This document shows positions 1-64,000 of a DNA stretch of 64,000 bases, piece by piece. The DNA is taken from assembly GCF_013368755.1 (NCBI RefSeq), contig NC_049562.1:2666001-2730000 (forward strand), given 5' to 3'. How positions within the stretch are numbered: the first letter of the stretch is position 1; every line of letters begins with the position of its first letter. The stretch comes from Talaromyces rugulosus. Taxonomy: Eukaryota > Ascomycota > Eurotiomycetes > Eurotiales > Trichocomaceae. The translations under genes and the position numbers were made by a program. The notes under the pieces are model-generated. The model was not told the origin of the DNA, did no database searches, and worked only from the letters and a program-made list of their open reading frames with translations.

Positions 1-2341
1 GCAGAACTTAATTTTCCATTCAATCACCTTTCTTTGGTTAATTAAAAACCGCCGTCTGCTCGTCCCATATTTCCCTTTCTGGACAGAATCAAGGCAAAGA
101 CTCATCATAATTTATATAATATTGCCGCGATGAATAGAGTTTGCGCCGTGTTTCACGTAGAGTTGGCTGCGACGTCATAGTGGCAGGAACCCCTCATGCT
201 TGTTTTCGAACAAACTACCTTATAATCATACAATAATCATTATTACTATATCGCAGTACTCGCTCCGTCTATTTTATCCATATATCCGTACTGAATAGAT
301 AGTGTGTGGGTGGGTGGCAGTGCACTCGGCTTCTGGTGACACCAAGTGGACCCGCCTAACTAGGTGTATAGTCTACTCCGTTCACTATACACTCTATACT
401 ATATAGTATACAGAAGAGCATACTACAATAATATTATTGTGTGTTTGTCAAGACTCAACAATCATTCCGTCAATGATTGATCTCCGCGCCTAGGTCAGCA
501 CGGATATCTGCTGGAATCCAACGGCAGGATCGCATCCCTGCACGATTTGCATGCCCGTTCTTAGATAAGATGAGTACTGTTTATTTACCGCTAGTAATAA
601 TGGACATGGCGGAATTATTGGTAATAATAATGCCGAGTTCCCCGTCGCCTTCTACTCAGTAGGTACGTAGTAAAGTCTGGAACCCTTCTTTTCTTTTTTT
701 CTTTTTTAAAATTTTACTTTTCTGGCTGATACTGCCCACCAACCACAGCAGTGCGATGACATGTTGAGAATTCTGTCTGTTACAAAGTAGAATAAGTATG
801 AATAATATCAAAATAATGTACCTACTGTACAGTGTACTCTGAATGGGCAAGTGAGTGGCGGCGTTCCTCAAGTGGGCTCACTAGCTTCTGTTCACCGCCT
901 CGACCATTGCATTACCCAGTACGGTCGAGTGTGCTGATCAATTACGGATATTAAACGGCATTAAGCAGCTAATATTTAAAAAAATAAAAATAAAATAAAA
1001 ATAATAAGCCCAGAGTAGTATGCTGGAACTTGGTGGCATTTTTATCGAGTTAGGCTTACTCAAGTACTGTACGGAGAACGGAAGGTGTGGTATGTCCGCT
1101 CCGGGACTCGAGATATGGCAATATTTATGTTTCCATATTTCCAGAGAAGTGATAATAGTAAACCAATTTTCTTCTTACTAACAACAATGTTTCCCATTAT
1201 TATTATGGCCGACTGTTCTCAGAATGGTCCGAGTGCAGTGATTGGGCGAAAAGCTCCGGTGGCGTAGGTTGCTGCGCTCTGCCCTACGAGAAAAGAAAAA
1301 AGTTTCAGGGATCATTGTTATTATCGCTCCTGGCAAACGGGGCTGGCTGGGCCGCCTTACCACAAACGCCCACTGAGCCCACTCTGTTCGACTAAACCCA
1401 CCGGCGCTGGGAGCCTGGTGATTCGCCTGCCCTGGAGGCTAGACCACGGTTCCCGCCACGCTCCCGTTCTTACGTTACCGTACTTGGTACTTACTCCTGA
1501 CCCTAGGTACCCGGTGCCTTGCTAGGCCCTTTTGGTATTCTTTGCTTTTGCCGAAAGAAAAAATAAATAACAACAATAACAACGGAGACCAAATAAATTA
1601 CCAGTACAGACCGTGTGCTCCATCGGTCCCGGTCCCGCTGTTACTGAGATGTAATGAAATACCGTCACACCTGACAATACCCCCCTCACCCGCCGTCACG
1701 TTTCTCTGATCATCGCCATCGGCCGGCCCAACCTGGCCACCTCTTGGCGCGTATTATTGATTGCCCGTATTTTATACTGGTGGATACCAACAGCAGCAGC
1801 GCCGTTGCATCTCATCATCTGCTCTCCCCAATCTGCTGCGCTTTCCCTGCGACTCCCGCTCTGCTCCTCCTCCTTCTCGTCATCCTCCTCCTCCTCCTCC
1901 TCCTCCTCCTCCCTCCTGCCTCAGTCTCTCCTCTGTCATTATCCATCATATCCATACCTACCATTGCAATCGCGCCGACTCCCAAAGAGTCTCCTCTCCT
2001 TGCCAACTTCTCCCAGCCGCCATCCTCCCCAATACTCTGTCTCTCGTGCGATCGATCGTCACCGCCATCAATCAATGGATACTTGATCGCCCCGGGTCTT
2101 AGCTGCTCCAGAACTTTGTCCCTGCATGCGCCGTGCCTCACATTCCCTTGATATCTCCCATCCGCCTCTACATTTAGTCGGATTTACACCTCGCTTCTTG
2201 GCTCGTCAAGCGGTGGTGGGAAAGAGCATTGCCTGTTTCCGTCAAGACATGTTGGACAACTTGCGCACATCTCTTTGTCGGGACTTTTGGTTTTACACTT
2301 GCTAGAAACAAGAGCTCTTGGATGAGACCTCGATTGAAGAC
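1..2341. other. Gene-free 5' region, probable promoter and long leader
   Basis: No convincing coding region on either strand. The first 1.6 kb is A+T rich with poly-A/T runs. From about 1740 the + strand becomes strongly C+T rich up to the start codon of the zinc-finger gene, as is usual for a fungal promoter or 5' leader. Overlapping open frames at 1744-2151 come only from this low-complexity stretch. Confidence 0.6.
1876..1915 (+). repeat. (TCC)n microsatellite
   Basis: Near-perfect run of TCC/CTC triplets, flanked on both sides by further CTCCTC-rich sequence from about 1860. It lies in the pyrimidine-rich leader upstream of the C2H2 gene. Likely length-variable between strains. Confidence 0.85.
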
Positions 2342-4519
2342 ATGGACTTCTCCCAACTCCAATCCCCCCCGTCAGTGAGCAGCTTCGATCGACACATGGC
2401 CGCCCACTCGTTTTCGTCCCGCAGCCCCATGCGAATTCCAAACAGGACCATTGAGGACTTTGCTCCTCCGCCCCTGCCTCCTCCCCCGCGCATCAATGAC
2501 CTCGAGGATGGACACGACGCCGGCTGGCTTCATGCCAACGGCATGGGCCGTCCTGATGTTGCAAAGCTGGCTCCCATCAACCCGGGCTCCAGTCTGCTCG
2601 GCGGACACCACCCGCCTGAGCCGATCCCACGTCTCGACCGGATGACCCTGGATGAATCCAGTTACCGAACAAATGATAGCTTTTCACATGTCAAATTGGA
2701 GCCTCCGAAGCCCCAGGAAGTCGCCTTTGGAAGTTCTTTGTCTGAGCCAGTGTAGGTTTTTTTTTTTTTTTTTTTTTTTTTTTCCCTAGGGATATTGCTC
2801 GGTCGTGTGGCCAATGCTAACCTCTAAACGAATGACTAGCCTGCAGGGCGAACGTGACTTTTCTCGCAAGAGCGTCATGAGCTCGTCGGATAATTACGAT
2901 CGGCACTTGCTATCAAAGATAGGAAAACCAAATTCTCCTCCGCGTTCGTCCAACAGTGATCGTCGAGTGTCAGGTTCAATAGGTACATTGCCTCATCCTG
3001 GTACTTTGGCAGGTAGCTACCAGCCATCTCCTGCATGTGACTCCTCTTTCAATTTGGGGCCCTACACCGCTTCGTCGGGAGGCGTCTCGCCGAGATCGAA
3101 GCCCGCATGGACAGGATATCGCAGTCCCAGTGTCGAAAGCAGTGCTCCGTCTACCGGAATCGACCACGACACTTATTCAAGTCGTCGACGACCTGGAACA
3201 ACGACTCCTCAGTCGGAAGATACGTTCTCCTTCCACAATCGTTACCATCGAACCAGCCAAGAACAAAATGTGTTCCCCGAACCCGAGGGCGAGGATGACA
3301 GCGACCAGTTCCGACATATTCTCGATGATCGCACACCGAATGGTCCAGACTCCATGTCCAGGCACCACGGAATGAAGCGAAGAGCCTCATCGCCCCCTCG
3401 TGAGCCGGTACCTGATTCTCGACAGCACACCCTTCACAAGGCCACGAGTAATGGTGATCTCGCCCAGCGACGAACGAGCGGGCATCCCTTTACAAACCAT
3501 GCTTCTCCGGGAGCCCGCTATGTACCCAGCCACGGGTCCATGTCTTCCCTGTCTTCGGCCAGTTACCGCACTTCCACTTCGTCGTTTGGTTCTTCAGTAG
3601 GACTCTCGGTTGGTGGTAGTAGCATGACGAGTACGTCGTCTTATGACCGTATTTCATCCGGCGGTCTATCGCCTCAGAGCGATGGAGATCACTTCTACGA
3701 GAAACAACAGAGTGCTGGCGGTTCTTTGAACAGCATCCAAGCTCCGAGAGCGCCCTACAACAACAGTGCAGATTCAAAGCCCATTCTGTCAAGTCGCAAA
3801 CTTTCCATGCAATCCACCATGACCAACTCGAAGGGTATTAAACTTGTAGGACTTTACATTTGCGACTGTTGCCCGAAAAAGCCAAAGAGATTTGACACAG
3901 AAGCTGAACTCCGGTATGTACTGGTTCTATCGAACAGCGACATAGAGACTAATAACATTTTATGTTTAGGGCGCACGAGTCAGAGAAGCAATATTCGTGC
4001 CAGTATTGCAACAATCGATTCAAGAACAAGAACGAGGCAGAACGACACCAAAACTCTCTTCATCTGCGACGCCATTCATGGTCATGCGCGGCACTTTCTG
4101 GCTTCCAGGCAGCTTTCCACCACTCGACTACTCCTACAGCCCAGAGTAATCTAGGCCCCACCCATGATACTTGTGGGTATTGCGGCGAGGAATTTCCAAA
4201 CAATCCTCAGCCCGACTGGGATTCTCGCTTTGACCATCTAACCACGGTACATAAATTTGGTGAATGCAACAACGTCAAAAAGTTCTTCCGAGCGGATCAT
4301 TTCCGACAGCACCTCAAACATAGCCATGCGGGCACCCCGGGGAAATGGACCAACATACTCGAGAACGCTTGTATGAAGGAGGAGCCCCAAGTAGAAGCGA
4401 GACTTGGTAGCATCAGTGAACAAGGCACACCGAAAAAGTCCGACATGCAAGACGTCAATGGAGCAGGCTCCACGACATTCACATCAAACACTATTGACGA
4501 AGCAATGGATGAATCTTGA
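2342..4519 (+). CDS. C2H2 zinc-finger protein, probable transcription factor
   Basis: Three exons (2342-2751, 2840-3913, 3970-4519) give 677 aa. The first ATG in frame is MDFSQLQSPPS; upstream codons in this frame lack an ATG. The first ~470 residues are Ser/Pro/Thr-rich and low in structure. The C-terminus holds the fingers: a Cys pair near 477 (ICDCC), a classical C-x2-C...H-x4-H finger near residues 503-525 (YSCQYCNNRF...ERHQNSLH), a CGYC pair near 565, and a His-rich segment FRQHLKHSHA near 615. This is the usual layout of a fungal sequence-specific DNA-binding protein. Intron 1 starts GTAGGT and carries a long T-run. I do not recognise the specific regulator. Confidence 0.85.
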
Positions 4520-5508
4520 AAGAAAAAAAAAGTTTGGTAAAGCGAAGCCACCTTGATTTTTATTTTTTTATTTTTTTTTTAGCGACATAATGAGTTTTGG
4601 ATCTTCCAAAAGTTTTACGACTTCATTTCTGCATATGCATTTGTCGGATTTGGAGCGTATCATGTTCCGTTCAAATGACCTAGCCTATACTTGTTTTTGT
4701 TTTGTTTTCCCCCTTATACATACCCCAGCGGGATGGATCTATTTCTGCAACGTTTCTGGATTTTCATTTCCATGATGATTATTTGATCTTTGTTAGTGGA
4801 GGGGTTCAAAAAACACACGACTGTCGGTTTGAGTTTTTTTGGTTCATTGGGCTGGAAAAAGAACAGAGACAGAGGAGGAAGATGGTAACGATTGACGATA
4901 AGGAAATTCCATCTGACGACTTGATTATAACGGCCGCTTCTACAATGTTTTTTTTGCAGGCACCAAGCAAGGGATAAAAAAAAAAAAAGAAACATATAAA
5001 AAAAACAAGGAAGGTAGGATACAAAGTCAACTGTGATATATCTCTTTTTTGAATCATCTGGTTCATCTAGGTCAAGTTGTCCAGGACATATTTTTATTGG
5101 AGATGGATGGATGGATGCTATATGGGGTTGACTGTACATAATTATCAGTGCCCGTATGTAGGTAGAGTCACGACATTACGAAGCCTTTTTTGAGTATTGA
5201 TCGATGTTTTATTTGAAGTATTTCTTTTCTTCTTTTTTTCCGACTAGGAAATAGATCAATAGGTACATGTAGTTTAGCGTGGAATCTTTTTTTTTTGATT
5301 TGAAGAATCAATTGATGATGATGATATCTGAAATGCGTTCCGTCATGATACTAAAAAGAAGAAAGTTTTTTGTGCGAAGTACAAGAACATTATTGAACAG
5401 AAAAAAAAAAAAAAAACAGATTACTAGTAGTAATACACAAAAACTCCACTCGAATAAAACCAAACTCCCCCGATCTTCTTTCTTCTTTTTAGTCTTGATG
5501 ATTTTTTT
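4520..5508. other. Intergenic, convergent 3' ends
   Basis: Lies between the stop of the C2H2 gene (+) and the stop of the nucleoporin gene (-), so it should hold both 3' UTRs. Many poly-A and poly-T runs. I see no gene here. Confidence 0.6.
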
Positions 5509-7660
5509 TTATTCGTTCCCATCTCCTTCCTGTAAACCGACTGCCGCCTTGGCGAGTCTGATATCCTTGCTCTGCAAACCGACTTCACGCTGATACCTCT
5601 CAAAAGCGGCAAGTAACTCTGCGAGAGAGGATTTGAGCGTGCTTAGCACAATATCAACATCAACGACATCCCGGCGTGCCTTTGCCTGGGCTTCGGGTTT
5701 GTTCGATGGCGGGAAAGTGACGTCGGACCAGTGGATATCGAGACCACCATTGGCGGCATCATCAGAAATGAAAGATTCCAAGGTGGTGATTGTGTTTGTG
5801 AATAGGTTGATGACGCGCGGGATATCTGTCTGGACCTGGCCAAAGGAATCTTCCGTTAAGCTAGCAATCAGCAACTGGGCGATGGATTCGATGGCGTCGA
5901 CGATCGAGGATAGTTGGCCGTAAGGGGTACCAAAGACAATACTGCACAGGCGTTGGGCATATGTCTGTCGAAAGGGCTTGCCTATGGGGGAACGAAGGAA
6001 TTGAGCGACAAAGGGGATTGAGGATATGTTGAATGAAGATTGAGACCGAGCTGGTGTTGGCGGTGGTGGTGGTGCGGGAAGGAGTTTTTGTTCTTCATCA
6101 GAACCTCCAAGGGATAATAATGCCTTTTTCCTCTCGGGGCTGAGGAGCATATTCGATGCCTGGCCAAGGGCTTCTCGCGCCTTGGCCGTTGCAGCAGGCG
6201 TCCAATCAGGAGAGTGGCCGTATGACCTGGCTCTTGCTCCAAAGCTGTCTCCGAAGCCGTTTGCCTTTGGCGATGGCGCAAAGATGTCTTCTTGCTTGGG
6301 GGCTTCTGTTAGATGGGGTAGTGTTTGAAGCTGAGGGTAAGACACATTTGCCTCCTTCTTCAAAGGAGGAGGAGCTGCCGTAATGGTAGATGGTGGGTTT
6401 TTATAATTGTTGATCCGGCCAGTCACGCTGCTGACATGTTCAATGCAAGCCTCTAGCACTTGCTTCCAAGCCGACCCTCCCTCGCGGTCAATGTCACCAA
6501 AGATTGCCTTGCGTCGATCTGAAAATTGCTGGCTAATAAAGCACAGTTCCCAGAAAGCGTAGCTCTTGACAAATTCTTTCTTTGCCTTCAACCCGTTTAT
6601 CAAGCTTCCGGTTGGATCTTTGGCGTCTGTGGTAAGTGGCTGTCCTCGTTTCAACGGTTCTTGGGTGATGAAAACCGTGAAAAACAGATTGGCCGTTTGC
6701 CACAAAAACACAAGACCAACACCAGAGATGATTTGTCGGTAGAATAGGTTATAAAATTCCGGAGGCATCTTGTTTTGTGGTTCGGCAGCTGCTCGAGAAA
6801 AATTCCAGAATAGCTTTGCGAAGAAAAGAGAAAAGTTCCACGCAGGGCGCCTCAGAAATAGAACGTAGATAAAAGGGCTGGCTGCAGTGACAGCTGCGGC
6901 CTTTTTAAAGGCGTCAACGGCACAATGAACAAGCGCACCATTGATTCTCTTCAGAACTGGGTCCACGACATGTGTGCGCTTATCTTTCGACCCTGGAGTG
7001 CGCTTGGTAACAGGAATGGTGAGGCGGTCGTAGTCGCAATACAGATGGAACGCAGCCTGCACCACCGCCAGAGTCATATGATAGGTATGTAAATAAATCG
7101 ATCGTTCGTTGAGAGTCGTCCGGTCAGTGAGTCTAGGCGAATGTTTTAGCTCGCGCGCCACTAACTTGCAAACCAAGAAACCATCTTACCGGTCAAGTTT
7201 TACCCATCCCAGATCAGCCTCAGTGGGCACTGACCACAAGTACACTTCGCTGAACCACCAAGCAGAGAACATGTACCACGCAAACGTCTGGACGATATCA
7301 AGCGGGAAAATGTGGCGAAACGTTGCGACTGGCGAGACTGTGGTTCGGGGTCCGGCGTGCATCTGAGCAACTCGAATGAAAAAGACGCCTAAGCTCGCAA
7401 TGAAAAGAAGGACGGTACGGAGACCGCATGCTCCTAGTGGGAACCATGACCAAAGGACTGGGCACGGATTGTATTAGTGTTTTATTCTTTTTTTTTCTTC
7501 TTCCCCATTGATACTTCGGGCACACACATGATGTTTTTGTTCCAATAGCGAATGCGACCACGTAGTTCACTAGCAGCGAAAGAGCCGAAGCATGGACGAA
7601 TCTCCGGTGCAAGGCAGAGGTCAGGATGCGCCTGTACGGTCTGGGTATCGTAGTAGCCAT
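5509..7660 (-). CDS. NDC1: Nucleoporin NDC1, transmembrane pore-anchoring protein
   Basis: Exons 7528-7660, 7190-7457 and 5509-7132 give 674 aa. The start MATTIPRPYRRI precedes a hydrophobic N-terminal half with several membrane spans (for example around SLLVNYVVAFAIG and the WYMFSAWWFSEVYLW segment), followed by a soluble C-terminal half, the arrangement of Ndc1/Nup proteins. Ndc1 anchors nuclear pore complexes and, in yeasts, spindle pole bodies in the nuclear envelope. A proline-rich linker (LPAPPPPPTPARS) separates the halves. Intron 1 starts GTGTGT, and intron 2 is 57 nt with a GCTAAA-type branch site. It is divergent from the syntaxin gene. Confidence 0.85.
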
Positions 7661-8084
7661 GTTGGAGAAGGCAGTTTGCAATTCCTTAGAGCGAGCTGAT
7701 CATCGCATCGTAAAGAATAAAAAATCTTGCAAGCAAATCCAGAAGAATACAGAGTCGAAAATAGGCCTGGCGCCCGCAAGCACAAAGGAATGGTGGGCGG
7801 GGTGTCGACCGAAACGAAGAGAAAAAAAGCTGCTCTGAAGCTATCGTGGAGCTTAGCTTGGTGGATTGTTTTGTGAAATTCAAACCAAAACAGCAACCAA
7901 AATGCGATCACGTGATGATAGCGGACATCGACACGGAGATCCCTTCCACAACGGGTATAAGGGCGGGCAGGGGCGAAACGTCACCTGAGTCGGCAGGCGG
8001 ATGACGACGCGATCCCAAGGCAGCGACAAGAAGCTTCAACTTGCAACTCCCCCCTTGGTCACTCCCTCCCTGATAAATAATAGA
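7661..8084. promoter_or_regulatory. Bidirectional promoter region NDC1 / PEP12
   Basis: 424 bp between the start codons of two divergent housekeeping genes, so it must hold both promoters. No clear TATA box. An upstream in-frame ATG (8001) could extend the syntaxin by 28 residues but looks like leader sequence. Confidence 0.5.
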
Positions 8085-8957
8085 ATGGCATACGATCGCC
8101 TCAACTCGCTGGAAGCGCAGCCCACGTCCTGGCGACGCAATGACGACCCTCAGTATCAAGATGACCCGGAATTCACGCGGTTCACCGAGAACCTCTCCAG
8201 CCAGCTCTTCACGTTGACGTCGAACATCTCGAATCTCTCTAAGCAGATCGCTCTTCTGGGGACTAAACGTGACACTGACAGGGTTCGCGAGCGAGTTCAC
8301 GATTTACTAGAGGAGACCCGGTCGGGGTTCAAGGATGCAGGAGACAGCGTGAAGAAGGTCCAGACATGGGAAGATGTTAACGTCAGTTTATAAAAGCTTT
8401 TTAAAACAACTGGATACATGCTGATTAATTTACAGCCTTCTCAGAAATGGACGCAGCAGAAGCTCTCGTCCGAATTCAGAGCCGCCCTTGAAGAGTTTCA
8501 AACCGTCCAACGACGTGCTCTCGAGAAACAGCGCGCATCAGCCGCCGCCTCACGACATGCTTTGGACGATGGCAGCGGTCAACCAGCAGAGGCAGAGGGC
8601 CAACTGCAACTGCAACAGCAAGAGCTGGAACAGCCTCGACTGGCAAACCAAGACGAAGTCGATTTCCAAGAGTCACTGATTATCGAACGAGAGTCGGAAA
8701 TCCGCAACATTGAGCAGAGCGTCGGTGAGCTGAACGAACTGTTCCGCGATGTCGCCCATATCGTGCATGAGCAGGGAGGTCAGCTGGATATCATCAGCGA
8801 GAATGTCGAGAATGTGACCACCGACACTCGAGGTGCGAATGTTGAACTGCGCAGTGCCAGCCGGTACCAGAAGAATGCCCGGAACAAGATGTGTTGCTTG
8901 CTGGTCATTCTTGCCGTAATCTTGACCATTATCGTCCTCGCCGTTGTTCTTGGATAG
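8085..8957 (+). CDS. PEP12: Pep12-type syntaxin (endosomal Qa-SNARE)
   Basis: Two exons (8085-8381, 8436-8957) give 272 aa. The N-terminal helical region is followed by a SNARE motif beginning near DEVDFQESLIIERESEIRNIEQ, with the central glutamine in VHEQGGQLD, and a C-terminal anchor CCLLVILAVILTIIVLAVVLG. Tail-anchored Qa-SNAREs of this form direct fusion at late endosomes and the vacuole. I chose MAYDRLNSLEAQ as start because related fungal proteins begin with this kind of sequence; ATG 8001 is in frame and would give 300 aa. Vam3 is the alternative assignment. Confidence 0.85.
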
Positions 8958-9466
8958 ATCTGACGATGCTTGTAAATTTTTGTTTCCTAGGGAAAGCCTT
9001 ATCGCATTGCGCCTGCATGCAGGATCATGCCACTGCTTGTCATGTTTACGTCTGTTTGTCTAGCGTGTTTATTGTTCCTTCTTGTTTTTCAGTTCATTTG
9101 GCGTTGAGGATGCTTGTGATTTAGATCGAGTCTTGACGCTCTTTGCCCAATATAACATTATTACATCACTATATCAATTTAATTTTACGACACGCTTGTT
9201 ATCTGCAGCAATTGTTCAGCTGAATATGTAGTCAAGTAAGCTTGTAAAAGATACTACGTCTACCAACATTAACAATTACTTTAAATTCAAGCGAGGTGTT
9301 GGTTTCGAGACAACTTTGGATGTTCCATGCTTGTCACCTATTCCGAGCCATTCCTAAGCTACATAAAATCAACAATTATTGATGGCAGTCTGCCGGCCAA
9401 TCTGCTTCCACCAAGAAAGAGAAGAAAACGAAAAAGAAAGGAAAAAGAAGAGGATTAAGAATAAAG
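8958..9466. other. Intergenic, convergent 3' ends
   Basis: Between the syntaxin stop (+) and the SAP-domain gene stop (-). A+T rich. No gene seen. Confidence 0.55.
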
Positions 9467-10361
9467 TTACTTTCTGGCAGCACCACTACTACTAGCGTTG
9501 GGACGTAAAAGATCGTCAACCATGCCAGAGAAGAGTTCTCCGATGATGCCTTTTTCGGCGTGACCGGACGACAGCTTTTTCTCGTTTTCGCCGGCGCGTG
9601 AACGGCCCACGGTCTCGGTGAGTTTAAACGGGTCGATTTCGAGAGCGTAGTTGTCGACGACCTCGCTCATGGGGCTGGCGGACATATCCGATGCAGTTTC
9701 GGAGATAGCGTGGATTTGCGGCTTCATAGGCGCCGATACTTGACTGGAGGATCCTTCCAAGATGTGGTACTGCTGACCGTCACCGAGGATAGGAACACGC
9801 TGGGGAGCGGCAGTCTGGGATTCTAGCGAGGCAATGGAAGGCATGTAGACAAAGTCGAGGGTGGACGAGTCTTTCACGGCTTTGCTCCCACGGGAGGTGT
9901 TGAATTGGCGGGTTTCGGATGGCCTATTGACACGGGATGTTAGATATATTTGGACAGATTACATAAGAAGCAGCTGGCACATACGCTCCAAAGGTGCTGT
10001 TATTAATTCGGCTTCGGGCAATGCTAAAGGCTCGAGTGTAGAGCACGTCATGGGTTGACAGGCGCTCGACCAGCTAAACACACACGAGTCAGAAATCAAA
10101 ACACCAAGAAAGCAACTAAAAGATTGGACATACCTCGGCCTTGGATCCTCCAGCCAGAATTCCCCGCCTCTGGCACTCGGACTTGAGGTCGGTGACGCTT
10201 CGGGCCGAGTACAAGGCGGCCTTGTCGGGGCCCTCGACGGGCTGGGCTGAAAAGGCACCGGTGATGTGCAGGCGCCGACGACAGTAGAGAGTCGTGGCCG
10301 GCGTGTGCTGCTGCGACAGAGCACGAAGGGCACGCAGCGAGGTGGAGCGAGGAGCGGCCAT
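9467..10361 (-). CDS. SAP-domain mitochondrial protein, AIM34-like
   Basis: Exons 10134-10361, 9985-10073 and 9467-9923 give 257 aa. The N-terminus (MAAPRSTSLRALRALSQQH) is Arg/Ser/Ala-rich without acids, a typical mitochondrial presequence. A SAP motif follows near residues 53-82 (SVTDLKSECQRRGI...GSKAELVERL) and spans the first intron. SAP motifs usually bind nucleic acid. The remainder is polar, ending RPNASSSGAARK, with no membrane segment. Yeast Aim34 has the same mitochondrial-plus-SAP design, but the match is by architecture only. Confidence 0.7.
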
Positions 10362-13046
10362 TTGTCAAGATGTCTATTGTTGAGGAATGGGATCAGCCCT
10401 GCGGTGACGGGAACGGAAAGAGCAGCTGGCTGGATAGGCTTACCGGGTATGTTATTGATTGGTGTTGGACGGAGGGGGTAGAGGAGAGGCAGAGCAATAA
10501 TGTGTAAGAATAGGAAAAGAAGAAGAAGAAGAAGAACAAACAGGGGAGGAAGCGGTATCACTAAATGTTGGGGAGAGCTTTATCGGGCGATCGCTATCAG
10601 GTGGGGCCGTCTAAAGGGCGCCAAGCCAGTCTCGCCCTCGTCGGGTCACGTTGTGCGGACCGTTGGGGAATCCTATCCCAATAGTTCGTCGTTTGTAGGA
10701 ATGTCCAAGAAGAATGAATCTGCCTGAGGTGGCTTAGACGTGCAACTACGACTCAATAACAAGCCAATGCCGGCCGTCCCGCAAAGGAGGGGAGAGGGGA
10801 GGGGGAAAACCTTCCTATAGCACCTGTGTTATGCATTATTATTACGATACTGATGAATAAGAACAACATCCCGGGTCGAGATGCAGACACCGCGACCTAT
10901 AATCGCTCTCCAGTGCTCGTGCCTCTGCATCCGGCATCCAATTAGGGCCAGAGTGGATTTCGGTTACGTCTGTTATCGTGCTGAAGACAAATGAAACGCC
11001 CCGACGCCTCACCGAACACCGAGCAATCGCAATAACACTATAGACTCATCGTGGATGACACGATCAGCCAAAATGATTGCAGATCACAGGCTCGGCGTTA
11101 CACTTGGAACATTGGCAGCAGCAGTATCGTACGGCGTATGTTATCGGCCAACTCTGGGCTCTAGAGTCTCACTTCGAGAGCACTTGACGAGTCGACGGGC
11201 TTTTGCCGTTTGCGATGACAAGGGAAGAAGGTCATCTGATACACAGTAAATGGCGGCCTGGGGAACAAGGCGCACCTCCGGCTCCCCTGCCAAGGGCGCA
11301 CTGCACAGCCAATTAGCGCTGCTCTGCTTGCGGCATGTGGATCCTGAGCACCAGCCAATAAAAGCGCCTGTGGATCCAGCGGTGAAGAAGTCGATCATCC
11401 CCAAAGAGGAAATAACCGCCCAAAAAGGCCGATCAACGCATCATCGACCTAAGGATTGACATTTTCTGTCAGTTTTCACCCGATTTTTCATCACACCCTG
11501 TTTAAATAGTATAGCTCTACATTTAATTCTCAGTTGAAATTAATATAAAATTTTATTGTGTATTGATAGAGGCTATTTTCATGGTATAATAATTACTACG
11601 TGGTGTGTTATCGCTAGTTTTTTATTATAACTGATTTTAGGGGCTAATAGTATACTTGGGAAGCTTGTAGGTCTGCAGCGAGGTTTATTTGACTGGTTTT
11701 ACGTGCCAGCAGTGAAGCCTGGGAGCCAGTTGGTGGGATTATATAATATTGAAAGCTTGAGGGGGGTCCGGGGAGAGGTGGATTGGTTATATATATACAG
11801 TGTGACACCTGGGTGGAAATTTGACCAAACCTTGACCTCTTTAAACTAGATAATCACCGACGTAGGATATGCGATTTTAATGTCAAATAAAAGCTTTTAG
11901 TGAGATCTATAGATTTATATCACTTGATTCCCAATTTAGCGAGTATATATATATTATAGGATGGGGTTAAAATTTAGAAATCCGTTTTTTATGTGGTACC
12001 TCGCCGAGTAAATCCGCCTCAGAGGCCGTCACCTTACCTACTCTTTGTAGCTTAGTCAGGTGGCAGAAAATTGCGCCAAGCTGGAACCATATCTATAGCG
12101 GTCTTCGGGCAATTCGGCTACATGTATCAAAAAATGCCGCTTCTACCTCAACCGAGCACATTGGCAATGTGGTCAAAATGGCTATTGTGGCTGTAGTATA
12201 GTGGGTCCTTCCTTAAACAGCTTAGCTTTGACTTTCTCTAACCAACAAAAAGGTGGTCAGTATACCTCGTTGTGGCCCGTGCACTGCGCTTGCAGCTCCG
12301 AGGAGACGCCTGTTCGATTCTGGCCAGCCACATTTCTTTTTTTTGTCTCTTTTGGATCTCATATAAGTAAATTTCGGACCTAGAATGGGGTTTGGTAACC
12401 TTGGAAACAATCATCGGCAATCAGAACGTGCGCTTTTGATATCTAAATATATCTATTTTTTCTTTTTCGTTTTCACACTAATCTCTTATGAAGAAGCTTC
12501 TGGGAGTCATAAAGTTTCATCAGTTAATGCGGGCTTGATCGAACGTTGGGACGCTTTATAGATCTTATTTTCATGTCCTAGTTCATGTTAACTACACACA
12601 TCAACATATGTATACATATGGCTAAAAGGCCATTTGGCAGAACAGTTGTGCCTGATATCTAACAAATATTCATCACATCTAGTGGGATCCACGAGGCTCC
12701 TATATTTAAGCTTTTTGCCGCCCATGAAACGATGAACTTGACTTATCTCGGTATTCATCGATATCACTATCATAACTTGCCAGTAGCTTGATGAAATTTG
12801 ATTATGAATTTGTGGTTGTTTTCGTGTATTTAGTCCTCCGGCCTACAAGTTCAGACCCCCGCACTGACTGTGGATTTAGTTTCCACCGAAACCCCAGCCC
12901 CAATCCGCGCTAAGTAACTCTCTCCGCATTTCAAACCTCTTCATGTGTCTGGGCAAGGTTGAGATGGAATTTCAGCAACCTCACACGGAATCCATGACCT
13001 ATGATATCATTGAAAAAATTGTGACCCTTATAGTCCTTTCACTACG
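10362..13046. other. 2.7-kb gene-poor, AT-rich gap
   Basis: Short open frames at 11055-11459 show no recognisable domain. From about 11460 the sequence becomes A+T rich with long TA runs. A truncated tRNA-His copy sits at 12253-12331. The gap separates the core genes on the left from the accessory block on the right. Confidence 0.55.
12253..12331 (+). pseudogene. 5'-truncated tRNA-His copy with anticodon-loop intron
   Basis: Begins in the D-arm (GTGGTCAGTATAC) and continues through anticodon stem CCTCG, loop with anticodon GTG at 12272-12274, about 22 nt of intron starting after base 37, the returning stem CGAGG, a T-arm with TTCGATT loop, and a 3' acceptor CAGCCAC, then a T-run that could terminate Pol III. 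The 5' acceptor strand (expected near GTGGCTG) is missing and replaced by unrelated sequence. One T-stem pair is also mismatched. It is therefore a pseudogene or tRNA-derived repeat. Confidence 0.65.
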
Positions 13047-15776
13047 ATGAATCACGATGTCACAAAAACGCGGCAACCTCGCAAAAGAGCACGTGTTGCC
13101 TGCTCATGGTGTCATGATCGCAAGATACGATGTGATGTTTCGGTTCAAGGAATTCCCTGCACAAACTGCTTGCTTGACTGTCATGACTGTTTAGTTAACA
13201 CAAAGAGGTATAGAGGGTAAGTGTTTGATTTATAAATCTCCTGAGGTCGGCTCTGATTCAGATCGCAGGTCGATACTACAGGACAGTGCGACTCGGTCCT
13301 CATCGGCCCATAGTAGAGCCTTGACATCAGGGACGAGTGGAAATACAAGCGAACAGAGAATAGTTATTACACCTACTAACCTTGGGGCCCCTGGATTGGC
13401 CGCCACTCAACAACTTTCCAATATATCCAGTTTACCAGCACTTGACAACCATCCTACCTTTCCATGGGAAACTGGTGAGTGGTCTTCATTTCGCGTATTC
13501 TCACGGCTGCTCACTTTCAACTGGAGGTACTGACAATACTCGAAGACAACAGTCTACCATCAACGTTTTCGTTTTCATACCAAGAGCATCCTACCTTTGC
13601 AAGAAATATTCCTTTCTCATCATATGACTTCGTATCCTTGCATGGCCTTAACCGACTACCTCCCGAGGATATCAGCTTCTTAGGGCTGAAAGGGTGCCTT
13701 CAAGTTCCGAATCGATCAAATCTAGATGTGCTTCTTAGGAAATATTTCTTACATGTTCATCCTTGTCTTCCGGTGTTGGATGAAGCAGAAATCTGGCGAA
13801 TGTATGACGGCAACTGTTCTCAAAACAGGTCTCCCCAGAAGCTGTCGCTCTTGGTTCTACAAGCTATACTCTTTGCTAGCAGTGCTGTAGGCCCTCCACA
13901 TAATCAAATTTTCCTGATTACATACTCACAAAAGGCTAACGGAGTAGTTTGTTCCTTTGAAAACACTCACAGACATGGGATTCTCTGATGCAAGGAGTGC
14001 TCGAACCGCCTTGTATCATAGAACAAAGGTAGGAGTTATGCTATCTTCTACTTGCTGAAACGGTGTTAAACTGGTATTACAGCTCTTGTTTGACCTAGAC
14101 GCAGAGACAAATATTTTATCACGTGGCCAAGGAGCCATTCTGTTAACATTCCAGACTACAGCTTCAGACCTCTTTTCTGGAACGCACTGGCTGTCAGCAG
14201 CAATCCAATTGGCTAAATCAGCAGAGGCTGACATCTCTGATCATGAAATGGGAGATAAAACCCCAGAGACTCTAGCCAAGAAAAGACTGTGGTGGTGTAT
14301 CATCCTTCGTGATAGGATACATTCTCTAGCCCTCAGACGCCCAATTCAGCTCCGGCCAGACCAAGCACATATTGGTTGTGACTATCTGCACGAAAAAGAC
14401 ATGGAGGATGAGATTAAACATTCAAAAGTCTACAGTGCGGATGAGAAACGACAATTGGTTCATATTTTCCGCCTCCAGTGCCAATTGGCTGTCAGCATTA
14501 CGGACCTGATCACAATTGTGTATTCTCCCCTTTGGAGCACTCTCCCGGAATTTATTTCAGCAAAAAATGCTATCAGCACCCAAAATGAAATTGACGAAAT
14601 GAAATATTCCCTCCAAAAATGGGCTGAAATAGCCGCGAAGACCCTGGGAACATCCTCCACTTCTGCCAGTGTTATCATGTTTACTAAGTTAACATACATG
14701 TACTATGAGTGAGTTGGGATAGCTGTGATTTGTGTATTCATTCCTCTCAACTCTAACGATTCCTTTCACAGCTCTGCCCGACTTGCAGTTTATCATTATG
14801 AAGCGCTAATATGGGAGACACGATACGAGTACCATTACCCAAGTAGCATACAACCCATCAAGGCCGAAATCGAAGAAGTGATGTTGAGTATGAATGAGAA
14901 TATTGAAGAGTTAATCACTCAAGGGCTGGCATGCTATCTTCCGATCAGCGCGTAAGTCACTCATCAACTCATTGCTTGCAGGTCGTTTTATATGATTTTT
15001 TGAGCTAATTTATTCACTCTTTCTTCCCTAGTATTGCGCATGCCGCCCTTCCACTCGTGCTTAGCGTCCTCGACTCAGAGCTATCCTCAACTAGACTACA
15101 ACTAGTAGCACGGCAACGCCGGCTGCATTTTTATAAACAAATAATGCTGGTCCTTCAATCGCGCTACGAAGCTGCTGATAAGGTTTGTTCGTTCGTCGAC
15201 GATGTTATCACCTATTCTAAATTAAAGCTCGATTTGAACTCTACTGGGATGATCACTGGCTCCGGTGTCGATAATGAGTCTTTACAAAACTTGAATAGGA
15301 GTAACGATATCGCGTCTAGGTCACGCGAACGATATCAAGTACCAGGACGACGAATGAAGACCATTTGCGAGTTTTTCTTTCGCCAGACTCGCTCATATCT
15401 CCGCCTAGCTTTACTTCTAGATCATGCTCTCTCTAGAGGCAAATACCCTCGGCAAGATGATATCGAACGCCTCTGGAAGAGACTACGACTCTCTGACACA
15501 GACAAGTCATCTAGCAGCTTGTGCAACGATCAAACAGAAGCTGCGACAGCGCAAGCTCCCCAACCAATGAACTCGGTAGTAGAGAATGAGAGGGTCCCTC
15601 AGAATCCTAGTTGGTCGAGCCTCCGGCCCTCAGACATTGAATTTTCGGAGACTGGTTGCATCTGCCCTGCTAATATCATGATAAATGACGACCTTCAATC
15701 ACAAACATCACTGGACAATTGTACGTCGGATATTCCATCTATTGTCTCGAACATTTGGGAAGATGTACATATTTGA
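13047..15776 (+). CDS. Zn2Cys6 transcription factor with fungal-specific domain, candidate local regulator
   Basis: Seven exons (13047-13216, 13269-13474, 13546-13886, 13948-14028, 14083-14708, 14772-14951, 15032-15776) give 782 aa. A basic leader RKRAR is followed by a binuclear zinc cluster near residues 19-48: C-x2-C-x6-C-x8-C-x2-C-x6-C (CSWCHDRKIRC...CTNCLLDCHDC). The middle-homology domain includes LFASSAFVPLKTLTDMGFSDAR...LLFDLDAETN and WWCIILRDRIHSLALRRP, the pattern of regulators related to cutinase transcription factor 1 and FarA. Its position directly upstream of a serine hydrolase, a transporter-like gene and a cutinase suggests it controls them. Confidence 0.85.
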
Positions 15777-16811
15777 CATTGAAAATATTCAATCTGCCGA
15801 TCAGAGCCATTCATTAGTGGAGCTGGCTCTCCCATTGTATTTTTGTCATCCTTTACGTACCCTTCATTGAGAATCAATAGTGTATTGTTGCCGAGACAGC
15901 CTACGTCTTGTTCACCCCCGCCTTTCTTTTTCTGCTATTCAAAGGAAATTAATACGAGGCTTGGCATCTCAGATTCTTCTCCAGAATCAAATTAAATTCA
16001 ACCGGAAAGACACCCCCCAAAAAAGGATGGAGCCCATTTACTCCACTCCATAACATATTTCACTAATTCTTGTGGGGCCAGTAGCCGAAATTCCTCGGCA
16101 ACTCAAATTCATTTGGCTTGCCATTCGTCGATCGCGTCACTCTGAAGGTTTCTGTACATCTGTGTACTAACCTAAACTGTAATGGAAAGCGTCATTCTCG
16201 TGAACCATCCATAGACTTTAGCTTGCCAGTGCCGAACCAAGAACCTAGGCAACAGGGGCATCAAACCAGCCTTTTGTATCTGAACCCAGTTGAGCAAACA
16301 AATATAGTTGCTAAGTTACATATATCCTTCTAGTGAATGTTCGTGGTAGTATAAGATCTGTCAGTTTTGTTGAACTTGGGATAAGCACTTGACGTTATAG
16401 TCCTGATGGCAGATAATCGAAGCTCATGTATCCAAGCTATAAGGGCAGTTTTCTTTGCTTTTGCGCCTTCATTACCGTTTCTCTACGCTGTTATGGGCGT
16501 CTAGTCATTATTAAAAAGTTCCGGTGGGATGATTTTCTCTCCATTCTGGCACTCACTATTTTGCAAACCCCGGTGCGAATAGACGAATAAGGAAATTTAA
16601 ATTGAATCAGTCCATATGTGGTCCAAGCTAGAAGCGAGGCAAGGTAGTAATACGGTTTACCGAGGTTTAAAGGGCGGAGCTAAACAAGCTAAATTGTTAT
16701 TTATACTCGGTACGTTGACCGTACACATGTTTACTTTAAGCTACTATCAGACTAATATCATTTCTCAGCTACTAGAGCTAAGATTACTACAAGATCGTTC
16801 CAAATCCAACA
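15777..16811. promoter_or_regulatory. Regulator/hydrolase intergenic region
   Basis: About 1 kb between the regulator stop and the hydrolase start. Contains the palindrome at 16085-16098. A TATA-like TTATTTATAC lies near 16696, about 115 bp before the ATG. A small open frame at 16118-16333 has no domain and is not called. Confidence 0.5.
16085..16098. promoter_or_regulatory. Palindrome CCGA-N6-TCGG, copy 1
   Basis: CCGAAATTCCTCGG, preceded by G and followed by C. One of five near-identical palindromes in the accessory block. It lies about 0.7 kb upstream of the hydrolase start and 0.3 kb after the regulator stop. Confidence 0.6.
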
Positions 16812-18352
16812 ATGGCGTCTTTATCTGCAACTGGCCTCTCTTTAATTGAGACAAAGCTTGATTCCTATACGAAGAAAGAAAATGGAATCCCAGGATTGGT
16901 TTTCACAGCAGTGAATCGAAACGGCGAGCGCTTGATCAATTATGCGTCAGGATTGCGAGGGATAGGAAGTGTTGAATCTATGACCGCAGATTCCACGTTC
17001 TGGATTGCATCATGTACAAAATTGGTCACAAGTGTTGCCGCAATGCAGCTCGTTGAAGCAAAGAAGCTTTCTTTGGATGACGCTGACATCGTGGAAACCA
17101 TTGCACCGGAACTCAAAATAGTTCAAGTGTTAGAGTCGGCGCCAGATGGATCTGTGCACCTGGTTGAGAAGAGGGGAAGGATTACGCTGCGAATGCTTTT
17201 AACTCATACTGGTATGTTAGAGCTCTTTGGATAATGAAGCATGATGCTGATTGTGTCCTTCAGCTGGGTTTGGATACAGTTTCCTGAATCCTAAGTTGAA
17301 GAAATGGAGCGAGCCTATTGGCCTTGCGGAATATTCTTGTTTAAATTATGATATTTTTAGACAACCGCTAGTGAATCATCCTGGTGAGCACTGGGAATAT
17401 GGTGTAAATTTGGATTGGGTTGGCCTCCTGGTTGAGCGAGTGACTCAAATGTCTTTGGACGATTACTTTCGAAAGTTCATCTTTGATCCTCTGGGAATTC
17501 AAAATATTGGCTTCTTTCCCACTTCAGCTATGAAGGAAAAGCTGGTATACCTACACGACCGGTTGTCGGATGGGAAAGTGGATATTCGTCAAGATGGGCA
17601 TCTTTACCGTCGTCCATTAGTTGCCCAAGGGAAGGAGGATATGAAAGATATTGTAAACTCAGGAGGGGCTGGGCTATTCAGTAATCCGGAGGATTTCTGT
17701 GGTATACAATATTGAAATTCCCAAACACCAAATGAACCCATCTGATGTTGACGGTTTTATTAGAGATCATCGCTACCCTTATCAATGATGGCTTCCACCA
17801 TAAAACGGGAAATCGCATTCTTCAGTCGGGTACGGTTGATGGTAAGTCTGCTTGTACTTGCATAAACGCCACGTTATATTCTGACGAGGACTGTCATTCA
17901 GCGATGTTCTCAAACCAGATACCTCAATTCCCTGACTTTGGACGGGGACTGCCCATCTCCTCTCCAAAGCCATATCTCACACATGCCGAAGCAGAGCTAT
18001 ACCCTCAGCCCCATCAGCAGCCACAGGGCTGGGGTCTCTCATTTTTCTATTTAGTCCACTCATCCCCCACCGGTCGGTCGGCTGAGTCGGGATTTTGGAG
18101 TGGCCTCGCTAATCTCATCTGGTGGGTCGACAGGACACACGGTGTTGGGGGCTTGATGGCTAGTCAGATGCTACCTTTTGGTGGTAAGTCATTTAATCTA
18201 CCATGGAATAATCCCTCGAATCGTCCGTAAAGTTTTAACCCATAACAGATCCTGACGTTTGGAGATGTGAATCGGAGGTGGAGCATATTTTGTACCAAAA
18301 TCTGAGAAAGGAGCCGCGAAGCAATAGCATGGCTAGCAAGTACACCTTGTAA
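16812..18352 (+). CDS. Beta-lactamase-fold serine hydrolase / transacylase-like enzyme
   Basis: Five exons (16812-17211, 17264-17701, 17764-17841, 17902-18183, 18249-18352) give 433 aa. The catalytic S-x-x-K motif is S67-C-T-K70 (WIASCTKLVTS). The second motif Tyr is in WEYGVNLDWVG. The late part has HGVGG near GLMASQMLPFG, the place of the third class-C motif. This family holds esterases, class C-like hydrolases and the LovD-type acyltransferases of fungal clusters. No secretion signal or membrane segment is visible, so it is probably cytosolic. The substrate is unknown; context with cutinase suggests ester hydrolysis or transfer. Confidence 0.8.
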
Positions 18353-18499
18353 ATCGTTAAAATGTATTTACAGGACGTCAAGAATACTCTTTTTTTTGTG
18401 GTCGTAAAGGTCCGAGGTTGGAACGTAGATTTCAGGTCTATCTAGTGCGGGTCTGGCTCAGGTCTAGACCTGCCTCATTGGAACCGAGGACACTCCAAG

Positions 18500-18513
18500 C
18501 CGAAGATTTTCGG
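18500..18513. promoter_or_regulatory. Palindrome CCGA-N6-TCGG, copy 2
   Basis: CCGAAGATTTTCGG with flanking G and C, giving a 16-bp dyad except for its centre. It lies about 235 bp upstream of the UNC93-type start codon, in the hydrolase/UNC93 gap. Confidence 0.65.
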
Positions 18514-18547
18514 CTCAGGAGGCTCAAGATTTAGCGCAACAGATACG

Positions 18548-18561
18548 CCGAGAACCTTCGG
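18548..18561. promoter_or_regulatory. Palindrome CCGA-N6-TCGG, copy 3
   Basis: CCGAGAACCTTCGG with flanking G and C. It begins 48 bp (about 4.6 helical turns) after the start of copy 2, in the same gap upstream of the UNC93-type gene. Confidence 0.65.
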
Positions 18562-18747
18562 CTTCTTGCACATGCTGACAATCTGGGGATTCTTTTGTGG
18601 GAGAAAGGCTTTTCGACTCGGAATGCGCATGGAGTTTAAACGGTTCAGGGCCTTTTTAAAAGGTCAACTGTAGCATCTGAGTAGAAAAGCAAAATGCATT
18701 CAGAAATTTCAAAATCAACCTGTTGAAAAACCTACAATCCATTCACC

Positions 18748-20581
18748 ATGCTACTGAAAGAAAAATTACGGCTGAATAAGTATGTACAACAGTTCTAAAC
18801 CATAAGCCAACTGCCGTTTATAATAGCATCTAGCCCATGGACCCAGAATTTTATCTCTGGTGTTATCCTGTTCCTCACTGTTGGCATCTATCTGGCGGTC
18901 ATTGGTATGTTAGAAGCGAACCACTGTTTGCCAAAATTTTAACTTGCAATAGGTCTTGGTGCAGGAGGAGGGAAAGCAAGTTCCGCTCATGTTGCAACCA
19001 TTACGTATACGTCCATATACGCCGTCTTTGCTGTTACCGGCTTCTTTGGTGGCAGTATTATGAACACGCTCGGACCGAGATGGACAATGACAGTTAGTGC
19101 CGTGTTCCGGATTATCTTATATTGATGAAACCTTTTACAGAATCCGGTATTTTACACACTATGGAGTATAATCTAACCAATTGATAGATAGGTTCACTGG
19201 GATATCCCCTCTATATTGCGAGTCTTTGGTACTATGATGTAACCGGGCATGAATGGTTTCCACTTATGGCTGGTGTATTCGGAGGCGCTGGTGCCGGCCT
19301 CCTCTGGACAGTTTCTGGTTTCATGTAAGACTGAAGAACAAAGTTTCCGACGATTTACTACAAGACTAATGATCCTTTGAACATAGACAGTTTGCCTATG
19401 CAGAGGAAAAAGACAAGGGAACATATATTGCATGGCAGCTGTTCCTTCTTGCCCTCGGATCAACAGTCGGCGCACTAGTGGCATTTGGAATCAGTGTTGA
19501 TGAGATCGGTTTAACGGGAGTACCAACTTCTGTATACCTGACATTTGTCATTATTATGTCCTCAGCCATTCTTGTCTCGTAAGTCTAGCCACTGGAACAC
19601 CATCGAATCCTCGTTTAAGACTTGGCATACTAGGGCTACAATGATTGTCTCGCCTCGGAAGATTATCCGAGAAGATGGAACTCATCTTGCGGTCTTCACT
19701 GCGACTGAATTCAGAACCGAACTCAAGGGATGTGTTGAGTTATTGAAAGACTGGTATGTGCTAGACCCTAGGTACAGAGAAGAACAGATATTGATTGGAT
19801 GTACAGGAGGATTGTTGCTCTTATTGTCCCGATGATAGCCACGGAGATGTCATCAGCATTGATTCCCACGCTGAGCGCTTATTCCTTTAACCTCCGCACG
19901 CGATCATTGAATAATGTCCTTTTCTGGGCCATTCAAATACCGGCAACTTTTCTCTATGGGCTTGTGTTAGACAATTCACGGTTTCGTAGACGTATTCGGG
20001 GCTTGACAGCACTCAGTATTGCCCTAGTCATGGTCATTATCAGCTGGTCATTGTCAATCATTATTCAGGTAAAACACCATCTGAAACGTGACCTCCCTTC
20101 TCCTGCTTGGGACTGGACAGACTCTGCCTTTGTGGAATTCAGTATCATGGTCATATTCACCGGAATTTCGTATGCTATTGATCAAATGGTTGTCATGTGG
20201 GTCATTAGCTCTTTCAGTAATGAGCCCAGATTGCTTGCCAGATATGGTGGATTTTTCAAGGGAATGTTGAGCGCAGGTTTGTGCATTGCCTTTGGAATGG
20301 AGTCTGGAAAGGTTTCCTACCTGTATGTTTTCTAACCCTACATCTTGCTACTTTACTTTGTTAACCGGCCAACTAGGAACCAAACAATTACCCAGAGTGT
20401 TTTGATGATCATTTCCTTCCCGATTATGTATTATATTGTCATGAAATGTGTCCTTGATACTAATTACTTTACCGAGGACAATGTTATTCCTCCCCAGCAT
20501 GTGGGCAGTGAGAAAGTCCAAATACTTAATATTGAGGACTCGGAGGGAAAAGCCGACGGTGAAGTAATCAACTTGGACTAG
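18748..20581 (+). CDS. UNC93-type (DUF895-like) membrane transporter
   Basis: Eight exons (18748-18779, 18834-18904, 18953-19092, 19188-19324, 19387-19578, 19634-19753, 19807-20322, 20377-20581) give 470 aa. About eleven or twelve hydrophobic segments, beginning FISGVILFLTVGIYLAVIGLGAGG. Motifs typical of fungal UNC93-like proteins are visible: GLGAGG after helix 1, DGTHLAVF in the central loop, and YSFNLRTRSLNNVLFW after it. Yeast and fungal members are poorly characterised; some UNC93 relatives regulate channels, others resemble MFS permeases. The C-terminus is polar and cytosolic. Two palindromes sit just upstream. Confidence 0.8.
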
Positions 20582-21065
20582 GGCCTGGAGAATGTGAAAA
20601 TACAGAAAGTAGAGAGGGTTTCTGCATTTCCAGGAATGGTGGTCCACTGCTTTTATGACACATAACCTTTGTCGGCTCTTAAAAATATGTGATATTGTTG
20701 TTTGTTAGTTGGAATCAAGGGAAGAATTAACAAAGTGCACCTTACGTGGCATTGAGAAGAAATTATAAGAAGTATGATTTAATTTCCAATATATACTAAA
20801 GACCCGGTGGGATATTAAAATCCAATCCGTGTTTTTCTTCACATGGATAGTGCTGATACTGCTTTCTTTTCCTTAATATTTCCTATACTTAGGGCGGGAG
20901 GAACATGATTAGTCTAGCTGCCCACATATTGAGCTATGAGGCTATCACAAGCAAAAAGGTGCGGGGATAAAGTATCTCAATAAGTAGGCGGAGAAATGAA
21001 AACAGTATAGGCTAAACGTTTCTTCGGCTCACATGAATTTACGGCTTCTGACTCAAACTGGGAGC

Positions 21066-21079
21066 CGAAAGGTTTCGGT
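21066..21079. promoter_or_regulatory. Palindrome CCGA-N6-TCGG, copy 4
   Basis: CCGAAAGGTTTCGG, preceded by G and followed by T. About 670 bp upstream of the cutinase start. Confidence 0.6.
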
Positions 21080-21265
21080 TAGGAGTAGCCTGGTCCTGCG
21101 GCTGATCAGGTGGCATTGGCCCAGCGGGTCATCATACAGGATTTTACCCCAGAATACCGCTTCCTATTTCGTATATTTACCTCCATATTTTTGTAGTGCT
21201 GTTATGTGGGACATGGGGCGCTCTACACAGGCGTGTGAGATACAGTCAACAATATACCGTTACAG

Positions 21266-21279
21266 CCGACAGTGTTCGG
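21266..21279. promoter_or_regulatory. Palindrome CCGA-N6-TCGG, copy 5
   Basis: CCGACAGTGTTCGG, preceded by G and followed by T. Begins exactly 200 bp after copy 4 and about 470 bp upstream of the cutinase start. Confidence 0.6.
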
Positions 21280-21625
21280 TAATCTGAAACACTCTCACAA
21301 GTGGAGATAGTGAGCATTTGAGAGCGAGGTAGTTCTCTCCATTGACCCTGGTCTTTCCTTTGTTACATGGCTTGAGTAGATGTGGGGAGTGAAACATTTT
21401 AATCTCCGATATTAACAGCTTTTCGAACGCAAAGATAAAATAGTCTGACATTTGCACGAAATGTCACCTCGGCTTTTCATTTTTTGAAAGGTGGTTTTGC
21501 CTATCTTTCCCTCTAGCTAAACAAGGTATACCGTGTATAGAAATCAATCTTTGAAGTAAATCCTTTAAGTATTATTCATGTGAATAAAATTGACACACGT
21601 GCCAAAAGAAAGAACCAGGACTACG

Positions 21626-21633
21626 TATATAAA
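21626..21633 (+). promoter_or_regulatory. TATA box of the cutinase gene
   Basis: TATATAAA lies 104 bp before the ATG, a normal fungal distance for a strongly regulated promoter. Confidence 0.6.
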
Positions 21634-21736
21634 TTACTTGCTGAGTCCTCCAGAAGTGTCGGTCTATTCCTGAACTCCTCAAGTCACACTAGAGCGCTCA
21701 ACACATTCACAAAATTATAGAAACTTCTATCATACA

Positions 21737-22701
21737 ATGCTCTTTTTGGTTGAAATATTCTTATTGTCCCTATTTGTGCTTGGGGCTCTTGCGTCTCGTG
21801 TGCCGGAATCAGATATACTTTCTTTCACCAAAAGAAACACTCCTCTTAATGAGTTCCTGAGCATTCTCATAGCCAACACACCCGCTGTCAATGTCTCTCT
21901 CACTGAGAGTACCAGCGTCATCACCACATTGGATAAGCTTCTGGCAATATCAACTGGAGCACAGACAATTTACAATGAATTAGAAGGGTCATGCCAGGAA
22001 TGGACTGTGATTTTTGCTCGCGGAACGGCTGAGCCAGGTAATGTCTGTGGTCCATCGTCTTTTGAGTTTAAAATGTGTGTAATTCAGAACTGATGCTAAT
22101 TCAGGTGGGAGTTCTGGTTGGACCTCCATTGTTCGATGCCCTTGGTGACCAATTTGGTTCCTCGAGCATTGCCATTCAAGGCGTCAATGGTTATTCAGCT
22201 TCGGTAGAAGACTATCTGGCAGGTGGAGATCCCGCTGGAAGTGCCGAAATGTACGTGCTCGTAGAATATACCATATCTTCGTGAGTGTGGGAGATGATTA
22301 TTAATGCTTCATAAACATCAGGGCCAACCAAATCGAAACTGCCAGATCCAAATGTCCAAACACGAAACTAATTGTAGCTGGCTACTCTCAGGGATGTCAG
22401 ATTGTACACAATGCTATTGCCAAGCTTGCAGCTACAACTACAACTTGGATTAGTAGTGTGTTACTTTTTGGGGATCCGGGTATGAGTTTTCTAACTCTTA
22501 AATACAATATAAACGTGCAGCTAATCAGCATTAGATGATGGAGAACTGTTGCCGAATATCCCAGCCTCAAAGACATTTACAGCGTGCCATGATGGAGATG
22601 ACATCTGCAAGAATGGTCTTTTCATCTTGCCCGCTCATCTTACTTACGCAGAGAATGTCACTGAGGCAGCTCAATTTGCGGCAGACGTGGCTTCCGCATG
22701 A
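21737..22701 (+). CDS. Secreted cutinase
   Basis: Four exons (21737-22042, 22105-22250, 22322-22479, 22535-22701) give 258 aa. A signal peptide (MLFLVEIFLLSLFVLGALA) leads into a cutinase domain: CQEWTVIFARGTAEPGN, VGVLVGPPLF, the catalytic-serine motif GYSQG, the aspartate loop HDGDDIC, and a late His in LPAHLTYAEN. The serine, aspartate and histidine triad is complete, and Cys residues match the usual disulfides. Intron 1 needs the weaker donor GTCTGT, chosen because it alone restores PGN-VGVLVG. Cutinases hydrolyse cutin and other aliphatic polyesters outside the cell. Confidence 0.9.
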
Positions 22702-24771
22702 AGTAGGATTGACACCGGAATAATTAATATGATCTAGCCATGATGACAGTTTTTTTATTTCAATTACCATGGGTACGGGTAAATATGTTTTATTCCGGAA
22801 GGGGACAAGGAAAACGTATGTAGAAGGCTTGGGTGGGGATGGACTTTTTCAAGAATTGAAGCAGGACTGTTGTTTGACAACCTACACACTAGAACTTGGA
22901 ATGGAGGGTAGCAGATTTGTTACAAGGAGCCCAGCCACTGTTTACATATGAAGTTAGCACACTGAAATTTGGATATGAAAACTGAACTTGTATATTCGGA
23001 GTCCGGAGGAGCTTGTTATAGCTCTTCATTAGGAATCTGTAATCACGTACGATCAGACTCATCTTTAATATATGTAACTGGAATCTTGCCTAGCCTATCC
23101 GTGAACCGGTTAACCGTCTAGGGGTTGATTGGGCGTGGCACTTGGTTGCCCTGGATACAGTTCAACCTACAGCTTAACTTGTCAGGATGAAAATGTCTCG
23201 GCAGCAATAGCTGCCTCTGTTACTAATAGGATTTTACTCCTGGAAAAGTATCACGACTACGTTGAAAATAACGATCTATACTATATCGCCAGTATTTTGG
23301 ATCCTCGAAGTCAAGGCGAAGTAGTTTTAAACATTACCGGGCAGAGACATAATCATCCCTTGAATTAGGGCGTTCTTGAAGAAAGCATATTCTGCCTCAA
23401 ACCAGTCAGGAGCCTCTACTGCGAGCACAAGATACAAGAGCCCTGAGGATCGATTTTCGGAGACTTTTCAACCTACACAGTGTAATGTAACTGAGTCTGA
23501 TGTCGATCAATATTTTGATACCCCTATCCTTAGTACTGGTTTTGCCATTAGTTAGAGTCAGACCAGATTTATATGAAACTGTTAGAAGGCCAATAGGCTT
23601 GAATTTACATGTATGGCCAAGGTCGCGCAAGGCCATCTTGCTATATTGGTAGTAGAGGTAGATATTGAGAGATTGTTTGGTGGCGGGTAAGATGCATTCG
23701 GGATTCGTCGATTTTCGATTTTCCATGAAAGCTAAGACCCTTGGGACCCTATTGAGATTGAAGATGCTGCTGCATGTTGCAGGTCTAAATAGACTACTAG
23801 TCTGCGTCACGTGTGTGACGGGTCTGGTTAATCGCTCGGGCACAGGCAAGGCTCTGTCGACAGTTTGCATTATTAAAGGCCTGAATTACTCAATGACCTA
23901 TCAAGCTCGCCATGTGACAGAAAAATATACTGATAAGTGATAACGAGATCGCTAGCTTGATGTGCGTTGTGTTGTGTGGGTCTGGTGGAGCCAGCATGAA
24001 AAATCCAAGATCAACATATACTACGAATTTATCCTGGGTTATCATGCATACCGGATGAATTAGTCATTTATGGATATATATAGGATATAGTAGTATAAAA
24101 AAAAACAACTAGGTACAGGTTGTGCTCGACTAACCTGCCGAAATGGGACATCAAAAAATTACTACATATGGAATCCACTTCCCGAACGGGCCTGAAAATT
24201 TCTCCCCGTCGCCGCTGACATTTTGCCGCTGCACGCCAGCAGGTATATAAAAAAAGACTAAGGCATAGCGTGGCCCATTCTTTTCACTTCCGCAGAGATG
24301 TCCGATCTAGTCACGCAAGAACCGGATCCACCGTGCGCCCATCTCTGTCGATAAATTTGCCCTGCTGACCACAAGGCTTTTCGGTCTCGACCCCTCTGCT
24401 GAATAAATTAGGGCTGCTCTAAGGACAGTGGACTCGCGCCTAGAATGCCCATGTAGGGCAGCAATGCACAATCTTCTTATTATTCACCGATTTGGGAGAT
24501 CCTGCCTAGTTCACCGCCAAATTCCATAGCCCTAGGCTCTGGAAAAATGATCCCGGTCCACAGACTTTTTCCCCCTACTATGTAGCAGCTAGCGAAAATA
24601 TCAATGGTGGAGACTTGTCTGGTGTTTTGCTCCCCCACCACCTTCGATTATCTATAAAAGGCTGCATGGATTTCTCGTACGCAACGGAAGGATTCAAGAT
24701 TCGCACACCTCTCAAGCACCTCTCAATTTTCCAGCTTTCGCCAGAACGGCCAGTTTCCCCAGGCCGAAAAC
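22702..24771. other. Intergenic with hAT relic
   Basis: About 2 kb. The middle (23129-23800) is a decayed hAT transposon. The rest carries no gene I can support; the last part is the promoter of the first MFS transporter. Confidence 0.5.
23129..23800 (+). mobile_element. Decayed hAT-family DNA transposon, 3' part of transposase
   Basis: Conceptual translation in broken frames gives hAT signatures in the right order: LEKYHDYVENNDLYYIAS followed by ILDPR, then DVDQYFDTPIL, then a KANRLEF...MAKVA...HLAI...VEVDIERLF segment, the C-terminal dimerisation region. At least three stops interrupt it, including TGT TAG where the family expects two Trp codons. No terminal inverted repeats or target duplication were identified. 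Only the C-terminal third is present. Confidence 0.7.
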
Positions 24772-26743
24772 ATGGGACCATCACTCCAACCCAGCATAAG
24801 CATTGCGGAGGTGCTGCCACAAAATGTGAACAATAATACGCCCGAGTCTGCGGGAGCCAGTCCGACTCGGCCTGGTTTTACGAGATCACAGTCAACTCTA
24901 GTTGGTCAATATATCGATGAAAAAACGCCAAAGGGCAGCATTGAAGTCGGATCTCCCGCAGAGTCTTGCCAGGAAAGCAAGCCGCAAGGAGAAACTCCAG
25001 AGACTGGAAAACTTGCATCATGGAAGGGCGCTCTAATTTTACTAGTAACAGGAGGAGCCATGTTTATGGACAACGTATTCATGACCAGCACAAATATTTC
25101 CCTTGCAGCTATTCAGGAGGAATTCGGCGTCCAGTCATCTGATCTCCAATGGATGATTTCTGCGTATACACTTTCCTTTGGAGGGTTTCTCCTGCTTTCA
25201 GGGGTCATGTCTGATCGGTTCGAGCAACCGTTTACCCCTAGAGCATATGAATATGATCGCTGACTAAACCACACTATAGATTTGGGAGAAAGCCTATGCT
25301 TCTTGTTGGCTTGATTTGGCTTTCCATCTGGACTTTGACGATCGGATTCGGATCCTCGTTTATAGAAATCGCTGTATTCAGAGGGCTGCAGGGTATGGGT
25401 GCTGCTCTGACCATCCCCTCTGCCGTGGGTATAATCAGCTCCTACTTCACTGGCCAAGACCGAACGCGAGCGCTAGGTCTATATGCAGCTTCTGGGGCAG
25501 TGGGATTTACAGGTGGCCTTGTCCTAGGCGGTCTCCTTTCCTCGTCGCTTGGCTGGCGATATATATTCCGCTTGTCGGTCATTGTCAGTACTTTACTAGG
25601 GGTGCTGGGATACATTGTACTTCCGACAAGTGGCGCAAAAATCTACCCCAATTCTCGAATGGATTATTTTGGTGCAACCCTTTCTACCTCGGGACTTATC
25701 CTTCTTGCATTTGTGGTGTCTGGTGGAGGCGTCTATGGCTGGGGATCGCCATTTATCATTGTTCTCCTCGTTTTGGCGATTGCCCTACTCGTGGCATTCG
25801 TGGTATGGGAGAGCAAAGTCAGCAACCCGATCATGCCGTTGTCACTCTGGAAGATCCATAATTTCCCGAGTTTATGGATTGTCGGCTTTAGTGGGTTCCC
25901 CCGTTTTGTTTTGGATAAAAAAAGTTCAATTACTAACTATCAACAGCGGCCAATGGAAGTTTCTCTGCCACTCTGTATTATACAGTTCTCATGGCTCAAC
26001 AAGTCGATAATCTTTCTCCGCTCGAAACGGCTATCCGATTCATTCCTTCAGGAGTGCTTGGTTTCGTGATAACGTTGATGACAACAAGAGCTATTGAGTC
26101 TTTCGATGGAAAACACATTTTAATTACGGCATTGGTTATCTCAGTATTAGCACCAATCCCGAGCTGCCTTTTGACTGCACAGTCTTCGAACTTGTAAGTT
26201 CATCGTCTGCATCTTTTTCAACATGAGATCTAATATCTGAATACAGCTGGGTAAATGTCCTGCCAACTATATTCATCAGTGTGACCGCAATATCAATCGG
26301 CTACATTTCAGCTAGCACTTTTATGTTATTAAGTGCTCCTATGCATGTTAAGAGTCTTTGTGGTGGCATGGTAAGTTCCGCGTCTTTTCTCTATTTTTTT
26401 TTTTTTTTTTTTTTGAGAAATCGAACATACAATAGGCGCACAAAAATGAGCAAAACCGAGTTATATCGCTGACCTTGTCTGGCAGATCAACACCGCATAT
26501 CAAATCGGCGGTGGTGTTTCTCTGGCCATTTGCTCCGCTGTCGTCCAGGCAGTCGATATCGACAAAGGCCATGATGTCGCCCAGCAATATACGACAGGAC
26601 TCTGGTGCACAGCTGGCATCTCTGGTGTTGGCCTTATCGTCGCTGTGTTTTTCTTGAAGAGTGATAGATCTGTTTTCACGCGCGGAGAAGAAAATATCGA
26701 CGTGCAGACAGAAATTTTGAAGAACGACATCAACATGGCTTAA
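24772..26743 (+). CDS. MFS transporter, DHA2-type (14 TMS) drug:H+ antiporter family
   Basis: Five exons (24772-25217, 25280-25890, 25947-26193, 26247-26370, 26486-26743) give 561 aa. A polar N-terminus of about 80 residues precedes the first helix (GALILLVTGGAMFMDNVF). The MFS signature between helices 2 and 3 is visible across the first intron (LSGVMSDRFGRKPMLL), as is the antiporter region GAVGFTGGLVLGGLLSSSLGWRYIF. It probably exports small molecules across the plasma membrane. Intron 4 contains a long T-run. No synthase gene lies nearby to suggest a substrate. Confidence 0.85.
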
Positions 26744-27784
26744 ACTCATTGTGCGAGCTACCATTTAATTAATGATTACATGACACGACTTAGGAAATAT
26801 GGGACGGAAATGATGATTTGTTTTTGGGATTGATTAACGGGTTTAGGAACGCTTGTAGGAAATAGGTTGGGCTTTTTAGTTTGTTAGATTTTTAGATACC
26901 TGGTTATTAGTTAATAGAATACTTTTAGTATTATGATTTTATTGCTTTATGTTTAAAGGATGAGGAATATCATAACTCGAGTAATTTAATCTTCATCCTA
27001 AATTCGGAATGATAGATCCGGTTGACATACTCATTGTAATACGGCGGACGATAAGAGAAATTGGACAAAACTCGGTCACACACTAGTAAAATTTACAAAC
27101 ACTGAATTTCTTTTGTCCAATTTCTCTTATCGTCCGCCGTATGTAACCACCGTCGTACTTTGGAACAAATGATGTGATTAAGCGTCTTTAGCGCTGCACT
27201 AGCGAGCATCCATTTGTGGGCCTGTGGCTCTCTTCCATCCACCGACCAAACTTCTTGCCTCGAACATTTCTGCCTATCCCAGGGACCACCTCTTGATTGT
27301 TGGTAACCCCGGTAACTCCGTAACAAAAGAGGGGCACTCTCCTATTTCTCCAAGACGAATGCAGTTTAAATTGTTGGTTCTTAGACTAAATAAACTAATT
27401 CCCACGCACACCGATATTTTTGATTACATATGAATTGTGATATGCCGCCAAAGTTAGGTAACAGATAACGTGGTTGCCTTAGAATGATGTAGTTTGAGGC
27501 TACCAAGAAAAGGTACTTTATCAATAACTATTTCCTGTCAGTTCAACACTGAATATTTTCTGTAATTCTACAAATTTCTAATGTATTGAGTACTATCAAC
27601 ATAATCATACAATCACAGAATTAGAAGCGTTACATCACTGTGGATGAGAACCTCGTTGGGACATTAAAAGGTTCGTTTACTCTCCTAGGTCTTTACGTAG
27701 TATTGGTGTGTGTGCACTAAACATATCCACGACCAAGCGGACTATTAAGCCATCAAATTACACTCTCAATAAACCAAAGCACCT
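26744..27784. other. Intergenic with foldback element
   Basis: About 1 kb between the two MFS genes. A perfect inverted repeat is centred at 27090. The rest is A+T rich with no gene. Confidence 0.5.
27039..27142. mobile_element. 104-bp foldback/MITE-like element
   Basis: Two perfect 32-nt arms in inverted orientation (27039-27070 and 27111-27142) flank a 40-nt spacer. The arms begin ATACGGCGGACGATAAGAG and end with its complement. If the TA at each outer end is read as the target duplication, the element would be a TA-inserting MITE of the Tc1/mariner type. No transposase is encoded. As RNA it would form one long hairpin. Confidence 0.75.
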
Positions 27785-29899
27785 ATGGAGAAATCGGTCG
27801 CCGAAACCGCAAGTCCTGTTCCCAATGATCGACCTCATCCGATGAGCGAAGCAGTTGCCTCCCAAGAACCAGAAAATACCCAATCCGACATCCACAATCC
27901 TGCCAACTTAGATCTAGTTGATGACCGTGACGTCCAATATGAAACAGGGATCAGATTGGCTACTATTATATCCTCAGTGACCTTGACTGCCTTTCTTATA
28001 ACACTCGATGGGTCCATAATCGCTACGGTAAACGAAAATAATTGACAGGCACATTTAGTAATTCCTATGTTGACTTTCTTTGAAAGGCAATCCCTAAAAT
28101 CACCAGCCAGTTTCATTTTCTCTTCCGGAAGTTGGGTGGTACGGGAGTGCTTATTTGTTGTCAAGGTGATTTACTCTCGTGAAGCATTGGTTTTCAGACT
28201 GCTTACAATCCACAAGCTCTGCTCTCCAGCCAGTGACAGGCAAGCTGTATGCTCATTTCAGTTTGAAGGTTGGATCGCTGCTCTTAGTCATGAAAACCCT
28301 CTGCACGAGGAACTAACAACATTGTAGTATACTTACATAACATTCCTTGCCCTTTTCGAGTTTGGGTCGTTAATATGTGGTGTTGCAACCTCGTCCAACA
28401 TGTTGATAATAGGGAGAGCAATTGCCGGCATGGGTAGTTCTGGGGTGGGAAACGGGGCACTCACAATATTGTCTGCTTCCATACCTCTTGAAAAGAGAGC
28501 TCGTAAGCCCCGGCTGAGATCCAGAACAACCTTGACTCTATTAACCGTTCTAAAATGCAGTATATTTCAGTATCACGGCATCAGGTATGTTTTACCCTAT
28601 GCTCTTTCCTGATCTCGGCTCTAATTCTTTTTAGTTGGCCAGATGGGTGTTGTACTTGGCCCATTAATTGGAGGCGCATTGACAGAATACACGACCTGGA
28701 GATGGTGTAATATTTGAGGCCCTGGTAATATTGAGGACAATTGCTAATACTCATGCCAGGCTTCTACATTAATCTTCCCATTGGTGGACTAGCAATAGCT
28801 TCTTTAGTTTGGGTAGCAGTGCCCAACACCAGCTCTGAAGGGCCTAAACAAATGAACTTCACCTCTCTATTCCATGAACTCGATATCACAGGCTGCCTTT
28901 TGTTTTCTCCGACCATGGTCATGTTTCTTCTTGCTATTGAATGGGGTGGATCGACTTACCCTTGGAATAGTGCCGTGATTATTGGTCTCTTCTGCGGAGC
29001 TGCTGGTAATCTTGCTCTTTTCTTGATCTGGGAACACAAAAAGGGAGAATCTGCAATGATTCCCTTTCAAATGGTCAAAAAACGCGCGGTTTATTCCGCT
29101 GGTTTATGCGTATTCTTTCTATACGCGAATAACTTGATGACATCGTACTATCTTTCCATATATTTCCAAGGGGTACGAGGCAAGACGCCAACATTGAGTG
29201 GCGTGTATATGCTGCCAGGAATTATCAGTCTGATGGTCTCTGGTATTACAGCTGGGCTCACAGGTATGGTCGATTAACTATCATCCCAGAAAAAGCTAAT
29301 TTCATAAAAGTCACCCGAGTTGGTTACTATTTGCCGTTGGCAGTTATCGGTACAGTCTTAACAGCTGTTGGGTCTGGGTTGATAAGCACATTCACTCAGT
29401 ACACAAAAACTGGCACCTGGATCGGCTATCAAATCATCGGTGGGTTAGGACGAGGTTTGTCGATGCAAATGGTGAGTAATTCCTATATCCAAAACTTAGT
29501 GACTTCACTGACTCTTTGAATCAGCCGCTTGTAGCAGTCCAAAATAACCTACCTGCCTCGCAAATTGCCGTCAGCATGGCCTTTCTTAGTTTCAGTCAAA
29601 ATTTTGGTGGATCACTGTTTCTTTCCTTTGCTGAGACGGCTTTTGGTATCGGTCTTGGGAACGCTCTACCCAGGTATGCACCAGGCGTTCCTGTTGACAA
29701 AATTTCATCTATTGGTGTGTCGGGAATACGATCGATGTTACCACAGAGTGATGTGGAAGGTGTGATTATGGCCTATGCCATTGCTGTCCAGCAGGTTTTC
29801 TATATTGTGGCTGCGACTGCGACTGTTGCTTTTATTTTCAGTTGGGGATTGGGATGGAAGAGCGTTAAGAAAGCTAGGAATACGTCTCCTGAAGCTTGA
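27785..29899 (+). CDS. Second DHA2-type MFS transporter, probably frameshifted
   Basis: Nine exons (27785-28027, 28087-28165, 28217-28268, 28328-28502, 28561-28584, 28635-28706, 28760-29263, 29311-29471, 29525-29899). The family motifs are present: [76 protein letters not shown] and FYINLPIGG. Every junction keeps frame except inside exon 2, where [10 protein letters not shown] and [10 protein letters not shown] are two bases out of register at a T-run (28116-28119). The exon total is 1685 nt, two more than a multiple of three needs (560 aa). It is either a recent pseudogene or an assembly indel. Confidence 0.7.
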
Positions 29900-31178
29900 C
29901 GCCTCGGGGGAAATGTTTTCATAAGAAGTGCTCACAGACATTGATCACATTATTTTACGATGTCGTAAGTAATTTTGCTTAGAATAGTCTAGATGTTTGA
30001 CTATCTGTGCAACAGAGATGGAATCCTATTCGATATAATTTATGATGTTTGGTTGGTTATCTATCACGCTATATAGGTAGCTTATAGTCATAAATTTTAC
30101 GTATAACTTGTATGGATGAATATTTGAGCAAATATGTTAGTGCTTTGTGGAGGAATTATTCATAAAGCAACACAGCATCACTGTCTTACTAGGTCATTCC
30201 TCTAGAATATTGATAATTAGCAGTTTGGTTTGGATGGTTTGTCTGTACGCTAGTTGTTTGTCTGGGTAATTAAACCCGGGGAATTCTAAAATATAATTGA
30301 AAATTGACTAAGCTTCGTGGCTTGTTCCTACATGTCAGCACCTAACGCCTCGACGCTACCGGTGTGTATTTAGATGTCTGTGCGGCTTGAGCTTTGCTAA
30401 AAAGAGGAGTCGATTCGTTAGCTGAAAGTAGATGAAATTATGGATCCAAGGTCATAAACTCCCCCTGATTTCAAGATCTAAAGTGAATACATATTTATTG
30501 CTTGTAAATGACGTCCCAGGTACCATATTGGTGTTGTTCATGGGGGTGGTAGATCGCTTCAACGATAATTAGACGAGCGAGATCATACATAACATACATC
30601 AAGTTATCGTATTTCCGGAATATACTGAAAGCAACTCTAATAAACAACAAGCTTTCGGTACATAAGGCTAATGCCTGACTTGTAACCACTAACCCCGCGG
30701 TTAGTAGATTCGGGGGCGGCCTACGGGGAATAATATTCAATTAGGATCGAGAGTACTAATTTGTACTTGGATACCATACTCCGATTAACCGAATAGCACT
30801 AAAAATATACACAGGAATGCCACACTACTGAATCATTTCCCGATATGGTGAACTTTCTATAGGTGGCTGGCTTATCTGACACTTTGTAGTTGAAAATGTG
30901 TGGGCTACTAAGTAAGGGTCGTACGATTTATAAAAGTTTGACTATTCCGTGGCACACTATGAATTAAAATGGATGTCGCTATTTAAATATAGATAAATTT
31001 TCACCGGTGAGATTTCTCTGAAAAGGCCCAACCACCTGGGGTATAAATTGCTCATCTGCCTGCTTTCAGGGTCACCCTGAAACCCAAGATCGAAACCTCT
31101 TCTCTTCTCTGCTACAGCCACAAATATTTTCTTTATCCCTAAGTTACTTAGAGCATAGTCTCCACCTATAGCTCTACA
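29900..31178. other. Intergenic, 1.3 kb
   Basis: A+T rich. No gene on either strand that I can support. The last 200 bp is the promoter of the secreted protein gene. Confidence 0.55.
31042..31047 (+). promoter_or_regulatory. TATA box of the secreted-protein gene
   Basis: TATAAA within GGGGTATAAATTG, 137 bp before the ATG. The leader that follows is pyrimidine-rich. Confidence 0.55.
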
Positions 31179-32158
31179 ATGCTTGCAAAGACTCTCCTTG
31201 CTCTTAGCTTCGCCGCTACTGTCTGTTCATTCACCCTTCCAAAGGGACTACCTAATGGAGCCTATCGAGCCTACTATAACGATGCTGGTGAAGAAGTTCA
31301 TGAGCCGGTTGTAGTAAATTCATCTGCTCCTCAGGCCCTGCCGAAGCGTAGCTATTCCCAATCAAAGCGAGATACCATCCAAACATGGTGCGGATGCGCC
31401 TTCCCTATGAATGCTGGCGATACAAATATTGCCAACCAAGGTCTAGCTGACCAAGCCGCTTCGTATCCGGAGGTTGACCCCGGTATGGCCTACTACACAA
31501 TTCAAAATACCGCTGTTGCGTTTGTGTGTAACGTGGATGACAAAACTGCAAACATACCCCAGGATGTTGTTAGCACTGGCTCATGGGATGTCACACAAGC
31601 TTGTGGCCTGTTCTATGCGGGTACGTCCCGTATACAGTGGCCCGAGGCCCTGGATTACGGGTACATGAACTACTTTGATAACCTAGACTTCTGTGGAGCT
31701 GCGGAGGTCGCGAAGGAACATAGTTGCTGTAACCCTGGGAGCCGGACTTACGCAAGCTGTCCCGACAACTGCTGTAATGGTAACTGCGAATTCCTCTAGT
31801 ATGTCTCAGTTGAGCCCTTGTCGAACGCGCTGCCACTAACATGATGTCTAGTTATGACAACAGTACTATTCCTATCCCTGGGGCTGCACCCCTCTTCTAC
31901 CCAGGTTGGGTAATTTACAAGGATGGCCAGTCTATGGGAGGCGGTCAGGATTGCAATGGTTACCCCTGCACCGACGAAAATCAGTTCGAGTTGAAGACAG
32001 AGCTACCATCCTCATTCTTCTTGACTGCCTACTCGGATGGTAGTGGATGTCCCGACAGATGCGACGGGCAATACGAGTCGCAAACGACTTTGACTGGAAG
32101 CATCTATAGGAATGGTTTGTCGACAGAGTGTTCGTGTAGAATTTACTTCCAGTGTTAA
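31179..32158 (+). CDS. Cysteine-rich secreted protein, function unknown
   Basis: Two exons (31179-31798, 31852-32158; 53-nt intron with CACTAAC branch site) give 308 aa. The signal peptide MLAKTLLALSFAATVCS is followed by a pro-like segment with dibasic sites (LPKR near residue 54, QSKR near 62) that a Kex2-type protease could cut. The mature part is rich in Cys (WCGCAF, HSCC, SCPDNCCNGNCEF, DCNGYPC, GCPDRCDG, CSCRIYFQC), so it should be disulfide-rich. No membrane anchor. I recognise no enzyme motif. It could be a cell-wall or effector-like protein; the TATA box suggests conditional expression. Confidence 0.8.
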
Positions 32159-33004
32159 GTTGAACAACTAGGAGAATTGAGGAGTGTACAGAGTTGGTTG
32201 TACGTAAATGCTAGTTACTCGACAGATTAGGTCTTGATAGTAAAATATAGTCATCAAACATTTCTTTCAATATTCTTGATGGAACTTATATCTAAGGAAT
32301 TTACTACCTAATCCTTACATGAAATATACCAGGGACTCAGGTTTACTTACATAGATGCCTAGAATCAACATTCTCCTAAACCAAGTTCCTAGCAAAGGTA
32401 ATATTCATATAGTTTAATCGACGCTCGTCTATGTATTTGTTAATAAGAGCTCTATCGTTCTCCTTCATTAACAGATATGGGGATATGCCATGGATAGGAT
32501 AGAAATTAGTGACTGACCCTATTAGAAAGGAATAGATATTATCAGCAGTAAACAAGAGAGGCATGTAATTTTCTTCATTTTAAGGGCCTACGTCGAGTGG
32601 TCCGGTCTCCCGTTTGGAGTTGCCGTGTCACTTTATGCTGTGATTATGATCTCACTTATATTTCTTGGGCACTGAATGCGGATTCCTAAAGTACTCGAGG
32701 GGGCCATATACAGAAGTCTTTTTTGGGTCCATTGAAGTATGCCCGCCGTAATAGCGTTGGTTACGGATTTGGACACGATATTAGAATTGTTACTTGAATT
32801 ACATAAACTTCCTGTCGTTAAAATTAATAAGAGGCACATGAAGCAGGGATTGATTAGTTAATCCCTTTTTATAATACTAGAGCTTAACTCTATACGTCGT
32901 GATATATATAAGCCAAGATAAATTAGATAAGAGCTAGGAAAAAAAAGAAAGTCTAGATTCTTCATATTCCGGTTTTCAATCTCTTTAAATGTTGTCTACT
33001 ACAT
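32159..33004. other. Intergenic, convergent 3' ends
   Basis: Between the secreted protein (+) and the dehydrogenase (-). A+T rich, with no gene seen. Marks the right edge of the accessory block. Confidence 0.55.
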
Positions 33005-34685
33005 CTATATCTTCGAAGTACGATGATGCTTTGGACCTCTAGTAATTTTTCGTGCATAGGGATGCAAACGACTAGCAGGAACAAGATGGTCTACGTCTCC
33101 GGTGTTGACAAGCTCGGGGCTTGCTTCGCTTATACTGGTAATACCGCTGTTCTTCATCGCCGTTTCAAACTCTTCGCGTATGACTAAACCGGGAAGAAAA
33201 AAGGGTAGTCAATATCAAGGTGTCTCAAAGGGCGATCTGATAACAACAAGAAGAAGGGGAACGGGTACTTACTGTCGATCAAGTGCTCAACTCCTTCTTG
33301 GCCGTAGTTGGTAGCGAAAAGCATGCTGCGGCCCATTCCAACAGCCGTAGCTCCAAGAGCAATGGCTTTGAGAACATCAGTGCCACGTCGAATTCCACTG
33401 TCAACGTAGATTTCCATCTTGTCGAAAATCTCTGGGCATCGCCGGTGGAGCTCAAGTAAGGTGATGATAGATGGAGGACTGGTATCAAGATTGCGGCCGC
33501 CATGATTACTCAAGAGGAGACCATCCACTCCAGCTTCCATGGCCAAGATCGCATCATCTGCTGACATGACACCCTTCAAGCACACCGGCAAATGGGTATG
33601 TTTCCGAACAAAGGCGATGTCATCCCACGTCAACCCGGGGTCGATGTTGCCAGCCATCAATCGGCCGATGCCGCCTCCTTTGGTGTCGTTCTTTGCTTTC
33701 ACGTTGGACATGGGAACCCCCATGTCCTCATCTGCTTTGACCCGTTCGTCTGCTTCTCGTTTGCCCGGCCACGCTGCATCAACCGTGATGTGAATAGCTT
33801 TGAATTGTGGTAGCGAGGATATTTGGTGGAGAAGTGCTGCCGACTTCTCCCGGTTCGGATTGACGTATAGCTGGAAGAAAAAGCTGCCGTTTGGTGCTGC
33901 TTCAACTAACTCTTCCACGGAGAAAGAAGAGTTATTAGAAACCTAAAAGTAAATTTGTTAGACACACAAAGTTAATAATATGTGAGACAATTACATACTC
34001 CCTGCATAATACCCTTACGCTCGCAGGCCCTGGCAATAGCGCACTCGCCATCTGGATGAATCATCCTCGCCATTGCTGCCGGGCTCACAAATAAAGGGAA
34101 ACTAAGATCCGTGCCTTGGACAGTCGTGCGAGTATCGATACTCCGAACGTTCCTCATAACTCGTGGGCGAAACCATATTCGGTCAAAACATGATTTGTTT
34201 GCATCTCGTGTGATCAAGTCTGTCGCAGCACTGGAGTAAAATGCCCAGGTTTTCTTGCTCACTGTTTTTGATGCCACCGTTTCAAAGTCATGAGCGTTGA
34301 TTAATGTCGTCAATGGCGGTTTCTCGTTGTCCAGCATTACACGGGCGTTTTCTGTTGGCGGTTCCTTGAGCCATTCATTATTAATGGTGGACTGGTCTAG
34401 GACGCCTTTGAACTGGTCCTGCCGTAGATTTTTCTTAATCACAGATGGCGAATGCGCTTCATTGTAAGCTTTAGAAGCGTCACGCCCTGCGTACTTTAGG
34501 ATAACTAGACTTGACATTAGCTTCAATCCCTCAATGGGCGAAGAGGACTAACTCGCAGAGCCCCCAGGATGCTCTTGGTGGAATTCGGTCAGATCCCAAA
34601 CTTGGCCGTCAACGACTATCCAAATGTCTGAAGGGGAATTGTGTTTTTCTATCTCTTTGACAGAGAGTAGCCTTCCCTCCGCCAT
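33005..34685 (-). CDS. Cytochrome b5-FMN 2-hydroxyacid dehydrogenase (flavocytochrome b2 family)
   Basis: Exons 34553-34685, 33999-34504, 33273-33942 and 33005-33183 give 495 aa. Residues 1-75 form a cytochrome b5 heme domain (WIVVDGQVWDLTEFHQEHPGGSA). The FMN-dependent alpha-hydroxyacid dehydrogenase barrel follows: FYSSAATDLITRDANK, SPAAMARMIHPDGE, HITVDAAWPGKREADER, LKGVMSADDAILA, the catalytic-His motif SNHGGRNLD, and YVDSGIRRGTDVLKAIALGATAVGMGR. Yeast Cyb2 oxidises L-lactate and passes electrons to cytochrome c. Here the chain starts directly at the heme domain without a mitochondrial presequence and ends SKI, a possible peroxisomal signal. The gene is divergent from the TatD gene. Confidence 0.9.
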
Positions 34686-35265
34686 CTTTCTCCTCCTGCG
34701 CAAAAGTTTATGGATTTGACGAATTTTCCTGTTAATAGCGAGACGTTTTTCCAAAACAACGCTGCGATCCGGCTTTTATAAGATTCCCCGGATTTTTCAG
34801 GTTCAATCCCATAAATAAGCGGGGAGATTTTGGATTTAGCATCGCGGTTCGGGGGAATGGCGACCGCCATCGCACTTTCTCCGATCTTCACTCGGCTTTC
34901 TGCCCGTTGTCCCTGGCTACCGAACTTGATACCTAAGTTAGACCACTCAATCGAGTCGAAAAATAACTCATTGCGAAGACTAGGGAGTGGTTTTGTTTTG
35001 CATATTACATTGTAAAATTGAAATATTATTTATTTCCGCTATTAATATTTCGAATGTAGAGCGAACTCCAAGCAGCCAATAAGAGAGCCGCTAAATAAGA
35101 CATAAAACTCTTCCCAAACAGGTTAGACTGCTGTTTTTTCGACCGAGTTTGGTCATTCTCAACGCGCGAATTTCCCCTTCCTGTTCTTATTATTTCCTAA
35201 TCCGCACGTCCCGTGACTGCAGAAAACCTAGCTGGGCGCTTGTTCTCCTCTCTTTATCCCCTCTG
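34686..35265. promoter_or_regulatory. Bidirectional promoter region dehydrogenase / TatD
   Basis: 580 bp between two divergent start codons. No further gene. An in-frame upstream ATG (34754) exists for the dehydrogenase but adds a strongly basic, Lys/Arg-rich stretch that I judge untranslated. Confidence 0.45.
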
Positions 35266-36668
35266 ATGACCGCATCTAGCCTTCGCCTTATCTCGACTGG
35301 CCTTTTAACCTGCGCCCGTTATCGAGTCATCTCGACATCGCTGCCTAAAGGTAGGTAACAGTATGACTCACTAACAGCCATTCAAGCTAACTGTAACATT
35401 ATATAGTAGGATTTATTGGCCAAGGCCTTCTGAAAAGGAATAAAAGCCCGCAGAAGTTTGCATTATTGCTATCTCAAAACAAGTACCTTTCAGATTCAGC
35501 TCTTCTTAGAGCTCCAACAACGGTTATGGAAGACACTACTAAACCGTTAAAATATGTCGATGTATGGTTATGCATATAATCGTTTTATTTCTCTCTGGAT
35601 TATTTATCTGATTTTACCCGCAGATCGGCATCAACTTAAGTGACCCCGTTTTCCGAGGGAGTTATCACGGAAAGCAAGCTCATGAAGACGACCTGACCGA
35701 CGTCATCGAGCGAGCTCGGGATATCGGTTGTGCAAAGTTCATGGTTACGGGTTCAGATGTGAAAGAATCAAAACATGCAATTCAGATTGCTAAAGACTAT
35801 CGTACGTTCATGTATCCCAAAATTTCATAAACGGAAAAAGAAAAAGAAAACCCCAGTGCTGATAATCTCATCAAACAGCTGGATTCTGTTATGCCACCGT
35901 CGGTGTTCATCCGTGTCAAGCAAAACACTTTGATGACCATCCAGATGGCCCCTCAAGTCTGCTCCAAGAACTCAGAGAGCTGGCCCAGAGTTCCAAAGAG
36001 TCGGGCTACACGGTAGCCTTTGGAGAAATTGGTCTTGACTATGACAGACTGTTTCTGAGCTCAAAAGAAGCACAGCTGAAATATTTCGAGGCCCAACTCG
36101 ATCTTGCAGTGGAAATCCAACTGCCCCTTTTTCTGCACTCCCGAGCTGCCAGTGAAGATTTTGAGCGATTGCTAAAATCAAGACTCGACCAGCTCCCCAA
36201 AAAGGGTCTCGTGCACAGTTTCACAGGCACAAAAGAGGAGATGCAACGATTAGTCGACTTGGGCCTCGACATTGGTATTAATGGATGCAGCATGAAGACA
36301 GAGGAAAACCTTGAGGTCGTTAAGGAAATTCCTCTGGAGCGGATCCAGATCGAAACCGATGGCCCATGGTGCGAGATTCGGCCTTCACATGCGTCTGCCA
36401 AGCATCTCGATGATGGGCCGACTTTGCCAAAGTCTGTTAAAAAGGAAAAATGGCAAAAGGGTTTTATGGTCAAGGGGCGCAATGAGCCTGTTGCAATTGC
36501 TAAGGTTGCCCATGTCATCGCTAAAGTGAAAGGGATATCCGTTGAGGAAGTCTGTGAAGCGTGAGTAAAATCTGGACTCTGCTTGGAAATGCATCGTATC
36601 GCTAATATACAACATTTAGGGCTTGGAATAACTCGATAAAAATGTTTGGCCTTGGCGAGCCCAACTAA
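35266..36668 (+). CDS. TatD-family metal-dependent deoxyribonuclease, possible dual start
   Basis: Five exons (35266-35350, 35410-35561, 35624-35801, 35879-36560, 36620-36668) give 381 aa. The catalytic part starts YVDIGINLSDPVFRG and continues with TVGVHPCQAKHF, AFGEIGLDYDR, LPLFLHSR, KGLVHSFTG and QIETDGPWCE, which supply the His/Glu/Asp metal ligands of TatD nucleases. A 79-residue N-terminal extension begins MTASSLRLISTGLLTCARYRV, an Arg/Ser-rich leader like a mitochondrial presequence. An internal ATG (35526, MEDTTKPLKYVD) would give the usual short cytosolic/nuclear form. TatD enzymes act in DNA repair and apoptosis-like DNA degradation. Confidence 0.88.
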
Positions 36669-36930
36669 TAATTTTGAAAGTAGATTCAATTTTCTGCTTT
36701 TGCCCAAAGGCTTTGGTTTGCTTAATAATATAGAAGCCTAGAAAAAATCATAGACACCGAAAGATTTTGCTGTAATGATATCAGCAGGTATGTCTCATAT
36801 TTCTTGTGACAAAAATTTTAAAAGAATTTCAACTGCAGCTACAAATTGAGTAAATACAACGTCTGAAATTGGCAAAAAATAGTTTGCTTCAATATTTTTA
36901 TCTTGGTTATGATGCCATGGTGATTGTGTT
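36669..36930. other. Intergenic, convergent 3' ends
   Basis: Short gap between the TatD gene (+) and an unrecognised gene (-). A+T rich, no gene. Confidence 0.5.
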
Positions 36931-38829
36931 TTATATGGCCAAGAAATCCCCAATGCTAGCTGTGTCTTCATTCAAATGATGCCCCGAATCTGAAATTATG
37001 ATATCGATATTCTCACCATCCGCGGTTGACGTGGGAGTTAACGGTATATCATGAAGGGCGGAACCAATCGTGCTCGGAGAGGCGGACAAAATTGGCAGTG
37101 ATGTGGAATCTTCCATTATCGAACTTGCACCGTACGTCTTGGAATATTTTGAATAGGCGACACTTTCGCACAAAGGGGCCGTCCCGCAAGATATAGCATT
37201 GTCAATTGTGATATCAGATGTCGTTCCCAAATTTAGTGAAGATGACCAGCATATGGACTCTCTTCTCTCATCATGCACTTGAGAATTAAAGTCGCATTCA
37301 TAGTCGCTATTTTCCCATTCGAATATTGCACTATCAATTTTGTGTTCATATCCATTGACCTCTTCTTCGGGAAAATATCTCAGCGGCCTTTGTGACAATG
37401 GGACGTAAGAGCCCATCGACAGAGGCACTGAATTCTCATATGAAGACAGGATCTCCTCATCCGACTCCGGCCACGCATCCCATTCTTCCATAAGCATCGT
37501 GTCATTAGCCAGAGAATCAGTGACTAGGTTTGTAGGCAACGTAGCCGAACGTGTTTTGTATACGCCTCTTTGAAGAGCGTTCCACATAGCACTTCTGATA
37601 AGAGGTCGCAGATCATTGACTTCTATACTGGAAGAGTGTCCACAAAGTTCTTTTAGACGCGCCCAAGTAGTGGTGTCCTGCATCATTAGCGTATGCGATG
37701 AGCTTTTCCGAAAAAGCAATCCAATTGACTTGGTCACAACAGGCAAAAGTCCGGCTCTGTAGCGAATATTCTATATAGTTTGAAATATCAGCAAACAAAA
37801 CACATAAACCTCAAAAATTGAAGAGCTTACATCGTAGTAGCCTGGGCTAAAAGCTAAAGGGGCAACTTCAGACAAACTGAAGCTATCTGCACTTCTTGAT
37901 TCGCTCAGCCCCTCTATGCACCGTCGAGGTTGTAGCAAAATGAGGCTTCGAATCGAATAATCCAGCAGTGACCCAAATTCCCAAGAGTTCTCTGGGATTC
38001 TACCAAAGTTACTATTCAAGTACTTGTCACTGCTTCTCGAGCTCTGCTTGTTTGTACTTTCACACCCAGCATTCTGGCCAAATGGGGGCTGATCGTGAGA
38101 TGACCTGAGTGGAAAAATATGATGCGGACGCAAAGAGATAATGTGATGGTTTTTGCTGGAATGACTCAAGCCGACAGAGTGTCCATGCGTCGATAAATTT
38201 GGAGGAAAGTCTTGCAGCCACATTTTTGTCAAACACATGTCCCAGGGGCTGCAGCTGACAGGACTCTTGAGATGAATCGTGATATTGGACAGAGTTCCAA
38301 TAGTGATTTCTGGAGGCGGACTCGCATCTATCAAGATACACCCTCGAACTAGGCGTGGTGGTAGTTTGCCTCGCAGGCTATCTCGGGGACGATCAAAACT
38401 TTCACATAGTGTGATAGATACGTGAACGGCGACGTTGTCTGCTGAGCTATAAGATTCTTGTGACGTCCTGGATACATGAAGATGAGAGCCAATTCTGGTC
38501 TATTAGAAGAAGGAGACACTGGTTAGCAAAAGCTGACAGGGCTCAGACCGAGAACTTACCAATATTCTTTCCATTGTATCAACCAATTGTTCGACCACAG
38601 CAGGTAAACTCCTCACAAGCCTCCAACTTGTCTCAAGGCGCAGGTTCACAGTCAATTCTCGCTTGACAGTCACCCAGATGGCTTTCATGTCAACTGCGTC
38701 GGTAATTTGGTTTGTGTGATATGCCGCATCATTCTGGAACTCCAACGTAACGGTTGTCCTGGATAACAAGCAATGTTCTTGACGGATATTCTTGAAAGTG
38801 CCAGTTCCAAGGTCGATGATTTGTCCCAT
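36931..38829 (-). CDS. Protein of unknown function
   Basis: Exons 38560-38829, 37831-38499 and 36931-37770 give 592 aa, all junctions in phase. I do not recognise a domain. The N-terminus (MGQIIDLGTGTFKNIRQEH) leads into a mixed alpha/beta-looking region with a VTVKRELTVNLRLETSWRLVRSL strand-rich segment. The centre is Ser/His/Pro-rich (LSTHGHSVGLSHSSKNHH). The C-terminal third is acidic and Ser-rich (EEWDAWPESDEEILSSYENS, ENIDIIISDSGHHLNEDTAS), likely disordered. No signal peptide or membrane span. The start is uncertain: an acceptor-like TTTTACAG lies just before this ATG, so a further 5' exon is possible. Confidence 0.65.
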
Positions 38830-39387
38830 TGCAGCTGTAAAAGAGATCAAGTGCCTAATTTCAAAACAAAAAGAAAACCATTGCGAGCGTCGAAGGCTTT
38901 GATTGCGAGGTTTGACCGAGCTGCCCGTGTCCCGGGAAGGAAGGAGCCCCGGCAGCGGAAGGCGATCGATGATACCCAGCAAGTAAGCTTCATGACAGAC
39001 AAATTGTGCATCAATTTTAGATAGAATTCTCCCTAGTTTCCTATTTTGGGAATGAAAATTGTGATTTTGGGATCGGTTTATCGATAAAGCTGATTGGTCA
39101 AAACAAGTGGCATCATGATGTTTGGGCATTGCCAACGCCGCCCATGCAAATTTCCTTTGAAGTCATAGATACCAAAAAAAAATAAACTAAGTAATACTGA
39201 CAATGAAGAACATATTTCCGTAAATATTATTATTTGCACGATCCTCGTATCAATTAAAGATGGTGGGAATCTCTCCGATCTATACAAATCACGTGCCCTG
39301 TTATCTTATCCTTATCGATAGCCAAGCTGCCAACCAACAAACAAGCCGCGGTGGACAGCTACAAGTGTCCTCCTGCATCCGACAGAC
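38830..39387. promoter_or_regulatory. Bidirectional promoter region
   Basis: 558 bp between divergent start codons of the unknown gene and the amino-acid transporter. Could hold an additional 5' exon of the unknown gene. Confidence 0.4.
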
Positions 39388-41377
39388 ATGCACAAGAATG
39401 ACGGGGCCCCTGCTCGGACTGGCGAGCAAAACGAGGCAGACGAGGACGAAGCACGCGCGCTCCTCTCCGATTCATCTTCTCACCATGAAAACGACGACGA
39501 CCTGGTAGTTCACTCAGGCAATGATGCGAACAATGTCGCCCCGTCTCGACCACACTTACCACGGCAGTCTTCAATCTCGCAGCCGGCTCCTGACGGACAG
39601 CGTCGTACCCCTCGAACCCCAAATCGTGTCAGATTCGACATTTCCAGTGAGGCTGACGACGGGGAAAGATCTGTCGATGATCACGTTCGTCGAGATTCAG
39701 GGGAGGATGGCTTGTGGCTGGATGAGGAGGATTATATGTTGGACGACCCGCGACGGCAAAGGAGTAGCACGGGGCAATTGGCACCTTTGCTGACGGACAT
39801 TGAAGCTCCAAGTGTCACGCTGGCAACATCAGAAGACTTCTTCCCCGAAGACCATTTGGAGAGTGCTCGGCCACGAAGTGGAATGCGCATGGCATTCATG
39901 AACATGGCAAATAGTATCATTGGGGCTGGTATTATCGGACAGCCATATGCCTTACGACAAGCAGGCATGGTTATGGGAATAGTGCTTCTAATTTCGCTGA
40001 CAATAACGGTCGACTGGACCATCCGTCTGATCGTCATCAACTCTAAGATGAGTGGAGCCGATTCCTTTCAAGCCACCATGCAGCACTGCTTTGGAAAGAG
40101 CGGCCTGATAGCAATTTCGGTCGCTCAATGGGCATTCGCTTTTGGCGGGATGGTGGCATTTTGTATCATTGTCGGCGATACTATACCACATGTATTCGCA
40201 GCATTATTCCCATCCCTTCGAAACATGTCGTTTCTGTGGCTGCTCACCGACAGACGCGCTGTCATTGTCCTCTTCATTCTCTGTATTTCTTACCCGTTGT
40301 CTCTCTATAGAGACATTGCCAAGGTCAGTGCCCAGAATGCGATACCAGAAATCACACTAACTTGTAGTAGTTGGCAAAAGCCTCAGCGTTAGCCCTGGTC
40401 AGTATGATTGTCATTGTAGTCACCGTGGTTATCCAGGGATTTCGCGTCCCTTCGGACGCAAGAGGCGACTTAAAGGGAAATCTTTTTGTCAACTCAGGCT
40501 TTTTCCAAGCCGTGGGAGTTATCTCATTCGGTGAGTAGGCGTAAACATATACACTTTACAAAGAAATTTCACTAATCTTCTCTAGCATTTGTTTGTCGTA
40601 TGGCGAGACCAATTATCCCAGCTCCTAAATATTGATCTAACTTTATTCGACAGACCACAATAGCCTTCTCATCTACGGATCTCTGAAGAAACCAACTCTC
40701 GATCGATTCACGAAAGTAACACACTATTCAACTGGAGTTTCGATGATAATGTGTTTGGTTATGGCCATTTGTGGCTTCCTGTCCTTTGGGTCAAAGACCC
40801 AGGGCAACGTGCTCAACAACTTTCCGTCTGACAACATCATGGTCAACATAGCTCGGCTGTTGGTGAACCCCTTCAAATTTCAGGGGTAATGTTGATGCTA
40901 ACATGGGAATAGCTGTTTTGGCCTGAACATGCTCACGACCTTACCGCTAGAAGCCTTCGTCTGCCGCTCTGTCATGACTACATATTATTTCCCTGACGAA
41001 CCCTTTAACCCGAATCGCCATTTGCTATTTACCACGTCCTTAGTGGTTGCCTCCATGTTCTTGTCGTTGATAACCTGTGATCTTGGCGCTGTTTTCGAAT
41101 TGATTGGCGCTACCAGCGCAGCAGCACTGGCCTACATTCTACCACCACTCTGTTATGTGAAGCTGAGCAAGACCAGCCATCGAGCCAAAATACCAGCATA
41201 TCTCTGTATATTGTTTGGTACCGCTGTTATGGTTATAAGTCTTTTCCAGGCTCTGGGCAAAGTAATCAGGAGTAAGAAATACCTTCCCCCTATATCTAGA
41301 TCTGGAAGAAGAAAAACGCTGATCTTTTTTCGTTCATAGATGAAGGTGGTACCCAAACTTGCGGGGGTGCTTTTTGA
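39388..41377 (+). CDS. AVT-type vacuolar amino-acid transporter
   Basis: Six exons (39388-40323, 40371-40530, 40586-40597, 40654-40858, 40913-41271, 41340-41377) give 569 aa. About 165 acidic, Ser-rich residues precede eleven predicted membrane helices, starting MNMANSIIGAGIIGQPYALRQAGM, the hallmark first helix of the Aa_trans/SLC38-AVT family. FVCHHNSLLIYGSLKKP is also characteristic and depends on a 12-nt exon (40586-40597). The donor of intron 4 (GTTGGT) is weak but is the only one keeping frame. Family members move neutral amino acids across the vacuolar membrane in yeast. Confidence 0.88.
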
Positions 41378-41682
41378 TCTCATTCGGCATGCATTTTAAA
41401 TTTCATAGCTGTATGTATACTACTGTCATAACTTCATATCTCCATGCTGGCGGCAGCCAGATTAAGGTTAAAGAGACTTCGCACCGGAGCGTCATATTCT
41501 ACTTCACCGGCTGAATAGAAAGAAAATTCATACTTTTTATTTGTATATCATGTTACAACTAGGAAGATACACTTTCAATTTTCTGTTTACTACTGATCTA
41601 AGCCCGAAAAAAACACAAGATATGTTTAACATAGACTTCTTGATCCCCCCACAACCCCCACAATTTGCAACCCTGTTTCCAC
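41378..41682. other. Intergenic, convergent 3' ends
   Basis: Gap of about 300 bp between the transporter (+) and the Pro/Lys-rich protein gene (-). No gene. Confidence 0.5.
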
Positions 41683-43090
41683 TCAATGTGCCCAGCGAGA
41701 TTTAGCCAAAGGTTCAGGGCCCTTCTCGGCAGAAGAAGACCCGGCTTTTTCTTTGATAATACCCTTCACAGAGCGAGGCAAGGCCTCTTGCCAAAAGTCA
41801 ATCGTATTGCTGTTGTTCTGGGTTGCAGCTTTACCAATCGAGCCCTCTGTGACCGAATCGTCGTCCACGGTAGCGTATTTGGAAGCCATGAGGCCCGAAG
41901 TTTGCGCGTTTTCGGTAGAGCCTTTCTGTGGTTTGGCTTTGTCGTAACTTCCCGGCGGGGCGAAGTTAGAAGCATTGCGTCCGGTCATAGTGGGCTTGTT
42001 AGTGAGCATCTCGCCGTCGTCAATTTCCATGAGATCACACATTGATGCGGACTGATATACCTTTACAGGGCTCTTGTGGCGAGAGTTGGCGGAGGGCGGG
42101 CTATCGAAAGTAAGTAAGTCCTCTTCGTGGTGACGCCGTGGCTGGAAAGCTGCGCTGCTCGTCTGCGGCTGGGGAAGGTTGTACCCTGTAAGCTCAACCC
42201 TGCGACGCCCCTGGGTAGAAGCTGGCTGTGGCCTAGAAGCTGGTAGCTGCTTCAAGGTTGGTGATGCCTTAAGACTCGGCGACGGCTTGGACGCTTGCGA
42301 GGGCCTGGGAGCTGGTGGTTTCTTGCCAGCTGGCGATGGCTTGGGGCCCTGGGAGGGCTTGGGAGCTGGTGATTTCTTGCCAGCTGGCGATGCCTTGAAA
42401 GCTGATGCCTTGAAAGCTGATTGTTTGGGGGCTGGTGATGGCTTTGCAGCTGGCGATGACTTGGGAGCCGATGGCTTTGCAGCTGGTGTTGCTCTTGCAG
42501 TTAGCGGTGACCGGACAGTTGGTGGCACCCTGGAATATGGTGGTGGTTTGGAGGCACTTTTGTACACAGGCTTGTACCCCATTTTGGGCAGTGGTTTACC
42601 AGGCTTAGGGCCGCGGTGCTGCTGGGGAGGCGGATCCTGACTGCCAACCCAGCTATGGAGAAGATCATTGTTGAGCTTTGAGCGATGGCTCTGGCCTCCC
42701 ATGATTGAGCTTAGCTCTTCTTTGGTATCTCCAACGATGGTGTGAAGGTCTACCAATAATGCTTAGTTCATATCCTCTCTTGTTATGTACAAGGTATCAC
42801 ACTTACTAGACCATGCGTTGAGGAATTCTTTTTTGTCCTGATCTTCGCCCTGGGGCTGTGGAAAAGGTTTACCAAACCCATGTGGCAGCTCTGGCTGGAA
42901 CCTCTGATGCTGCTTCAATTTTTTATCATCTTCAACAGCCGAGATGCCATCACGTCTGAGGCTACCTAGGTCTGCCTAGAGATACAGGTAAAGAGTATGA
43001 GTAAAATACGATTTGATGTTTCTGACAAAGACGGCTTACCAGCTGCTGCAAGGCAGCTTGTTTGCAGTAATTTTCTTCTTCGTCGTCCAT
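41683..43090 (-). CDS. Pro/Lys/Ser-rich protein with clathrin-box-like motifs
   Basis: Exons 43040-43090, 42807-42975 and 41683-42749 give 428 aa. The N-terminal ~115 residues look ordered (MDDEEENYCKQAALQQLADLG, EFLNAWSNLHTIVGDTKEEL). Residues ~150-260 are an imperfect repeat of Lys-Pro-Ser-Pro-Ala units (KPSPAPK, PAGKKSPAPKPSQ). The C-terminal part carries two short motifs fitting the clathrin-box pattern L-hydrophobic-x-hydrophobic-acid: LLTFD and LMEID. A basic, flexible adaptor of endocytosis or vesicle traffic is possible, but I do not recognise the family. No signal peptide or membrane span. Confidence 0.7.
42190..42530 (-). repeat. Imperfect coding repeat (Lys-Pro-Ser-Pro-Ala units)
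   Basis: The + strand shows recurring GCTGGTGATTTCTTGCCAGC- and GCTGGCGATG-like units spaced at roughly 30-60 nt. They encode the KPSPA/PAGKK repeats of the overlapping gene and are likely to vary in number between strains. Confidence 0.65.
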
Positions 43091-44077
43091 CTCTGTGCAA
43101 AGGTGTGAGTGGATCCATTGTGATAGATAAGAGTATGCATAAATATACGAACCGCGGGTCCTGAAGTGGAGTTATCAGAGGATAATTTGGAAAAACGACG
43201 ACGATGAGAATGAGATATGGGATGAAGGTGAAGAGACAGGAGGCGTGAAAGGAGGAAGAGGAAGAGGGGGGCAAGAGAAAGAATAACAAAAGGCAAACGG
43301 GGCCACATTAACACAAACAAAGTCACTGCACAGGCCCAGTCACATCATATCCTTCCCAAACCTGGTAATCACTGACTTCTACACACACTCTGTTCCAAAA
43401 AAAAAAAAAAAATTAAAGCATGAAATTAATCACATATCTATGAACACAACACTTGGTAGGCCTAATATAAGTCTATTCTCTCTTCCTCACCACGACCCTT
43501 CCTTGGGATGCTCTCAGCCATTTTTAAAATACGATGTGTCATGGCTTGACCACATGTATTGACTAATTGCGTAGAACAGATGAGAACATTGAAAACTTGA
43601 ATGTGCTCCATGGATTTTCATCTTACATGCATCAATTGAAGCCATTCCCTAGACTGCATATGCTGCTCCTTGGACGATACCCGCGCGGAGCAAAACCCAA
43701 CCGAGCGCAAAACATAATGATTGGCAACATCGAACTACTGAAGAATTGATGTTTCAAAAGGTCCGACTACTCTAATGAGTATTGATTGATGTATAAAAAT
43801 GGTTGATAATTAGTTAAACGTCACTGAGATTTAGGAATAGAGTCAACTCTTCTAGGCTGCCAGAATTCGGCGAAAGTCTGCCTATCGTCCTCAAGCGAGT
43901 CCAATGTTCCATACATCAAGATAACTATATCAATTATGCATATACACACGAAGCGTGATGATGGCCCTTCTAGCATAGCCAGTCCTTAAACCCATAATTA
44001 ATCCATTGTTCCATTTCCCTACAACGCCATTGGCCCCCTTAAATAAACTTGACCTAGACTCCTAAATACCAATATCA
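43091..44077. other. Intergenic, about 1 kb
   Basis: Upstream of the Pro/Lys-rich protein and downstream of RAD52, both on the - strand. The first 200 bp is purine-rich on +, as expected of a promoter read on the other strand. An open frame at 43567-43749 shows no domain and is not called. Confidence 0.5.
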
Positions 44078-46085
44078 TTATTGCTGTTGTACTTGTCTTG
44101 GATTCGCACTTTCATTAAGGCGGGGCCTCTTGGGATCTCCAGGCCCAGACATGCCAACTGTGGTACCTGGTAGCGGTGCGTTGGTCACATCGCCGAGCGG
44201 TGGTCTTTTCAACGCCCCATCTGTCGTTGGTGCATTAGCTCCAGCACTCTTTGGGTCAATACTCGGTCGAGTCAAGGGACGATATGAGGATGTTGTGAAT
44301 CCTCTGTTTCCTGGGCTTGCTATGGCACCACCACCACCAGGAGCTCCGATTCGTCGGTGCGCGTCCGTGGAAGGATTGATGAAATCCCTAGGTCCAGTTG
44401 TTGAAGGCGACGCGCTTGATAGCATTGGTTTCAATATTGCGACACTCTTTGTATGATCTATGCCAGCTGTTTTCCGGATGGATGGACTTTCAGCATGGGG
44501 GTCGAATCGCGGAGCCATTGGGGAAGCTTGGGGGTTTTCGCGCAATGTATCCACGGCCCGAGCAGAGTAAAACCCAACTACTGCGTCTGGAGGTGGCTTT
44601 TCAGATACAGATTGTTCGTTCTGTGCTGGGGGTATTTGGGCGTTGTTCACGGTTCGCTGATTTGCCGGGCCTGGAGGGTTCTCTGATTTGATTTTATCCT
44701 TGTTGTTTGTCTGCTGGAATTCCTGGCTGGCACGATTGTTTGCAAGAGCCTGCCCTTGCACGATAGCTTGACGGTTTTCTGCATTTCTATGCACATTCGT
44801 TGCTATAGGATTGGTCGAGTTGCTGTTGAATGTTGGACGGGGTGCTGGGCCTGGTCCAGCAGCCCATGGCTTTTCTGGTTTAGAAGGAGTAACCATGTTG
44901 GAGCCCCCAGGAGGAAGATGCGAAGAGATTCCTTGTGGTCTTTGCTGCGCTGGAGGTAAATGGTGTCGAGGGTATGATCGTTGTGGGGGTTGTGGAGTGC
45001 CAACATCCAAAGAAACCTCATCAGGGTTGCCAACCGCTGGCGCAACAAAATCGGCTTCGTCAAATAAGTCGCCTAAGTCGTGGTTAAAAACAACGTAAAA
45101 AGAGCTAGAAAATAGTCTCACTGCCAAATTCTCCGTCACCATCAACCAACATCGACATATCAGGTAGTGGTACACTGCCTTTAGCAGTAGGCTGCGGAGG
45201 TAACTCGACTTCCTCGGGCAATTTCCTCTCTGGAACAGGTTCCTTTTTTATTGGGGCAAAACTCGGATGACGATGGAGATTCTCAACATCCCATTTAGAC
45301 TGTTCATGTCAGAAACTGTCCATCAGCCGCGAGAAGGGTTGTATCTTACTGGGGCCACTTTGACCCTGGTGACTTTGGCAAGATACTCCTTGTCATAGAC
45401 ACAATTACCCAGCACATTACCAAATGTCCTCAAAGCCCGCTTGAGGCCGTCTGTCGTTCCTTCTTTCTTAGCCTTCTCGAAAGCCGCCGCCTTGCCTTTG
45501 CAGTTTTCAATGTGACCATAACCGACATCCTGATACTGGGTGTTAACTATCCGGTAGTCTCGCCGCGTGGATGGTACTGCTCATACCTCATGATACGAGC
45601 CATCTCTCAAGGTGACTCTCATAATAACCGACAGCCCAAGGCTTATCTTTCCTGTATTGGGACTCTCATCGACCTTTCAACAAATATGTCAGTCCCTGGC
45701 TTGTGTCCTCCCTCAGAACAATACTGACAAAGTCGATTTGTATGCTTTGAATAGAACTGGACCAGCCATTGAACCCGAACACTTCGTTGGCGAGATTGAT
45801 GCATTTCTCTGCTGCGAGATAGTGTACCTTTTGCCCGGAAGGACCCGCTCGGGAAGAAATGTATTCAGGACCCAGTTGTTTATCAAGTCGTGATTGAAGT
45901 GTCGCAACTTCTTGGGCGGTGTATTCGGCCATGTGTCGCGGGCCTTCTTCGAAAGGGTTGGCAGTGACCGTCCCAGCCATGTTTGACACCACTGTGCTGG
46001 GTGGACCGCGGTGTTGGTCTCCCACGCTGGAAAATCATCGTTAGAGTCAGTTGGCAGGCAACCAAGGAGATACTAACGCAGGCAT
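44078..46085 (-). CDS. RAD52: RAD52 recombination mediator (RadC in Aspergillus)
   Basis: Six exons (46078-46085, 45729-46026, 45587-45673, 45350-45529, 45122-45299, 44078-45072) give 581 aa. The N-terminal annealing domain is clear: [80 protein letters not shown] and [18 protein letters not shown]. The C-terminal half is Pro/Asn/Gln-rich, as in fungal Rad52, where it binds Rad51 and RPA. The first exon is only 8 nt (ATGCCTGC), joined by a 51-nt intron to give MPAVGDQHRG. Rad52 anneals single-stranded DNA and loads Rad51 in the nucleus. Confidence 0.93.
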
Positions 46086-46445
46086 TCTCAGTAACCCTCA
46101 CAATAACTATTACAGCATTAGACTGGCAAGACCGAATATCTAAACACCGATGATGTTCCGACCCAGACAGGACGCGACGGACGCGACGGTAAGCTTATGT
46201 CAGCAACGCCAAATCACGTGGCTTGTCTGCTTTTATTTTACCGTTTACCGTATTTACGATTTACCTTGATCTAGACGTTGCGTTGTAATTTTTCTTTTGT
46301 ATGCATGTATTCATGAATTGATTAAATATTTTAAGAGGAAAGTTTGTGGCTACCATAGGGCTAGGGGTTTGTAAATAATTAGATTCTTGAGCAAGTCGCT
46401 ATCTGTTATCTAAGAACCCGGGGCGCGTCCAATCGTTCAGATACG
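46086..46445. other. Intergenic: RAD52 promoter and UBX-gene 3' end
   Basis: 360 bp, A+T rich, no gene. Confidence 0.5.
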
Positions 46446-47508
46446 TCATTTCGCTACAAGACTAGCACTCGGGACAAGGCCGAGGTCTTTTAGCGACTCT
46501 CCAAACGAATCAGCGTCAAAGGTTTTGCGAGGAAAGTTTTGCGTGAAGGATTGGACTTCAATCCCGTCGTCCTTGCTGAGAGCTGCAGCAACCTCGAATA
46601 ACGTTGTTTCGACGGGAAGTGTCTTGAGAATGTTTCCTTGGCTTGTTTGGAATCGTAAACGAGTTTCTGCGTATGCCGATGCCGGTTTGGAGGTCACTGG
46701 TCCGGACGAAGTTGGAGCAGGGGCCGCTGGTGCAGGCTGTGGAGGAGCTTGGCCTGCTCGTTCAGCCTTTTCTCGCTCGGCCTTCAAACGCCTCTCCTCC
46801 TTATCTGCAGCTATCTTCGCTCTAATTCGTGCCTTGGCGTCTATCTCGTCTTGCTTTTCTTTCCGTTTCTTGGCGGCCTCTTTGATCTGTTCTTTTCGTT
46901 GCAGGTCTTCCTTGATGTCCTGAGACTCCTTTGTATTTTTGCGACGAATTTCCTAGATTCGATATGAGAAGTCATTCATAATATACACATCCATAAATTG
47001 ACACGTACCTCGTTTCTCTTTTTGTCCAGCTTGTCTTGTTCTGACTGCACGGCTCGCTTGGCAGCAAGCTTTTCCCGCAGTTCTGTAAGGCGGTTCTTCT
47101 TTTCCTCCTCGGTCAAGGGTGCAAGTTCCTCGGTCGACTCTGAGAAATCGACATGCTGTGTTTTTGATGCGTGGAATTCAGCCTGGGCATGGCTTCTTAA
47201 CTTCTTTCCGCATTCGTTGCAAACTAAGCTCCGAGGCTCTTCACCCTCTTTCAAAGGAGGCCCTTCATCATCATCTTGAGTTGTTGCGGCCTTGATCTCT
47301 TCAAGCGACTTGTCTTGGTTGGCTTCGAGCCACTCGAGGGCAGCTTGCACTAGAAGACAAGATAATGTCAGCAACTAACAAGCACGCAAACAAGCTCTCA
47401 GGGTATTGTTGTCCGGTGCATACATCCTCCAGTTTTAGACGTCGCTATTTCCGCCCTTTCTTTCTCAAAGCCCATTTCGATGAGCTGATCAAGGTCGGTA
47501 GTCGTCAT
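46446..47508 (-). CDS. UBA-UBX domain protein with C2H2 finger (UBXN1/SAKS1-like Cdc48 cofactor)
   Basis: Exons 47424-47508, 47009-47349 and 46446-46952 give 310 aa. Residues 1-40 are a UBA domain (LDQLIEMGFEKERAEIA...ALEWLEAN), which binds ubiquitin. A C2H2 finger follows (LVCNECGKKLRSHAQAEFHASKTQH). A long charged coiled-coil (EEKKNRLTELREKLAAKR through KEQIKEAAKKRKEKQDEI) leads to an Ala/Pro linker and a C-terminal UBX fold (ETRLRFQTSQGNILKTLP...LVPSASLVAK) that docks on Cdc48/p97. This order matches human UBXN1. It probably brings ubiquitinated cargo to Cdc48. Confidence 0.85.
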
Positions 47509-47875
47509 TTTGACGATGTAACCACCTAGGTCAGCGTTCAAGTGATTCGAGTTTCAAAAGCAGAAAAGGCGGGGCTTTATTCCCAGGGCGCGGCGGCGTT
47601 AAATCGGACTGTGCGACAGTGGTGCGCAGCGCACAAAAAGGTATATTTTCGATCAAGAATAATGGGTGAGTAGCAGGGAGGTGACAGAAAGAAGTGTATG
47701 ATGGCGGGCAGTGACGTGATAGGAGCGGGACCGGGGTGCTCCACAATGGTACAATGATCGTACCTAACACTAGTATACCACATGTACAAGGAACCAACTC
47801 CACGGGGCCCTGCCAATAAGACTTGGTATTAAATAAAGACATGTTCTTCTTCTTCTTATATTTAAAATAGTACAA
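47509..47875. other. Intergenic
   Basis: Promoter side of the UBX gene and 3' side of the decayed gene. No gene supported. Confidence 0.45.
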
Positions 47876-49351
47876 TTAGAAATTTTTAACATTTAATGTA
47901 CAACAATTAATTTCACTGTCGCCGATAAGAGCTGGGAGATAATCACAATCTTCAAGCTGGACACAATTCCTAATTAGCCTGCTTGTTTTGCTAGGTCCCT
48001 CAAAGAAAGTATGTCCAATTTTGAAATGGCCACTTGAAGGTTCTTCGCCAAGAAAGACCACAGAAGTATTGATAGGATTTCGCTGCTTTTCGTCTATTTC
48101 TGCTACTCCAGCAATAAATGTGGTAATATGGCTAGCCATATCTTCCCATGTGCTCTCAAAGAATGTACCGCATATGCTGAGGAAAGTTTCATATCTAGTA
48201 CGAAGGCTTTTAAAGATGATTTCATCTCTTTTGCTCGGTAGATACCTGATATGATATCTCCAAGCTGTAGATTTAAGAGCAAGGAGCATTGCGAATAAGA
48301 AAGCTTTCAGTGTCATCAGCATTGAGCTGATTTCCTATTTGATCTTCATTTCCAAATTTTTGGAGTGATAGATCTGGAATCAGGTTAACCTCTGCCCTAC
48401 TGAACTCCACAGGATATTTTCGTTATAGGCAATTCATGAAAGCTCCAAGAATGTTTTTTGGACTTATTATTCCCATCGTCTCTGAAATGCCTTAAACAAT
48501 TTTTGCGGCTGTTTGTAGTTCCAATATATCTGACCATTAAACTGCGTGTCCCTGCTATGAAACAGACGAATTTCCATTCATCTAGCTGTGGAAATTCATG
48601 GCCATCTTCCTGTAGGGAACTAGAAATGGTGTAGAGCTGTGAGGGAGTGATATCCCAGGAGCGAATGTAGAACAAATGTCCATGTTCTTCGGCTTCAGCG
48701 CTTTTGTAGGCTCTGCTTGTTTTTATCATCGCCATCGCTTCTAGACGTAAAATTTGTCCTAAATCCGTGTTTGACAGTAATATGGGCTGCACAAACAATT
48801 TTTGGAGGATCTTTAATTGCTTTTGAGAGGCATTGCGTCCTAGAAGAATGCAATTGAATCGCTCAAGCGCCATATTAGAGATTTCAGTACGGTGTGCTTT
48901 TAGTTCCGTTCGTATCAGTCATATCATTGCTTTGTTGTCGATATGAAAACCATGCATGGTGGCCATGTCGTGATAAAAAGGTCTGCTCCTTTGGGTAGCA
49001 GACACATAAGCACAGGTATTGTAGCCCGTTGTTATTGGTAAATAATTTGATCTTTTTCGTGCAGGCGGCAGAGATTGAATTTCTTGCATAGGCATTAAAG
49101 GGTGAGTCCTGTCGAGTGTCAAATTAGCAACCAAATATCTATTGATTTATTTTGGTATCTCACTTGACGGAAATACTATTTGTATTCGTAACGACTTGGG
49201 CCTGATGCTTTGCGAGGTGGGCCATAGGAGTTGCAAGTGATGCCGTCAAGTCCAAATCTATCTTGGCCCTTTTCAGTACTGGCTGTCGTAAATGTTCTTC
49301 ATTGTCATCACGATAAGAGCGCTTGCAAATCTGAAGTTGGTCCACATTCAT
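47876..49351 (-). pseudogene. Decayed gene of unknown family, weak GIY-YIG resemblance
   Basis: An ATG at 49351 opens a first exon (49164-49351; MNVDQLQICKRSYRDD). A good intron (GTGAGA to CGACAG, 49109-49163) leads to exon 2, where an in-frame TGA at 48919-48921 interrupts the chain; the same frame continues through MALERFNCILLGRNASQKQL to WKFVCFIAGTRSLMVRYIGTTN. Frame then shifts near 48410 (PVEFSRAEVNLIPDLS) and again near 48310 (LKSTAWRYHIRYLPSKRDE) before the last stop. KFVCFIAG...RYIGTTNSRK...RHF distantly resembles the strand-turn-strand of GIY-YIG nucleases, but this is weak. The TGA could come from CGA by C-to-T change. Confidence 0.6.
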
Positions 49352-50398
49352 CTCAGGACAAAACTACTCCTCGTCGATGGGATTCTCTCCAGGTCCGTCC
49401 ATCTCCATAGGTGTTTGTTGATGAGTGGTATGTACCATAGCGAGGTTTTTACTGAAAGAAAATCACTGCGGGATTTGAGAGAAGTTTTGCTTTGATACGC
49501 AGGTACCGCTTTCTTCTTTAGACACCGACTTTTTTGTTAGTCATGTCAATAAGATTTAATGGGAAAGTTCCAACAAACATGCTATCAAACATTGGCGCTT
49601 TGGCGAAACATCGCGCCTTTCGTTGGGTACTAGTATTGCAGTTAGGACGCTCTGCTTTCAATTTCTTGTTGGTTAGAACCGCCATGATATGATCGTGAAG
49701 GGAAACGAACAAACCAGTCCACCATATTTATTTCTCCTTTGTTTGAAGGGCCTCAAAATATGTACACTCGTTTTGCCTAAACGATCAGTTTTTTGTTATT
49801 CAAATTTGTATTATCGTTAACGGGGCTCGCCAGAGATGTGCCAATGTTCTTATTTTGTACGCTGTTCTCCATCTGCATAATAGTAATAAAGCAAAGTTTG
49901 GCCTATGTTGAAAATAATGGATTATCTAGATAGCATGGTAATTAAAAATTGCAACTGCGCTTGTTCGTTCGATTGGGTACTTCCATAGGACCCAAACCAG
50001 CTTTGAATCATGGATTATGCGTATGAGGGACCTACGAGGTTGAGTCTATATTCTAGCATCAAGGTAATGTATTTCAACAAATTCTAGGCTATGGATATAT
50101 GGTCGCCAGCAGCTGTTACAATAAATACGGTTAAATTACGCAAGTGGGGCTCCATGGACAGCTCGGACCTCGAGTCTTGGCGTTTTGGGTGAGTAATACA
50201 ATACGCAGCTGGCTAGCCTCAAGGAACGGGCCAACTTCAATCACAGGCATCCGTCCCACAACTCATGATCGCTGCCGAGCATCTCTTCGCTTTCACCCGC
50301 CCGATCCAGACCTCCCCCATTCTCTGCGCCCTCTTTACCATCGCCCTGATCCTCTGAGCCTGTCCTCTTCGTCGGTTTGATTCCGCTCATCCCACAGC
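49352..50398. other. Intergenic, about 1 kb
   Basis: Between the decayed gene (-) and the VAP gene (+). A short open frame on the - strand (49518-49685, starting MAVLTNKKLKAERPN) may be a further remnant. The last 250 bp is the VAP promoter. Confidence 0.45.
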
Positions 50399-51610
50399 AT
50401 GTCTGTCGAAATTGAGATAAGTGACCTCGGTTTCCGCCGTAAGTGCTAAACATGTGTCATCCGTCTTGTCGGCATTCATCTAAATGAACCCATAGGGCCT
50501 TTCGATCGTGAAGTCACTGAGACGCTGCGTCTTCGCAATGCTAACAGCGATCCGGTGGCATTCAAGGTACGTATCTACACGGTTCATGGTGTTTCTTTCT
50601 GTTGAGTCTTGACTAACGCTCCTTGCGATCTCTAGGTGAAAACGACCGCTCCCAAGCAGTGTGTACTTCCCCTCCGCGATGATAACCCTCGAGTCGATTA
50701 CTTATCAGGTTTCCAGCTACTGTGTCCGGCCGAACTCGGGTCGTATTGAACCGGGCAGATATGTTGAAGTTCAAGGTTGGTTTTATGCAAGGACGTTCCA
50801 CGTAGGCGATGCTGATGGCTGCGTGAATAGTTCTCCTCCAGGCGATGAAGGAAGACCCTCCTGCCGATGCCAAGTGCAAGGATAAGTTCCTGGTTCAATC
50901 AGTTGCCATCACCGGAGACCTGGAGTTTTCAAACGTTACGTCGATCGTACGATTATTTCCGACCATATTGATTTACACTACAACGCAAGCTAATAAGAAA
51001 CGTATAGTTTGAGAAAGCCCCCAAATCGTCGGTACAAGAGCGGAAGATTCGTGTGACCTGGTTACCTGCAAAAGGTTCCGATGGTGTGGTATGTGCAACC
51101 TCGCGAAATCGGCTATTGGTAGAATTAAACATCTAATGAGTGCTTTTTTTTTTCTAGACCTCCACTGAGGAAGAACCACCGGCATACTCGTCGCATGGCG
51201 GTGACTTTGAAACCCCTGCACAATTCGCTTCAAAGTCCGTCTCTAGCACTTCTCCCATTGCACAACCCAGCTTCGAGAAAGCCAAGTCAGAATCTCCAGC
51301 AGAGTCGACAAAAGCCGCCACACCGTCCACAGGCCAAGACGTCAAGTCAACTCCTACAAACATCGCTTCATCCTCTTCTATCAACTACGAAGGACAACTG
51401 TCAGATGCACAGGCTGAAATTCGACGACTCAAAGATGAACTTGCATCCGGTTTGCGTCAACGGAAGACAGACAAGGGATCGACTGCGCAGGGGTCAGCGC
51501 CTCTACTGCAGCAGCAACACCCTCAAGCAGCTTCGGAGGCAGGAGTCCCAGTTCAGATTGTGGCAGCACTCTGTTTGCTGAGTTTCCTGCTTGCCTACTT
51601 CCTGTTCTGA
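50399..51610 (+). CDS. SCS2: VAP/Scs2-type ER membrane protein
   Basis: Seven exons (50399-50438, 50496-50566, 50636-50658, 50717-50775, 50831-50946, 51008-51088, 51158-51610) give 280 aa. The MSP domain fills the N-terminal half: [55 protein letters not shown], the surface that binds FFAT motifs. A Ser/Pro-rich linker, a short coiled coil (LSDAQAEIRRLKDELASGL) and a tail anchor VPVQIVAALCLLSFLLAYFLF follow. It tethers lipid-transfer and regulatory proteins to the ER. The 23-nt exon 3 uses donor GTGTGT; this choice gives the family-like [13 protein letters not shown]. Confidence 0.9.
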
Positions 51611-52266
51611 TGTATGACAGCTAGAGTTTAAAAATCCGCCTGTCTCTACTGCGCTTCCCTCTGCTTGATGACTTTTCTGGAGCGCTTTCTTCTTCATGTC
51701 TCCATATTTATTGCCTATTGAACGTCCATTTTGTTTGGGATTTCTTTTTTCACTTGAACCTGTCTCGTATTCCATGTATGACCCTTGTTCTTTTCGCTTT
51801 ATTCCACTGTTATACAACTGATCCAAGGCCGTCAAGGTCTATGGACATTTTTCGGATTCCAGAATTCCTTCTCGCAGAGCGCCTGTCCGGCTGGTTCTAT
51901 GCACCTCGGTTATCATCCAGGACCACCATACGATTCGTCATAATATTTATTTCCTTCTTCCTTTCTATTCGTGTCTGTTGTTTCTTTTCATATTCATTTT
52001 CTAGTTTATTAGTACAGCGTTTTGAATCTTACAAAGAGGGTTAGTCATCGTAAAAGGAAGAGAATTTAAGCAAGTTTAGAAGAGACTGACAATTTGACTT
52101 CACTTTTTATCTTTAAAAATTGGCTTGGCCATTAGGAACATTTAACATTTCAAAATAGATATGTAATGCTATGTACATTTTATCTATTTATCTCATAATC
52201 AAGTCAGTATCTAATATCATTCCTACAAGCATCAACAAATATAATAATTCTTAAAAAAACCAATCC
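51611..52266. other. Intergenic, convergent 3' ends
   Basis: Between the VAP gene (+) and the desaturase gene (-). T-rich, no supported gene; an open frame at 51718-52044 has no domain. Confidence 0.5.
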
Positions 52267-53690
52267 TCAATTCTGAATCTCGCTTTCCTTCCATCCACCT
52301 TCTTCTTCTTCGTCTTCTTTCGCTGACGCAGCCGATATGCCTTCACCGCCGCGACCAGCTCGTTTCGATAGTCCGCCAACGATCCTCCCACCTTTGGCTC
52401 TCTTTACGCGACACCACAAACCGACGTTTTCATCAAGGATGAACGCCCAAATAACCCAGACCCAGCTTCGGTGGCACGGAAGCGGCTCGTAGAACTCGCG
52501 GGCGATGCGGTATACCTCTGGCAGGCGCGTCCAGGGAATTGCAGGGAAATCGTGATGCTCGTTGTGCAGCCCGACGTTGTAGGTCAGGAGGTTGAGGGGT
52601 CCGTAGTAGGAGTATGTCTCTGGGGGTGCGAGCGAGTCCAGTGGGCTCTTTTCAGTGTTCTTTGACGAAGAAGAGCCCAATTCTCGCTTCTTGAGTTCTT
52701 TCATCGACTCGGTACCGCCAGACTTGATCTCGGAGAAAAAGTAATGCTCGGCAATGAAATGTCCTGCGCAAGGGTGCAGCGAACCGGCGAGGAAGGAGCT
52801 GAAGAGGAGGTATAGAACAGGCTGGAACGATCGTCCGCTCACCTGGATGAGGATGTAGTCAAAGGAGAGCTGGGTGATGAGGTTCATGATGTGGATCGAG
52901 GTGAATGGCGGGCTGTAAACAAACATGGGTCGTAAGGCGTAAAAGAAGATCTGGAATGTGCAGAAAAAGGCCTTTCCCAGCAAGGAGTCAAGAAGGAAGG
53001 CCTCGAATGCTGTAGGCAGATCAGTGTCAAGACCTGCTACTCCTAAAGACTTGTGGTGTGTGAGGTGGTAAGGCTATTTTTATGTCAAGATTCTCCCCGT
53101 CAGTTCAGTCCTTGTAACACGATTTGCAAATAGTACGTACCCGGAAAGCAGCACTGTATGGCAAGCCAATTGGAAGGTTTGCGAAGATAGCAAGCAGACG
53201 GTTTGCAAATGCCGAACGAAAGGCCAGATTATGAGAGATCTCGTGGATGGCGAGGAACAGGTTCTGGTTCGAGGTGGCCCCGATCACGTATGCGGTAAGG
53301 AGAAATTTCCACGAGAGCATAGAGGTATCGCGAAGCAGATAAGCGCAGCTAATTTGAAGCGAGACGACGGCGAAAACAAGGTATTTCGTGAGTGGTTCCG
53401 GACCACATAGCTTGGTAACCTATCCCCAATAGCGGTGAGTACCATGGATTTTGGCAAATGTTTATAATTGCACATTGGAATTGGCTTACCTCGGGATGAG
53501 CCTTGATAATTGCCTGGCGCCGTGATCGATGGGGCTCTTCGGTATATGTCCAAAAAAAGTGGTCGACTGAAGAGGAGCCTGTTGGTGGTTGCGCTCTGCC
53601 AGACTGTGGTTGCTCTTCGACTCCCTTGGCAGGCTGGCTAGCAGCCACTCTCAGGGAGGGTGTTGCGGTCGACGTAACAGAGGCCATCAT
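52267..53690 (-). CDS. Dihydroceramide (sphingolipid) delta-4 desaturase
   Basis: Exons 53490-53690, 53141-53419 and 52267-53073 give 428 aa; the first of two adjacent ATGs is used. The N-terminal lipid-desaturase segment (VDHFFWTYTEEPHRSRRQAIIKAHPEV) is typical of the DES family. All three di-iron His boxes are present: HEISHN, HLTHH and HNEHHD, with membrane helices between. The enzyme puts the 4,5-trans double bond into dihydroceramide at the ER, a step towards glucosylceramides in filamentous fungi. The C-terminal tail is long, Gly/Lys/Glu-rich and probably disordered. Confidence 0.92.
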
Positions 53691-54037
53691 GAGGATGACA
53701 AGGTAAATTCGTTGAATTCAGATCAGGCCCCATACGAACAGTGTTTTGTTGTTCCGGGGCAGCACAAGAGGGAGTTGAATAAATATTGAAGCCTGCAGCT
53801 CGGCTCCGGATCGCAGGGTTTCCACGTGGGGCTACCGCCGCTTACTATGGCTCGCCCCTTAACTGGTTGACTCGTTGAAATAAACAATGTCACTTTTTCT
53901 ATTTTTTTCATAAACAAGGATTTCTAAATGAACATTCATATATTCTCATGCCGCATTCCAATACCAACTGTTATCAGCGAGTCGTAAGAAGTATCCAGCC
54001 CGGCAAAAAGCGAGGGCAATCCACAGGAATGCCTGTT
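53691..54037. other. Intergenic: desaturase promoter and MetAP2 3' end
   Basis: About 350 bp, no gene. Confidence 0.5.
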
Positions 54038-55760
<1,723 letters not shown>

Positions 55761-56373
55761 GATGATTGATGGATCTTTTTTTGGTTTCCTTCAACCCAGA
55801 ATCAAGTGGGGTGCAAGAATTGCGAGGCCGGGACTAAGGAACGGAAATAATAAACCTGCACTGCGGGGAAGTTGATCCTGTATTAATTACGTGCGCTGCA
55901 AATTAGGGAAATCCTGGAGATCACCATGGATATATAATAATAAATCGTGATTAGAACAATCTTTTATCTTGAGAAATTTAAATCTAACCCATCCATAATC
56001 AATATTAAATACCACGCGTGTATATATATAGCGTTATCTTCAGGATTAACATTCATTCTTGTGAATGTAATTTATTATACAGGCGATTTCTTCGGACCAA
56101 AATCACTTTTCATCTAAAGTTTATTTTGTACAAAATAAAGCTATATCCAATCAATAGCTTTCCCAGTGTTGATTAGTCTAGTGGACGACTGGTATCCTAG
56201 TGTTTGTTGTATAGCCCAGGTAACAATACGTAACGATTCCTGTTTCGCACTAAAGCCGCCCGATGACGCAGGAACTCGCGCGACTCTTTGACGACGACAT
56301 CTCATTATTTCTCTTTGCATGACGCTCTACCACACAACACTGTGTCTGGCTCTTGTCAACTGCGCAATGAGGC
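55761..56373. promoter_or_regulatory. Bidirectional promoter region MetAP2 / J-domain protein
   Basis: About 610 bp between divergent start codons. A+T-rich centre with TATATATATA near 56022. No gene. Confidence 0.45.
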
Positions 56374-57375
56374 ATGCCTCTTCGCCTCGCGACTTCTAGA
56401 AGGCTGTCACCTTCTCTCACCAGCGGCAGCAGCAGCAACAGCAAAGTCCCGAGCCCTTTTGGCACAACAGCAAGATTCTCAACGACGACTCGAGTCGCCT
56501 ATCCTCGTAGTCATCATCAAGCTACTCACTATGAAACGCTCAATGTTCCTGTCACTGCCACAACGGCCGAGATAAAAAAGTAAAATCATCCTCCCTCCCT
56601 CATATTCTAAGCCATTCAACCTCATACTAACATCTCAAAAAATAGACAGTTCTACGCCCTCTCCCTAAAACACCACCCAGACCGCAACCGCTCCGATCCA
56701 AGCGCCACCGATCGCTTCGCCAACATTTCCTCTGCATATCATATCCTCGGCGACAGTTCGAAACGGGCGCGGTACGACCGAGACTATGGCATCCATAGCA
56801 GCAGTGGCGGCGTCTCCGGCCATCACAACCACCCAATGGGCAGTCACAGCAGCGGCAGCGCCGGCGGCGGCGGCGGCAGCTCGTATTTCGGCTCGCGGCC
56901 TGCAAGTGGTTTGAGTAAGAGAAGAGGTACTTTCAAGGGCCCGCCTCCTAGCTTTTATGCTCATGGCGGGTATGGCGCAAGAGCTTCGCGGCCGGGGGCT
57001 GGCGGGTTTTATTCGGGGAGTGCAGAGAGTCCCAATACTGGAAATAATAGCAGCAGCAATGGTACTACTACTGCGCCGACAGAGGAAGATCCGTCGTCGT
57101 TCATTCACAACAATCCCGTGTGGCACTTCAACGCCAAGGGCCATTTCAAGACACAGGCGGCCGAGGATGCCCGACGACAACAGAGACGCGCACATCAAAG
57201 ACGGCGCGAGCAAGAAATCAGAGATAGTGGTGTGGACTCGACTGGAAGTCTCATCTTGCGGTTCATGATTGTTTCCGGCATCCTGGTCTCGGTGGCGTCT
57301 CTTGGTGGATTGTTGAGAAACAATAGTGGATATACTACCGCGAAACAACCAAATTCCCGAAACAAGGACCGCTGA
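56374..57375 (+). CDS. Mitochondrial-type J-domain (DnaJ) protein
   Basis: Two exons (56374-56579, 56646-57375) give 311 aa. A Ser/Arg/Thr-rich leader (MPLRLATSRRLSPSLTSGS) resembles a mitochondrial presequence. The J domain starts THYETLNVPVTATTAEIKKQFYALSLKHHPDRN, with the HPD tripeptide that stimulates Hsp70 ATPase, and ends YHILGDSSKRARYDRDYG. A Gly/Ser-rich linker follows (SAGGGGGSSYFGSRP). One membrane helix lies near the C-terminus (LILRFMIVSGILVSVASLGGLL). No zinc-finger region, so it is a type III J protein, probably a membrane-bound co-chaperone. Confidence 0.85.
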
Positions 57376-57927
57376 CCATAGAACAAAAGAAGATGTCAAT
57401 CTGATTTGGGAATAGAGGATAGAGCATATAGCTTCTTCTGCATAGGTCCTGGAACAATTTTTGTATTATGATACCCAAATAATTATACATAGCATTTGAA
57501 TATGTTGAAATACTATAACAACTTTTACATATGAGCCGTATTCTAAACAAAGGAAAAAATAATGTTTATATTGCTGCTATACAGGCAAAGCATGTGACTG
57601 ACTAATACAAGTTGCATGCTAAAGCTCGAATATGCCATTGATGAACTTAGACCATGCCACTGAATCGCAACTTCTCTAGCCTAGCATTTTCCTCGGTCAT
57701 TCCGCCATGTCTTTCAGTCTTTAATATTACAATAGAATGAAACGGCAATGGAGAGATAAAAAGAAAAGCTCTCAATGTGCCAATCTTCAAAATTAGAGCA
57801 AATCGTGTCTAGATGCGCACAAGGATAGGGCGACTGAAATAGACTCTGACGCAACCTTTAACCGCCGAAGAACGCAAAGCGTTGAGAAGCCGAATTCAGT
57901 GTCTCATTTTCTCTTGTTTGAGAAAAT
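57376..57927. other. Intergenic, convergent 3' ends
   Basis: Between the J-domain gene (+) and porin (-). A+T rich, no gene. Confidence 0.5.
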
Positions 57928-59235
57928 TTAACCCTCAAAGGTGAAGCTAGCACCAACCTTGTGGGCAGCCTGGTTGAGGTTCTGGGTGTCGAAAGAGGCA
58001 CCGAGACCGAGAGTGACGCCAGGGCGGAGGAGGACGTTGTAGGCGAGAGCGGCGATACCACGGTCGTTGATCTTGGCCTATACACAACATTGTTAGCTAT
58101 ATCTTTCTTTTTGCATTATTTTTTGAATGCTCGCGCGCAATTTCCATAAGCGCAGTCGCACAGCTTATTAGAAATGAACGGGAATAAACGCACCTTGGCG
58201 AAAGAAGAGGGGTCAAGGCGGTACTTGCTGGCAACCTCAAGACCGACAGTGTTGCCGGCCTTGGAGTCCCAGGAAGCCTTGGCACCAGCCTCAACCTGGG
58301 CGTTCACGCGGTGGTAGTAGCTGGCGGAGAAGACAGAGAGGTTGTTGGTGGCAGTGACGGCAGCAGAGTATTGGGGAAGGCTGTAGCCAACAGCAGCGGA
58401 GTACTTGGTGATGGCAGCCTTCTGCACATCGTAGCCACCCTCAGCACCGACGAGGAAGCCCTCGTGGCCGAGAACGACGTCCAAGTTGGCAGTGGGGCCC
58501 TTGAGGAGGTCGAAGAAGGCACGGGCGTTCAGGTTGGGCTGCTTGAAGTAAAGGTTGAGCTTGGCACCCTTGGACTGGGAGGTGGGCAAGTATTGGGTGA
58601 GGATCTCAGCCTTGAGGCCCTTGGTGATGTTGTTGTCCAACTCGAGCTTGGTGTCGAGGGCGTTGGCAGTGGTCCAGGCCTGGGTAAGGGCAAGACCTGC
58701 ATAAATTATTAGCATCCATTTCAACCGGAGTAATTCCCGCTCTCCTATATCCAAGATGCAGGTGCAGGCAACAAGAACCAGGAAATTGCGACGGGAGTAT
58801 TACCAATGGGCTTGTCAACGTATTTGGCTTCGAGCTATTTTGAAAAAAAAAAAAAATTAGTCAACAGTTCTTTTTTTTTTTTTTTTTGCAAGCGCAAGTG
58901 ATCACGATGATGGAACATACAGAGCCGCCAATAGGACCTTCGTGGGCCGATTTTCCCTTCACAGTGAATGTGACGCCATTGGGGGCGTTGGACTTGACCT
59001 CAATGCTGGCTATAGAGAAAGAAAAAAAAAGCTCGTTAGTCACTGGAAAAATGTGATATATAACAGTCGCATTCTGGCGCAAAACATACCAGGGTTGGTG
59101 TGGTAGAAATCCTTGTTCAGGAGCTATGGTTTAATCCGGGTTAGAAAAATAAAGCCAAACAGAGCGAGACAGAAGAGCTGGGCTCACATCGTTGGCCGCC
59201 TTGGCGATGTCGGAGAAAGCAGCAGGAGCAGCCAT
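57928..59235 (-). CDS. POR1: Mitochondrial outer-membrane porin (VDAC)
   Basis: Six exons (59188-59235, 59090-59123, 58921-59009, 58804-58834, 58194-58696, 57928-58077) give 284 aa, the usual VDAC size. The N-terminal helix (AAFSDIAKAANDLLNKDFYH) is followed by alternating amphipathic strands, with GLALTQAWTTANALDTKLEL and the eukaryotic-porin signature near YSAAVGYSLPQYSAAVTATNNL. It ends HKVGASFTFEG. It forms the beta-barrel channel for metabolites such as ATP across the outer membrane. Very short 5' exons (34 and 31 nt) are a feature of this gene. Confidence 0.93.
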
Positions 59236-60137
59236 GGTGAATTTGAGAATTGGTAATTGAGAATGGGAAAGTTGGATACAAGAAGTTGTGTTGGTTTGGA
59301 CTAGGGGGGCAGAAAGAGAGAGAGGGAGAGGGAAGCCGTTCGGGTTGAGGAAAGAGTTGGTTGGGGAGAAGCGGCCACGGGGGAGCCCAGGTCCGCGCTC
59401 ATTGGCTGGCGCCCTGCCCACGCCCGGCTAAAACCGCCGCGTCACGTGATGGGCTAGGAACGGTCACCTGACTTTGCTCGACAGTTAGTATATCATTTGT
59501 GTTCCTTTTGCACTCACCTACGCAATTGTTTTTTTTTTTAAATACCTATTTGCATGCTGTCAATGGCCACTCAATTACTCTCTTGCTCCGCTTAGTCGCT
59601 GTTTCAACAGCCCATCGTGAAACGTTTACCTCGGCGAACGGGATGGCGTCATTTTACATACTACTCCTACAACAATACATGTAATCAAATCAGAGTGTAA
59701 GAGTCTGATATGACTAGACTGCTTCAAGCTAGTATTCTAGTAGGCAATTCGACGGTTGTTTATTCTCTAAAACAAGTACCGGTGTTATGCTACAAGAATT
59801 ACATGCTAGTTAATTTCCCCCTGGCGCAAGTTTCAACTTGACTTCTAAATGCACACAGAAAATACCGAAATCGTGCCTCCCTGTTACGCCCGCAGAGGTA
59901 CCGACACATCAAGTATCTATAACTGAAATACTCCTTTGAAAAGGGGGACTGTTTTGCACAGTGACAATAAACCCGAAACCAAACCAATCAAGCGAAGTCC
60001 AATCAAATCAAACTCTAGGCGAAGTCTATGTATTTCTTTTCTCTAAACAGCGTTCTGGTATTTGGCGTTGTGGGTTGAGATTGCTCTGGAGTTCAAATTA
60101 GCCTTTATCTTAAAGAAAGAAAAAAAGATCTATGCAC
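59236..60137. other. Intergenic, about 0.9 kb
   Basis: Porin promoter and the 3' end of asparagine synthetase, both on the - strand. No gene. Confidence 0.5.
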
Positions 60138-62308
60138 TCACCGTCCACTGGGGTCACTCTGTTTGGACCAGGTCGGCACCCATCGTTCGACTGTGCCTGC
60201 GCAGTAAGGTGGGAATTGTTCGTCAAACATCATGCGGTACCAGTAACTACAAAACCCAGTCAATAAAGCCCATGTACTTGTCAGTAGTTACAAGGGTATA
60301 ACTTACGCCTCTTTCGAGTCGGGGATGTCGGTACCCCATTCAGGCTTGGGGTTCTTCATCATCTCGTCCGTGACATGGAGCTCGGCGTTATCCTTCAGGC
60401 CGTCAATCCATCCGTATCCGACACCATCGCTGAATTGTTCCTTCTGGCGCCAGAGGATGTTGTCTGGGAGGTAAGGCGCTACGTCGGGCTCGTCCGTTGT
60501 GTCAAAAGCCTTTCGCAGAATGTATTTCTCAATGCGATCCTTTGTGATCATCTTCTCCTTCGGGTCGATGTTCATCGCGGTTTCCAGGAATTGTTTATCG
60601 AGGAATGGCACGCGAGCCTCGAGACCCCAGGCAGAGGTCGACTTGTTCGCACGGAGGCAATCTGCCAGGTGAAGGTTCTTGACTCTTCGCACCGTCTCGG
60701 CGTGGAATTCCTCCTTGTTGGGAGCGGCGTGGAAGTAGAGGTAACCTCCGAAGATCTCGTCGCTACCCTCTCCACTCAAAACCATCTTCACGCCAAGTGC
60801 TTTGATCTTTCTGCTCAGCAGATACATTGGAGTAGAAGCGCGGATCGTGGTAACATCGTACGTCTCAAGGTGATAGATGACGTCCGAGAGAGCGTTGAGA
60901 CCATCTTCAATGGTGAACGTGAAGGCATGGTGCTTCGTGCCCAGGAATTTGGCTACTTCAAGAGCAGCGTGAGTGTCAGGCGCATCTGGCAAGCCGATCG
61001 AGAAAGAATGCAGCTTCGCCATGACGGTCACGTTCGACAGATCATCGGTATCATCAATACCGACAAGGCCAGATTCTTCTGCCTCGGTGTCGTCGGCCTG
61101 GTGAGACCTGGTGCGGAGAGTCTCACGTTGCGCAATGGAAGCGACCAAGCTAGAATCCAAGCCTCCAGAAAGAAGCACACCGTACGGGACTTCTGCCATC
61201 AGGCGCTTGCGAACTGAACGCTCAAACGTTTCCCGGAGAAGCTTGTAGTCGATTGGAGTCGAGGGCACCCGGGTAGGGTCCCAGTATGTTGGTTCAAAAT
61301 ACCGCTTCATTGTGTCTGTTTTTGAGTCATAGACATGTCCAGGCGGGAAAGCAATGATTTTGTCACACACGGGGTGCAGACTCTTCAATTCAGAAGCAAA
61401 GTAAACGGCGCCGGGTGTTTGGGAAGACCATCCTTGGTAGAAGCTGGTGATGCCGATAGGATCACGAGCAGCAACAACGCGGTCCTCTTTGGCGTCGAAT
61501 AGAACCCAGGAAAACATACCATCGAGATGCTTGGGAGCATCAAGACCATATTTCATATACTACCGACGTCGTTAGCACATATCTGGCCATTGGATGAAGA
61601 GTGTAATTTAAATATATAAAGACATACCAGTGGAATGATGACTTCACAGTCCGAATGTGTTTTGTAGTTGTATGATAGCTCGAGAGACTTTCTCAGGATC
61701 CGGTGGTTATAGATCTCTCCGTTAACGGCCAGAGCGATACTCTTGTCATCGTTAACGAGTGGCTGGGAGCCGGTGTCTAGATGGCCTAGTTAGAATCGCC
61801 AGACACACAGCGATAAGTGTCAAAGAGATGTGCCATACCAACACCGACGATACTCAGACGCTCGTGCGCGAGGACTAGACAGCAGGAAAAAAAAGGTCAG
61901 ACAAGCCAGACCCCCACGTCAATTGAGATATAGTCCAATGACTTACTAGTCTTGTTTTCAATAAAGCTTCCACCTTTATACCAGCATCATGTTAGTCCAT
62001 ATCATCCCAACTCCCACTCCGGCGCGTGTATGACTCACTCCAATCCGGTCCACGATGGCGAAGGCTGTTATGGGACGTCATCAGCTTTAATCTTGAGCAT
62101 CAGGAAATTTTATTTCTTACGCTTTCGCCATGCGCAAAGCCGTAGGCTTGAATTTCTGCACATCTGGATGACTATTTGCACATTGTTAGCCATCAATTGC
62201 CACTTTCTCTCCCTTTTTTTTTTTTCCTGGAACGTTTCGCGGGGGTGTGGATCAACGGCCAAGAGAAGGAAATTATACGTACTGATGGCAAGCGAATATT
62301 CCACACAT
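60138..62308 (-). CDS. Asparagine synthetase (glutamine-hydrolysing)
   Basis: Eight exons (62283-62308, 62121-62171, 62039-62064, 61947-61973, 61839-61874, 61628-61776, 60307-61559, 60138-60246) give 558 aa. MCGIFAC supplies the N-terminal nucleophile Cys2 of the glutaminase domain, followed by [22 protein letters not shown] and [12 protein letters not shown]. The synthetase domain has the pyrophosphate loop [15 protein letters not shown] and [18 protein letters not shown]. It makes asparagine from aspartate, glutamine and ATP in the cytosol. Five of the eight exons are under 60 nt and crowd the 5' end. Confidence 0.94.
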
Positions 62309-62819
62309 CTTGTCGGAGCCCTGGGCAGCTTCGGATTCTCACAATTGGGAGCGCAGGAGCAAGCAGTTGCGAAGACAAGAGAAAACGAAACAAGTAGATG
62401 CCAGCAAAGCCTTCGGGGATTTTGTAGAATTGGAGGGGTGGACACTGGGGCGCAAGGCGAAATCGGAGCGCCTGCAATTGGTGACTCACCCGATAAGATA
62501 AGAAGCATTCCGCCCTCCCGGGCCGGACTTGGATTTTGTACAATTATTGTCTGCCATTGGCGGCGTCGTCTATTCTTAGGTTGGCCAAACGCCATCATCA
62601 GTTTGCAAAATGCTATGATTATTCAGGGTACAGGGTAATAAAAGCCACGGACGGTCAGCTCCAAACCGACTGCCAAGCCCATACATGTGTGCATATAATT
62701 ATTGGAAACAACAAAGAAAGAAGAAGAAAAACCGAAACCAAAACCCTTAAACTCCACTGCTGCATGAAGATTCTTCATTCGTCATGTATGCTCCAAAAGA
62801 AAAGTACATGCCAGAGCGT
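62309..62819. other. Intergenic: ASN promoter and UBC9 3' end
   Basis: About 510 bp. Open frames on both strands show no domain. No gene called. Confidence 0.5.
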
Positions 62820-63568
62820 CTATGGCGCGGGGTTTTCTCTCACGACCTGTCGGACCCTTCTCTCATAGGCCGTGCGATCTTTTTTGAATAGATTGTATGC
62901 TTCCGCCTGGGCAGGGGACTCGGGGTTGGGGTCATCCAGAAGATCTTGGACACCAAGGAGAATTTGTTTGATAGTAATCGCAGGCTTCCATGCTTCTTCC
63001 TCATTCAAGATGGATAAGCACACGGTGCCGGAAGGGTACACGTTGGGATGAAATAGCGGTGGGACGAATTTGCCTATGGGTGAGTCACGAATTAGCCTTT
63101 GTAGGTATAACATAGCCTCTCAAGAACGAGTGCGAATGATTGGAATGAGAGCATAGCGACTGCGACTTGGCTGCTTTGAACACAAGGAATTATGGCGTTG
63201 AAACGTACACTTTGGAGGCTTTGTGGGGTATTCTAAAAAAAGTCATCAAGTCAGCACCATACTCATAAATGCCAATAAAAAAAAAAATATAAAGCATGCC
63301 ATCAGTTGGGCACACTTGCCTTCAGGGAAGATCAAATCAAGTTTAAACAACCCGCCATCCCAGAGAGTGCCTGCCTTCCCAGGAATACCGCATTCCCATT
63401 TCTTCATGTCTAGAACACCCTGAGGATTGCGATTTGGTTTTGCGTAGAAGCCGAAAGGGTGGTCTTTGCGCCATTGCTTCCTGCGACATCGGGAGTCAGT
63501 ACATAATCAACATCACCAGTAGGTATTTCTCACCTCTCCTCCGTCAATCTATTCAGACAGAGACTCAT
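62820..63568 (-). CDS. UBC9: SUMO-conjugating enzyme UBC9
   Basis: Four exons (63534-63568, 63320-63480, 63209-63232, 62820-63073) give 157 aa, the usual Ubc9 length. [27 protein letters not shown] begins the E2 fold. [15 protein letters not shown] holds the catalytic Cys, preceded by [16 protein letters not shown]. The C-terminus QVVRENPAP is normal. It transfers SUMO from the E1 to substrates in the nucleus. Intron 2 must use a GC donor (AG|GCAAGT at 63318-63319) to join FPE to EYPTKPP in frame. Exon 3 is only 24 nt. Confidence 0.93.
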
Positions 63569-64000
63569 ATTGAGACGATGAAGCCTTCAAGCCTGTAAGC
63601 TTTGGATGCAGGTAGGACGCTATGAGATGCCAAGATGGAAGAGGCTGAGATGGCTAAGATCTTTGAGAGGTGTAAATGACTAAGATGCCGATATGAGAGA
63701 TATTCTGAGGTGAGACAGGTGTTGAGATGAGAAAGATGCCGAGATAGAAGGTGTTGGAGACGAAACGAAATGCGGGGTAGATGTGATCGCTAGAGGACAA
63801 GCTTCAAACGAGCAACTGAAGTGAGATGTCGAGACCAAACGTGTTATATAGAGCGTATACACGACTAGCAGAGAACTGAGGCGTCGTGTATCCAGAAGTG
63901 GGAGGTAGAGAAGACAAACGATCAGCTGAAAAGCGAGGCGTTGAGAGGTGAAAAGTGACGATGAGTAGAGTGAAATGCGAGAAGCGGAGAAGTGGTGCTG
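63569..64000. repeat. Purine-rich imperfect GAGATG-type repeat region upstream of UBC9
   Basis: The + strand contains many loosely spaced units of the kind GAGATG, GAGGTGAGA, AAGATGCCGAGAT between about 63600 and 63980. On the UBC9-coding strand this is pyrimidine-rich leader or promoter sequence. No coding region. Confidence 0.5.

Follow-up and report, generated by a model that had tools for sequence, protein, structure and literature searches.

Five everted TCGG palindromes beside a Zn2Cys6 regulator gene of Talaromyces rugulosus suggest a small local regulon that includes a cutinase

Several classes of binding site resemble the palindrome considered here. Sites of the UaY/Ppr1 type have the form TCGG-N6-CCGA, with the two half-sites facing inward. 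For Leu3/LeuB, PMC6221358 describes a Zn2Cys6 protein that reads CGG half-sites in everted orientation, with a spacing of 4. LeuB targets amino-acid and iron genes genome-wide. CTF/Far regulators use a single hexamer: they are reported to bind CCTCGG upstream of cutinase genes (PMC5068947) and to act on cutinase genes through it (PMC5068947, PMC4117967). A Ctf1B-type regulator exists within the same genus; TctA of Talaromyces cellulolyticus, a ctf1B homolog, is reported to control cellulase and xylanase production (PMC5468973).

The locus described here lies in a 64 kb window, the whole stretch of Talaromyces rugulosus DNA that was analysed. Like CTF1alpha/CTF1beta and FarA/FarB, it combines, in one block, a cutinase gene with the gene of a Zn2Cys6 protein that has a Fungal_trans domain, and its half-site YYTCGG includes CCTCGG as a special case; unlike theirs, its sites are everted dyads with a fixed N6, concentrated in one gene block. 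The dyads share with UaY/Ppr1 sites the TCGG half-site and the number of bases between the tetramers, but point outward, and the inward form TCGG-N6-CCGA is absent from the window. With Leu3/LeuB they share everted CGG half-sites, whose reading by a Zn2Cys6 protein is here a prediction from sequence; the spacing, however, is 8 rather than 4, all five sites being CCG-N8-CGG and none in 15777-23000 being CCG-N4-CGG. Spellings of the CCG-N8-CGG or CCGA-N6-TCGG type were not found in the literature searched, which is no proof of absence as most subscription papers fall outside its scope; the nearest everted site found there is the CCG-N4-CGG of LeuB. The prediction is of a familiar kind of regulon with an unusual site geometry.

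The window contains exactly five copies of CCGA-N6-TCGG, all of them within 16085-21279, in three consecutive intergenic gaps upstream of a hydrolase, a UNC93-type and a cutinase gene. Site 1 (GCCGAAATTCCTCGGC with flanks, 16085..16098; like the others, without assigned strand) lies between regulator and hydrolase, 309 bp past the regulator stop and 713 bp upstream of the hydrolase ATG. Sites 2 (GCCGAAGATTTTCGGC, 18500..18513) and 3 (GCCGAGAACCTTCGGC, 18548..18561) lie 234 and 186 bp upstream of the UNC93-type ATG, 48 bp apart, with site 3 in part an inverted copy of site 2. Sites 4 (GCCGAAAGGTTTCGGT, 21065..21078) and 5 (GCCGACAGTGTTCGGT, 21266..21279) precede the cutinase ATG by 658 and 457 bp, and follow the UNC93 stop by 484 and 685 bp. 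This set and its layout agree with the preliminary description, which had four of the five starts exactly and placed that of site 4 one base too far, at 21066; the flanks that it gave, G before every site and C (three sites) or T (two) after it, were also found. Two of the five sites are more than 650 bp from the next ATG, which counts against a regulon.

Among the ten half-sites, TCGG is invariant, the next base is C in eight, and each of the two preceding bases is a pyrimidine in nine. The resulting YYTCGGC half-sites face outward, which gives everted CGG triplets; a dyad of CGG half-sites had been recognized before, its everted CCG-N8-CGG orientation left unstated. The CCGA/TCGG core pairs perfectly throughout, whereas the sixth base pair is a mismatch in site 1 (A/C) and site 5 (C/T). 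Compared with GCCGAAN4TTCGGC (12 fixed positions), the five sites carry 0-2 mismatches, and nowhere else in the window are there fewer than 3. A claimed absence of sites in front of the regulator, the MFS genes and the secreted protein is therefore borne out across the whole window; it also means that no autoregulation is visible, which again counts against a regulon. Copies like site 5, with 2 of 12 mismatches, occur six times in 79 kb of regulator-paralog regions, spread over five of eight regions, so that site 5 by itself is unremarkable save for its intact core.

The rarity that had been asserted for the cluster holds: 0.70 copies are expected in the window, and none of 100 shuffles reached five. 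When outward TCGG pairs were counted at spacings 0-24 in the block 15777-23000, spacing 6 had five and no other spacing more than one; in the window outside the block, spacing 6 gave zero pairs. Across 256 four-base words and 21 spacings, five copies within 5.2 kb of the window were seen only for CCGA-N6-TCGG and for AAAA dyads (at four spacings); in 30 Markov sequences, no dyad word with at least two G/C attained this density.

In the 35.76 Mb genome, the core CCGA-N6-TCGG has 375 sites and GCCGA-N6-TCGGY has 91 (32 + 59). The block holds five of the latter within 5.2 kb and no other stretch more than two; it alone has at least three, and there is one other pair, 2.9 kb apart on C1. Equal frequency of the motif in random DNA was accordingly not borne out, the five-copy cluster standing alone in the 91-site form; positions are listed for 50 of the 375 core sites, so uniqueness holds for the 91-site form only. 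When 91 sites were placed at random, none of 20,000 runs had five within 5,195 bp; with the 375 core sites a fraction of 0.00015 of runs did, which is the fairer figure since the G and Y flanks were derived from these five sites. Genome-wide, CCGA-N6-TCGG is not enriched (375 sites vs 613 for a backwards control), and the G/C-flanked form has no excess at N6 (32, against 79 at N5 and 45 at N7).

The block opens with the regulator gene (13047..15776, + strand), for which our own model gives seven exons (13047-13216, 13269-13474, 13546-13886, 13948-14028, 14083-14708, 14772-14951 and 15032-15776) and 782 aa with a Fungal_trans domain and a zinc cluster. A Zn2Cys6 regulator had been claimed at this position, and the Fungal_trans middle domain (PF04082, 44.3 bits against a Pfam cut-off of 23) and six cysteines support it. 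Zn_clus scores 20.1 bits, 0.9 below the cut-off of 21, so that the zinc-cluster assignment rests on the cysteines: C19-SW-C22-HDRKIR-C29-DVSVQGIP-C38-TN-C41-LLDCHD-C48 fits CX2CX6C-X8-CX2CX6C, and all six are invariant in an alignment with eight homologs picked from 45, as are Arg25, Lys26 and Arg28. Lys26 aligns with a lysine of LAC9 and Leu3, in weak matches (E 0.13 and 0.72), which we take to correspond to Gal4 Lys18. According to PMC5559640, Gal4 Lys18 makes contact with the guanines of CGG. By alignment, the DNA-binding domain retains the Lys/Arg residues of CGG-reading clusters. A T. proteolyticus protein, in whose record the zinc cluster is missing, matches the regulator with 87% identity over 84%. 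A Fusarium protein matches it with 30% identity over 70% and carries the name cutinase transcription factor 1 beta, a label that is the source's own and one among the names shown for the 45 homologs. Past the zinc cluster, no obvious coiled coil is seen by eye.

The three downstream genes are all on the + strand. The first (16812..18352) encodes a beta-lactamase-fold serine hydrolase (PF00144, 137.6 bits; SxxK motif SCTK), probably of the esterase/transesterase type, with no signal peptide evident by eye; a beta-lactamase-like protein of T. proteolyticus matches it with 90% identity over 97%. The second (18748..20581) encodes a UNC93/MFS-type transporter (MFS_1 39 bits, UNC-93 34.8 bits), in a 470 aa model whose N-terminal exons are uncertain and for which an alternative start at 18837 is possible. 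The third (21737..22701) encodes a cutinase of 258 aa (PF01083, 175.4 bits; GYSQG nucleophile motif), identical over its length to TRUGW13939_03419 of Talaromyces rugulosus, with an N-terminus that by eye is hydrophobic and signal-peptide-like. In T. proteolyticus, close homologs of regulator and hydrolase lie on contigs with the same number of bases. The best outside matches of the cutinase are in Penicillium, not in sister Talaromyces, and no close T. proteolyticus homolog is among the matches listed, so conservation of the whole regulon cannot be assumed.

We regard it as probable that these elements form a small local regulon, in which the adjoining Zn2Cys6 regulator binds the five predicted operators and activates the esterase, the UNC93/MFS carrier and the cutinase. 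The palindromes would be operators of a cluster-specific activator, the product of the gene with which the block opens, and a homodimer of it might read two outward YYTCGGC half-sites with CGG triplets 8 bp apart and so switch on the three genes. A secreted cutinase would then cleave an extracellular polyester, the carrier would move its product, and the intracellular beta-lactamase-fold esterase would cleave the imported ester. The link to the adjoining regulator, already drawn in the preliminary description, is the best explanation, in view of the 91-site form that clusters nowhere else, the placement in upstream gaps and the retained Lys/Arg residues; as a whole, the claim is partly supported. 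A more tentative idea, to which we lend limited confidence, is that a Ctf1-like regulator moved from single CCTCGG to the everted CCG-N8-CGG dyad, thereby acquiring a nearly private genomic address, and that a cutinase of separate origin was recruited by gaining two sites.

Another regulator encoded elsewhere, likeliest of the FarA/FarB/CTF type with its lipid and cutin genes, could bind the sites instead, the neighbouring gene being incidental. The CCTCGG hexamer through which such proteins reportedly act on cutinase genes is indeed enriched in the three gaps (5 observed vs 1.1-1.3 expected, P 0.006-0.011), each of which has at least one: at 16093..16098 (+, within the right half of site 1), 16660..16665 (-, read as CCGAGG on +, like the next two; 146 bp upstream of the hydrolase ATG), 18412..18417 and 18484..18489 (both -, 330 and 258 bp upstream of the UNC93-type ATG) and 21467..21472 (+, 264 bp upstream of the cutinase ATG). 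A Far protein could therefore act in these gaps. However, CCTCGG is contained in just one of the five dyads, and a genome-wide regulator should have sites at many promoters, whereas no genome-wide enrichment of the dyad is seen and the 91-site form clusters here only; moreover, a cutinase paralog on C4 (L024) is without an exact dyad in the 1.5 kb upstream of its first matched exon. We consider this reading unlikely. Exact sites are likewise absent from all nine cutinase and UNC93 paralog loci and from eight regions with regulator paralogs (L039-L046, 79 kb), of at least 50 matching places.

It is very unlikely, in our view, that the adjoining regulator acts as a repressor, or binds half-sites mainly as monomers with the dyad as a high-affinity arrangement. 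The enrichment of single CCTCGG/CCGAGG hexamers in the same gaps would suit this, as would the lack of an obvious coiled coil and, for monomers, the AlcR-type binding known from PMC5559640, but the strict N6 spacing in all five sites points to a paired arrangement. We find it highly improbable that the palindromes are RNA hairpins in long UTRs, affecting stability or termination, rather than DNA operators. All three genes share a strand, and every 45-nt stretch folds better than its shuffle mean (z -1.4 to -3.1); yet folding is modest in four of the five (z -1.4 to -2.3), the sixth pair is broken in sites 1 and 5 while the core is kept, sites 4 and 5 are probably beyond short UTRs on either side, and hairpins would not explain why CGG half-sites are fixed next to a Zn2Cys6 gene. 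That the cluster arose by chance, or by local duplication of a single segment, is barely credible given the placement figures above and flanks that by eye are unrelated at the other sites, even though sites 2 and 3 are in part inverted copies of each other (18 nt at 89%), an inverted likeness of 30 nt at 77% links sites 2 and 4, and three direct repeats of 14-16 nt (D2, D5, D6), none containing a site, connect the first and third gaps; apart from these partial likenesses, the block has short two-copy repeats only.

Should the local regulon be real, sequence alone would have yielded a predicted site and a set of targets for one of many unstudied zinc-cluster regulators, a cutinase would be tied to a private switch alongside the general fatty-acid regulators, and an outward CCG-N8-CGG spacing would join the everted sites known for the Zn2Cys6 family. 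With regulator and presumed sites side by side, a single protein and a single DNA probe suffice for a test, and since cutinases are used in polyester breakdown, an inducer would have practical use.

Outside the block, CCGAAN4TTCGG has 20 sites, and among the eight whose neighbours were examined (L005-L012, one exact site in each region) no extended regulon is shown. Three of these sites (L006, L009, L011) lie inside a long open frame. Two copies of the perfect GCCGAAN4TTCGGC exist elsewhere. One (L005:3994) lies on the 3' side of a HhH-GPD repair-protein frame, but also where shorter overlapping frames have their 5' ends, the one of these that was scanned having no Pfam match. The other (L007:4098) lies on the 3' side of an alpha/beta hydrolase frame and on the 5' side of a shorter overlapping frame. 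The region around it further codes for a Fungal_trans protein, a zinc dehydrogenase and an RraA-like protein; with such neighbours, the address is not fully exclusive. A further site (L008:4052) is flanked by two divergent frames, one NmrA-like and the other for a homocysteine S-methyltransferase.

The five everted CCGA-N6-TCGG sites upstream of the hydrolase, carrier and cutinase genes are a non-random, block-specific set of probable operators. The preliminary description had picked out five palindromes by eye, and a motif search of the whole 64 kb window returned these five and no more; four of its positions were right, and the fourth site starts at 21065 rather than 21066. Site 1 (16085) lies 309 bp past the regulator stop and 713 bp upstream of the hydrolase ATG, sites 2 and 3 (18500 and 18548) lie 234 and 186 bp upstream of the carrier ATG, and sites 4 and 5 (21065 and 21266) lie 658 and 457 bp upstream of the cutinase ATG. 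The expected number in the window is 0.70, and five were reached in none of 100 shuffles. In order, the sites carry 1, 0, 1, 1 and 2 mismatches to the symmetrical form GCCGAAN4TTCGGC (12 positions), and a whole-window comparison found no other position with fewer than three. A scan of spacings 0-24 counts five outward TCGG pairs at spacing 6 in 15777-23000 and never more than one at any of the others; the remainder of the window has none at spacing 6.

Read outward, all ten half-sites carry TCGG, followed by C in eight and T in two, and each of the two preceding bases is a pyrimidine in nine of ten; the half-site is therefore YYTCGGC. Within each site the two CGG triplets face outward, 8 bases apart. 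All five sites read AGCCGA in one orientation.

The regulator (13047-15776; 782 aa in the gene model) matches Fungal_trans with 44.3 bits and the zinc cluster with 20.1 bits, 0.9 under the Pfam cut-off. When eight homologs chosen from 45 were aligned with it, all six of its cysteines, together with Arg25, Lys26 and Arg28, proved invariant. Lys26 aligns with a lysine of LAC9 and Leu3, both weak matches (E 0.13 and 0.72), in a column that we take to be that of Gal4 Lys18. The latter is described as contacting the guanines of CGG (PMC5559640). Downstream are the beta-lactamase-fold hydrolase (137.6 bits), the MFS/UNC-93 carrier (39 and 34.8 bits), whose first exons are uncertain in that gene models allow a start at 18748 or 18837, and the cutinase (21737-22701; 175.4 bits), identical over 258 residues to TRUGW13939_03419 of Talaromyces rugulosus. 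Judged by eye from their N-termini, the cutinase is predicted to be secreted and the hydrolase not. On the favoured reading, a cluster-specific zinc-cluster activator would bind the five everted sites and control these three genes downstream of its own, and the products may form a small ester-use pathway in which the cutinase cleaves outside the cell, the carrier imports and the esterase cleaves inside.

Half-sites of UaY and Ppr1 point inward (TCGG-N6-CCGA), whereas those of the five sites point outward. The site reported for LeuB is everted like ours, CCG-N4-CGG (PMC6221358), but with a CGG spacing of 4 rather than 8. A literature search by the spelling of our site found no description of it; the prediction is clean, cheap to test and familiar in type, and its site geometry was not found described in the literature searched. 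For CTF1 and Far proteins, CCTCGG is described as the element by which they act on cutinase and fatty-acid genes (PMC5068947, PMC4117967); TctA of T. cellulolyticus, a homolog of ctf1B, has been linked to cellulases and xylanases (PMC5468973). YYTCGG includes CCTCGG, and the gaps 15777-16811, 18353-18747 and 20582-21736 hold five CCTCGG/CCGAGG hexamers against 1.1-1.3 expected, an excess of about four-fold that is modest and was noticed post hoc (P 0.006 with the rest of the window as background, 0.011 with 16 other genome loci). That a Far-type regulator acts on the same promoters is thus conceivable, albeit unlikely.

That the neighbouring zinc-cluster regulator works as a monomer or as a repressor is quite improbable. 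RNA hairpins in place of operators are a still poorer candidate, with folding z-scores at the sites of -1.4 to -3.1.

Across the 35,758,560 bases and 6 contigs of the genome, the core occurs 375 times and GCCGA-N6-TCGGY 91 times (32 ending in C, 59 in T). Cluster uniqueness was mapped for the 91-site form, the core-site listing holding 50 of 375 positions: the block's five are the only group of at least three within 5.2 kb, and there is one further pair. With the 91 sites placed at random, none of 20,000 trials brought five within 5,195 bases; with the 375, a fraction of 0.00015 of trials did, the fairer figure since the G and Y flanks were derived from the five sites; chance or duplication as the origin of the cluster deserves hardly any credence. 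Because the motif had originally been chosen by eye, all 256 four-base words and their reverse complements were scanned as dyads at spacings 0-20. Five word-spacing pairs gave at least five copies within 5.2 kb, AAAA at four spacings and CCGA-N6-TCGG, and no word with at least two G/C did so in 30 third-order Markov sequences. Over the genome as a whole the motif is not in excess: a backwards control dyad has 613 sites against 375, and with G and C flanks there are 32 sites at spacing 6, 79 at spacing 5 and 45 at spacing 7. By inspection, no three lie within 5 kb among 50 of the 79 spacing-5 sites listed or among all 45 spacing-7 sites. Eleven GCCGA-N6-TCGGT matches are identical copies of GCCGATGACGATCGGT (for example at C1:5473909, C2:3009401, C5:3550719 and C6:16589, by contig and position), which suggests a dispersed repeat family containing the motif by coincidence.

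The neighbouring regulator likely acts through the five putative operators. CCGAAN4TTCGG occurs 20 times outside the block; the eight read with their surroundings are each solitary, three of them within long frames. Perfect GCCGAAN4TTCGGC copies outside the block number just two, in genome regions L005 (position 3994) and L007 (position 4098), the latter encoding an alpha/beta hydrolase, a Fungal_trans protein, a zinc dehydrogenase and an RraA-like protein. Eight regulator-paralog regions (79 kb) and nine cutinase/carrier-paralog loci hold no exact site; the former contain six two-mismatch copies, so it is the set of five with its intact cores that carries the weight, rather than site 5 by itself.

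The best homologs of the regulator (87% over 84%; its record begins past the zinc cluster) and hydrolase (90% over 97%) are T. proteolyticus proteins, each on a contig of 2,174,644 bases, which suggests conserved linkage, adjacency not being implied. Among 120 of 370 cutinase matches listed, the best outside the species are Penicillium proteins (61-68%), which outscore the sole T. proteolyticus cutinase (62% identical, on a different contig from the regulator homolog). Among these matches the T. proteolyticus cluster has no close cutinase, whether from loss in that species, acquisition in this one or missing annotation. A paralog on contig C4 is 59% identical over its longest piece, and the block cutinase may be either an acquired gene or an ancient paralog.

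Two MFS-type transporter genes lie further right at 25257-26069 and 28735-29899 (+), the second TRI12-like in 28735-29277; the window scan found no site copy with two or fewer mismatches near them, in keeping with the earlier remark that no palindrome precedes them. A cysteine-rich, by eye secreted-looking protein (31179-31799, +) gave no Pfam hit at E values up to 0.01. At the block's right edge lies an FMN-dependent dehydrogenase gene (33184-34547, -) with a sub-threshold cytochrome b5 match of 18.7 bits against a cut-off of 23.7.
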